DNA of 43,171 nucleotides from Candidatus Zixiibacteriota bacterium. Its GTDB lineage: Bacteria > Zixibacteria > MSB-5A5 > GN15 > FEB-12. Of this stretch, positions 1 through 43,171 are shown piece by piece. The translations under genes and the position numbers were made by a program. The stretch's first letter is position 1, and every line of letters starts with the position of its first letter. The notes beneath the pieces are model-generated. The model was not told where the DNA came from, made no database searches, and saw only the letters and a list, made by a program, of their open reading frames with translations. The stretch covers positions 1-43,171 of the forward strand of contig JAJRXM010000083.1 in NCBI GenBank assembly GCA_024276275.1. The letters are read 5' to 3'.

Positions 1-1
1 G

Positions 2-2443
2 AATGTAAGTAAATCAAAATCATTTGATCCTGAAAGCTCACCGTATTTTACACCGATTGCTTTTCTTGGATTAGGTATTGCTCTTATTGTTTTATTTTCT
101 GCATTTATTTTCTCAACTGAAATGCTTCACGGTTCCGATGTTATCCAAGCCGGTATTTTCTTTCGTTCATTTTTAGTTGACTCTGTATTGCAAAACGGTG
201 CTGTCCCTCAATGGAACCCATATATCTTTGGTGGGCTGCCGTATATGGAGGCTTTTCATGGAGATCTTTTCTACCCTCTTTCATTTATAAAATACTTTAT
301 CTCGGTCTATCGTGCCTTATGATATGTTTTGATTATTCATATCTTCTTGGCGGGTCTTACAATGTATAGTTGTGCTAGAGAATTCAAACTTACAAAAGTT
401 GCTTCTATTATGTCCGCTATTATTTATATGTTTGCTTCTTACTTGATTTCACTTGTTTCTCCGGGGCATGACGGTAAGATATTTGTTACTTCGTTATTTC
501 ATTTGACTATACTTTATGTAAATAGAGGTTTTGCTTCAACTGAATTTTTAAAAATGTTTTTCAATTTCTCAATGCTTGGGATGATTATTGGACTTATCAT
601 ACTTACACCTCATCCGCAGATGTCATACTATTCTCTTTGGGCAATTTCATTTTTTACCTTGTTCAAGTTAATTACGAACTTTATGAAAACAAAATCAGTT
701 CCGGAGTTTTTAAAACCTGCTATGTTAACTACCTATGCTGTGGTAATAGGGTTGCTTTTATCAGCCATTCAGTTTTACCCTGGTTATAGGTATACTACAG
801 AGTTTTCTCCTCGTACAGACTCTAAGTCCGGTTGGGAATGGGCAACCTCTTGGTCTTTACATGAAGAGGAAGCTTTCTCCATGCTGGTCCCTGAATTCTC
901 GGGTGTAAATACAGCGAACAAAGACTATAGTCGCTCTACTATTTATTGGGGCAAAAATATGTTTAAAGATAATTCTGAGTCTGTCGGGATTATCGGTATT
1001 TTTATGGCCCTACTTGGGTTGTTCTTTGTCAGGAAGAAGGAGTCATACTTCTTTGGCGGGTTAGCTCTCTTTGCATTTATATATGCGTTGGGAGATACTA
1101 CGCCATTTTTTAAGATATTTTATCTTTTAATTCCAAAAGTAAAAGCTCTTCGGGCACCGTCTATGATTATGTTTTTATTCTCATTCTCTATTGCAATATT
1201 GGCGGGTATGGGGTTACAAAAAATTATTGATGACAGTAGATCATTTAAAGAAAAATATCTCAAGCAATTTAAAATATTACTATTTGGGTTTCCTCTGCTG
1301 CTTTTTGTCCTGGCATTGTTATTTACTATGGACGGCAAGGGGATGCTTAACGGTTGGATTTCTCTGTTTTATTCTGATGCTCCGCAAACAATGGTTCAGC
1401 AGGGAATATCAAAGGCTGATGTTGCATATATGAACCTTTCGCAAATACAATCCGGATTATGGATGTCATTTTTATTCTTAGCCTTAACGGCAGCAGCTAT
1501 TTGGGTATACCAATCAAAAAAAGCAGGGATTATTATCTTATGTGGGATGCTGTTTCTTCCGGTTATAAATTCTGTCCGGTTTAATAAACGGTTTGTCTCT
1601 AAAACAGATCAGGAAAAAGTATGGTCTGAAAGTCAATTCACTAAATTCTTTACTCAGAAAAAAGAAAAATTTAGAGTAATGAATTTTGTTAGTGGAACTA
1701 TCAAAGAAGATTTTCTTCCGCATTTCGGTATTGATGTTGTTGTCGGATATCACGGCAACCAGCTCAAGTGGTATGATAAATTATTAGGCGGACCAAGTAA
1801 ACAGAATCAGACTAATCCGCATTTCCTGAATTTAGTCGGTGCTAAATATCTACTTCTTCCTGCTAATCAAGGTTTCCCCGAGAATTATTTTGGTGACAAA
1901 CAGGTATTTCAAGCTGCCAATTTTGGGCAGTTTCAGGTAGTTCAAAATAATAATGCTTTGCCGAGAATGTTTTTAGTCGATAAGTATCAGGTTTTTAAAG
2001 ATAATTTGGAAATAATACCTAAGGTAATGAACGGTCAGGATGACCTTTCTCAAATAGTTTATTTGGAAGAACAACCAAAACTGACTTATTCCCAAGATTC
2101 AGCAAGTACTGATTCTGTCTGGGCATCGGCATATACAACAGATGCTGTGACATTAAATCTTTCAGTTAAACAAAATAAAATCCTTGTTTTGACCGATAAC
2201 TATTATTATGCCTGGAAAGTCAAAATCGACGGTAAACCGGGCAAAGTTTTAAGAGCATACGGCTCATTTCGGGCTGTAGAAATTCCTGCCGGCACTAAGC
2301 AGGTTGAGTTTTTCTTTGAATCCGAAAGGTATGCAGCCGGGAAACTCTCGACTAGCTTGACAGCTTTGTTTCTGTCAATTATAATTGGTTTTTACTTTGT
2401 GTCGGGCTATAGAAGAAGAAAAAAGAAAGAAGTGGTAGCTTAA
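2..2443 (+). pseudogene. YfhO-like polytopic membrane protein, interrupted by an in-frame TGA
   Basis: The reading frame is already open at base 2, so the true start lies left of the window. It continues in the same frame to 2443, broken only by a TGA at 320-322; an apparent TTG restart at 329 is in the same frame. The product is a multi-pass membrane protein. A soluble C-terminal part carries the YfhO-type ending: a YYYAWKVKIDGK stretch, then an IPAGTKQVEF stretch, then a last membrane helix and a basic tail. YfhO-family proteins act in envelope glycopolymer or lipid-linked sugar chemistry; the substrate here is unknown. Downstream neighbours are glycosyltransferases, and the next gene starts 3 bases after this stop. 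The sequence around the stop (RAL-stop-YVLIIHIFLAG) reads as an uninterrupted helix, so one substitution probably created it from GGA or TGG. Family assignment is fairly sure; whether the gene is expressed is not. Confidence 0.75.
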
Positions 2444-2446
2444 ATC

Positions 2447-3175
2447 ATGTCGCAATCTAAACGGGCGTTAATAATTTTCCCAACATATAACGAAAAAGAT
2501 AATATCGAAAAAATCGTTCATGCAGTTCTTCCTTTGGATGCTAGAATCCATGTCTTAATCGTTGATGACAGCTCTCCCGACGGTACCGGAGAAATTGCTG
2601 ATAGATTGGTGGCATCGGAAGAAAAAGTAAATGTCCTGCATCGTGCCAACAAAGAAGGACTCGGGAAAGCATATATTGCCGGTTTTAGATGGGCTATAGA
2701 ACAGAAGTATGATTACATATTTGAAATGGATGCCGATTTTTCTCACGGTCCTGAATATATAAGAGATTTTTTAAGGGAAATTCAAACAAACGATTTAGTC
2801 CTTGGCTCCAGATATATCTCAGGAGTAAACGTTATCAACTGGCCGATGTCCCGTCTTCTGTTATCATATTTTGCTAACATGTATACTCAAATTGTAACAG
2901 GTTTACCTATCAAAGATGCTACCGGCGGTTTCAAATGTTTCCGTAGGGAAGTACTGGAGTCTATCAATTTAGATGATGTCAAAGCATCGGGGTATTCATT
3001 CCAAATCGAAATGACAATGCGGGCATGGAAAAAAGGTTTTAAAATTAAAGAGATACCGATTATCTTTATGGACAGAGTAGCAGGTACATCAAAGATGTCT
3101 AAAAAAATAATGCGGGAAGCTATTTGGATGGTATGGATGCTTCGAGTTAAATCAATGTTTGGAAAATTGAGTTGA
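2447..3175 (+). CDS. GT2 polyprenol-phosphate (dolichyl-phosphate-like) mannosyl/glucosyltransferase
   Basis: This 242-residue soluble GT2 protein probably transfers a sugar from a nucleotide donor to a polyprenyl phosphate at the inner face of the membrane. The nucleotide-binding VDDSSPDGT motif lies near residues 39-47 and the metal-binding DAD at 95-97 within MDADFSH. The DPM1-like signatures NWPMSRLLLS and DATGGFKCFRREVL follow. There is no C-terminal membrane domain, so it resembles the short bacterial Ppm1/DPM1 form. The ATG sits 3 bases after the YfhO-like stop, which suggests translational coupling; a lipid-linked sugar made here could feed the YfhO-type enzyme. Sugar specificity cannot be read from the sequence. 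Confidence 0.88.
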   Translation: MSQSKRALIIFPTYNEKDNIEKIVHAVLPLDARIHVLIVDDSSPDGTGEIADRLVASEEKVNVLHRANKEGLGKAYIAGFRWAIEQKYDYIFEMDADFSHGPEYIRDFLREIQTNDLVLGSRYISGVNVINWPMSRLLLSYFANMYTQIVTGLPIKDATGGFKCFRREVLESINLDDVKASGYSFQIEMTMRAWKKGFKIKEIPIIFMDRVAGTSKMSKKIMREAIWMVWMLRVKSMFGKLS

Positions 3176-3181
3176 TCCGGT

Positions 3182-4021
3182 TTGAGTAAACAAATTGATT
3201 TGTCTATTATTCTCATAACATTTAATTCGCTACCTGCTTTAGAACAATCTCTAATCTCATTAACAAAATCAAAAAATCAAAATTTTGAATTAATTGTTGT
3301 GGATAATAATTCTAACGATGATTCTATCTCAACAGTATTGTCATATTTTTCTGATGCACAAATTATAAAAAATGATTTTAATGCCGGTTTTGCCAAAGCT
3401 TGCAATATGGGAGCCAAGAAAGCTCAAAGCGATATTCTACTGTTTTATAACCCTGATTTAGAAGTTGATACCGGTAGCCTTGATGTAATAATAGATTTCA
3501 TGCAATCTACTGAAAATGTCGGTGCTGTCTCCGGTAGAATGAGATTTCCTGATGATACATTTCAGGCAACCTGCCGCAAATTTCCTGATATGACCAATAT
3601 CTTTCTTTCGCGAGGTTCAGCCCTTTCAAGAATTATCCCGACTGAAAAATCATACACGTTGCCTGATTATGATGAAGACAGAGAAGTCGATGCTGTTGCC
3701 GGTACATTTATGGCAGTACGAAAAGAAAGGTTTATACAAGTCGGAATGTTTGATACTCGGTTCTTTATGTATATGGAAGATACCGATTTGTCATACCGTT
3801 TGAAATTATTGGGCTATTCGAATTATTTTTTACCTCAAGCCGGGGGAGTGCATTTATGGGGGAAAGGTAGTTCGGGAGGACATCTAATACGAAGTTATTA
3901 TCATCATTTGTCAGTTTGGAAGTATTTTTTAAAGCATTTTCCCGGAGGATTTTCTATATTGTTCTTACCGGTTATTCTGTTGGGTAATTTTTTACTTTCA
4001 ATGCTAATGCCAAAAAGATAA
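3182..4021 (+). CDS. GT2 glycosyltransferase, rhamnosyltransferase-like
   Basis: This 279-residue family 2 glycosyltransferase has a nucleotide-binding VDNNSNDDS motif, a metal-binding NPDLEVD, and a late MYMEDTDLSYRLKLLGY stretch. The last is typical of the WbbL/RfbF rhamnosyltransferase-like group that builds surface polysaccharides. The C-terminus (about 250-275) is hydrophobic and may anchor it to the membrane. The start is a TTG at 3182, six bases after the previous stop. No ATG lies near enough to include the conserved N-terminal strand IDLSIILITFN, and no strong ribosome binding site is visible. It belongs to the envelope-glycan cluster. The acceptor is unknown. Confidence 0.85.
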   Translation: MSKQIDLSIILITFNSLPALEQSLISLTKSKNQNFELIVVDNNSNDDSISTVLSYFSDAQIIKNDFNAGFAKACNMGAKKAQSDILLFYNPDLEVDTGSLDVIIDFMQSTENVGAVSGRMRFPDDTFQATCRKFPDMTNIFLSRGSALSRIIPTEKSYTLPDYDEDREVDAVAGTFMAVRKERFIQVGMFDTRFFMYMEDTDLSYRLKLLGYSNYFLPQAGGVHLWGKGSSGGHLIRSYYHHLSVWKYFLKHFPGGFSILFLPVILLGNFLLSMLMPKR

Positions 4022-4030
4022 GAACAGAGA

Positions 4031-5098
4031 ATGTCGTATTTATTTGAATTTACCTCTATCACAGTAAGTTTGTTTACTGCTCTGATATTAACTCCAATTC
4101 TGATAAGAATTAGTCATACATACAGGATTTTAGATTATCCCGGTGAGCATAAACGACATAAAAGGCCTGTGCCATTATTAGGTGGAGTAGTATTGTTTGT
4201 TTCGGTATGGATGTCGGTTTTTATAAGCAGGCTTCTTTTTGCCGATATGTTTAGCGGTTTATCTGTGATAATTCTATATATATTTTTTGGATCGCTCATC
4301 ATATTTTTAGTCGGTCTATCAGATGACTTAAAACCGTTACCTGCATGGATAAAACTTATAGCACAAATCGCTTCGGCATTGTTGTTATATCTTGGTGGTG
4401 TTGATGTGGAATTTTTAACAACACCGTTTGGTTCGATTGAATTAGGGCATTACTCAATAATTATTACAATACTCTGGGTCGTCATGCTCACGAATGCGAT
4501 AAATTTAATTGATGGGCTGGATGGTCTCGCCACAGGTGTTTCATTGATTGGTGCTATTACGATGCTGGTTATCGGTATCATGTATCAGATTGGTGGTATC
4601 TTAGTGTTTATTTTAGCCTTAATCGGTTTTTTTCTGATTTTTCTCTATTATAACAGATATCCTGCTAAAATATTTTTAGGTGATTCAGGGTCGATGCAAA
4701 TCGGCTTTTACTTTGCGGTCTTTTCATTATTGTTTCCTCTTAAATCATATACATTTTCAGCTCTATATTTACCTCTGTTGGCGTTAGGTGTTCCTTTGCT
4801 TGAAGTCATTTCATCCTTTACCAGAAGATTGATGAGTGGGAAAAATATTATGAAAGCAGACCGTCGTCATCTTTTTCACTATCTTGCTCTGTTTGGTTTG
4901 TCACCTTCCCGAGTTGTTTTGGTATTCTATTTGTTGGCAATAGTTTACGGAGCTTGTGCAATAGCGATGTTCTATTGGGATAGAGTTATAGTCTTTGCTA
5001 TTTTACTCTTTTTTATGGTTGTTATTTTCAGTATTTTCTATATCTTTATATCCAAATTAGCCTCACGAAAAAATTCGTATGGTAAGAAAGAAATATAA
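4031..5098 (+). CDS. WecA/TagO-type undecaprenyl-phosphate sugar-1-phosphate transferase
   Basis: This polytopic protein of 355 residues belongs to the MraY/WecA/TagO family. It transfers a (N-acetyl)hexosamine 1-phosphate from a UDP-sugar to undecaprenyl phosphate and so starts a surface glycan. Visible family marks are HKRPVPLLGGV near the N-terminus, the catalytic NAINLIDGLDGLATG loop, the KIFLGDSGS loop and a cytoplasmic ADRRHLFH loop. The length and about ten hydrophobic helices fit the family. In the last loop the usual HLxHRL reads HLFHYL, a modest deviation. It follows the rhamnosyltransferase-like gene by 9 bases and very likely shares its transcript. It is a WecA/TagO member rather than MraY because the neighbours are surface-polysaccharide genes. 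Confidence 0.88.
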   Translation: MSYLFEFTSITVSLFTALILTPILIRISHTYRILDYPGEHKRHKRPVPLLGGVVLFVSVWMSVFISRLLFADMFSGLSVIILYIFFGSLIIFLVGLSDDLKPLPAWIKLIAQIASALLLYLGGVDVEFLTTPFGSIELGHYSIIITILWVVMLTNAINLIDGLDGLATGVSLIGAITMLVIGIMYQIGGILVFILALIGFFLIFLYYNRYPAKIFLGDSGSMQIGFYFAVFSLLFPLKSYTFSALYLPLLALGVPLLEVISSFTRRLMSGKNIMKADRRHLFHYLALFGLSPSRVVLVFYLLAIVYGACAIAMFYWDRVIVFAILLFFMVVIFSIFYIFISKLASRKNSYGKKEI

Positions 5099-5114
5099 AA
5101 TTTGGTGGAACTAA

Positions 5115-6074
5115 ATGGGTGCAGGTCCATATTTAGAGTTTGAAAAACCGATAGCAGAGCTTGAAAAAAAGATTTCCGATATGAAAGATTTTTCTATCGG
5201 GAGCGATGTTGAGCTAAGCAGCGAGATTGCCTCAATGCAGAAAAAACTTGATAAGCTACGCACCGAGATTTACGACAACCTTACTCGCTGGCAAAAAGTC
5301 CAACTTTCCAGACACCCTAAAAGACCTTATACGCTTGATTATATATCTGCTATGTCTACTGATTTTATTGAATTACACGGCGATAGATATTTTGGCGATG
5401 ATAATGCTATGATAGGCGGCTTTGGAATGATTGATGATCAGAAAGTCATGTTTATCGGTCAACAAAAAGGAAGAGATACTAAAGAAAAATTATTTCGTAA
5501 TTTCGGTATGGCTCATCCTGAAGGATATCGTAAAGCTCTCAGACTTTTTTACATGGCTGAAAAATTCAATGTCCCGATAGTGGTGCTGGTTGATACGCCG
5601 GGAGCATTTCCGGGAATAGCTGCTGAAGAACGAGGACAGGCAGAAGCAATCGCCCGTAATATCAGAGAAATGTCTCGGATTAAGGTTCCGATTGTTGTTA
5701 TTATTATCGGCGAAGGTGCCTCGGGTGGAGCCTTAGGTGTTGGAGTAGGTGATGTTGTTATGATGCTTGAGTATTCTTGGTATTCAGTTATTTCACCGGA
5801 AGGATGTGCTGCTATTTTATGGAGAGACCCTGTCTACGCTCCTGATGCTGCCGATGCTTTAAAAGTTACTTCACCGGATTTAATCAATCTTAAAATTGTT
5901 GATAAAGTTATTAAAGAACCACCCAGTGGAGCTCAAAATAATCTGAAAGAAGCAGCCGAGTATGTAAAAGAAGCAATTTTGTCTGCTCTAAATGAACTCA
6001 AAGAAACTCCGGTTGATATTTTGCTCTTAGATAGACTGCAAAAGTATCGACATATAGGTGAATACGAAGAATAA
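5115..6074 (+). CDS. accA: acetyl-CoA carboxylase carboxyltransferase subunit alpha
   Basis: This 319-residue protein is the alpha part of the carboxyltransferase that moves the carboxyl group from biotin to acetyl-CoA to give malonyl-CoA, the committed step of fatty-acid synthesis in the cytoplasm. The N-terminal coiled segment (LEFEKPIAELEKKI) is characteristic. It is followed by HPKRPYTLDYI, the oxyanion-forming VDTPGAFPGI and GEGASGGALG motifs, and the closing YSVISPEGCAAILWRD. Length matches E. coli AccA. A GGTGGA ribosome binding site precedes the ATG. accD is not in the window, which is common. All conserved motifs are intact, in contrast to several neighbours with in-frame stops. Confidence 0.96.
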   Translation: MGAGPYLEFEKPIAELEKKISDMKDFSIGSDVELSSEIASMQKKLDKLRTEIYDNLTRWQKVQLSRHPKRPYTLDYISAMSTDFIELHGDRYFGDDNAMIGGFGMIDDQKVMFIGQQKGRDTKEKLFRNFGMAHPEGYRKALRLFYMAEKFNVPIVVLVDTPGAFPGIAAEERGQAEAIARNIREMSRIKVPIVVIIIGEGASGGALGVGVGDVVMMLEYSWYSVISPEGCAAILWRDPVYAPDAADALKVTSPDLINLKIVDKVIKEPPSGAQNNLKEAAEYVKEAILSALNELKETPVDILLLDRLQKYRHIGEYEE

Positions 6075-6089
6075 GAATGGAGAAAACAA

Positions 6090-6257
6090 ATGGCACTTTC
6101 TAAAAACTTATTAGATAAATTAGTTTGTCCGAGTTGTAAAAATAAAATGATTTATGAAGAGAATAATGATAAATTAGTTTGTCAGAATTGTTCTCTAGCA
6201 TATAAAGTTAATAATGATGTCCCGGTTTTATTAGCTGATGAAGCCGAGAAAATATAA
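6090..6257 (+). CDS. Trm112-like zinc-ribbon small protein
   Basis: This 55-residue protein reads LDKLVCPSCKNKM, then LVCQNCSLAYKV, then NDVPVLLADEAE. The two Cys-x2-Cys knuckles and the closing 'DVPVLL' strand are those of the Trm112/YcaR (UPF0434) family. Members bind zinc and in some bacteria act as small partners of methyltransferases or other enzymes. The ATG at 6090 is preceded by an AATGGAG ribosome binding site. It sits between accA (15 bases away) and the PTS IIA-like gene (15 bases away), so all three are probably cotranscribed. Its partner is not evident from the neighbours. Confidence 0.85.
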   Translation: MALSKNLLDKLVCPSCKNKMIYEENNDKLVCQNCSLAYKVNNDVPVLLADEAEKI

Positions 6258-6272
6258 CTAAAGGTAAAAAGA

Positions 6273-6725
6273 ATGAAATTGTCAAAATTTAGTGAAGAAA
6301 ACCTTATTGTTTTTAATTTGAACGCATCTACCAAAGAAGAAGTTATTAAGGAACTTGTAGATTCTATCTCTAGCTCTAACATGGTTCATGATTCAGAGTT
6401 GCTGTATAAAGATGTGACCGAGAGAGAAAATCTTGTTACAACCGGAGTCGGATATGGTGTTGCCTTCCCACACGCAAAAACAAAAGCTGTCAAAGGAATT
6501 GTTATAGCATTTGGCCGTTCAACTGAAGGTGTTGAATTTGATGCTATGGATCATAAGCCGGTAAAACTCTTTTTCTTAATTGCTGCTCCGGAAGATGCCA
6601 TCGGAGCTCATTTAAATGTTATGGCTCGTCTTTCTTTTTTAATGAAGTAAGAAGATAACCGTCAAAAACTTTTAGAAGCTACTTCTCCGGGAGATGTTTT
6701 AGCATTAATGGATAACATTGATTAA
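6273..6725 (+). pseudogene. PTS EIIA (PtsN/fructose-type) domain protein, split by an in-frame TAA
   Basis: The frame from 6273 to 6725 encodes a complete EIIA-type-2 domain of about 150 residues. A TAA at 6648-6650 stops translation after residue 125, and the same frame then continues with EDNRQKLLEA and reaches a second TAA at 6723. The active-site signature GVGYGVAFPHAKT includes the phosphorylatable histidine. Such domains receive phosphate from HPr, either for sugar uptake or, as PtsN, for regulation. No EIIB or EIIC is nearby, so a regulatory role is more likely. The missing C-terminal 25 residues form the last helix of the fold. The truncated product might fold poorly, or the stop might be a sequence error. 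An AAAGG ribosome binding site precedes the ATG. Confidence 0.8.
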
Positions 6726-6759
6726 TAATTATTTTATCGGCAAGGATGCCACATAACGA

Positions 6760-7554
6760 ATGAATAAAATAAGCAATCTCTTTACAAGACATTTTCGTAA
6801 TATACACTTTGTTTCGATTATATTAATTCTTGCTATTTTATTTATTGCCGGAAAATTTGTCAATCCATATCTTAACCAAGCGGTCTCAGCTGTTTTTTAT
6901 TCTCCTTTTGCGAAAATTAAAAATAATTTTTTAGAGTTAAAATCTGTGTCTGAGGATAACGCTCGTTTATCGCAGACACTTATTGATGTTTCTATGAAGA
7001 TAGCATTTTACGAAGAGGCTACTCTGGAAAACGACAGGTTACGGTCAATCTTAGGTTTTGACCCTCCCGCTAATTATACTTTGATACCTGCTAAAGTTAT
7101 ATCTATTTCCGGTGAATTTACTCCTATAACCGCTACAATCAATAAAGGCACCAATGATTCTATTTGGATAGACCAACCTGTTATAAATCAGGAAGGTCTT
7201 ATAGGACGAGTCAGTTCGGTTTCTCCTGATTTCTCAATTATACAACTTTTGACAGACCCTTCTAATAGAGTTGCTGCCCGAGTTGTCTCAAGCAGAGAAA
7301 TGGGAATTATAAAATACAATACAAATACAGGAATGTACTTGGATAACTTCCCGATTCAGGGTGATATCGCAGTAAATGATTTAATTATATCATCCGGGTT
7401 AGGTGGAGTTTATCCTGCCGGTTTAACAGTCGGAACTGTCTCAGAAGTAATTAAAGAAGAATTAGAACCGTTCTACAAAGTGAAAGTTACTCCCGCTTCT
7501 AACTTTTATTCACTGGAAGAACTTTTTATATTACGGGAAACTGCTGAAGAATGA
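6760..7554 (+). CDS. mreC: rod shape-determining protein MreC
   Basis: This 264-residue protein has one N-terminal membrane helix (about residues 15-33), then a coiled coil (about 50-90), then the two beta-domains typical of periplasmic MreC. Recognisable stretches are LRSILGF, LIPAKVIS, NKGTNDSI and NQEGLIGRVSSV. MreC bridges MreB/MreD inside with PBP2/RodA outside during lateral wall growth. MreB itself is not in this window. The stop overlaps the mreD start by four bases (ATGA), so the two are translationally coupled. The order mreC-mreD-mrdA-rodA is the classical one. Confidence 0.93.
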   Translation: MNKISNLFTRHFRNIHFVSIILILAILFIAGKFVNPYLNQAVSAVFYSPFAKIKNNFLELKSVSEDNARLSQTLIDVSMKIAFYEEATLENDRLRSILGFDPPANYTLIPAKVISISGEFTPITATINKGTNDSIWIDQPVINQEGLIGRVSSVSPDFSIIQLLTDPSNRVAARVVSSREMGIIKYNTNTGMYLDNFPIQGDIAVNDLIISSGLGGVYPAGLTVGTVSEVIKEELEPFYKVKVTPASNFYSLEELFILRETAEE

Positions 7555-8039
7555 CAAAATTAATACCTTATCTATTATATTTTTGGCTAATTGCAATGCA
7601 TCAGGTCTTTTTAGCAGATGTAACATCTATTTTCGGAGCAAAAATTAATCTGTCAGTTTTGATAGTTCTTCTTGTCTCTATGTATAAAACAGAAACAACT
7701 TCTGTATGGGTTGGCTTGTGTGTTGGTATTATAGGTTTTGCCGGTATAACGAATATCTCGGCATGGTATGCCTTAGAAATGGCTCTGATAGGGTTATCAG
7801 CATTTCATATAAAAGAAAAAATGAATCTTGACTCACTTTTTGCCAGAGTAGCACTTATTTTAGGCGGTACTTTCATTCATAATATCATAGTTCTCTTAAT
7901 CGAAATCAATGATGGTCTTTTAATCTCTATAGTACGGTATGCATTGACCGGTGCGATTTATACAACAATTGTAGGCACTATTTTCTTTTTAATAAAAGAC
8001 GGTATTTTTACTTTAAAAAAAACAAAATCGATATTCTAA
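7551..8039 (+). CDS. mreD: rod shape-determining protein MreD
   Basis: This hydrophobic protein of 162 residues has about five membrane helices. Sequence conservation in MreD is low, but size, membrane topology and position between mreC and the PBP2 gene make the call firm. It overlaps mreC by four bases and ends 3 bases before the mrdA start. MreD is an inner-membrane part of the elongasome that interacts with MreC and helps activate PBP2/RodA. Nothing in the sequence looks broken. Confidence 0.88.
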   Translation: MTKLIPYLLYFWLIAMHQVFLADVTSIFGAKINLSVLIVLLVSMYKTETTSVWVGLCVGIIGFAGITNISAWYALEMALIGLSAFHIKEKMNLDSLFARVALILGGTFIHNIIVLLIEINDGLLISIVRYALTGAIYTTIVGTIFFLIKDGIFTLKKTKSIF

Positions 8040-8042
8040 ATT

Positions 8043-9869
8043 ATGTCTCAGTTTAAACTTTCAATCGACAATCGAGAAAAGTTAAGCTATATATTTATTG
8101 TTCTTATATTCTTAACTTTAATTATCGGACTCTTTAAGCTGCAGATTTTAGAACATGCCGGTTTAGCAAAACAATCAGAAAATAATCGTATTCGTGTTGA
8201 ATCAATAATACCGCGAAGAGGTATAGTAACAGATAGAAATGGACAAATCATTATTGATAACCGTCCCTCCTATACAGTTTCTGTTGTCCCCGCTGAAATT
8301 GTAAAAGGTAAAACAATTGAAAACCTTTCGGAATTGATTGCTCTTGATACTAATCTTATCAGGAAACGTATCCGTCGTAACATGGTAAGCAGATACCAGC
8401 CGTCACCTGTCAAAAGGGATATCTCCTTTGAAATAGTTGCAATCTTAGAAGAACAATACAAAAAATTCCCGGGTGTTGTCTATCAAATGGAGCGAGTCAG
8501 ACAATATAATAGACAGCTTGGAGCAGAAACTTATACCGGCTATGTCGGAGAAGTTTCCGAAAATGAATTGAAGAAAATTGCTGATGCCGAGCTTCATCTT
8601 GGCTCAATAATCGGAAAAAAAGGAATAGAAAAAAAGTACGATGCTATTTTACGAGGCAGAGAGGGAACAAAATATATTGAAATAACAGCATCGGGACAAC
8701 TTGTCGGTGAATATGCGGATAAAAATAAAATACCGGCTGAACCGGGAAGTAACTTAGTTTTATCTATTGATAATGATTTACAAATCGCCAGCACACAAGC
8801 ATTTGATACATTTTGTTGCGGTGCTATCGTTGCTATGGATCCACGCAACGGAGAAATTTTAGCTATGGCATCATTCCCCGGGTATGATGCTAATATCTTT
8901 TCCTCGGTGATACCGGAATCATTATGGAATGAAATACGTGATGATTCCACACATCCGTTGTTAAACAGACCACTTAAGGGGTTGTATCCTCCCGGGTCAA
9001 CGGTAAAGTTTGTTGGAGTCGGTGCAGGTCTTGAAGAGGGATTAATTACTGAAAATACAAAATATAAACCGTGTATTGGCGGGTATCAATTTGGAAACAG
9101 ATTTTTCGGATGTTGGAAAGAAAGCGGACACGGAAGTTTAAATGCAGCACATACCTTGGAACAATCATGTGATACGTATATGTATCAACTTGGATTAAAG
9201 TTGGGGGTTGATAAATTAAGTGAGTATTATCGTGAATGCGGTTTCGGAATAAAAACAGATGTAGACTTACCTCAAGAGGCTTCGGGATTAAACCCAAATA
9301 CTACATATTATGACAAACGGTATGGCAAAAGAAAATGGTCTATTGGTTTAGTTCTAAATAATTCAATAGGTCAAGGAGAATTGTTAGTTACACCGTTACA
9401 GCTTGCCCGTTTTTTCTGCGGACTTGCCAATAACGGTATCGTTTATAAACCGCATATAGTAAAGAAAATCCAATATTTTGATAAAACAGAAACTATTATA
9501 GAACCGGAAATTGCGTTTACGCTGCCGTTTTCAAAAAATACATTAAAAATTCTGTACGAAGGACTCTCGTTAGTAGTTGACGGAAAGCACGGTACTGCAA
9601 AAAAATTAAAAAACGAATATTATTCTATCGGTGGTAAAACAGGAACATCTGAAAATCCGCATGGAGAAAATCATTCTTGGTTTGCTGCTGTTGCTCCTCT
9701 CGAAGATCCGGAAATAGTTGTAGTTGCTATAGTAGAAAATTCCGGTCATGGTTCTGAGATTGCGGCACCTCTTGTCGGTAAAATTATTAAATCTTATATG
9801 GCGAAGAAACTGGGAATTCCTTTGGATGAAGTTGATGCCGATGTTGCACAGTCTGGAGATTCATTATGA
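8043..9869 (+). CDS. mrdA: penicillin-binding protein 2 (peptidoglycan transpeptidase)
   Basis: This 608-residue class B PBP has a short N-terminal cytoplasmic tail, a membrane helix (about 15-35), a dimerisation domain with RGIVTDRNGQ, and a transpeptidase domain. All three active-site motifs are present: SxxK at S319-T-V-K322 (within LYPPGSTVK), an SxN-type S375-C-D377, and K532-T-G534 followed by TSENPHG. The enzyme crosslinks glycan strands made by RodA on the periplasmic side during cell elongation. The stop overlaps the rodA ATG by four bases. There is no sign of damage in this gene, although several other backbone genes carry stops. Confidence 0.96.
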   Translation: MSQFKLSIDNREKLSYIFIVLIFLTLIIGLFKLQILEHAGLAKQSENNRIRVESIIPRRGIVTDRNGQIIIDNRPSYTVSVVPAEIVKGKTIENLSELIALDTNLIRKRIRRNMVSRYQPSPVKRDISFEIVAILEEQYKKFPGVVYQMERVRQYNRQLGAETYTGYVGEVSENELKKIADAELHLGSIIGKKGIEKKYDAILRGREGTKYIEITASGQLVGEYADKNKIPAEPGSNLVLSIDNDLQIASTQAFDTFCCGAIVAMDPRNGEILAMASFPGYDANIFSSVIPESLWNEIRDDSTHPLLNRPLKGLYPPGSTVKFVGVGAGLEEGLITENTKYKPCIGGYQFGNRFFGCWKESGHGSLNAAHTLEQSCDTYMYQLGLKLGVDKLSEYYRECGFGIKTDVDLPQEASGLNPNTTYYDKRYGKRKWSIGLVLNNSIGQGELLVTPLQLARFFCGLANNGIVYKPHIVKKIQYFDKTETIIEPEIAFTLPFSKNTLKILYEGLSLVVDGKHGTAKKLKNEYYSIGGKTGTSENPHGENHSWFAAVAPLEDPEIVVVAIVENSGHGSEIAAPLVGKIIKSYMAKKLGIPLDEVDADVAQSGDSL

Positions 9870-11086
9870 CAATAAAGTACTCAGCTCTTGACTGGAAATT
9901 AATTCTGGCGGCCACGCTTTTGACTTTGATAGGTGTTGTACTTATTATGTCAGCTCAACATAATGCTTCTACAGAATATCAGCAAAACTATTATCAACGT
10001 CAGCTTATTTGGTTTGCGATAGCATTTTTCATCTTTGCTGTTATCGTACATATACCTCCAAAATTATTTGACCTTCTGGCTTATGTTATCTACGGTTTCT
10101 CAATCCTGCTTTTGATTTTAGTCTTATTTGTTGGTACAGCAAAAATGGGAGCACTCAGATGGTTCTCGTTCGGCTCTATAAATTTTGCTCCCTCAGATTT
10201 AGCAAAAGTTGCACTGTTGTTTGCACTCTCGAGGTTTTTGGCATATACTAAATTACCGGTTGCAAGTAAAAGAAGGCTGGCTTTGACAAGTTTTATGGTT
10301 GCTGTTCCGGTGTTGCTGATTTTAAAACAGCCTGACTTGGGTACTTCGCTTGTTTTCTTAGTAGTTCTATTTGTACTATGGTTTTGGTCGGGCTTATCTC
10401 CATTTTATCTTCTATTAATTGTATCACCGATAATATCGCTTATCACCGCATCTCATTGGCTTGCTTGGGCAATTTATTTTGTGCTGTTACTTATTTTTCT
10501 GTTTACTATTAGACCGGGATTACTTTTTGGTGTTATAACCGTTATCACGAACCTTGCCTTTGGGGCTGTCATGCCTTTCTTGTGGAACCATCTAGCCGAC
10601 TATCAGAAACTTCGTATTCTTACTTTCTTAGACCCCGGAAGAGATCCGCGTGGAGCAGGGTATCAGATAATTCAATCTAAAATAGCAATCGGCTCAGGTG
10701 GGATTTTCGGTAAAGGACTTTTAAACGGTTCGCAAACGAGACTTGATTTTCTACCCGAACCTCATACTGATTTTATTTTTTCTGTCTTGGGTGAGGAATT
10801 CGGTCTGTTTGGTGCTTTGATTTTATTATTTCTCTTCGGTGTTATTTTTTACAGAGCAATACGTATTGCCATGCATTGCAGGTCAAAGTTTTCATCTCTT
10901 TTAGTGATGGGAGCTGCCGGGATAATTATGTTTCAATTTATAGTCAACATTGGAATGGCATTAGGGTTTATGCCGGTTACCGGACTTCCGCTTCCGTTTG
11001 TGTCGTATGGAGGGACATCGCTTGTTCTCTTCTGGGCTCTTATCGGCTTTATGGTAGCAGCCGAGGCACGTTGGCAAGAGTATTAG
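9866..11086 (+). CDS. rodA: SEDS peptidoglycan polymerase RodA
   Basis: This 406-residue polytopic protein (about ten helices) of the SEDS family polymerises lipid II into glycan strands in partnership with PBP2. Diagnostic stretches are the LKQPDLGTSLVF loop with its conserved aspartate, AGYQIIQSKIAIGSGGIFGKG, the LPEPHTDFIFSVLGEEFG loop and the closing TGLPLPFVSYGGTSL. It starts inside the mrdA stop codon (ATGA) and is the last gene of the elongasome set. It ends with TAG, 35 bases before the EamA transporter. Assignment to RodA rather than FtsW rests on the mre/mrdA context. Confidence 0.95.
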   Translation: MTIKYSALDWKLILAATLLTLIGVVLIMSAQHNASTEYQQNYYQRQLIWFAIAFFIFAVIVHIPPKLFDLLAYVIYGFSILLLILVLFVGTAKMGALRWFSFGSINFAPSDLAKVALLFALSRFLAYTKLPVASKRRLALTSFMVAVPVLLILKQPDLGTSLVFLVVLFVLWFWSGLSPFYLLLIVSPIISLITASHWLAWAIYFVLLLIFLFTIRPGLLFGVITVITNLAFGAVMPFLWNHLADYQKLRILTFLDPGRDPRGAGYQIIQSKIAIGSGGIFGKGLLNGSQTRLDFLPEPHTDFIFSVLGEEFGLFGALILLFLFGVIFYRAIRIAMHCRSKFSSLLVMGAAGIIMFQFIVNIGMALGFMPVTGLPLPFVSYGGTSLVLFWALIGFMVAAEARWQEY

Positions 11087-11121
11087 CGGTAACTTTCTTT
11101 TATATTTTCAGGTAAAATGTT

Positions 11122-12033
11122 ATGGATTCAAATCATACTCCTATAAAATATTTATTCGCACTTGCCTTTGGGGCTTTGTGTATCAGTTTCGCACCGATCT
11201 TTGTGAAAATGATTGATAGTTCGACATTGGGTCCGACTGCTATAGCCTTTTGGCGAACATTGTTTGGTGCTATTATTCTTTTTACATGGGCTCTTGTATC
11301 AAAAAAACAAATCAGACTTCCCAAGCAGGTAATGCTCTTTTCTATTCTTGCCGGACTTATTTTCTGTGGTGATTTGTTTGTATGGCATCGTTCTATTATT
11401 TTTTCGGGAGCAGGGATTGCTACGATACTTGGCAATACACAAGTTTTTTGGATGGCACTAATAGGTGTTGTTCTCTTTTCTGAAAAATTATCCCCGATTT
11501 ATTTATTCTCGGTGGTTATGGCATTTATTGGAGTGATTCTTTTAGTGGGCGTAGGTTCTGTTCAGGAATTTTCAGCTGACTATATTCAGGGTATTGTTTT
11601 TGGACTGATGACGGGCGTTTTTTACAGCGGTTATATAACATCTATTAAAAAAGCAGGACATTTAGGATTTAACATATCATTTATTTCTCTAATGGCGTGG
11701 ACTTCATTGTTTTCTGCCTTGTTTTTAGGAGCAGCGATGATGATTGAATCGGACCCGTATCTTCCGGTAGATATGTACACTTGGGGAGTTTTGTTTGCTT
11801 TGGCGTTTGTTGCTCAATCATTAGGGTGGTTTGTTATATCAAAGTCCCTGCCAAAAATCAAAGCCTCACAAAGCGGGATAGTGCTTCTTTTACAACCGAC
11901 ATTGGCAACGGTATGGGGTGCTTTGTTTTTTGCCGAGAGCCTAAAAACTCTTCAGATTGTAGGAGCAGGTCTTACAATTATTGCAATTTATTTCGGCTCG
12001 ATTCGGAATAATAAAAAAGCGAAGTCGCTTTAG
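11122..12033 (+). CDS. EamA/DMT-family membrane transporter
   Basis: This 303-residue protein has ten predicted membrane helices arranged as two repeated EamA halves. The first half shows the typical FAPIFVKM and GPTAIAFWRTLFGAIIL stretch, and the second shows SQSGIVLLLQPTLATVWG. Members of the drug/metabolite transporter family export amino acids, nucleosides or other small metabolites, or take some up; substrate cannot be read from sequence. It is convergent with the ornithine aminotransferase gene on the other strand, only 42 bases away. A GC-containing inverted repeat at the junction probably terminates both. Confidence 0.9.
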   Translation: MDSNHTPIKYLFALAFGALCISFAPIFVKMIDSSTLGPTAIAFWRTLFGAIILFTWALVSKKQIRLPKQVMLFSILAGLIFCGDLFVWHRSIIFSGAGIATILGNTQVFWMALIGVVLFSEKLSPIYLFSVVMAFIGVILLVGVGSVQEFSADYIQGIVFGLMTGVFYSGYITSIKKAGHLGFNISFISLMAWTSLFSALFLGAAMMIESDPYLPVDMYTWGVLFALAFVAQSLGWFVISKSLPKIKASQSGIVLLLQPTLATVWGALFFAESLKTLQIVGAGLTIIAIYFGSIRNNKKAKSL

Positions 12034-12049
12034 CAACCTCGCTTTCTTC
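12011..12049. terminator. bidirectional intrinsic terminator between convergent genes
   Basis: A perfect 7-bp inverted repeat AAAGCGA/TCGCTTT (12016-12022 with 12025-12031) overlaps the end of the EamA gene. A second CTCGCTTTCTT arm at 12039-12049 can pair with the same A-rich left arm. The minus-strand version ends in a T run (12013-12018 read in reverse) and the plus-strand side continues T-rich. It is well placed to end transcription from both convergent genes. Confidence 0.55.
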
Positions 12050-12075
12050 GTTTATTATAGAAACAATTATACTGC

Positions 12076-13353
12076 TTAGTCGACTAATACTTTTTCAAGT
12101 CTTTCAACAATATAATCTACTTCTGATTCTGTAATCACAAGAGGGGGAGAGATACGGATTGTATGACCGTGAGAGTCATTACAAAGCATGCCGAGTTCTA
12201 AAAGTTTTTCACAGTATGCCATAGCATCACCGTTGTTCACTTCAATACCAATAAACAGACCGCGACCGCGAACTTCTTTTACATGTGAAGAACGGGATGC
12301 GATATCTTCGATTTTCTTTTTGAGCACTGCACCGACTTCTAAAGAACGGTCTGCTAATTTTTCATTAACAATAACGTCGATAGCGGCAATTCCCGCAATA
12401 CAGGCAAGAGGATAACCGCCGTAGGTAGAACCTTCCTGCCCCGGTTGGAAACAGATATCCATAAGTTTAGCATTGGTCATAAAGATAGAAAGAGGAACCA
12501 ATCCGCCCGAAATAGCTTTACCTAAAATCAAACCGTCAGGGATAACATTTTCATGTTGGAAACAGAACATCTTACCGGTACGACCGAGACCTACTTGGAT
12601 TTCGTCAAAGAGTAAAATAATATTTTCATTGTCGGCAATTTCTCTTAGACCTTGTAAGAATCCTTGGGGTGGCTGATACATTCCCCCTTCACCTTGCATA
12701 GGTTCTACTAAGATACCGCAGGTGTTTGAAGTGATAGCATTTTTAACAGCATCAAGATTACCGTACTCGACAGATTTGAAACCCTCTGTGCGGGGACCAT
12801 ATCCGCGATAATATTTTTCGGTAGTAGAAAATGATACCGTTGTAACCATACGACCGTGGAAATTGTTATCAAAAACAATAATTTCCTGCTTGCCGTCTTC
12901 GATACCTTTTTCTTTCCACCCATAGTACCGTGCCATTTTAATAGCAGTTTCAACAGATTCAACACCGCCGTTTTTAGGAAGCACTTTGTTACCGTTGTTA
13001 CCGAATTTTGGGGCAAGTTGTGGGGCAAGTTTGGCAGCTTTGTCTAAAAAGATTGCAAGTGAATCGGTATAGACGACATTTGAAATTACTGAACCGTAAT
13101 TATTGTTTAAGGCATCGGTGACAGCTTTTACTATTGTCGGATTATGATGTCCTTGGTTGGCGGCAGAGTAGGCAGCAAGGCAATCTAAGTATTTGTTACC
13201 GTCACCGTCGTACAACCAGGCACCGTCGGTTTTGCGGACGACTAATTCAACCCGACCGTAATGATGTGCTCCGCTTGTGGATTCCATAGCGATAACATCT
13301 TTGTCTGAAACTTCTGAGAAGCCGACTGTTTGTTTCTTTGTGATTTCGGACAT
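12076..13353 (-). CDS. rocD: ornithine--oxo-acid aminotransferase-like class III aminotransferase
   Basis: This 425-residue PLP enzyme of the class III (subgroup II) aminotransferase family is closest by motif to ornithine delta-aminotransferase, which moves the delta-amino group of ornithine to 2-oxoglutarate. Visible marks are AAYSAANQGHHNPTI, FHGRMVTTVSFS, the aspartate-containing LLFDEIQVGLGRTG and the PLP-lysine region LGKAISGG. The frame is open up to 13386. The ATG at 13353 is preferred because an AAAGGA ribosome binding site lies about eight bases upstream and conserved sequence begins soon after. A good promoter is found at 13402-13429. Acetylornithine or 4-aminobutyrate aminotransferase is a possible alternative, since the families overlap. 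Confidence 0.85.
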   Translation of the reverse strand: MSEITKKQTVGFSEVSDKDVIAMESTSGAHHYGRVELVVRKTDGAWLYDGDGNKYLDCLAAYSAANQGHHNPTIVKAVTDALNNNYGSVISNVVYTDSLAIFLDKAAKLAPQLAPKFGNNGNKVLPKNGGVESVETAIKMARYYGWKEKGIEDGKQEIIVFDNNFHGRMVTTVSFSTTEKYYRGYGPRTEGFKSVEYGNLDAVKNAITSNTCGILVEPMQGEGGMYQPPQGFLQGLREIADNENIILLFDEIQVGLGRTGKMFCFQHENVIPDGLILGKAISGGLVPLSIFMTNAKLMDICFQPGQEGSTYGGYPLACIAGIAAIDVIVNEKLADRSLEVGAVLKKKIEDIASRSSHVKEVRGRGLFIGIEVNNGDAMAYCEKLLELGMLCNDSHGHTIRISPPLVITESEVDYIVERLEKVLVD

Positions 13354-13401
13354 GAATGTATCCTTTCTATATTTCGTTTTTTTCATCTTCTAATTTGAGA
13401 T

Positions 13402-13429
13402 AGTATAATAGTTTAATTTCATACGTCAA
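13402..13429 (-). promoter_or_regulatory. sigma70-type promoter for the aminotransferase gene
   Basis: Read on the minus strand, TTGACG (13429-13424) and TATACT (13407-13402) are separated by 16 bases. Transcription would start near 13395 and leave a leader of about 40 bases before the ATG at 13353, which supports that start codon over the longer frame. Confidence 0.6.
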
Positions 13430-13637
13430 GTGGACAAAGTCCCATTTATTAAAATTTAAAATACTGTTGTACAATGGCTTAGCTAATTACACAAAAAAAT
13501 ATAAAATATGAGAGAATAATATGCGGGATAATAATTCATAATTATCTGAATATTCATTAAAAGATAAAAAAATAGAAATTATATCGTGAGAAAAATGAAA
13601 AATCTGCATAAAAAATCATCTTCTCGTGCACGGGTGC

Positions 13638-13655
13638 CCCACGGCTTGCCGTGGG
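13638..13655. repeat. perfect GC-rich hairpin (REP-like)
   Basis: CCCACGGC-TT-GCCGTGGG is a perfect 8-bp inverted repeat with a 2-base loop, strikingly GC-rich in an AT-rich spacer. It is preceded by CGTGCACGGGTG. It has no T run, so it is more like a REP/BIME unit than a terminator. The RAYT transposase at 22249 offers a possible source, but the sequence differs from the repeats next to that gene. Confidence 0.6.
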
Positions 13656-13667
13656 ATTAGTAACAAT

Positions 13668-13696
13668 TTGACAAATAAATTGGATACTAATATCTT
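13668..13696 (+). promoter_or_regulatory. sigma70-type promoter upstream of a candidate RNA gene
   Basis: TTGACA at 13668-13673 and TATCTT at 13691-13696 have the ideal 17-base spacing. No open reading frame follows for about 500 bases, while paired segments begin at 13706, right after the expected start site. This suggests the transcript is a non-coding RNA or a long leader. Confidence 0.5.
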
Positions 13697-13702
13697 TTAC
13701 TC

Positions 13703-13945
13703 ATTTGCAATCGCAAAAGAGAACCATGAATCTTTTGGACAAAAATGTGTGCTCTTATAATTGCATTTCAACAACCTAATGAAGAATGAGAGTTTGTAAA
13801 GTGGGGAGAAATCTCTAAAGGCTTCCTGTATATACTTTTAATACTTTACATCTTTGTGTCTTTTCTATGATTCTCATTCACCATTTAGATTGAAGAAATA
13901 TATTTAACAATCGCAAAGATTACGTTCTCCTTGACTTTTTTAACT
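13703..13945 (+). ncRNA. candidate structured non-coding RNA
   Basis: There are three nested or successive pairings here. TGCAAT (13706-13711) plus AAGAG (13717-13721) pair with CTCTT (13752-13756) plus ATTGCA (13760-13765). GAATGAGA (13784-13791) pairs with TCTCATTC (13872-13879), enclosing TGTAAAGT (13795-13802) paired with ACTTTACA (13843-13850). A GAGAAC at 13719-13724 could alternatively pair with GTTCTC at 13924-13929, and a run of six T follows near 13935. The length of about 240 bases with a promoter in front would suit a regulatory RNA such as 6S. I see no conserved tmRNA, RNase P or SRP sequence. Pairing was judged by eye only. Confidence 0.3.
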
Positions 13946-14193
13946 AAATTTTATTTAGTGTATTAAATGTTTAAACGGGAGTTAATTAACAATAATGGAA
14001 ATGATAGCATTAGAGTAAATTGTATTTATAGTTAAAATAACCGGATCAGATTTCCTAAAAGCAAACAGGGAATTGCATGTTAGTCTCATAATCTCAAGTA
14101 ATTTTGTTCAATTTCATCTCAATACCTTTCAACAAAATCAAATGAGTATTTGAATCAATCTCGGTCTAAAACTAAATAGCTTTACTAACAAGG

Positions 14194-14847
14194 ATGTTCA
14201 TAATTAGACTCAGGATAGAATCGTTAAAACATTTATACGTAAAATTGTTATGTTTCAGGTTTTGTAGAGGACTTACATCTCATGGAAAAAGAGCCGTTCT
14301 CGTAATTTATCTTCTTACTATTATGTTGTGTTCTACACTACATGCTGCAGAAGTTAAATCTACTACTGTCACTCTCACATGGACAGCTACGGGAGATAAT
14401 GGTTCCGATATCGCACCTTATTATGCTCTCAAATATTCATTAGTACCTATCACTAAAAATAATTGGGATAGTGCTCAAAAAGTTCTAAACGTCCCTGCTC
14501 CTAAATACAGAGGGAGTGCTGAATCATTTGTCATCATGGAGCTAACTCCGGAAACGGATTATTATTTTGCTATAAAAGTTGGTGATGAATCAGACAATTG
14601 GTCTGAGCTATCAAATGTTGTTATGTTTAGAACAGTTTCACCACCGATTTGCGGTGACCTTGATGAATCTGGACGGATTGATGTTGCAGATCTTGTTTAC
14701 TTGGTTGTTTATATGTTCATAGATGGTATCCCCAATTTCAATTTAAATGTTATTGACTTAGATTTATCTGGAATAGTCGACGTAAGTGATCTTATCTTTT
14801 TTGTCGGGTATATGTTTAATAATGGTTCCTCATTCAAATGTCCTTAA
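14194..14847 (+). CDS. secreted protein with one fibronectin III-like domain and a dockerin-like repeat pair
   Basis: The 217-residue frame has a basic stretch and hydrophobic core (RAVLVIYLLTIMLCS, about residues 30-47) ending in HAAEV, a likely signal peptide. The real start may therefore be a TTG or other codon after 14194. An FN3-like domain follows (VTLTWTATGDNG to WSELSNVVMFRT, about 57-148). The C-terminus has two EF-hand-like dockerin repeats, each with an 'asp-x-D-x-S-G-x-I/V-D-V-x-D-L' loop: CGDLDESGRIDVADLVYL and DLDLSGIVDVSDLIFFV. Dockerin-like tails of this form are frequent on secreted proteins of FCB candidate phyla. It lacks any catalytic domain, so it may be a remnant of a larger enzyme or a small binding module. 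Confidence 0.7.
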   Translation: MFIIRLRIESLKHLYVKLLCFRFCRGLTSHGKRAVLVIYLLTIMLCSTLHAAEVKSTTVTLTWTATGDNGSDIAPYYALKYSLVPITKNNWDSAQKVLNVPAPKYRGSAESFVIMELTPETDYYFAIKVGDESDNWSELSNVVMFRTVSPPICGDLDESGRIDVADLVYLVVYMFIDGIPNFNLNVIDLDLSGIVDVSDLIFFVGYMFNNGSSFKCP

Positions 14848-14888
14848 TATCATTCTCAACTTCATAGGGAATCCAGATGGACGGGTGG

Positions 14889-14925
14889 CGTACCCTTTGG
14901 GGTACGTTTATATTCATTTTTATTA
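14889..14925 (+). terminator. terminator-like hairpin after the dockerin gene
   Basis: CGTACCC (14889-14895) and GGGTACG (14900-14906) form a perfect 7-bp stem with loop TTTG, followed by a T-rich tail. It lies about 40 bases after the dockerin gene stop. The flanking GGGTGGCG resembles the GC-rich hairpin at 13638, so it may also be a REP-type unit. Confidence 0.5.
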
Positions 14926-15010
14926 ATATATTTAAAAATTATTTAGTTTGTAATAATGTTCTGATTAAAGCGAACATCCAGGGTGTTCAGTATGACGAAT
15001 TATACTGGTT

Positions 15011-15027
15011 CCCGTGTCAAGCACGGG
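15011..15027. repeat. perfect hairpin CCCGTG/CACGGG
   Basis: A 6-bp perfect stem with loop TCAAG lies in the spacer between the dockerin gene and the oxidoreductase operon. No T run follows. It is one of four hairpins within 250 bases here (14889, 15011, 15068 and 15106). Nothing else is visible in the 14848-15164 gap. Confidence 0.5.
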
Positions 15028-15060
15028 ATGGGGTAGCAGTATCCCTTATTCTAGAGGAAT

Positions 15061-15091
15061 AAAAAAAGTCAGGTCTTCGGAGAGACCTGAC
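15061..15091 (-). terminator. intrinsic terminator of the oxidoreductase operon
   Basis: On the minus strand a perfect 9-bp stem GTCAGGTCT/AGACCTGAC (15091-15083 with 15076-15068, 6-base loop) is followed directly by seven T (15067-15061). It lies about 75 bases after the end of the 1246-residue gene and would end that operon. The GACCTAC flank next to it is also the outer tip sequence of the RAYT-associated repeats. Confidence 0.8.
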
Positions 15092-15105
15092 CTACTTATC
15101 TATTA

Positions 15106-15129
15106 GTGTCAGGCGAGGACGCATGACAC
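15106..15129. repeat. small inverted repeat GTGTCA/TGACAC
   Basis: GTGTCA (15106-15111) and TGACAC (15124-15129) flank a 12-base centre. A very similar block (GTGTCAGG, a short AGG-containing centre, TGACACC) lies inside the large repeat at 23870-23894, so this looks like a dispersed small repeat family. Confidence 0.45.
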
Positions 15130-15164
15130 CACGTATGTTTCATAAAAAATTCTAAAGCATCTAC

Positions 15165-18100
15165 CTACACATTAATCTCTTTGGTGCGGTCGGCAATGCG
15201 GGAGTCTATCTCGAGTATGTTGGTACTGTTCGCCGAGGTTGTCGAAATCTCAGTTGTATACAAAGTGAAATGTGCCTTACCGTCAGGAGTTGCAAACGGT
15301 GCTTTGATAGGCACGGCGACTCCTGCTTTTTCCTGCATGTATTCAATCTCGCTGGTTAACTCTTCAAAAGTGTTTATCGCACGGTCATAGCCAAGAATTT
15401 TCATTAACTCGGTTATGATTTCAAGGTTAGATTTTCCGTTAAGTGGTTCACCGATAGGATTGGCAAATTGTTTTTTGCCTGCCCAGTTAGTTAAGTGACC
15501 TTTGGATTCAAGATACGATGACAACGGTAAAAATACATCCGCCATTTGAATTGTTTCGTTCTTGAACATATCACCGACAACTAAGAAATCAAGATGATCG
15601 ATAAAGGCATTATACTCTGGGTCTTTGGCCGGATTCTCACCGAATATAAAAGCAGCTCGAATTTTATTGTCACGCATCTTACGGTTGATATTATGCCCCG
15701 ATTTTTCAATAGTGTCGGCTATTTCTTTCTGCCAAATAGCAGAGATCTCTTTCATTGCTGTTGCATCGGAAACAGGTCGTCCACCGGGAAGCAGATGACG
15801 GTCATATCCTGTGATTTTCATTCCGGTTTGGTTGCATTGACCCGATGTTACTGCGATACCAGAACCGTCAACACCAAGTTTGCCAAGCATAAGCATCAAA
15901 GTACCGAGTGCTTTTAAATCGTTTGTGGAGCGGTCAATTCGGCTATCCATATTGTAGTAAGCTACAATATTTTTAGATGAATCTGATAAAAGCTCAACAA
16001 TCTTTTGAATTGTTTCAGATGACACACCCGAAATAGATGCTGCTTCATCAAGGTCATGTTTCAGCATTTCATCTTTAACTTGTGCAAAATTAGTAGTGTT
16101 TTTCTTAATGAAAGAGTCATTGACTTTATCTGCTCTAATTAGTTCTGCCATTATAACATTAAGAAGAACCGTTGATGTACCGCGTCTTGGGTCAGCCCAT
16201 GCGGAGGCATATTGCACGAGATCAATTTCATTAGAATTAATAACGATTGCTTGCGTACCGTTTTTCATACGTCGTTTCATTTGCCATCCCAAAACAGGGT
16301 TGTCTGCAGTCGGGTTACCGCCAAGGAAAATATAAAGGTCGGCATTCTCAACTTCATTGTTAGAAACAGTTGCACCTGTAGCACCGAGAATATTATCTAA
16401 GGCATGATAGTCCGCTTCAGATGTCAAACGCTGGAACGATGTGATATTATTTGTTCCGACAGCGGCACGGGCAAACATACCTGCCAGATAAAGTTCTTCA
16501 TTGGTAAGTTTCGGCGAGGCTGTTATTAAAGTCTGGTCACGGTCGTTATGTTCATAGACATTTTCGATACCAGTTTTGATCGCATCAAAAGCATCTTCCC
16601 ATGAACATTCAACCATACGGTCACCTTTTTTTACCATCGGTTTAGTCAGGCGGGTACCGTCCAGATAATGTTCATATCCGAAACGACCTTTGACACAAAG
16701 CTCACCATTGTTTGGTTCTGAATCAGGGGGAGCCCCGGTAACAAAAAAGAGGTCAGGAGTTTTATGGTTAATCAAAATGTTACAACCGACAGAACAGTAA
16801 TTACAAACTGAAACGGTGCCTTCCATTTTCCAGGGACCTGACCGACGGAAAGGCATTTTTTCATTTAATGCTCCGGTAGGGCAGACGTCAATACAGTTGC
16901 CACATGAAACACAGTTGGTTGCCTGTAGTTCTTTTTCCATGGCAGGTTTTACAATCGTCCTGAATCCACGATTGACAAATCCTAAAGCAGAGACATTAAG
17001 TATTTCAGAGCAGGTCATAACACATCGCCCGCATCTGATACATTTATTCGAGTCGATTTTAATAAACGGATGTCTGGTATCGACCTTGTATTTATTGTAA
17101 GCACCAACAAAACGATTTTGGTCTACTTCGTATTCCGAACAGTAATTTCTAAAATCACATGCGATAGAAACATCGCATCCACATTCGGCACATCTGAGTG
17201 ATTCTTGAATTGCTTCATCATCGGTATAACCGACCTCAACTTCATCAAAAGATTTCACACGGTCAGCAGCCGGAAGTTCCAGCATGTGATGACGTTCTGA
17301 AATTTCAATATCAGGGAGATCTTTTTTGGTGATAGTATGGAAAGCATCACGTTTACTTTCAAAACGATAGCCAAGCGGTTTGATGACATTATCTTTTATA
17401 TAAGAATCGATTGCATCTGCTGCCTGACGACCTGCTGCGATAGCATCAACGGCATCGGCAGGACCGGTAACAACATCGCCGCCTGCAAAAACACCCGGAC
17501 GGTCAGTATCAAAAGTACCTTCCTTGGCTATAATAGTTTTCCAACCGGTTAATTCGATTTCTTCATCAGAATCTATACCGTCAAGGTCGGCTTCCTGCCC
17601 GATAGCAGAAATAATCCAGTCTGCTTCAATCGCATACTCAGACCCATCAATTTTTACCGGACGGCGTCTGCCTGAATCATCAGGTTCACCAAGTTCCATA
17701 CGGAAACATTCGATAGATTTCATACGGTTGTTGTCATCAACATTTATAGATGATGGAGCAGCAAGAAATTCCATCTTGATACCCTCTTCGTCGGCAGCAT
17801 CAATTTCCATAATATTGGCAGGCATTTCTTTACGAGTACGGCGATATAAAATTACTACTTCATCAGCTCCAAGACGAACCGATGAACGGGCAGCATCTAA
17901 GGCTGTGTTACCACCACCGACAACAATAACTTTACCGCTAATCTTGGGAGCAGTTTTTAGTTCTATTTGCTGGAGAAATTCTACACCGGAGAGAACACCG
18001 TCGACATCTTCGTTTTCTACTCTCATCGGTTTACCGACTTGGGCACCAAGTCCGATGAATACTGATTTAAAACCGTCGTCAAAGAGTGAGTCTAAGGTAA

Positions 18101-18905
18101 AATCTTTACCAAGGGCTGTATTTGTTTTTACCTCAACACCTAATGATGTTATCCAGTCTATTTCTTTTGCTAAAACTTCTTTCGGAAGACGGTACTCCGG
18201 GATTCCATATCGTAACATTCCGCCAAGTTTTGGCAGAGCTTCAAAAACTGTCGGACGGTATCCTTCACAAACAAGATAATATGCCGCAGTTAATCCGGCC
18301 GGACCACCACCGATTATAGCAACAGGAATTCCGTTGTCCGGTTTTGTTTCCGGTTGCCACATTTCACCAATCATGTCCTGATCGGCGGCATAGCGTTTTA
18401 AAAAGTCAATCCCTACCGGAGCATCAACTACAGAACGACGGCAATTGATTTCGCATTTGCGGGTGCAAACACGACCACATACAGAGGGGAAAGGTAATTT
18501 CTCTTTTATCAATGCGATAGCTTCAATCGGTTTCCCCAAATTGATAAGTGCCATATAACCTTGAATATCAACATCGGCCGGACATCCTAAACGGCACGGT
18601 CCAAGACAGTCGGCATAGTGGTCAGAAACAAGTAATTCCAAACAGGTTTTTCGGGCAGCTTTTACTTTTTTAGAGCGGGTTTGTATTTTCATCCCTTCGG
18701 TAACTTTAGTAGCACAGGAAGGGAATAGTTTATCGACACCTTCCATCTCAACAACACAGAGAAAACAGGAACCGTACGGTTTCAGTTTATCATCGTTACA
18801 GAGTGTCGGAATATTGTTATCTATATTTTGTTCACGGCATACTTGTAGGATAGTTTTATCTTCCGATGCGGTGATTTCTTGTCCGTTTATAGTAAGTTTA
18901 ACCAT
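15165..18905 (-). CDS. NuoG/formate-dehydrogenase-like protein fused to a GltD-type FAD/NAD(P) oxidoreductase
   Basis: This 1246-residue cytoplasmic iron-sulfur flavoprotein has, in order, a [2Fe-2S] plant-type domain (C36, C47, C50, C64), a GltD/NfnB-like region with Cys-rich start (DCLGPCRLGCPADVDIQGY, about 99-117), FAD motif GGGPAGL (199-205) and NAD(P) motif VVGGGNTALDAAR (328-340). Then come two [4Fe-4S] clusters (C622/625/628/632; C665/668/671/675), a molybdopterin Fe4S4 motif (C701, C704, C708, C737) and a molybdopterin-type domain. The residue aligned with the catalytic Cys/Sec of formate dehydrogenases appears to be Thr828 (QRLTSEADY where RLCHSP is expected), so it is probably not a formate dehydrogenase but NuoG-like. 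With the NuoE and NuoF genes just upstream it likely moves electrons between NAD(H), NADP(H) and ferredoxin. GAGGTGA precedes the ATG. Confidence 0.85.
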   Translation of the reverse strand: MVKLTINGQEITASEDKTILQVCREQNIDNNIPTLCNDDKLKPYGSCFLCVVEMEGVDKLFPSCATKVTEGMKIQTRSKKVKAARKTCLELLVSDHYADCLGPCRLGCPADVDIQGYMALINLGKPIEAIALIKEKLPFPSVCGRVCTRKCEINCRRSVVDAPVGIDFLKRYAADQDMIGEMWQPETKPDNGIPVAIIGGGPAGLTAAYYLVCEGYRPTVFEALPKLGGMLRYGIPEYRLPKEVLAKEIDWITSLGVEVKTNTALGKDFTLDSLFDDGFKSVFIGLGAQVGKPMRVENEDVDGVLSGVEFLQQIELKTAPKISGKVIVVGGGNTALDAARSSVRLGADEVVILYRRTRKEMPANIMEIDAADEEGIKMEFLAAPSSINVDDNNRMKSIECFRMELGEPDDSGRRRPVKIDGSEYAIEADWIISAIGQEADLDGIDSDEEIELTGWKTIIAKEGTFDTDRPGVFAGGDVVTGPADAVDAIAAGRQAADAIDSYIKDNVIKPLGYRFESKRDAFHTITKKDLPDIEISERHHMLELPAADRVKSFDEVEVGYTDDEAIQESLRCAECGCDVSIACDFRNYCSEYEVDQNRFVGAYNKYKVDTRHPFIKIDSNKCIRCGRCVMTCSEILNVSALGFVNRGFRTIVKPAMEKELQATNCVSCGNCIDVCPTGALNEKMPFRRSGPWKMEGTVSVCNYCSVGCNILINHKTPDLFFVTGAPPDSEPNNGELCVKGRFGYEHYLDGTRLTKPMVKKGDRMVECSWEDAFDAIKTGIENVYEHNDRDQTLITASPKLTNEELYLAGMFARAAVGTNNITSFQRLTSEADYHALDNILGATGATVSNNEVENADLYIFLGGNPTADNPVLGWQMKRRMKNGTQAIVINSNEIDLVQYASAWADPRRGTSTVLLNVIMAELIRADKVNDSFIKKNTTNFAQVKDEMLKHDLDEAASISGVSSETIQKIVELLSDSSKNIVAYYNMDSRIDRSTNDLKALGTLMLMLGKLGVDGSGIAVTSGQCNQTGMKITGYDRHLLPGGRPVSDATAMKEISAIWQKEIADTIEKSGHNINRKMRDNKIRAAFIFGENPAKDPEYNAFIDHLDFLVVGDMFKNETIQMADVFLPLSSYLESKGHLTNWAGKKQFANPIGEPLNGKSNLEIITELMKILGYDRAINTFEELTSEIEYMQEKAGVAVPIKAPFATPDGKAHFTLYTTEISTTSANSTNILEIDSRIADRTKEINV

Positions 18906-18913
18906 TGTTCACC

Positions 18914-20671
18914 TCAATCCTTCACCACAGCATCAAATCGGCAGACTGTAAAACATTTGCCGCATTTAATACATTTATCTTGTTCAATGATGTGCAGTTC
19001 TTTTTTATCTCCGAGAATTGCATCAGTCGGACATGCTTTGGCACATATAGTACATCCGGTACAGTCATCATTTATTGTATATTCTAAAATTGCCGAGCAG
19101 ACATGAGCAGGGCATTTTTTATCTTGAATATGAGCGAGATATTCATCTTTAAAATACTTAATAGTTGTAAGTACAGGGTTTGGAGCTGTCTGACCGAGAC
19201 CACAAAGAGAAGCGTTTTTTATCTGTCCGCTTAACTCTTGCAAGTTCTCTAAGTCTTCCATAGTTCCTTCACCGACAGTAATACGTTCTAATATTTCAAG
19301 CATCCGTTTTGTACCGATACGGCAGAAAGTACATTTACCACACGATTCATCTTGAGTGAACGACAGAAAGAACTTAGCGACATCGACCATACAGGTAGTT
19401 TCATCCATCACTACCATACCACCTTAACCCATTATAGCCCCAGTCTTGTTGATTTCTTTATAGTCTATTTTTATATCACATTGGTCAGCTGTAATACAAC
19501 CACCCGACGGACCGCCCATCTGAACCGCTTTGAATTTTTTGTCATCTACGATACCGTCACAAATATCAAAAATAACTTCATTGATTGAACATCCCATCGG
19601 AACTTCCACTAAGCCGGTACGTTTTACTTTACCCGCCATAGCAAATACTTTTGTCCCTTTGGAGTCATCGGTACCATAGGCAGCATAAGCATCACCGCCG
19701 TTTAAAATAATCCATGGAACATTGGCCAATGTTTCGACATTGTTGATGTTTGTCGGTTTGCCCCATAATCCTGATTGAGCAGGGAAGGGAGGACGGAATT
19801 TCGGCATACCGCGTTTGCCTTCAATAGAAGCAATCAGAGCGGTCTCTTCACCGCAGACAAAAGCTCCGGCACCCTCTTTGATTTTTATATTAAACGTAAA
19901 ATTCGTACCAAAGATATTATCACCGAGGAAGTTTTTCTTTTTTGCCTGTGCGATAGCCTGTCGAAGCCGTGCGATAGCTTTTGGATATTCAGCCCGACAA
20001 TAGATATAGGCAGAGTCGGAACCGATAGCGTAACCTGCGATAATCATACCCTCTAGCACAGCATTCGGGTCACCCTCTAAAACAGAACGGTCCATAAAAG
20101 CACCAGGGTCACCTTCGTCAGCATTACAAATAATATATTTTTTATCAGCATCAGCACCTTTGGTAAATTTCCATTTCAAACCGGTCGGGAATCCACCTCC
20201 GCCACGACCTTTGAGTCCTGATTTAATAATATTATCAATAACTTCGTCCGGAGTCATGGAGGTTAGAGCTTTTTTTGCGGCTTCATAACCACTTTTTTCG
20301 ATATACTCATCAATTGAACCCGGGTCAATAACACCGCAGTTCCGTAAAACAATTCGAGTTTGATTATCTAAAAAATTCTGTTTGTTGTCAGGTTTTACTG
20401 CTAACCAATCTTCGATAGTTTCATCTGAAAGAATTGTTTTCTCTACGATTTCACCGACACGTTCGGGAGTAACTTCACCATAGAAAACCGATTCGCCTGA
20501 ACTATTCTTAAGTTCGATTAAAACTTAGCTATAACACATGCCAATACAGCCTGTTTCTTTTAAAATAAAGGCATCGGGATGTTCTTTCAACTCTTCTTGA
20601 AATGCTTTATAAACTTTTTCACCCCCGGCAGAGATTCCACAGGTTCCGAGTCCTACTTTTACTGTTTTCAT
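18914..20671 (-). pseudogene. NuoF/HydB-type NADH-binding flavoprotein, interrupted by two in-frame TAA codons
   Basis: A single minus-strand frame from 20671 to 18914 encodes a full 585-residue HydB/HndC-type NuoF. The order is an N-terminal thioredoxin-like [2Fe-2S] region (GTCGISAG, GCIGMCYS), the FMN/NADH domain with GRGGGGFPTG (155-164), the [4Fe-4S] motif C444-x2-C447-x2-C450, and a C-terminal two-[4Fe-4S] ferredoxin. Codon 49 is TAA (20527-20525) in GMCYS-stop-VLIEL, where Glu is expected. Codon 416 is TAA (19426-19424) in GAIMG-stop-GGMVV, where Ser is expected. Each needs one base change (GAA and TCA). The length, frame and motifs are otherwise perfect. As written the gene cannot make a full product, although its operon partners NuoE and the GltD/NuoG fusion are intact. 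Confidence 0.85.
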
Positions 20672-20692
20672 TTTATCTCTCCGCTCCTATTT

Positions 20693-21178
20693 CTATTCTT
20701 TGACTTTACGTTTGTACTGACGTAAAATCTTACGGAGTTTAGGTGATGTTAATCTACCGTAGGTTTCATCGTTAATTAAAATTACCGGAGCCAGTGAACA
20801 GCACCCGATACAGGCAACTGACAGAAGTGAAAATTTTCCGTCATCAGAAGTCTCATCGTAATCAATACTGAGTTCATCGGTAATAGTATCGCCGATAGGT
20901 TTTGCGCCGTTAACATGACAGGCGGTTCCGTTACAGACTTTAACTACATATTTACCGAGCGGCTTGGTTCTGAACTGGGCGTAAAATGTAACAACACCAT
21001 AGATATCAGCAGCCGGTATTCCGGTAATGTGTGAAATATAGTCAATTGCTTTTTCAGAGATATATCCGTATGTGTCTTGTGCTGACTGTAAGAGAGGAAT
21101 CAATGCTCCCTCTTGACCGTCGTATTTCCACAAGTCAACATTAAATGGTTTGAAATTGTCTGACTGTTGTTGTGACAT
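20693..21178 (-). CDS. NuoE-type thioredoxin-like [2Fe-2S] subunit
   Basis: This 161-residue NuoE/HydC/HndA family protein carries one [2Fe-2S] cluster. The ligands fit C82 and C87 in VCNGTACHV and C123 and C127 in CIGCCSLAP. The helical N-terminus with IPLLQSAQDTYGYI is also typical. It partners the NuoF-like flavoprotein in NADH-linked dehydrogenases, hydrogenases and electron-bifurcating complexes. The gene ends 21 bases before the nuoF-like start and begins 12 bases after the RAM-domain gene, so all four are cotranscribed. No defects are seen. Confidence 0.93.
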   Translation of the reverse strand: MSQQQSDNFKPFNVDLWKYDGQEGALIPLLQSAQDTYGYISEKAIDYISHITGIPAADIYGVVTFYAQFRTKPLGKYVVKVCNGTACHVNGAKPIGDTITDELSIDYDETSDDGKFSLLSVACIGCCSLAPVILINDETYGRLTSPKLRKILRQYKRKVKE

Positions 21179-21190
21179 AGCAGCCGTCTC

Positions 21191-21685
21191 CTAAATTCTA
21201 TCGAGGAATATGACATGATCCTGTTTATAACGCAGGATACCGTCGAGATTTTTAATTTCTAATTGAACAAATCGATGAATCTTGTCAAAAGTATCATTTT
21301 TAATTAGTGCTATCAAATTGTAAGAACCTGAGGTCGGGGATACAAAAAGAGTTTCAGAAAAACTTTCTATTTTTTTCTGTAGTTGTTCACGATGTTTTTC
21401 ATCTGTTTCTATAAAAAGATAACAGTAGGTACTTGTTTCGTCTAACATAAACTCTTTTTGATTATCTTTTTCAATCGGACAAACAGACATTTCAGAAAAT
21501 CCGTCAAACGATTTTACAATGGAAATAATATTTTCCGAATTATCTACAACCTTGATAAGCAGATGATAATGACCGTCGACGGCATCATAATTTTGAAAAA
21601 GAGACTCATCCTGAAGTTGATCAATTACTGACATCAGTTTTTGTTTATTATCGAACTTTACCAAAAGGTAGGCAGAGTTACTCAT
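21191..21685 (-). CDS. tandem Lrp/AsnC RAM-like domain protein without HTH
   Basis: This 164-residue protein is made of two similar alpha-beta halves. The first runs from AYLLVKFDNKQKLMSVIDQL to GFSEMSVCPIEK. The second runs from YCYLFIETDEKHREQLQKKI to DGILRYKQDHVIFLDRI. Each resembles the ligand-sensing RAM/AsnC C-terminal domain (the YxLIxKV-type strand is seen in HYHLLIKV and YNLIALIK). There is no DNA-binding helix-turn-helix, so it is unlikely to regulate transcription alone. As first gene of the oxidoreductase operon (AAAGGA site eight bases before the ATG) it may sense a metabolite for the complex. That role is inference. Confidence 0.6.
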   Translation of the reverse strand: MSNSAYLLVKFDNKQKLMSVIDQLQDESLFQNYDAVDGHYHLLIKVVDNSENIISIVKSFDGFSEMSVCPIEKDNQKEFMLDETSTYCYLFIETDEKHREQLQKKIESFSETLFVSPTSGSYNLIALIKNDTFDKIHRFVQLEIKNLDGILRYKQDHVIFLDRI

Positions 21686-21988
21686 TGAAGAATCCTTTCA
21701 ATGGAAAAGTATGAGAAAAATGTGATTTATTAAATGTATTAGTAGAAAACAGGGGAAACCGACCGCTTCTGTGGTTGAGAAAAAATTCACAAATATGAGT
21801 TGAAAAAAACGCCATATATGACCTCTGACAGTTGTAATGCCTGTTTTCGATAAAGCTAACCAAAACTGTTTGGTATGCTTCTACTATCGGATTAAAATAC
21901 TATATGATTAGAAAATAACAAGGAGATTTTAAAAATAATGGACAATATTAGGGATAAAAACATACTTTTAAGTAAACTTAAGTTAGTC

Positions 21989-22030
21989 TGACATATCCTG
22001 TCAGTCAGATGTGTTATGCTGTTTATATGA
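21989..22030 (+). repeat. 42-base direct repeat, copy 1
   Basis: This begins TGACATATCCTGTCAGTCAG and ends ATATGA. A second copy lies at 22123-22164. They share TGACA-x2-TCCTGTCAGTCAG and a GTTATGCT core, with a small gap between. Each contains the inverted pair TGACA/TGTCA. The gap between the copies holds a half-copy of the RAYT repeat. Otherwise I see no gene in 21686-22248. Confidence 0.5.
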
Positions 22031-22038
22031 AATAACAA

Positions 22039-22087
22039 TGTCGGGTTTCTCTCAATTATATTTTTTTGAATCGGAACCGCGACCTAC
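22039..22087 (-). repeat. RAYT-associated repeat, right half only (copy A)
   Basis: TGTCGGGTTTCTC, an AT-rich bridge, then CGGAACCGCGACCTAC. This is the right half of the palindromic element seen whole at 22740-22863. The matching left half (copy B) starts at 22180 on the other side of a 92-base spacer, so A and B face outward around that spacer. Confidence 0.75.
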
Positions 22088-22122
22088 GTTTTGTCGTCTT
22101 AAATGATTTAATAATCTTTTAA

Positions 22123-22164
22123 TGACACTTCCTGTCAGTCAGTTATGCTATTTTATTGTCATGA
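22123..22164 (+). repeat. 42-base direct repeat, copy 2
   Basis: Begins TGACACTTCCTGTCAGTCAG and ends TCATGA; partner of the copy at 21989. In this copy ATGACA and TATGCT are 16 bases apart and could serve as a promoter for the transposase gene downstream, which is speculative. Confidence 0.5.
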
Positions 22165-22179
22165 AAATTTATATTATTT

Positions 22180-22237
22180 GTAGGTCGTGGTTCCGTTGGT
22201 TTGAAATCGCCAGATTTCAAAGTCGAGAAACCCGACA
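22180..22237 (+). repeat. RAYT-associated repeat, left half (copy B)
   Basis: GTAGGTCGTGGTTCCG, a perfect small hairpin TTGAAATC-GCCA-GATTTCAA, then GAGAAACCCGACA. It lies immediately before the transposase gene. The small hairpin recurs in copy C with a changed loop (GTTA) but identical arms, which shows the structure is conserved. Confidence 0.8.
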
Positions 22238-22248
22238 AAAGAGAGAAG

Positions 22249-22728
22249 ATGAAAACTTTAAGACGATTTAATCTCAAGCATCATTATTATTTCATTACGA
22301 TTGTTACTTTTAATCGACGGAATATTTTATTACATGATTCTGAATTATTCAAGATTGCATGGAAAGAACAAAAATTAAAGGCATGGGTTATAATGCCAAA
22401 CCATACACATTTTATTATCAATGTAGGTGATGAATCTATTTCTGATATAATCCATCGTTTTAAAATAACATATTCTCGATTATATCGAAATAAGTATGGT
22501 TCCGGAAAAGTATGGCAGAACCGTTTTTGGGACCACGTCATAAGAAATCAGATTGACATGAATAATCATATAGATTATATACATTATAATCCTGTTAGAC
22601 ATCGTTTTGTTGATAGTCCTGATAAATGGGAGTTTTCATCATTTATTAAATATAAACAAGACGGATATTATAGTGATGACTGGGGAGTAAACAAAAAAGT
22701 TATTATTAAAGGTGAGTTTGGCGAATAG
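22249..22728 (+). CDS. REP-associated tyrosine transposase (RAYT, IS200/Y1 family)
   Basis: This 159-residue HUH/Y1 single-strand transposase of the RAYT group has the metal-binding H52-x-H54 in WVIMPNHTHFII and the catalytic tyrosine probably Y110 in YIHYNPVRHRFV, both standard for the family. RAYTs nick at REP hairpins and are thought to spread them. The frame is open from a TTG at 22201, but the first part would translate repeat B; the ATG at 22249 gives MKTLRRFNLKHHYYFITIVTF, the usual family start. It is flanked by half-repeat B on the left and a full palindromic copy C 12 bases after the stop, so enzyme and substrate sit together. The gene looks intact. Confidence 0.9.
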   Translation: MKTLRRFNLKHHYYFITIVTFNRRNILLHDSELFKIAWKEQKLKAWVIMPNHTHFIINVGDESISDIIHRFKITYSRLYRNKYGSGKVWQNRFWDHVIRNQIDMNNHIDYIHYNPVRHRFVDSPDKWEFSSFIKYKQDGYYSDDWGVNKKVIIKGEFGE

Positions 22729-22739
22729 TGATATAAAAT

Positions 22740-22863
22740 GTAGGTTGGCGTTCCGTTGGTTTGAAATCGTTAGATTTCAATGTCGAGAAACCCGACAAAG
22801 TATACATAAATGTTGTCGGGTTTCTCAAAATTATATTTTTTTAGAATCGGAACCGCGACCTAC
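22740..22863. repeat. complete palindromic RAYT-associated element (copy C)
   Basis: This 124-base element has tips GTAGGTTGGCGTTCCG on the left and CGGAACCGCGACCTAC on the right. The inner arms are GAGAAACCCGACA and TGTCGGGTTTCTC, perfectly complementary. The left half also has the TTGAAATC/GATTTCAA hairpin and the right half has an AT-rich bridge. It would form a long cruciform or RNA hairpin. Its tip variants (GGCG left, GCGG right) are swapped in copy D. Confidence 0.85.
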
Positions 22864-23029
22864 GAAACTCAACATTAGGACAGTTGAGTCCGGTTGACTT
22901 TGAAGAGAAACTAACGTATGCTTAAAAAGTGTCCATAAAATCAGGGGAAGCTCAGCACCGACCTACTGCTAAAAGACAATTATTATTGCAATACGGAATC
23001 ATTAAATTAAGTACTTGGAGGTTAAATTG

Positions 23030-23821
23030 ATGGGTTGTTTGAAATCAGTTATAAAATTATTTTTAGGTATATTTGGAATCCTTATTGTGCTATCAATATA
23101 CTGTGCGGTCACTGACTACAATTCAATAGTTAATGACCCATCAAAGAAATATACTCATGAAGTAAGATTTTTATTGAAAAATCTCTCGGATTTAAAAAAA
23201 ACAAACTATCTCATTAAAGAAAAGAGAGTTTCCAGTAATGGCATTTACATAATTTTTTCGTCCAAAACTTGGTCTAATCCAAACGATACAAAAAGTGTTG
23301 TAGATAGCATTGCTCAACTATTGAAAAAGAGTGAAGTAAAAGATACATTTACTATAAAATTTTGGGCTGATAAGTACTTACTATATAGCCTTATTAAGTC
23401 AGATTCTTCAGTATTAACTAAAGATTACTATGATAAGAAAAAAAAGTTATTTCAATCTAATCTAACTGCTGCTTCTAAGAAAAATGATGAGGGGAGCATT
23501 TTGGGCAACCCTAAATATGAAGTGGTTGTGAAGAACAAGAATGGCCATACTATATTCATTGTAACAAATGAAACAAGCAAAAACAGACTACAGAAAATCG
23601 TAGAGGAGTATACAAGAAAAAATCGAGTACCACAAGATGGTCGTTGGATGATACAATTTTTTAATGGTAAGGAGAAAGCCTTAAGAGTTAAAGCGGAGTG
23701 GTCTGTACCATACTCAGATACTCCTGAATATCATAATCGATGGGTTTATAGGGAAGATGTAGACCATGGTGGAATTGCTCAATGGACATCTTGGAGAGGT
23801 ATAGAGATTGATAAATGGTAG
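23030..23821 (+). CDS. hypothetical membrane-anchored protein
   Basis: This 263-residue protein is not recognised. It has one hydrophobic N-terminal helix (IKLFLGIFGILIVLSIYCAV, about residues 8-27), then a charged, mostly soluble part rich in Lys, Ser and Asp. Two segments look like alpha-beta repeats (RVSSNGIYIIFSSKTWSNPN and EVVVKNKNGHTIFIVTNETS), each followed by a helix. A strong GGAGG site at 23017-23021 lies eight bases before the ATG at 23030 and fixes the start. It stands alone between two palindromic repeats and has more Lys/Asn codons than its neighbours, which suggests acquired DNA. An export or anchoring function is only inferred. Confidence 0.7.
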   Translation: MGCLKSVIKLFLGIFGILIVLSIYCAVTDYNSIVNDPSKKYTHEVRFLLKNLSDLKKTNYLIKEKRVSSNGIYIIFSSKTWSNPNDTKSVVDSIAQLLKKSEVKDTFTIKFWADKYLLYSLIKSDSSVLTKDYYDKKKKLFQSNLTAASKKNDEGSILGNPKYEVVVKNKNGHTIFIVTNETSKNRLQKIVEEYTRKNRVPQDGRWMIQFFNGKEKALRVKAEWSVPYSDTPEYHNRWVYREDVDHGGIAQWTSWRGIEIDKW

Positions 23822-23841
23822 TTCAGAATTGAATTGTATTA

Positions 23842-23960
23842 GTAGATCGCGGTTCCGTCGGTTTTGTATGTGTCAGGAAGGGGTTCCTGACACCGCATAG
23901 GTAAAACCAATGTCGGGTTGCTTACAATTATATTTTTTTGGAATCGGAACGCCGACCTAC
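23842..23960. repeat. palindromic RAYT-associated element with an inserted hairpin (copy D)
   Basis: Tips are GTAGATCGCGGTTCCG and CGGAACGCCGACCTAC, with the TGTCGGG and AT-rich bridge of the right half. The left inner part is replaced by a different stem GGTTTT/AAAACC. This encloses a perfect hairpin TGTCAGGAA-GGGG-TTCCTGACA at 23871-23892, a relative of the small repeat at 15106. It sits just before queG, and an apparent upstream extension of the queG frame runs through it. Confidence 0.8.
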
Positions 23961-23972
23961 TATATTATTCAC

Positions 23973-24926
23973 ATGAAATTAAACGGTAACAGATTAAAAG
24001 AACTTGCCAAGTTAGCAGGCTTTGATATATGTGGCATAACAACTCCCGACAGACTACCTGAATCCGAAAAGCAGTTTGCAAAATGGGTTGATAAATCATA
24101 TCACGGTTCAATGAACTGGATAACAAAAAACCAACAGCGACGGTTTGACCCGAAAGAACTTCTTGAAAATGTAAAATCGGTTATTATTCTTGGGTTGAAT
24201 TATTATCATCCTAATTCAGAATCTGTTCCAAAAGGGAAAGGGTTGGTCTCTCGCTATGCCCGCGGGAAAGATTACCATAAAGTTATCAGAAAAAAAACAG
24301 AAAGCTTGCTCTATCGAATTGATAAAGAATGTTCGGGCGACTATCAACACAAATGGTGGGTCGACTACGGACCTTTTTTAGAACGACCGTACGCCGAAAA
24401 AGCAGGACTGGGGTATATCGGGAAAAACGGGATGCTGATAACTAAACAATTCGGGTCATGGGTTTTTCTTTCGGAAATTTTAACGACAATAGAAATTGAA
24501 CCTGACCGACCGACTGATTTAGAACATGGTAAGTGCGGAACCTGCACGCTTTGTATTGATACCTGCCCGACCGATGCTATTATTTCACCTCGTGTTGTTG
24601 ATTCGAATAAGTGTATCTCATATCTTACTATTGAACGTCCTGAAACTATCCCCGATGAACTGGCATCTAAGTTTGGAGCAATGGTTTTCGGGTGCGACAT
24701 CTGTCAGGATGTCTGCCCTCACAACCTAAGCCGACAAATGCTGACTACTCATAAAGATTTTGATTACAAAAGTGGGGTCGGCGAGTTTTTAGATTTACAG
24801 GAGGTCTTGAGCCTTAAAGACCGTGATGCATTTTTAAAACTGACCGCAGGTACACCGTTGACACGCCCTAAAGAAGAGGGTCTTAAGCGCAACGCAAAAA
24901 TCGCATTAAATAACGAAAAAGAGTAA
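23973..24926 (+). CDS. queG: epoxyqueuosine reductase
   Basis: This 317-residue cobalamin- and iron-sulfur-dependent enzyme reduces epoxyqueuosine to queuosine in tRNA, the last step of queuosine synthesis. Family marks are YHGSMNWI near the N-terminus, VDYGPFLER and AEKAGLGYIGKNGMLI, and then two [4Fe-4S] motifs: CGTCTLCIDTCPTDAI and GCDICQDVCPHN. CISYLTIE lies between them. The frame can be read from 23910, but that part crosses repeat D; the ATG at 23973 gives the normal family start. The usual VDTGP motif reads VDYGP here, a small deviation. No queuosine neighbours are in the window. Confidence 0.92.
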   Translation: MKLNGNRLKELAKLAGFDICGITTPDRLPESEKQFAKWVDKSYHGSMNWITKNQQRRFDPKELLENVKSVIILGLNYYHPNSESVPKGKGLVSRYARGKDYHKVIRKKTESLLYRIDKECSGDYQHKWWVDYGPFLERPYAEKAGLGYIGKNGMLITKQFGSWVFLSEILTTIEIEPDRPTDLEHGKCGTCTLCIDTCPTDAIISPRVVDSNKCISYLTIERPETIPDELASKFGAMVFGCDICQDVCPHNLSRQMLTTHKDFDYKSGVGEFLDLQEVLSLKDRDAFLKLTAGTPLTRPKEEGLKRNAKIALNNEKE

Positions 24927-24989
24927 ACGGTTTTTTAAATCTCTGTTTTGCTACTTGCCAAGACAATTATTTCTATTTACATTTCCGCC

Positions 24990-25649
24990 ATGATAAAAAT
25001 TGCCCCCTCCGCATTGGCGGTAGATTTTACAAAACTGGGAGAAGAAATCAAATCGGCTGACAATTCAGGAGCCGATTGGCATCATTTGGACATTATGGAC
25101 GGTCATTTTGTACCAAATATCTCATTTGGTCCGGCACTTGTCAAAACTATCAATAAAATCTCAGATTTATACCTAGATGTTCACCTTATGCTATCAGAAC
25201 CTGAGAAATATTTTGAAGATTTCAAGAATGCCGGTGCTGATGCGATAACATTTCATATCGAAGTACATCCTGACCCGAGAGAACATCTGCAAACTATCAC
25301 AAATTTAGGAATCCAAGCAGGAATTTCTTTAAACCCCGATGCGACTGCTGAACAAGTAATTCCCTATTTAGAGTATTGTGATTTGCTGCTTGTTATGTCT
25401 GTATTTCCCTGGTTTGGCGGACAATCGTGTATTGGATCATCACTTGATACAATAGCACAGTGCAGAAAATATATTGATGAGAATAATCTACAATGCCTTA
25501 TCTCGGTTGATGGGGGAGTGAGTCCGGAGAATGCTCAAACAATTATAGATGCAGGTGCTGATGTGTTGGTTATGGGGTCAGCATTTTATAAATCATCAGA
25601 ACGAAAAAAAATAGTAGAATCTGTACACAGATTAAAAAGAAATAAATAA
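24990..25649 (+). CDS. rpe: ribulose-phosphate 3-epimerase with an altered active-site loop
   Basis: This 219-residue TIM-barrel enzyme of the pentose phosphate pathway interconverts ribulose 5-phosphate and xylulose 5-phosphate. Start ATG 24990 gives the standard MIKIAPSALAVDF. Metal ligands and acid/base residues are in place: H32 and D34 in HHLDIMDGHFVPN, H65 in DVHLM, and the SVDGGV aspartate. In contrast, the near-invariant NPGFGGQxFI loop reads F139-P-W141-F-G-G-Q-S-C147-I, and G149 stands where an acidic residue is common. Four to five non-synonymous changes thus fall in 33 bases (25404-25436), while the rest is well conserved. It lies next to the transketolase gene, as the pathway suggests. 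Activity is doubtful as written. Confidence 0.88.
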   Translation: MIKIAPSALAVDFTKLGEEIKSADNSGADWHHLDIMDGHFVPNISFGPALVKTINKISDLYLDVHLMLSEPEKYFEDFKNAGADAITFHIEVHPDPREHLQTITNLGIQAGISLNPDATAEQVIPYLEYCDLLLVMSVFPWFGGQSCIGSSLDTIAQCRKYIDENNLQCLISVDGGVSPENAQTIIDAGADVLVMGSAFYKSSERKKIVESVHRLKRNK

Positions 25650-25712
25650 GTTACAGAATAATATGAAAGAAAATTTATAGTGTCAGTATATCTCAATAAG
25701 GAAATTAGTCAG

Positions 25713-27650
25713 ATGTTTGAACAAGGACGAGGCTTTACAGAAACAAAACTTTCAGTTGAATTTAAAAATAAACTATCCGATGCCGCACAAATCTGTCGCG
25801 GTAATATATTGAAAATGACAACTCTTGCAATGTCGGGCCATCCGGGCGGTTCTATGTCATCAGTAGACATCTATCTGATGTTATATATGCAAACAAATAT
25901 CGACAGCAAAGATATTTCCCGTGACGACCGTGACAGGATTATTATTTCTCATGGTCATACTTCTCCGGGAGCATATACAGCACTTGCAACAGCCGGTTTT
26001 TTTGACATAGATGATGCTATTGCCGGTTTTAGATTAGCCGGTTCACCGTTTGAAGGTCATGTCGAACGATCTGTCCCCGGTATTGAATGGGGGACAGGTA
26101 ATTTAGGACAGGGACTTTCTGTCGGAATCGGAAAAGCTTTGTATGCCCGTTTGTCTGAACAGAAATTTCATACGTATGTTTTTATGGGCGACGGTGAACA
26201 GCAAAAAGGACAGATTGGCGAATCAAGACGGATTGCCGCTAAGTATAAACTATCTAAACTGACAACGATTATTGATTACAATAAATTACAAATCTCCGGT
26301 GATATTTCAGAAGTACTGTATCAAAATATTTCGGCAGAATGGAAAGCAGATGGTTGGCAGGTTATAGAAATAGATGGTCATGATTTAGACCAGGTCTACG
26401 ACGCTTTTTATAAAGCAGCTCATAATGAAGATGCTCCGATAATGATTCTTGCCAAGACAGTAATGGGCAAAGGTGTTTCATTTATGGAAAACAAACATGG
26501 TTTCCATGGTGCTCCGTTGAAACCGGAACAGTTATCAGATGCCCTTACTGAGTTGGGTATGAATAATGATTTAGAAAAATATCAGCAAATGCGAAATGCT
26601 GAATTTGCCGGACAGTTGGCTAAAAAATACAAACATACACATTCAACTTATCCATCAGTTAAAAAGGGTGAAGCAATTGTCTACGGACTTGATGCTAAAA
26701 GTGATAACCGCTCGGCTTTTGGAAATGCGTTGGTCTCCGTTGCCGGTGCGAATGTCGGTAATAAAGATTTTCATTTTGGAGTCTTTGATTGTGATTTAGC
26801 AGGTTCGGTTAAAACTGCCGGCTTTGAAAAAAAATATCCTAGTAATTTTTTCCAGTTTGGCATTACAGAACATTCTACGGCTACAACAGTCGGTTCATTG
26901 TCTGCTGAAAATGCAATAGGTATATGGGCTGATTTTGGAATGTTTGCAATTGCCGAGACCTATAATCAGGCTCGTCTGAGTGATATAAATCATGCTAATG
27001 TAAAGTTGTTTTGTACGCATTGTGGTATCAACGTAGGTGAAGACGGTATGACGCATCAGTCGATAGATTACTTCGGTCTTTTAAATTCAACCTTTGGTTG
27101 GAAGGTCATAACTCCGGCCGACCCAAACCAAACCGATAAAATTGTCAGACACGTTTTAGCAACTGAAGGAAACTTTGCGGTTATCATGGGGCGTTCGGTT
27201 CTGCCGATTATTACAAATGAAAATGGGCAACCGTATTTTGGTGAAGGTTATACGTATCGTTATGGGCGGATGGAAGAAATCCGAAAAGGTGCTGATATAG
27301 CTTTGATCTCATCGGGGAATATGTTGTTTGCTGCTATGGATGCTTATGAGATGCTGAAAGCTGACGGAGTTAATGTTTCACTTTATTCAGTTTCAGACTG
27401 GTCAGATTTACATGATGATGATATAAAAACACTCGCAGTATATAAACATGTTGTTGTACTTGAAGATCATAATATTAAAACAGGACTAGGGACTGCAATT
27501 GGTGATGCTATGATTACGAGCGGCAATGTTGTTTCGTTAACAAAATTAGGTGTTGCAAAATTCGGTTCTTCCGGTAAACCTGCTGATTTGTATAAGATGC
27601 TTGAGATGGATGCCGCTTCGGTTGTGAGGAAGATTAGAGAAATTATTTAG
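25713..27650 (+). CDS. tkt: transketolase
   Basis: This single-chain transketolase (645 residues from ATG 25713) moves two-carbon units between sugar phosphates with thiamine diphosphate. Motifs are MSGHPGGSMSSVD, GHTSPGAYTAL, WGTGNLGQGLSVGIG, the TPP/metal-binding GDGEQQKGQIGE and, in the pyrimidine half, GITEHSTATT, WADFGMFAIAETYNQ and GEDGMTHQSIDY. The frame begins at a GTG at 25680, but AAGGAA at 25698-25703 lies ten bases before the ATG at 25713, so the shorter form is favoured. It follows rpe closely and precedes a broken glucokinase and a TPP-synthesis-related gene, a coherent carbohydrate set. No defects are visible. Confidence 0.93.
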   Translation: MFEQGRGFTETKLSVEFKNKLSDAAQICRGNILKMTTLAMSGHPGGSMSSVDIYLMLYMQTNIDSKDISRDDRDRIIISHGHTSPGAYTALATAGFFDIDDAIAGFRLAGSPFEGHVERSVPGIEWGTGNLGQGLSVGIGKALYARLSEQKFHTYVFMGDGEQQKGQIGESRRIAAKYKLSKLTTIIDYNKLQISGDISEVLYQNISAEWKADGWQVIEIDGHDLDQVYDAFYKAAHNEDAPIMILAKTVMGKGVSFMENKHGFHGAPLKPEQLSDALTELGMNNDLEKYQQMRNAEFAGQLAKKYKHTHSTYPSVKKGEAIVYGLDAKSDNRSAFGNALVSVAGANVGNKDFHFGVFDCDLAGSVKTAGFEKKYPSNFFQFGITEHSTATTVGSLSAENAIGIWADFGMFAIAETYNQARLSDINHANVKLFCTHCGINVGEDGMTHQSIDYFGLLNSTFGWKVITPADPNQTDKIVRHVLATEGNFAVIMGRSVLPIITNENGQPYFGEGYTYRYGRMEEIRKGADIALISSGNMLFAAMDAYEMLKADGVNVSLYSVSDWSDLHDDDIKTLAVYKHVVVLEDHNIKTGLGTAIGDAMITSGNVVSLTKLGVAKFGSSGKPADLYKMLEMDAASVVRKIREII

Positions 27651-27670
27651 GTGGAGAATTATAACTTTAT

Positions 27671-28639
27671 ATGTTAGCAGGATATATTACAGCCAACAGA
27701 ACAGCTTTGGCACGTATAGTAGTTGTCAATGAAAGTCCGATATTAAACCAATTTGCTGAATATGATAATTCACAATTTTCAGGGTTTGATTCTATCCTTT
27801 CTTTATATCTCAGAAAGCACAAAGGAGATAGTAAGTTTGTTTGTTTAGGTGTGGCCGGTCCTGTAATTCAGAATACTGTTAAAGCGACTAATATCCCCTG
27901 GATAATAGATGGGGCAAAAATTAAAGAATCTTATAACTTTTCTCAAGTGAAAATTTGTAATTATATTGTTACTACCGCTAAAGGACTTTTTGAAATTTCG
28001 GATGAAAAAGTTTTTACAATTAATGAAGGTAAATAAGTGTCGGGTGGGAATTTTGGACTTTTAGCTGCGGGATATGGACTCGGCGAAGGGTTGATATTTT
28101 ATGACGGGTCATGCTATCATCCGTATGCCTCCGAAGGCGGACATGCCGGATTTACACCGTGCAGTCAATTAGAAGTAGAATTATGGGAACATTTATATAG
28201 TAATTTAGGTTTTGTAGAAACAGAAGATGTATTATCATTAAACGGGCTTGTGAGAATTTACGAGTTTATGCTGTCATCCAATCGGGCTACGAAAGCTGAT
28301 TGGTTTAAGAAAGCAGACGATAAAGCATCAAAAATAATTGAAGTCGGGTTATCCGGGCGGGATGAAATTGCTTTGAAGTCATTAGACTTATTTGTAGATT
28401 GTTTGGCGACAGAAGCAGCAAATTTGGCTTTGAAGGGGATGACACTTTCGGGGATTTATCTCGGGGGTATTATTGTACCGCAAATTATTACGGCATTGGA
28501 GCAAGGAAGGTTTATGGAACGGTTTGTTCATAAAGGAAAGATGGAGCCGTTACTTGCAAAAATTCCGGTAAAAGTTATAATAGATGAGAAAATCGCTCTC
28601 AAAGGAGCAGGAACCATAGCATACGAGTTGTCAAAATGA
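27671..28639 (+). pseudogene. glk: glucokinase, decayed: in-frame TAA and lost active-site motifs
   Basis: The frame 27671-28639 matches the glucokinase (PF02685-type) family over about 322 residues, which phosphorylates glucose with ATP. Well-kept stretches are GVAGPVIQNTV, TNIPWIID and ASEGGHAGFTP. Codon 122 is TAA (28034-28036) in INEGK-stop-VSGGN. The nucleotide-binding DIGGT motif reads Y5-I-T-A-N9. The catalytic aspartate of the LND motif is Tyr (C96-N97-Y98). The GTGLGEG loop reads G134-Y-G-L-G-E-G. Three separate catalytic features plus the stop make an active enzyme very unlikely. The frame is otherwise free of stops and shifts, so decay is recent or the sequence is faulty. It overlaps the following gene by four bases. 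Confidence 0.8.
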
Positions 28640-29295
28640 AAAAAAAGTTTATTCTATTTTTAAACGGTGAGTACAAAAAAGATGATATCGAATACTATAA
28701 GAATCTCTTAGATGGTAAAACATCTGTTGCAGTTGACGGGGGATATGATTTTTTTATACAGGCTGAGGTGCAGCCGGATTATATCATCGGTGATATGGAC
28801 TCTATTGATAAAATTGAAGATTCAATTCCTGATGATATTGCTGTTTTTGAATTTCCCAAAGATAAAGATTTAACCGACGGTCACGCTGCCTTGGACTTTT
28901 GTATGAAAGAAGATTTTAGTTCGATTGAAGTTGTCATGCCGAATATCGGTGAGCCGGATCATTTTATAGGAAATATATTGCTTCTTTTTCATAAGGATGT
29001 TAAGAAGAAGATTCGTGAAAAACGTGAAATTCTGTTTTTAAGTAAAAATTATGAATATCGTATCTTAGATAATTCCAAACTGGAAATTTTAGATGCTGCT
29101 GGAGATAGCTTTTCTATTATGCCTATATCAAAGTCTATTATGCTTTTTTGTGAGGGGACAAAATACGATGTGAAAAATCTCAAAGTTGACTTGGGTGAAA
29201 CACGAGGGCTGCGGAATAGAATTGTTACAAATGAAATGATGATAAAGATTTCCGGTGAAGCAATTTTTATAAGGAAGTTAAATTCTAGTAATTGA
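28636..29295 (+). CDS. thiamine pyrophosphokinase-like protein
   Basis: This 219-residue protein matches the thiamine pyrophosphokinase fold: AVDGGYDFFIQAEVQPDYII, the metal-binding GDMDSI, FPKDKDLTDGHAALDF, and PDHFIGNILLLF in place of the usual GGRxDHxLxN. A C-terminal beta domain ends with GLRNRIVTNEMMIKISGEAIF, where GLSNxxxxN is usual. It would make thiamine diphosphate, the cofactor of the neighbouring transketolase. The ATG overlaps the glucokinase stop by four bases. The replaced residues (Pro before DH, Arg for Ser) leave some doubt about whether activity is standard. Confidence 0.8.
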   Translation: MKKKFILFLNGEYKKDDIEYYKNLLDGKTSVAVDGGYDFFIQAEVQPDYIIGDMDSIDKIEDSIPDDIAVFEFPKDKDLTDGHAALDFCMKEDFSSIEVVMPNIGEPDHFIGNILLLFHKDVKKKIREKREILFLSKNYEYRILDNSKLEILDAAGDSFSIMPISKSIMLFCEGTKYDVKNLKVDLGETRGLRNRIVTNEMMIKISGEAIFIRKLNSSN

Positions 29296-29316
29296 AAATT
29301 TAATTTCGACAAATTC

Positions 29317-29344
29317 TTGACAAGTTTTGAAGTTTCGCTATATT
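29317..29344 (+). promoter_or_regulatory. promoter of tRNA-Gln
   Basis: TTGACA at 29317-29322 and TATATT at 29339-29344, 16 bases apart, about 42 bases before the mature tRNA 5' end. Both boxes are nearly ideal and directed at the tRNA. Confidence 0.7.
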
Positions 29345-29386
29345 CAAAATCTAAAGTCAGCAGAGCATGCTGAAGTTCAAATAAAC

Positions 29387-29457
29387 TGGGATATCGTCCA
29401 ATGGTAGGACATGCGGTTCTGGTCCGCAGTATCAGGGTTCGAATCCTTGTATCCCAG
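29387..29457 (+). tRNA. tRNA-Gln (anticodon CTG)
   Basis: The cloverleaf is complete. The acceptor stem is TGGGATA/TATCCCA, the D arm GTCC-AATGGTA-GGAC and the anticodon stem TGCGG/CCGCA around loop TTCTGGT (anticodon CTG). The T arm is AGGGTTCGAATCCTT and the discriminator base is G. CCA is not encoded. The gene starts the island: a tyrosine integrase gene follows 119 bases later, and the 3' half of this tRNA is the probable attachment site. No second copy of the 3' half is seen in the window, so the far attachment site lies beyond 43171. Confidence 0.93.
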
Positions 29458-29503
29458 CTTTAAAACTCTTGTTAAAATTATCTCCTTATATACCAATAAG
29501 TTA

Positions 29504-29533
29504 TTGACAGGCGTAGTCTCCATATGTTATATT
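29504..29533 (+). promoter_or_regulatory. integrase promoter
   Basis: TTGACA at 29504-29509 and TATATT at 29528-29533 with an 18-base spacer point to the integrase gene. The last base of the -10 box is the first of two TTCTAACG repeats, so a protein bound there would block this promoter. Confidence 0.5.
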
Positions 29534-29576
29534 TCTAACGTTCTTCTAACGCATTTAATTAAAGGAATTGTTAGAA
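29533..29576 (+). repeat. TTCTAACG direct repeats with an inverted partner
   Basis: TTCTAACG occurs at 29533-29540 and 29544-29551 (11 bases apart, one helical turn), and its inverted core GTTAGAA at 29570-29576 just before the integrase ATG. The arrangement resembles arm-type sites for a tyrosine recombinase or an operator for autoregulation. The assignment is inference from position. Confidence 0.45.
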
Positions 29577-30704
29577 ATGGCGAGTATTCAAAACAAAATT
29601 AATAAGCAGGGTAAAAAGATATTTTATGTCGTTGTACCTTTGAAAAATAAAAGAAAATGGATACGTGCAGGAACAAAACAACAGGCAACAAATCTAATGC
29701 GTCAACTCTCAGAGGTACGAGAAGAAGAGTTATACGAAAGATTAGGATTTACTCAAAACCTCATTAGTGTTGAAGATTATTTCAACCGCTTCCTTGAATT
29801 TGTAAAACTTCATAATCAGAGTTCTACGCTTAAACGTTATAGTGCGATAATTCATACATTCCAAGTCTTTTTAAATAAATACTATAATTTCTTGTCTCAT
29901 ATTTCTGAGATAAAACTTGAGCATATAGAAGAGTATCAAAATATTAGATTAAATTCTTTGGATTTAAAAAATGAAGCTGATGGAAATAAAATAGGTACTC
30001 ATACTAAAAAAAAATTACCTACTCCTCAAACAGTTAATTTTGAGACTAATGTAATACGAACGGCATTTCTTTGGGGACAAGATAGAGAGCTTATTAAAAA
30101 TGTTCCAACGGAAAAATTAAAAAAACTCAAACCTAAGCTTGTTCAAAAATCAAAAATTTTATCTCTTGAAGAATGTCATTTACTGCTTTCAACAGCTCTC
30201 TCTATGTCTAAAACAACAATGAATATGAAATTGTTCTATTATGTTTTCAAGTTTATGTTGAATTCTGGACTACGATCAGGAGAACTCTGTAATTTAACAT
30301 GGGACGATGTGGATATTGAGACTCGTTTAATTAAAATTCAACCTAAAGCTAATTGGACACCAAAAACGTGTACTAGAGAATTTTATATGAACGATGCATG
30401 TTTTGAAATTTTGAAATCTCTTAAGAAAGAGAGTAACTATATTTTCCTTGATAATAAAGAAGAGCAACTCACCGTTAAAAGACTTAGAAATGCATTTTTG
30501 AGGATTTGCAAAAGGTGTGGACTCACTCAATATACAAGAGTGCATGACTTAAGACATACTTATAACAGCTTTATGCAAATGAATGGCGTAGATGCTCCAA
30601 CTATGGGTAAAATTTTAGGACATAAAGATATTGAAACTACGATGATATATACTCATCAAACAGTAGAGCATTTAAAGCGAATGGCGAATAAAGTATCGGT
30701 TTAA
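29577..30704 (+). CDS. tyrosine recombinase/phage-type integrase
   Basis: This 375-residue integrase has an N-terminal SAM-like core-binding domain (about 60-165) and a C-terminal catalytic domain with R233 (SGLRSGELCNLTW), H323-D-L-R326-H, H349 (LGHKDIETT) and the nucleophile Y358 (MIYTHQT). It should integrate and excise the island at the adjacent tRNA-Gln. The ATG at 29577 is chosen because AAAGGA lies ten bases upstream; an in-frame TTG at 29568 is too near that site. The gene reads outward from the tRNA, the usual orientation for elements inserted in tRNA 3' ends. Codon use is more AT-rich than in the backbone, as in the rest of the island. Confidence 0.93.
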   Translation: MASIQNKINKQGKKIFYVVVPLKNKRKWIRAGTKQQATNLMRQLSEVREEELYERLGFTQNLISVEDYFNRFLEFVKLHNQSSTLKRYSAIIHTFQVFLNKYYNFLSHISEIKLEHIEEYQNIRLNSLDLKNEADGNKIGTHTKKKLPTPQTVNFETNVIRTAFLWGQDRELIKNVPTEKLKKLKPKLVQKSKILSLEECHLLLSTALSMSKTTMNMKLFYYVFKFMLNSGLRSGELCNLTWDDVDIETRLIKIQPKANWTPKTCTREFYMNDACFEILKSLKKESNYIFLDNKEEQLTVKRLRNAFLRICKRCGLTQYTRVHDLRHTYNSFMQMNGVDAPTMGKILGHKDIETTMIYTHQTVEHLKRMANKVSV

Positions 30705-30736
30705 TCTTTAGTAGAAACCGATTAAAGTAAATTCAA

Positions 30737-30764
30737 TTGATTTAGAAATGGAATGTGTTATCTT
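30737..30764 (+). promoter_or_regulatory. possible promoter for the 92-residue gene
   Basis: TTGATT at 30737-30742 and TATCTT at 30759-30764 have a 16-base spacer, about 36 bases before the ATG at 30800. It may also feed the restriction operon downstream. Confidence 0.35.
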
Positions 30765-30799
30765 TTATTATTATTTTATAGCGAAATTTGGGTGAAATA

Positions 30800-31078
30800 A
30801 TGAAGGGATTATTCTATAGACTTCTTGAAGATGGAGACAAGCAAATAATTGGAACTTTTATGTTAAATCAAGAGGGGTCGAAGGTACTCTTTTATCCTGA
30901 AGGTTCTAACGAACCTATAACGGATTCTGCTTTTATTGTTAAGTTTAGTAAAATCTACTGTGCGATTACACATGATGGTTGTTTTGATGTTGATTTAGAC
31001 AAAGATGGTGTTAAGAAATACTTAGAGAACTTAAAATTTAGATTTAGTGGTTACACTTGGGTTGAGAATGTAGAATGA
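30800..31078 (+). CDS. hypothetical 92-residue protein
   Basis: This small acidic protein is not recognised. It starts MKGLFYRLLEDGDKQIIG and ends YTWVENVE. The pattern of short strands with Gly/Asp turns and aromatic residues suggests an all-beta or beta-rich fold. A GGGTGA motif lies just before the ATG at 30800, which is why the upstream in-frame TTG at 30788 is not used as start. It stands between the integrase and hsdM with its own possible promoter, and could be an accessory or control factor for the restriction system. That role is a guess from location only. Confidence 0.6.
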   Translation: MKGLFYRLLEDGDKQIIGTFMLNQEGSKVLFYPEGSNEPITDSAFIVKFSKIYCAITHDGCFDVDLDKDGVKKYLENLKFRFSGYTWVENVE

Positions 31079-31132
31079 ACACAAGATTTATAATAAATTA
31101 TAGTTAGTTATTGATATAAGGATTTATATTAA

Positions 31133-31156
31133 ATGGAAAACAATAATGGCAATTAA
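31133..31156 (+). CDS. possible 7-codon leader peptide overlapping the hsdM start
   Basis: An AAGGA at 31118-31122 is ten bases before an ATG at 31133 that encodes MENNNGN and stops at 31154-31156. The hsdM ATG (31146) lies inside this mini-ORF in another frame and has no ribosome binding site of its own at good distance. Ribosomes ending the leader could restart at hsdM. This would limit methylase expression. It is only an observation about layout. Confidence 0.3.
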   Translation: MENNNGN

Positions 31157-33563
31157 AAAAAGTGAATTATATAGTTCTCTATGGAAAAGCTGTGATGAGC
31201 TACGAGGCGGAATGGATGCCTCGCAATACAAAGATTATGTACTCGTAATTCTATTTGTAAAATATGTAACAGATAAATCTAAAATTGATTCTGATTTTTT
31301 GATTGATGTTCCAAAAGGCGGTAGTTTTGATGATATGATTAGCCTTGTAGGGAAAAAAGATATTGGTGAAAACATCAATACAATTATCGCAACACTGGCT
31401 GAAGCAAACGATTTAAAAGGAATTATTGATGTAGCTGATTTCGACGATGATGATAAATTAGGCAAAGGGAAAGACATGTTAAAACGTCTTTCCAAATTAG
31501 TCTCAATTTTTAGTGATTTAGACTTTGGTAAAAACAAAGCAGAGGGCGATGATATTTTAGGAGATGCCTATGAATATCTGATGAGACATTTTGCTACAGA
31601 ATCAGGAAAAAGTAAAGGACAGTTTTATACTCCATCCGAAGTCTCAAGAATCATGGCAAAAGTCATAGGAATTAATAGTGCTAAAACCTCAGATCAAACC
31701 GTATATGATCCTACTTGCGGTTCAGGTTCTCTTCTCTTAAAGGCTGCCGATGAAGCACAAAAAAAAGATATATCTATTTATGGACAAGAAAATGATGTAG
31801 CAACTCGAGCACTTGCCAAAATGAACATGATCTTACACGGACATGAATTAGGAGATATTTGGAGAGGGAATACTATTTCTGAACCTCACTTTAAAGAAAA
31901 TAACGGTAGTCTAAAAAGGTTTGATTTTGTTGTAGCTAATCCCCCGTTTTCTATGAAGTCATGGAGTAGTGGAATTATACCTGAAGAAGATGAATTTGAA
32001 CGTTATGATATAAAAGATTGGGGAAGTGCTCCACCTGCCAAAAATGGTGACTATGCCTTTTTGTTACATATAGTAAAATCATTAAAAAGCTCCGGTAAAG
32101 GTGCTATCATCTTACCACATGGTGTTCTTTTTAGAGGTAATGCAGAATATGAGATTCGTAAAAATCTAATCAAACGTGGTTACATAAAAGGAATAGTTGG
32201 ATTACCACCTAACCTTTTTTATGGAACAGGCATTCCTGCTTGTATCATTATTCTTGATAAAGAAAATGCTGAAACTCGAAAAGGCATTTTTATGATTGAT
32301 GCGAGCAAAGACTTTTATAAAGATGGAAATAGAAACAGATTACGCTCAAGAGACATTCATAAAATTGTTGATGTTTTTACAAAACAAATAGAACTTGAAA
32401 AATATTCTCGAATGATTCCCAAATCAGAAATTACTGATGAAAAAAATGATTACAATTTAAACCTTCTAAGATATATTGATACACAAGAAGAAGAAGACAT
32501 TCAAGATATTGAAGCACATCTCAAGGGAGATATACCAAACAAGGATATAGAAAAATTAAATTCTTATTGGAAGGTATATCCAAACTTAGAAAAAGTTCTA
32601 TATACAAAGAGTAAAAGGAAAAATTACTCTTCCCTACTTATTAATAAAGATAAAATTAAATCGATCATTTATGACAATTCAGAATTTAAAGATTACTCGA
32701 AAAAAGTTAGAAAATCTTATCTCAATTGGAAGAAAAATAACGAAACTTATCTTAGATCACTAAAAGTAGGAGCTAAACCTAAAGAAATTATTTATACGAT
32801 TTCTGAAGACATACTTTCTAGTTTTTCAAAACTCGATCTTATAGATAACTATGATATGTATCAACATATGATGACTTATTGGTTTGAAACTATGCAAGAT
32901 GACATTTATTTTATTGTAATTAATGGATGGATTATTGAAATCAATTTAGTGAAAAATAAAAAAGGGAAAGAAACTGGTTGGGATTGTGATCTAATTCCAA
33001 AACCACTTGTAATAGATAAATATTTCTCGAAGGAACAAGCTGATATAGAAGCATTACAAAGCGACTTTGAAGTGCTTGTTCAGGAAAAAGAAGCCTTTGA
33101 AGAAGAACAGACAGATGAAGACGATATTTTCTCAGAGTGTCGTGGAAAAAAGGGAGATATAACTAAAGGTGAGATTAACAAAAGAGTAAAAAAAATAAAA
33201 AATGATTCTGAGTTTGTTGAAGAACTTGAACTCATAAAAAAGTATCTTGAATTATTAGATAAAGAAAAAGTTCTTAAAGATAATATAAAAAAAGCTATTG
33301 TTGAACTTGATAAAATTTTATTTAAGCAATATAAGAGTTTAACAGTTGATGAGATAAAAGACCTTGTTGTTGAAGATAAATGGTTTGCTTCAATTTCTAA
33401 CTCTGTTAATGAAGAGATTGAACGTATTTCCCAAACTCTTACAGGGAGAATCAATGAGTTAGCATTGCGATATGAAACTCCTCTTCCTAAATTATTCGAT
33501 GATGTAGAAGGATTAACTAAGAAAGTTAATAGTCACTTGGAGAAGATGGGCTTCTCATGGTAG
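31146..33563 (+). CDS. hsdM: type I restriction-modification DNA methyltransferase subunit, with long C-terminal extension
   Basis: This 805-residue N6-adenine methyltransferase of the HsdM family has an N-terminal helical HsdM_N region (SSLWKSCDELRGGMDASQYKDYVLVILFVKY, shown in part as WKSCDELRGGMDASQYK). The SAM-binding motif is D188-PTCGSGS and the catalytic motif N265-PPF. Together with HsdS it methylates adenines in a bipartite site; with HsdR it also supports cleavage. Ordinary HsdM proteins have about 500-560 residues, so about 250 are extra here. The tail (about 420-805) is rich in Lys and Glu and has coiled-coil-like stretches; its role is unknown. The stop overlaps hsdS by seven bases. 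Confidence 0.93.
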   Translation: MAIKKSELYSSLWKSCDELRGGMDASQYKDYVLVILFVKYVTDKSKIDSDFLIDVPKGGSFDDMISLVGKKDIGENINTIIATLAEANDLKGIIDVADFDDDDKLGKGKDMLKRLSKLVSIFSDLDFGKNKAEGDDILGDAYEYLMRHFATESGKSKGQFYTPSEVSRIMAKVIGINSAKTSDQTVYDPTCGSGSLLLKAADEAQKKDISIYGQENDVATRALAKMNMILHGHELGDIWRGNTISEPHFKENNGSLKRFDFVVANPPFSMKSWSSGIIPEEDEFERYDIKDWGSAPPAKNGDYAFLLHIVKSLKSSGKGAIILPHGVLFRGNAEYEIRKNLIKRGYIKGIVGLPPNLFYGTGIPACIIILDKENAETRKGIFMIDASKDFYKDGNRNRLRSRDIHKIVDVFTKQIELEKYSRMIPKSEITDEKNDYNLNLLRYIDTQEEEDIQDIEAHLKGDIPNKDIEKLNSYWKVYPNLEKVLYTKSKRKNYSSLLINKDKIKSIIYDNSEFKDYSKKVRKSYLNWKKNNETYLRSLKVGAKPKEIIYTISEDILSSFSKLDLIDNYDMYQHMMTYWFETMQDDIYFIVINGWIIEINLVKNKKGKETGWDCDLIPKPLVIDKYFSKEQADIEALQSDFEVLVQEKEAFEEEQTDEDDIFSECRGKKGDITKGEINKRVKKIKNDSEFVEELELIKKYLELLDKEKVLKDNIKKAIVELDKILFKQYKSLTVDEIKDLVVEDKWFASISNSVNEEIERISQTLTGRINELALRYETPLPKLFDDVEGLTKKVNSHLEKMGFSW

Positions 33564-34810
33564 AAAATAAAATTAAACCCGGTTATAAACAAACTGAAGT
33601 TGGAATTATTCCTGAAGATTGGGAAATTAAAAAAATTAGAGATGTCTGTACTCTTATAAATGGTAGGGGTTTTAAACCGCATGAATGGAAAAGTAAAGGA
33701 ATTCCTATCATTCGAATTCAAAATTTAAACGGGTCTGAGGAATTTAATTATTTTAGTGGGAATTATAATACAAAAATTGAAGTGAAATCTGGTCAGTTAC
33801 TATTTGCATGGTCTGGGAGTAAGGGTACTTCATTCGGCCCGCATATTTGGAATAGACCTCTGGGTTTATTGAATTATCATACCTGGAAGGTTGATATAGA
33901 TAAAAATAATATTGATAAGGATTATTTTTTCCATGCATTAAAATCATTAACTAAGTTTATTGAAAGTAATGCCCATGGTGCCTCAGCTCTCGTTCATACT
34001 CAAAAATGGGAAATGGAAGGATTTTTGCTTCAGTTACCTCCTGAACAAAAAGAACAATCAGCCATCGCAGAATCACTCAATAGCATTGATGAGCTTATCG
34101 AGTCACTTGATAAACTCATTGAAAAGAAAAAGATGATAAAACATGGAGCTATGCAAGAACTTCTTGCTGGGGAAAAAAGATTGCCTGGGTATAGCAAAGT
34201 ATGGGAAGAAAAAGAACTTGGTGATTTCTCTAAAGTATTCTCTGGCAGTTCAGCTCCTCAGGGCGAAAACTATTATATTAACGGTATTTATCCTTTTGTT
34301 AGGGTTTCCGATTTATCTGTATCAAGAAGAACAAATCATCTAATTTCTGTTCATGACTACTTAAATAAATATTGTATAGTAAGCAAAAATTGTGTTAAAG
34401 CCAAAAAAGGCACTATTCTATTTCCGAAAAGTGGTGCTGCTGTTCAAAATAATAATAGAGCTCAATTAGGAATTGATGCTTTTGTTGTGTCACATTTGGC
34501 AGCTATATTTAGTGAAGAAGTTTCTAATAGATTTCTATATTACAAATTATCGCAGATTGACATGATGGATTATGTGGGTGATAAAGGATATCCTTCCTTA
34601 AAAGTATCGCAAATAAAAAAAATTATACTTACTATTCCTTCCGATCAAAAAGAACAAACAGCCATCGCAAATGTATTATCTGATATGGATGAAGAGATTG
34701 AATTACTTGAGAAAAAAAGACATAAATATAAACTTTTAAAACTTGGTATGATGCAAGAGTTATTAACAGGGAGGATACGTTTACATGGCAACGCAACAAG
34801 AAATAATTAG
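33557..34810 (+). CDS. hsdS: type I restriction-modification specificity subunit
   Basis: This 417-residue HsdS has two target-recognition domains. Each begins with a conserved entry (GIIPEDWEIKKIRDVC and SKVWEEKELGDFSKVF) and each is followed by a coiled spacer: PPEQKEQSAIAESLNSIDELIESLDKLIEKKK and the parallel SDQKEQTAIANVLSDMDEEIELLEKKR, quoted here only as KEQSAIAESL and KEQTAIANVL. The two spacers are near copies, so recombination between halves could change specificity. HsdS brings the methylase and nuclease to a split DNA site whose sequence cannot be predicted here. It overlaps hsdM by seven bases and the next gene by 26, which shows tight coupling. Confidence 0.93.
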   Translation: MVENKIKPGYKQTEVGIIPEDWEIKKIRDVCTLINGRGFKPHEWKSKGIPIIRIQNLNGSEEFNYFSGNYNTKIEVKSGQLLFAWSGSKGTSFGPHIWNRPLGLLNYHTWKVDIDKNNIDKDYFFHALKSLTKFIESNAHGASALVHTQKWEMEGFLLQLPPEQKEQSAIAESLNSIDELIESLDKLIEKKKMIKHGAMQELLAGEKRLPGYSKVWEEKELGDFSKVFSGSSAPQGENYYINGIYPFVRVSDLSVSRRTNHLISVHDYLNKYCIVSKNCVKAKKGTILFPKSGAAVQNNNRAQLGIDAFVVSHLAAIFSEEVSNRFLYYKLSQIDMMDYVGDKGYPSLKVSQIKKIILTIPSDQKEQTAIANVLSDMDEEIELLEKKRHKYKLLKLGMMQELLTGRIRLHGNATRNN

Positions 34811-36764
34811 AAGTTTAATTACTCCAAATGGTCAAACAATGTATAAAGTATTTTCGAATACTAATAGGTATTACATTGATATATATCAACGAGATTACAA
34901 ATGGGATAAAAACCAAGTAGAGACATTATTACAGGACATCGAATTAAGATTTAACTTATCAAAGGTTAGAAATATCGAACCTAATCAAGTAAAAGAAGAT
35001 GTATTAAATAAGTTTAAACCATATTTTCTCAATACTTTTCTTACATGTACGACTGGTAATAATGTATCAATAGTTGATGGTCAACAGAGATTAACTACTT
35101 TTTTGATTATTCTGATTAAACTCAGAGAACTTGTTATAGAAATACATGAAGACGAATCTTATGAAAAGAAAACAATCAGCGTTAAAACTTTAGATAAATT
35201 GATTTTTGAAGCTGATGATTTTGATAATCCTACTTATTATAAAATTTATAACGATAATAGACAAAGTGCTTTTGACTATCTTTTAGATAATGAGAATGGT
35301 TTTGATTATGAAGATGAAACTCAGAAGAAAATCTTAAATAATTATGAAATAATTTCAAGATATTATAATGTTTTTTTTAAACCTAAAAAAGGTGACTTAA
35401 ATATAGATGTAAATAAATTAACATATTACATCTACTACCTTTTGGAAAAATTAAACATTGTTGAAATTAAAATAGAAGATCAAGAAAACGTAGCTACAAT
35501 ATTTGAAGTTGTAAATGATAGAGGGCTAGGACTTAAACCATATGAAATACTCAAAGGAAAATTCTTAGGCAATTTAGATCAAAAGCAAAAAGAAGAGGCT
35601 AATGAGATTTGGGTTGAACTCCAAAATAAATATTATAAAAGCAAAGTTGTTCATAGCTCAGAAACAGATATAGATTTAGATACATTTTTCAAAATTTATT
35701 TTAGGTCTAAATTTGCAGATAGTGAAGCAGAATACAAAAGATTTGAAGATAAATATCATTATGAAATGTATAAAAATAGCAAGATACTAAAGTATTTTAA
35801 AAAATTTGAAAAGACAAAACATCTTTTTGAATGGGTAAAGAATGATTTTAAATATTTCGCTGAGCTTCATCTTCGTTTACGCACAACCTATGATAATGAG
35901 TTTCTGATATTTAATAAACTTCTTGATCAGAACCAACAATATCTGTTGATAATGTCATCTATTGAACTCAATGATAAAGACGAGAAAGAGAAAATCAATC
36001 TCATCGCTAAAAAGTTTGATCAATTTCATACAACTTTAAGATTGCTTGACGTATATGATAGTAATCAATTTCAGGATATCATTTTCAAGATAAATGTTGA
36101 ACTTCGTAACACGAAACTCAAGAATATAAATAAAATATTTGATAAGGCACTAATTTCTTATCTAGAAGATGAAAGTGTAGTAAAATCTAAAGCTTATACT
36201 CAAACATCAGACTTATATAAATGGGAATTGTTCCAAAATGTTCGTAATAGATGGCATAACTTCTCCAAATATGTACTTATGCGAGTAGATAGATATTTAG
36301 CAAATCAATTAGATAAACCTTCTTTTTGTAGTGAAAGCTTAAATGAATTAGAGGACAGATTTAATAAGAATAGACTTAAAAAATATGGTATGCATTTAGA
36401 ACATATATACGCCTCTAATGATAAAAACCTTGATTTGTTTAAAGATGAGAATGGATATATAAACGAAGAACAATTTAAAACTATAAGAAATAAACTTGGC
36501 ATGGTGCTTTTACTCAAAGATAAACAAAATATAAGTAGCAATAATGATTATTATAAATTGAAAGTCGATGACTATGCTACAAGTAACATTATATGGAATG
36601 AAATATTAGTTGGACATATTGATTCTGTTGATACTAAAAATTTCCCAGAAGATGTCACGTTTACTACCATTCTACCTGATGAAAATGATGTTTTCCCTCT
36701 TGATCAAGTTGAGACAAGACAAAAAGAATTGTTTAGTATGATAAAACTAATATGGGGGTTTTAG
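34785..36764 (+). CDS. GmrSD-like DUF262/DUF1524 protein embedded in the type I operon
   Basis: This 659-residue protein has an N-terminal DUF262 domain (ParB/sulfiredoxin-like fold) with IYQRDYKWDKNQVETLL and the hallmark D98-GQQR102-LTT, a helical middle, and a C-terminal DUF1524 HNH-like nuclease part with H537-L-E-H540 followed by NKLGMVLLL and NISSNND. In GmrSD-type type IV restriction enzymes these two domains hydrolyse nucleotide and cut modified DNA. Its gene starts 26 bases inside hsdS and ends four bases before hsdR, so it is part of the same operon. It could guard against phages with modified bases that escape the type I enzyme. That joint role is inference. Confidence 0.85.
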   Translation: MATQQEIIRSLITPNGQTMYKVFSNTNRYYIDIYQRDYKWDKNQVETLLQDIELRFNLSKVRNIEPNQVKEDVLNKFKPYFLNTFLTCTTGNNVSIVDGQQRLTTFLIILIKLRELVIEIHEDESYEKKTISVKTLDKLIFEADDFDNPTYYKIYNDNRQSAFDYLLDNENGFDYEDETQKKILNNYEIISRYYNVFFKPKKGDLNIDVNKLTYYIYYLLEKLNIVEIKIEDQENVATIFEVVNDRGLGLKPYEILKGKFLGNLDQKQKEEANEIWVELQNKYYKSKVVHSSETDIDLDTFFKIYFRSKFADSEAEYKRFEDKYHYEMYKNSKILKYFKKFEKTKHLFEWVKNDFKYFAELHLRLRTTYDNEFLIFNKLLDQNQQYLLIMSSIELNDKDEKEKINLIAKKFDQFHTTLRLLDVYDSNQFQDIIFKINVELRNTKLKNINKIFDKALISYLEDESVVKSKAYTQTSDLYKWELFQNVRNRWHNFSKYVLMRVDRYLANQLDKPSFCSESLNELEDRFNKNRLKKYGMHLEHIYASNDKNLDLFKDENGYINEEQFKTIRNKLGMVLLLKDKQNISSNNDYYKLKVDDYATSNIIWNEILVGHIDSVDTKNFPEDVTFTTILPDENDVFPLDQVETRQKELFSMIKLIWGF

Positions 36765-36768
36765 ATAT

Positions 36769-39700
36769 ATGACATCGATAGTCGGGCAACGAGAAATAAA
36801 AACTCAAGAGAGAATTATAAAATTATTCTCCGATAAAGAAAAGTTAGACTATAAGTATCTTGGTAATTTAGAAGACAAGTCAGACAATAGTAATATTGAA
36901 GAAGAGTTACTTCTCAAATTTCTAAAGAAGAATAAAAAATATTCTGACACATTAATAAAAAAAGCTATTGATAAATTACAGAAGGCATCAATTGTACAAA
37001 ATAAAAGCCTCTATGAAGCCAACAAAGAAGTCTATTCCCTGCTACGCTATGGTGCTCAAGTAAAAGAGAATGTTGGTGAAAATAAAAAGACTGTTTATTT
37101 TATTGACTGGAACAATACAAAAAATAATGATTTCTATATTGCTCAGGAAGTTACTGTAAAAGGTCAGCATAACAAAAGACCTGACATTGTTCTCTACATA
37201 AATGGTATTGCTGTTGTGGTACTTGAATTAAAACGAAGTACTATATCTGTTTCTGAAGGTATACGCCAAAACCTAGACAATCAAAAAGGAATGTTCATTA
37301 AGCAATTCTTTTCAACTATCCAGTTGGTGATGGCTGGGAATGACACAGAAGGATTACGATATGCCACTATAGAAACAGATGAGATATATTATCTTACATG
37401 GAAAGAAAAATCATCTGTTAAAAATAAACTTGATAGAAGCCTACTTCAACTTTGTAATAAAGATAGACTACTTGAAATTATTCACAACTTCTTAGTTTTT
37501 GATGGTGGGGATAAAAAAATATGTCGTCATAATCAGTATTTTGGAGTTAAAGAATCTCAAAAATATCTTAAGAAAAGAGAAGGTGGAATCATTTGGCACA
37601 CTCAAGGTAGTGGAAAAAGTTTAACTATGATATGGTTAGCCAAATGGATACGAGAAAATATTGATAATTCAAGAGTACTTATAATTACTGACAGAAACGA
37701 ATTAGACGATCAAATTGAAAGGTTCTTTGTTGGTGTTGATGAAGATATATATAGAACTAAAAGTGGTAAGGATTTAATCAATAAATTAAATAAATCAGAG
37801 CCATGGCTAATGTGTTCTTTAGTTCATAAATTCGGTTTGAGAACAAATAGTAGTACTGAAGACTATCTAAAAGAACTCAAGGAACTTATCCCTAAAGATT
37901 TTAAAGCAAAGGGTGATATTTATGTTTTCGTTGATGAATGCCATCGAACGCAATCTGGTAAACTCCATAAAGCGATGACTAAGTTATTACCTAATGCAGT
38001 ATTTATAGGTTTTACTGGAACACCTCTATTAAAAGCTGATAAAAAACGGAGTATTGAAGTTTTTGGGAAATATATTCATACCTATAAATATGATGAAGCT
38101 GTCGAAGATAAAGTAGTATTAGACTTACAATATGAAGCACGTGAGATAGATCAAAAACTGACTTCTCAACAAAAAGTTGATTTTTGGTTTGAAGCTAAGA
38201 CAAAAGGTCTTACTGATTTTGCTAAAACAGAGCTTAAGAAAAAATGGGGAACGATGCAAAAAGTTCTTAGCTCAAACTCACGCCTTAATAAAATTGTTGC
38301 AGATATCATGATTGATATGGAAAGACATGGTCGTTTAATGAGCGGTCGTGGGAATGCCTTATTAGTGGCAGGTAGTATTTATGAAGCATGTAAATATTAT
38401 GAATTATTTCAAAAGAACGGCTTAAAAAAATGTGCAATTGTTACTTCTTATGTACCTACTATTGATTCTATAAAAGGCGAGACAGTAAGTGATGAAGAAG
38501 AAACTGATAATCTGATTAAATATGATATTTATCAAAAAATGCTTGATGGAAAAGACCCTGACATATTTGAGAAAGAAGTCAAAAAGAAATTTGTCGAAGA
38601 ACCCGGACAAATGAAACTTCTCATTGTTGTAGATAAACTCTTAACAGGTTTTGATGCTCCTCCTGCTACCTATTTATATATTGATAAAAACATGCAAGAT
38701 CACGGATTATTTCAAGCAATATGTCGTATCAATAGGCTACATGGTGAAGACAAAGATTACGGATATATAATTGACTATAAAGATTTATTTAAAAGTCTTA
38801 ATCAAGCAGTAAAAGACTACACCTCTGAAGCATTTGAAAATTTTGATGCTGATGATGTTAGAGGACTTCTAAAAGACCGTATTAGTACAGCTAAAGAAAA
38901 TTTAGATTCATCATTAGAACAAATAAAAGCACTTTGTGAAGCCGTTAAACCTCCGAAGGAATCAGGTGAATTTATCGAGTATTTTTGTGGTGATACAGAG
39001 ATTCCAGATGATCTCAAAAATCACGAGCAACGCAGAGTGACTCTTTATAAGCTCACCTCATCCTTGATTCGAGCTTATGCAAATTTGGCTAATGAAATGG
39101 AACTTGCAGGCTATACTCAAAAAGAGGCATTGAAAATAAAATCTGATGTAAAATATTATGAACAAATTCGCTCAGAAATTAAGTTGGCTAGTGGTGATTA
39201 TATTGACCTAAAAGCATATGAGCCAGCAATGCGACATCTAATTGATTCTTACATTGATGCGGAAGAAAGCAAGATAGTAAGTGCTTTTGATGATATTACG
39301 ATTCTTGATATGATTGCAAAAGATGGTGAATATGCGGTGAAATCACTTCCATCTAACGTTAAAAAGGATAATGATTCTGTAGCACAAGTCATTGAGAACA
39401 ATGTTCGTAAACTCATTATTGATGAGAAGCCAACCAATCCTAAATATTATGAAGATATGTCCGTTTTACTTGATAATTTGATTCGTGAGAGAAGAGAAAA
39501 TGCTATTACGTATGAGCAATATTTGAAAAAAATTGTCGCTATTATCAAGGATATGAAAAACTCTACAGGTGGAAGTAAATATCCTAAAGAAGTAAATACT
39601 CCTGCGAAACGAGCATTTTATGATAATTTAGGTCAAGATGAAAATTTTTCACTTATACTTCATAAACGTATTATGGAAGAAAAACCTGATGGCTGGAGAG

Positions 39701-39825
39701 GTGTAAGATTAAAAGAAAAAAAGATGAAAAAAGTGATAGAGAAAGCTCTCAAAGAAAACAATATTGTTTCTGATGAAGAAACAGATAAAATATTAGATTT
39801 GGTAAGAAACCAAGATGAGTTCTAA
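36769..39825 (+). CDS. hsdR: type I restriction endonuclease subunit R
   Basis: This 1018-residue HsdR has an N-terminal PD-(D/E)xK nuclease (D139 in RPDIVLY, then E153-L-K155 in VVLELKRS) and a superfamily 2 translocase with Walker A T278-QGSGKS284 and Walker B D389-ECH392. Motif III GFTGTPLL and the later LLIVVDKLLTGFDAP and AICRINR motifs follow. The C-terminal helical part contacts the methylase core. It uses ATP to pull DNA and cuts at a distance from unmethylated sites. Length is normal for HsdR and all motifs are kept. It starts four bases after the DUF262 gene and overlaps the next gene by 11. Confidence 0.95.
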   Translation: MTSIVGQREIKTQERIIKLFSDKEKLDYKYLGNLEDKSDNSNIEEELLLKFLKKNKKYSDTLIKKAIDKLQKASIVQNKSLYEANKEVYSLLRYGAQVKENVGENKKTVYFIDWNNTKNNDFYIAQEVTVKGQHNKRPDIVLYINGIAVVVLELKRSTISVSEGIRQNLDNQKGMFIKQFFSTIQLVMAGNDTEGLRYATIETDEIYYLTWKEKSSVKNKLDRSLLQLCNKDRLLEIIHNFLVFDGGDKKICRHNQYFGVKESQKYLKKREGGIIWHTQGSGKSLTMIWLAKWIRENIDNSRVLIITDRNELDDQIERFFVGVDEDIYRTKSGKDLINKLNKSEPWLMCSLVHKFGLRTNSSTEDYLKELKELIPKDFKAKGDIYVFVDECHRTQSGKLHKAMTKLLPNAVFIGFTGTPLLKADKKRSIEVFGKYIHTYKYDEAVEDKVVLDLQYEAREIDQKLTSQQKVDFWFEAKTKGLTDFAKTELKKKWGTMQKVLSSNSRLNKIVADIMIDMERHGRLMSGRGNALLVAGSIYEACKYYELFQKNGLKKCAIVTSYVPTIDSIKGETVSDEEETDNLIKYDIYQKMLDGKDPDIFEKEVKKKFVEEPGQMKLLIVVDKLLTGFDAPPATYLYIDKNMQDHGLFQAICRINRLHGEDKDYGYIIDYKDLFKSLNQAVKDYTSEAFENFDADDVRGLLKDRISTAKENLDSSLEQIKALCEAVKPPKESGEFIEYFCGDTEIPDDLKNHEQRRVTLYKLTSSLIRAYANLANEMELAGYTQKEALKIKSDVKYYEQIRSEIKLASGDYIDLKAYEPAMRHLIDSYIDAEESKIVSAFDDITILDMIAKDGEYAVKSLPSNVKKDNDSVAQVIENNVRKLIIDEKPTNPKYYEDMSVLLDNLIRERRENAITYEQYLKKIVAIIKDMKNSTGGSKYPKEVNTPAKRAFYDNLGQDENFSLILHKRIMEEKPDGWRGVRLKEKKMKKVIEKALKENNIVSDEETDKILDLVRNQDEF

Positions 39826-40537
39826 AACAATGATGACAATAATGGGATATGATATAAATATTATTCGAAAAGGTATTAAGAATATTCATCTTGGTGTATA
39901 TCCTCCGAACGGTCGCATCAGAGTTGCTGTTCCTGAGAGTGTTGATGATGAAGCGATAAGACTACTTGTTATCTCACGGATTTCTTGGATAAAAAAACAA
40001 AAAATAAAATTTCTCAATCAAGAGAGACAATCAAAGAGAAAATATATTTCAGGTGAGAGTCATTATTTTTTTGGGAAGCGGTATTTATTAAAAGTCATCG
40101 AAACCACAAGCAAACCTAAGGTTGAAATCAAAAGTAATAAGTACATTGATCTTTATATCAATAAAGATACTGATTATAATAAGAAAGAAAAAATCATCGA
40201 AGAGTTTTATCGGGCTGAATTAAGAATTAGACTTTCAAAATTAAAACAAAAATGGGAAAGTAAATTGAAAGTAAATATTGAAGAATTAAGTATTAAAAAG
40301 ATGAAAACGAAGTGGGGTACGTGTAATCCTGACAAAAAAAAGATACTAATTAACTTAGAGCTTGCCAAAAAACCAATTCAAAGTATTGAATATATACTTG
40401 TTCACGAACTCATTCATTTTTTTGAAAAAAAACATAATGAGAATTTTAGAAAATTGATCAATCGACATTATCCTCAATGGAAACAAGCACAAAGTGAACT
40501 CAATAATATAATTCTTGGATATTGTAATTGGGGATAA
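39815..40537 (+). CDS. YgjP-like zinc metallohydrolase (DUF45)
   Basis: This 240-residue protein of the YgjP/DUF45 (SprT-like, M48-related) family has the zinc motif H197-E-L-I-H201 in LVHELIHFFEKKHNENF with H207 after it, and the family signature KMKTKWGTCNPDKKKILINLEL. Members are often placed at the end of type I restriction operons, but what they do there is not known. The gene overlaps hsdR by 11 bases, so their expression is coupled. It is normal in length and complete. Confidence 0.9.
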   Translation: MSSKTMMTIMGYDINIIRKGIKNIHLGVYPPNGRIRVAVPESVDDEAIRLLVISRISWIKKQKIKFLNQERQSKRKYISGESHYFFGKRYLLKVIETTSKPKVEIKSNKYIDLYINKDTDYNKKEKIIEEFYRAELRIRLSKLKQKWESKLKVNIEELSIKKMKTKWGTCNPDKKKILINLELAKKPIQSIEYILVHELIHFFEKKHNENFRKLINRHYPQWKQAQSELNNIILGYCNWG

Positions 40538-40562
40538 TACTAAGATGAAAATCTAAAAAACT

Positions 40563-42980
40563 ATGAGAACAAAAAGACAAATAAATCCTAGTACATGGAC
40601 TTCTTTTTGGAAACACCTCGGTATAATTACTGAAAAACGGAACCGTTTTAAAAAAGATATGAGTTCTGTTAGAAGGAGAGCATTACCTCAGTTAGTAAGA
40701 ATCGGAGTCAACCCTGTAACTGCTGATAATGTATTTGCAAAATTAGCAAAATATAAAGATCCACTGGTATTTTATTATTTTTCTAAATTGTTTCGAAGAG
40801 ACCCAGAAACCATTCAAGAATGGACTGAAACAAATAGTATTGAAAGTGCCTTCAAGAAATTATTTAACATATTTCAATATAATTCGTTAGATAAATTAAG
40901 AATAAGATTTAGAGAACTCTATTATTTGAATGAACTAAATAAAAAGGGAGAAGGCTGGAGTTTTCAGGCTAAATATACAGGGTCAGGGTCAGTTTTTAAT
41001 ATTAAATTATCCTCTTTTACGAGGTTGTTTAATATTGCAGATAATCGTTATCAATATAAACCTGCTTGTAAGATTAGAACAAAAAGTAAGGTTATATTGT
41101 GTTTCGATCGAATATTGGGTGAAAGAAAAATTCATAAATTTATAATTATCGATAAACAAGGTAATTTGCTAAATATAAAAATATCTGTAGATTCACAAAA
41201 AGAGGTTAGAATTGCTAAAGCAGCACTTAGAAAGGAATTTGATACATTAATCGATTCTCCTCAAGTAGATAAAAAACTAAATAAATTATCAAAATTCTTA
41301 AAAGTTGGAGAATCTAAACACTTTGTCTTAACAAGGCTTTCATTATTTCATGATGACTACCTTGTAAATATCAGTCCTAAGTACAATTTGCCTTCTAATA
41401 TAACTGAGTATTCAATTTATAAAAATAATTTTGAAAGTATCTGCACACCACAAAAATCACTTGTTAGTATGCGTTTCTTATCACTAAGTAAGAATAAGAG
41501 GACTCAGATAAATATCGATGTCAGAAATTATCAAACAAGTACAATTATAGGTGCATTGATACTGAGTTTTAATGATAAGAAATTGAATAATAATGAAAAA
41601 AAGCAAATTAGAGAGGATTTTGAAAAAGATTTTGCAATACCCTTGGACACATTTATTTCTGTAAAGGATATTGGTGCTGAAGAAATATATAATTTAATTC
41701 TTAATTCTAACTTACGTCGTTCTATTGGTTATTCTCTTCGTTCAAACACAGCTCTTAAAATATATTCTGGTCTTGTTCAACAAGGACTTTTTGACCTTCC
41801 TGAAGTATCTAAAGATGAACCAAGATATTGTATCAACAGAAATTGTAATAATAAGTATACTCCTGTTTCTAAATACAGTTATTGTGATGTGTGCGGTGAA
41901 GTATTACTTCCGGGGAAAGAAATTGTTCTAAGCAAATTAAATGATAAAAATAATTGTAATTACATTGTCAATGTTCTGAAAAAATGGGATATACAATGTT
42001 GCGTATTAAAGCGTAAAATTTTGAATAAATCCTTAAGAGTAATTCAAATACGTTACAATAAAGATGAGATAGAAATAATTCCTATTATTAATCAATTAAA
42101 TGAAAATCAAGTTTTATTATTGGGACTTCGATATCTCAATGCTTTAATTTTATCTTCAAAAGACAACTTGGATTCATTCTCACATAACAATATTACTGCA
42201 AATTCTTTGTCTCATTTTATTTATAAATGTGACTTTGGCACTAAAGCTGAATTTATAAATAAACATACTAGTATCGTATCAAATCAGTTAAATAGTACAA
42301 GAAATGAAATTCACAATTCATATCAACGCATGTCAGATAATAGGACATATAGTGCTAAGGAACGTCAAGTCAAAAATTTGGGTGCGGAATTATTTGAAGC
42401 AGATTGTTCAATATTACTTAAATATATGTTTGGTAATAGTATTTGGCTTGGTGCTAAAACTAGAGGTAAAGCTGTTCCTGATGGAATCACAGCATTTCCT
42501 ATACTGGGCAAAAAGCAAGGTTGTTTCATTTGGGATGCTAAATATGGAAAAGGTCAAAAAGTACAATTAGGAGGAGATGATAAAAATAAGAGATATATAA
42601 TCGAGGGTCGGGTAAATAAATCCATAAAAGAAAATGGATTTTTGAAAGCACTTATATTCATCAGCAACAAGAAAAATCCACAAAATTTCGAAAATAAGTA
42701 TCAGAAGTTTTTAAGAAAAAATAAAATTGGAAAGTTCAAAATTGTTTTTTTAAAAAGTAAGCAGTTAGTCGATATATTTGATCACTTTAGAAGTAATGAA
42801 GCCGACATACTCAACAATCAACACATACAGGAAATATTTGTAAATTCCATAAAAAATCTATTCTTTAGTACTAAAAACAACAGACCAGCGGAGGTTGTTA
42901 GCGATTCAAAGCTTAAGAAAATTCTCAACCTAAATTGCGATTCGTATAATTTGCATAGAATAAATAGAGTTAGTGTCTAA
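40563..42980 (+). CDS. uncharacterised 805-residue protein with zinc ribbon and C-terminal PD-(D/E)xK nuclease domain
   Basis: I do not recognise the N-terminal 420 residues, which begin MRTKRQINPSTWTSFW and look mixed alpha/beta. A zinc ribbon follows: C423-x4-C428-x12-C441-x2-C444, in a RYCINRNCNNKYT...YCDVCG setting. The last part has a restriction-nuclease layout: helix with E609/E612 (LGAELFEAD), then V-P-D640 (KAVPDGIT), then W-D658-A-K660 (FIWDAKYG), followed by an alpha-beta tail. The D...D-x-K triad fits a PD-(D/E)xK nuclease. The gene lies 25 bases after the YgjP-like gene and shares the AT-rich codon use of the operon, so it is probably the last gene of the defence unit. It could sense nucleic acid through the zinc ribbon; this is inference. 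Confidence 0.75.
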   Translation: MRTKRQINPSTWTSFWKHLGIITEKRNRFKKDMSSVRRRALPQLVRIGVNPVTADNVFAKLAKYKDPLVFYYFSKLFRRDPETIQEWTETNSIESAFKKLFNIFQYNSLDKLRIRFRELYYLNELNKKGEGWSFQAKYTGSGSVFNIKLSSFTRLFNIADNRYQYKPACKIRTKSKVILCFDRILGERKIHKFIIIDKQGNLLNIKISVDSQKEVRIAKAALRKEFDTLIDSPQVDKKLNKLSKFLKVGESKHFVLTRLSLFHDDYLVNISPKYNLPSNITEYSIYKNNFESICTPQKSLVSMRFLSLSKNKRTQINIDVRNYQTSTIIGALILSFNDKKLNNNEKKQIREDFEKDFAIPLDTFISVKDIGAEEIYNLILNSNLRRSIGYSLRSNTALKIYSGLVQQGLFDLPEVSKDEPRYCINRNCNNKYTPVSKYSYCDVCGEVLLPGKEIVLSKLNDKNNCNYIVNVLKKWDIQCCVLKRKILNKSLRVIQIRYNKDEIEIIPIINQLNENQVLLLGLRYLNALILSSKDNLDSFSHNNITANSLSHFIYKCDFGTKAEFINKHTSIVSNQLNSTRNEIHNSYQRMSDNRTYSAKERQVKNLGAELFEADCSILLKYMFGNSIWLGAKTRGKAVPDGITAFPILGKKQGCFIWDAKYGKGQKVQLGGDDKNKRYIIEGRVNKSIKENGFLKALIFISNKKNPQNFENKYQKFLRKNKIGKFKIVFLKSKQLVDIFDHFRSNEADILNNQHIQEIFVNSIKNLFFSTKNNRPAEVVSDSKLKKILNLNCDSYNLHRINRVSV

Positions 42981-43015
42981 TTTATTTTCTTAATAATTAT
43001 TTCTTTTTATTAAAT

Positions 43016-43171
43016 TCACAACCCCAACCGTTTCAAATCTTTTCGACTCAAGAAATTATTCTGTTTTTTATTTTCCCTCACCCATTCTAATACTTCAGAA
43101 CGCTCAAACCTGATCTGTTTTCCAAGTTTGATGTAAGGAACAGCATCGTTATATATCCAGTACTTAACCAC
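43016..43171 (-). CDS. excisionase-like small helix-turn-helix protein (partial, N-terminus outside window)
   Basis: The minus-strand frame enters at the right edge and ends with TGA at 43018-43016. The 51 visible residues run VVKYWIYNDAVPYIKLGK and then QIRFERSEVLEWVRENKK, followed by a basic tail. The 'YxWI-x-PYIKLGK-x-RF-x-RSE-x-EWV' pattern is the winged-helix of excisionase/HTH_17 proteins, which act as recombination directionality factors or small regulators. It is convergent with the defence operon, about 35 bases away. Being on the same island as the integrase it may control its excision; a separate mobile module is an alternative. Confidence 0.75.
   Translation of the reverse strand: MVKYWIYNDAVPYIKLGKQIRFERSEVLEWVRENKKQNNFLSRKDLKRLGL

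Follow-up and report, generated by a model that had tools for sequence, protein, structure and literature searches.

Gene content and layout of the island

The DNA analysed here, which we refer to as the window, is the entire 43,171-nt contig JAJRXM010000083.1 of Candidatus Zixiibacteriota bacterium (assembly GCA_024276275.1, positions 1–43,171 of the forward strand), and any DNA beyond position 43171 lies outside our view. It carries a type I restriction operon on a tRNA-Gln/integrase island, with the tRNA gene, the likely attachment site, and a tyrosine integrase at the island's left (Table 1). Because there is no second copy of the tRNA end within the window, the far border of the island is not seen. 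An earlier reading of the letters alone (the first-pass annotation) had described a contiguous defence operon starting with hsdM, and this description holds: HsdM, HsdS, a DUF262/GmrSD-type protein, HsdR and a YgjP/SprT-like metallopeptidase are each confirmed by family matches, and since these upstream genes overlap or abut, all on the same strand, the operon can be taken as contiguous.

The same-strand run is closed by a large gene that starts 25 nt after ygjP and comprises an ATG start, 805 codons and a stop. Its frame is intact and its GC content is low, the same as that of the type I operon, and an artefact or misassembly was accordingly dropped as an explanation. A terminator scan found no terminator. 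Converging on this gene from the right is an excisionase-like helix-turn-helix frame, truncated where the contig stops, which may be the second integration gene of the island. A further ORF of 96 aa, at 30788–31078 between the integrase and hsdM, is without any family match.

Table 1. Features of the island and of the 805-aa protein, in window coordinates
Feature	Position	Strand	Basis or remark
tRNA-Gln, likely attachment site	29387..29458	+	tRNA scan
Tyrosine integrase of island	29568..30704	+	family match
hsdM	31146..33563	+	family matches
hsdS	33557..34810	+	Pfam-level and PADLOC family matches
DUF262/GmrSD-type gene (type IV-like), between hsdS and hsdR	34785..36764	+	Pfam PF03235, PF07510; PADLOC Orf5/HEC-06 models
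hsdR	36769..39825	+	family matches
YgjP/SprT-like metallopeptidase	39815..40537	+	Pfam PF01863, E=5e-56
Putative FokI-like zinc-ribbon nuclease gene	40563..42980	+	ORF and homology; without curated family
N-terminal half, residues 1-420, presumed DNA-reading part	40563..41822	+	fold unplaced
Four-cysteine predicted zinc ribbon, C423-C444	41829..41894	+	invariant in full-length relatives
C-terminal nuclease region, residues 574-757, FokI-like PD-(D/E)xK (predicted)	42282..42833	+	HMM domain, 55 bits
E612, catalytic candidate, helix A	42396..42398	+	invariant in 24/24 sequences
D640 of PDG motif	42480..42482	+	D in 21, E in 3
D658-A-K660 of DxK motif	42534..42542	+	D and K invariant in 24/24
Excisionase-like helix-turn-helix frame, cut by contig end	43016..43171	-	reading frame; identified by eye

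Relatives of the 805-aa protein

The first-pass annotation called the product of the last gene unrecognised, and in the curated libraries it is: Pfam, NCBIfam, PADLOC and PHROG give no identifying match, and there is no meaningful sequence match in the PDB. Nor do searches with the whole protein reach any relative, whether by full-length tblastn in plasmids and phages or in genome contigs and viral contigs. Among 132 genomes of the query's own phylum, the gene is absent from the other 131, and a profile search of that phylum, the sole bacterial one so searched, returned no second member.

The first archaeal lead came instead from a permissive search (E about 1) with only the last 171 residues. 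It consisted of two proteins from haloarchaeal plasmids, 786 and 792 aa long and thus close to the query in length, in which the match falls at the same end as in the query. Aligned with it, both retain all four cysteines of the ribbon together with E612, D640, D658 and K660. Other matches of this search were set aside: a Legionella gene of the 170-aa class, which lies in a housekeeping region, and short matches in Synechocystis and Rhizobium were not taken as relatives.

Used as queries in turn, the two haloarchaeal proteins led to further haloarchaeal members. Of 392 genomes sampled from their class, 21 match at E<=0.001, a few of these matches being partial or split. A second archaeal clade has proteins of 842–843 aa, and a shorter archaeal group (465–505 aa) has the nuclease in common with the family. 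A third clade comes from three genomes of low GC within the archaeal phylum to which the haloarchaea belong. Seven loci emerged from a final genome scan, which, with one viral scan, was the only search driven by a chimeric query (a relative's N-terminal part joined to the query's C-terminal part). The viral scans and a viral fold search gave nothing meaningful.

Some of these loci have peculiarities of their own. At L072:8060-10797 and L069:1183-3944, a nuclease-domain protein of 503–505 aa is preceded by a gene of 409–416 aa whose family is unmatched, possibly a two-gene system. The Haloferax larsenii member (L067:7977-10480) is split into two overlapping ORFs, which may reflect a frameshift or else a protein that is naturally made in two parts. 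Among the third-clade loci (L099, L100 and L101), one copy lies beside Gabija and one near a type III methylase.

Homology between these proteins and the query can be seen from a profile built without the latter. Made from 10 archaeal members, it scores the query at 63.2 bits (E=8e-19), as against 4.1 bits for the best of 999 shuffles, and with the third clade added the query's E-value becomes 1e-20. The stretches matched are residues 332–476 and 574–757. In profile comparison the third clade is the query's nearest neighbour (24% across 389 columns, P=1.5e-11). A tree built from 24 sequences gives the query a long separate branch with no settled position. Judged by these comparisons, the query has full-length deep relatives, all found in archaea. 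In the literature searched, we found no description of this protein family.

Conserved residues and domains

The first-pass annotation had proposed a four-cysteine ribbon and a nuclease-like triad. The ribbon stands in full: C423, C428, C441 and C444 are invariant in all full-length relatives aligned. The query spaces its cysteines as C423-x4-C428 and C441-x2-C444, and most relatives have CxxC...CxxC; the ribbon profile weakly matches Spt4/RNA polymerase subunit e'' ribbons (E=0.003). With its two conserved cysteine pairs, the region qualifies as a zinc ribbon, for which metal binding is predicted.

The proposed triad comprised E609 or E612, D640 and D658-A-K660, and most of it survives alignment of the query with 23 relatives. 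E612, D658 and K660 are present throughout, and the D640 position is exchanged for glutamate (VPEG for VPDG) in three low-GC archaeal members only. E609 varies, and because this alternative lacks conservation, E612 is the catalytic candidate. Conservation and the model of a relative (below) together supply the elements expected of a PD-(D/E)xK site, namely a helix-A acid, a D/E on strand 2 and a D/E-x-K on strand 3. The sequences give good support to a new family of proteins that join a zinc ribbon to a conserved active site of the PD-(D/E)xK type.

The N-terminal half is another matter, as it aligns only weakly to the relatives (from residue 204 by hhalign, from about 330 by HMM), and that of the modelled relative has no convincing Foldseek match. 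Since it matches nothing, its function as a reader is an assumption.

Likeness of the nuclease domain to FokI

The Pfam model FokI_cleav_dom (PF09254) matches one query fragment weakly (E=0.022, 14.6 bits against a cut-off of 25), a match that did not recur among the relatives. Aligned by hhalign with a hand-entered sequence of the FokI cleavage domain, the family's C-terminal profile scores 35.3 (P=8.5e-5, 81 columns), pairing the PDG, the DxK and a GY-L......RY stretch. As controls, the best of 150 shuffled copies of FokI scores 19.2, and HsdR, McrC and another PD-(D/E)xK protein stay at or below 16.9.

An AF2 model of the query itself without an alignment was unusable (pLDDT 33), and we turned to that of a relative, L038, made with eight aligned sequences (mean pLDDT 61.7). 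Its C-terminal half runs helix, three strands, helix, strand, the order expected of the superfamily. The modelled residues E581, D607, D624 and K626 are the equivalents of E612, D640, D658 and K660; The helix carries E581, strand 2 begins with D607, and D624 and K626 fall on strand 3. Foldseek matches this model to FokI (2fok) with probability 0.96, at an rmsd of 4.6 Å over 154 columns (E=0.39), the single high-probability PDB match among the matches listed. The profile and fold lines of evidence agree and support a FokI-like C-terminal domain, with neither decisive alone and both concerning the family.

Defence neighbours and cargo slots

The archaeal relatives occupy varied defence contexts. 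In BREX-5 islands they lie between pglZ and the OLD-type ATPase/pglX, and in McrBC loci directly after McrB-McrC-like genes, with a DUF1156 methylase a few kb away. Hma genes adjoin some; one is near a type III methylase, and one is beside Gabija. Several, including those in genomes G273, G443 and G578, have no recognised defence neighbour. The link between the family and defence genes is suggestive. Among the contexts read there is no constant methylase partner of the kind that would mark a type IIS enzyme.

Repeated pairing with hsdR and ygjP, for which the first-pass annotation had recommended a survey, did not appear: pairing with this type I system is seen once only. The operon does recur without the nuclease gene. 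Its plasmid relatives repeatedly show the arrangement hsdM-hsdS-[slot]-hsdR-YgjP-[slot], the slot between hsdS and hsdR holding a DUF262 pair, a DarTG-like pair (in L086), TrlF with an RNA-binding protein, GIY-YIG or TIGR02391, and that after YgjP holding TIR, SIR2 or TIGR04141. Elsewhere in the query's phylum, one genome has a CBASS cyclase and effector directly behind a YgjP relative. The nuclease gene is absent from the plasmid relatives examined, and so lacks the constancy by which a type I subunit would be recognised. The same genome also contains a decayed sister island (L017; G000:C80, 3518-11175, minus strand) with an integrase, hsdM, an in-frame 678-aa hsdS-hsdR fusion, a separate hsdR tail and YgjP, and with neither the DUF262 gene nor the nuclease gene. 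Its absence from this paralogous operon suggests that the latter gene is probably cargo and not a type I subunit.

Two features of this type I family deserve mention in their own right. It has two exchangeable cargo slots filled by varied defence genes (L079-L089, L018 and window 33557-42980), and YgjP is its near-constant partner, placed after hsdR in the plasmid relatives.

Proposed function and alternatives

The reading we favour, with a probability of roughly 0.55, is that the gene encodes an autonomous accessory restriction nuclease of FokI outline, carried as mobile cargo behind type I genes and perhaps triggered by modification in the manner of a type IV enzyme. The N-terminal half and the zinc ribbon would bind and recognise some feature of DNA, and the FokI-like C-terminal domain would cut it, probably by dimerising transiently; E612, D640 and D658 would bind Mg2+, and K660 would assist. 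Carried in this way, the nuclease would form a second line that acts on DNA missed by HsdR. It seems likely both that the family cuts in the manner of FokI and that it serves in defence as portable cargo. The trigger is our guess: because the family is not accompanied by any one methyltransferase, it is unlikely to protect its host through a cognate mark, and foreign modified DNA is favoured. In the query and its relatives, Pfam and PADLOC find no known modified-base reader, GmrSD or McrB domain that would place them in type IV by domain content.

Adenine methylases do occur in many of the contexts, as type I here and as PglX, HmaB or type III Mod elsewhere, and would suit an endonuclease that borrows its neighbour's methylation, cutting DNA that has not received the host's mark from HsdM, PglX, HmaB or Mod. 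These methylases differ among hosts, however, the Gabija locus shows none beside the gene, and in McrBC loci the gene directly follows McrC, although the DUF1156 methylase is a few kb off; we regard such a modification-blocked enzyme as improbable, if the most credible of the alternatives. Somewhat harder to credit is an abortive-infection nuclease that degrades host DNA upon a phage signal and not a DNA feature. It would fit a gene without a dedicated protective methylase, and the ribbon and unplaced N-terminal half could conceivably sense a protein or a nucleotide, but the apparent relation to FokI and the DNA-modification genes nearby speak for an enzyme that acts directly on DNA entering the cell.

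The layout of the island, with the gene on the operon's strand, close behind ygjP and equally low in GC, might be read as that of a fourth component of this type I system acting with HsdR or YgjP. Against this stand its absence from the sister operon, the plasmid relatives examined and the other 131 genomes of the phylum that were searched, and the filling of the post-YgjP position elsewhere by TIR, SIR2 or CBASS genes, so that we consider it quite unlikely. The first-pass annotation had left open whether the protein adds a second line to type I restriction or is an independent defence gene. The zinc ribbon and the PD-(D/E)xK-type nuclease domain are supported and a second line is plausible, yet we prefer an independent gene to an effector coupled to type I restriction, because the relatives adjoin several unrelated defence systems and the sister operon lacks the gene. 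Least probable of all, to the point of being far-fetched, is a role on behalf of a mobile element, for instance in homing or as a transposition endonuclease: the gene does sit on an integrase island, and relatives are found on archaeal plasmids, some close to integrases, but others lie inside the gene order of other systems (in the pglZ-pglX interval, or after McrC), and the island already carries its own integrase.

Returning to the favoured accessory nuclease, we would say that the family is probably a portable extra line of defence, its distant archaeal relatives often lying beside other anti-virus systems. A more ambitious version, which we offer tentatively, is an undescribed family of large zinc-ribbon FokI-like restriction nucleases, present in archaea and at least one bacterium, portable beside type I, type III, BREX, Hma, McrBC and Gabija systems and equipped with a new N-terminal DNA reader. 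If the favoured inference is true, this would be a new restriction nuclease family, with a candidate new DNA-reading domain, that was missed by the defence catalogue searched here, and it would explain a large unknown gene in some type I, BREX and Hma islands. E612, D640, D658, K660 and the four cysteines are concrete residues for a direct test.

Comparison with known systems

FokI is a type IIS restriction endonuclease of about 580 aa, compared with 805 aa here. The likeness lies in the C-terminal nuclease domain, with its PDG, DxK and subsequent GY..L......RY, and is seen in both profile and fold matches. FokI differs in having a winged-helix recognition part and its own methylase, where the present protein combines a zinc ribbon with an N-terminal half that is unplaced, and has no methylase of its own. 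The MspJI family, whose modification-dependent enzymes are also of the PD-(D/E)xK type, gives a weak, non-significant fold match (Foldseek probability 0.15), and no MspJI-type reader domain was detected in the query family.

As to genomic setting, TgvAB of Vibrio cholerae is a type IV system lying inside a type I operon (PMC11411939), and both it and BrxU in BREX, of the GmrSD family, resemble our case in that an accessory nuclease is housed in or next to a defence operon that relies on methylation (PMC11411939). The GmrSD enzymes are built from DUF262 and DUF1524 His-Me finger domains, whereas the 805-aa protein has neither of these and a PD-(D/E)xK site in their place; the DUF262 gene of the window is a separate one. 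DarTG2, too, is a defence cargo of type I operons, situated between hsdS and hsdR (PMC12255303), and is similarly exchangeable, the difference being that the 805-aa gene sits after YgjP. By analogy with TgvAB and DarTG2, the arrangement seen here fits published cargo in type I operons.
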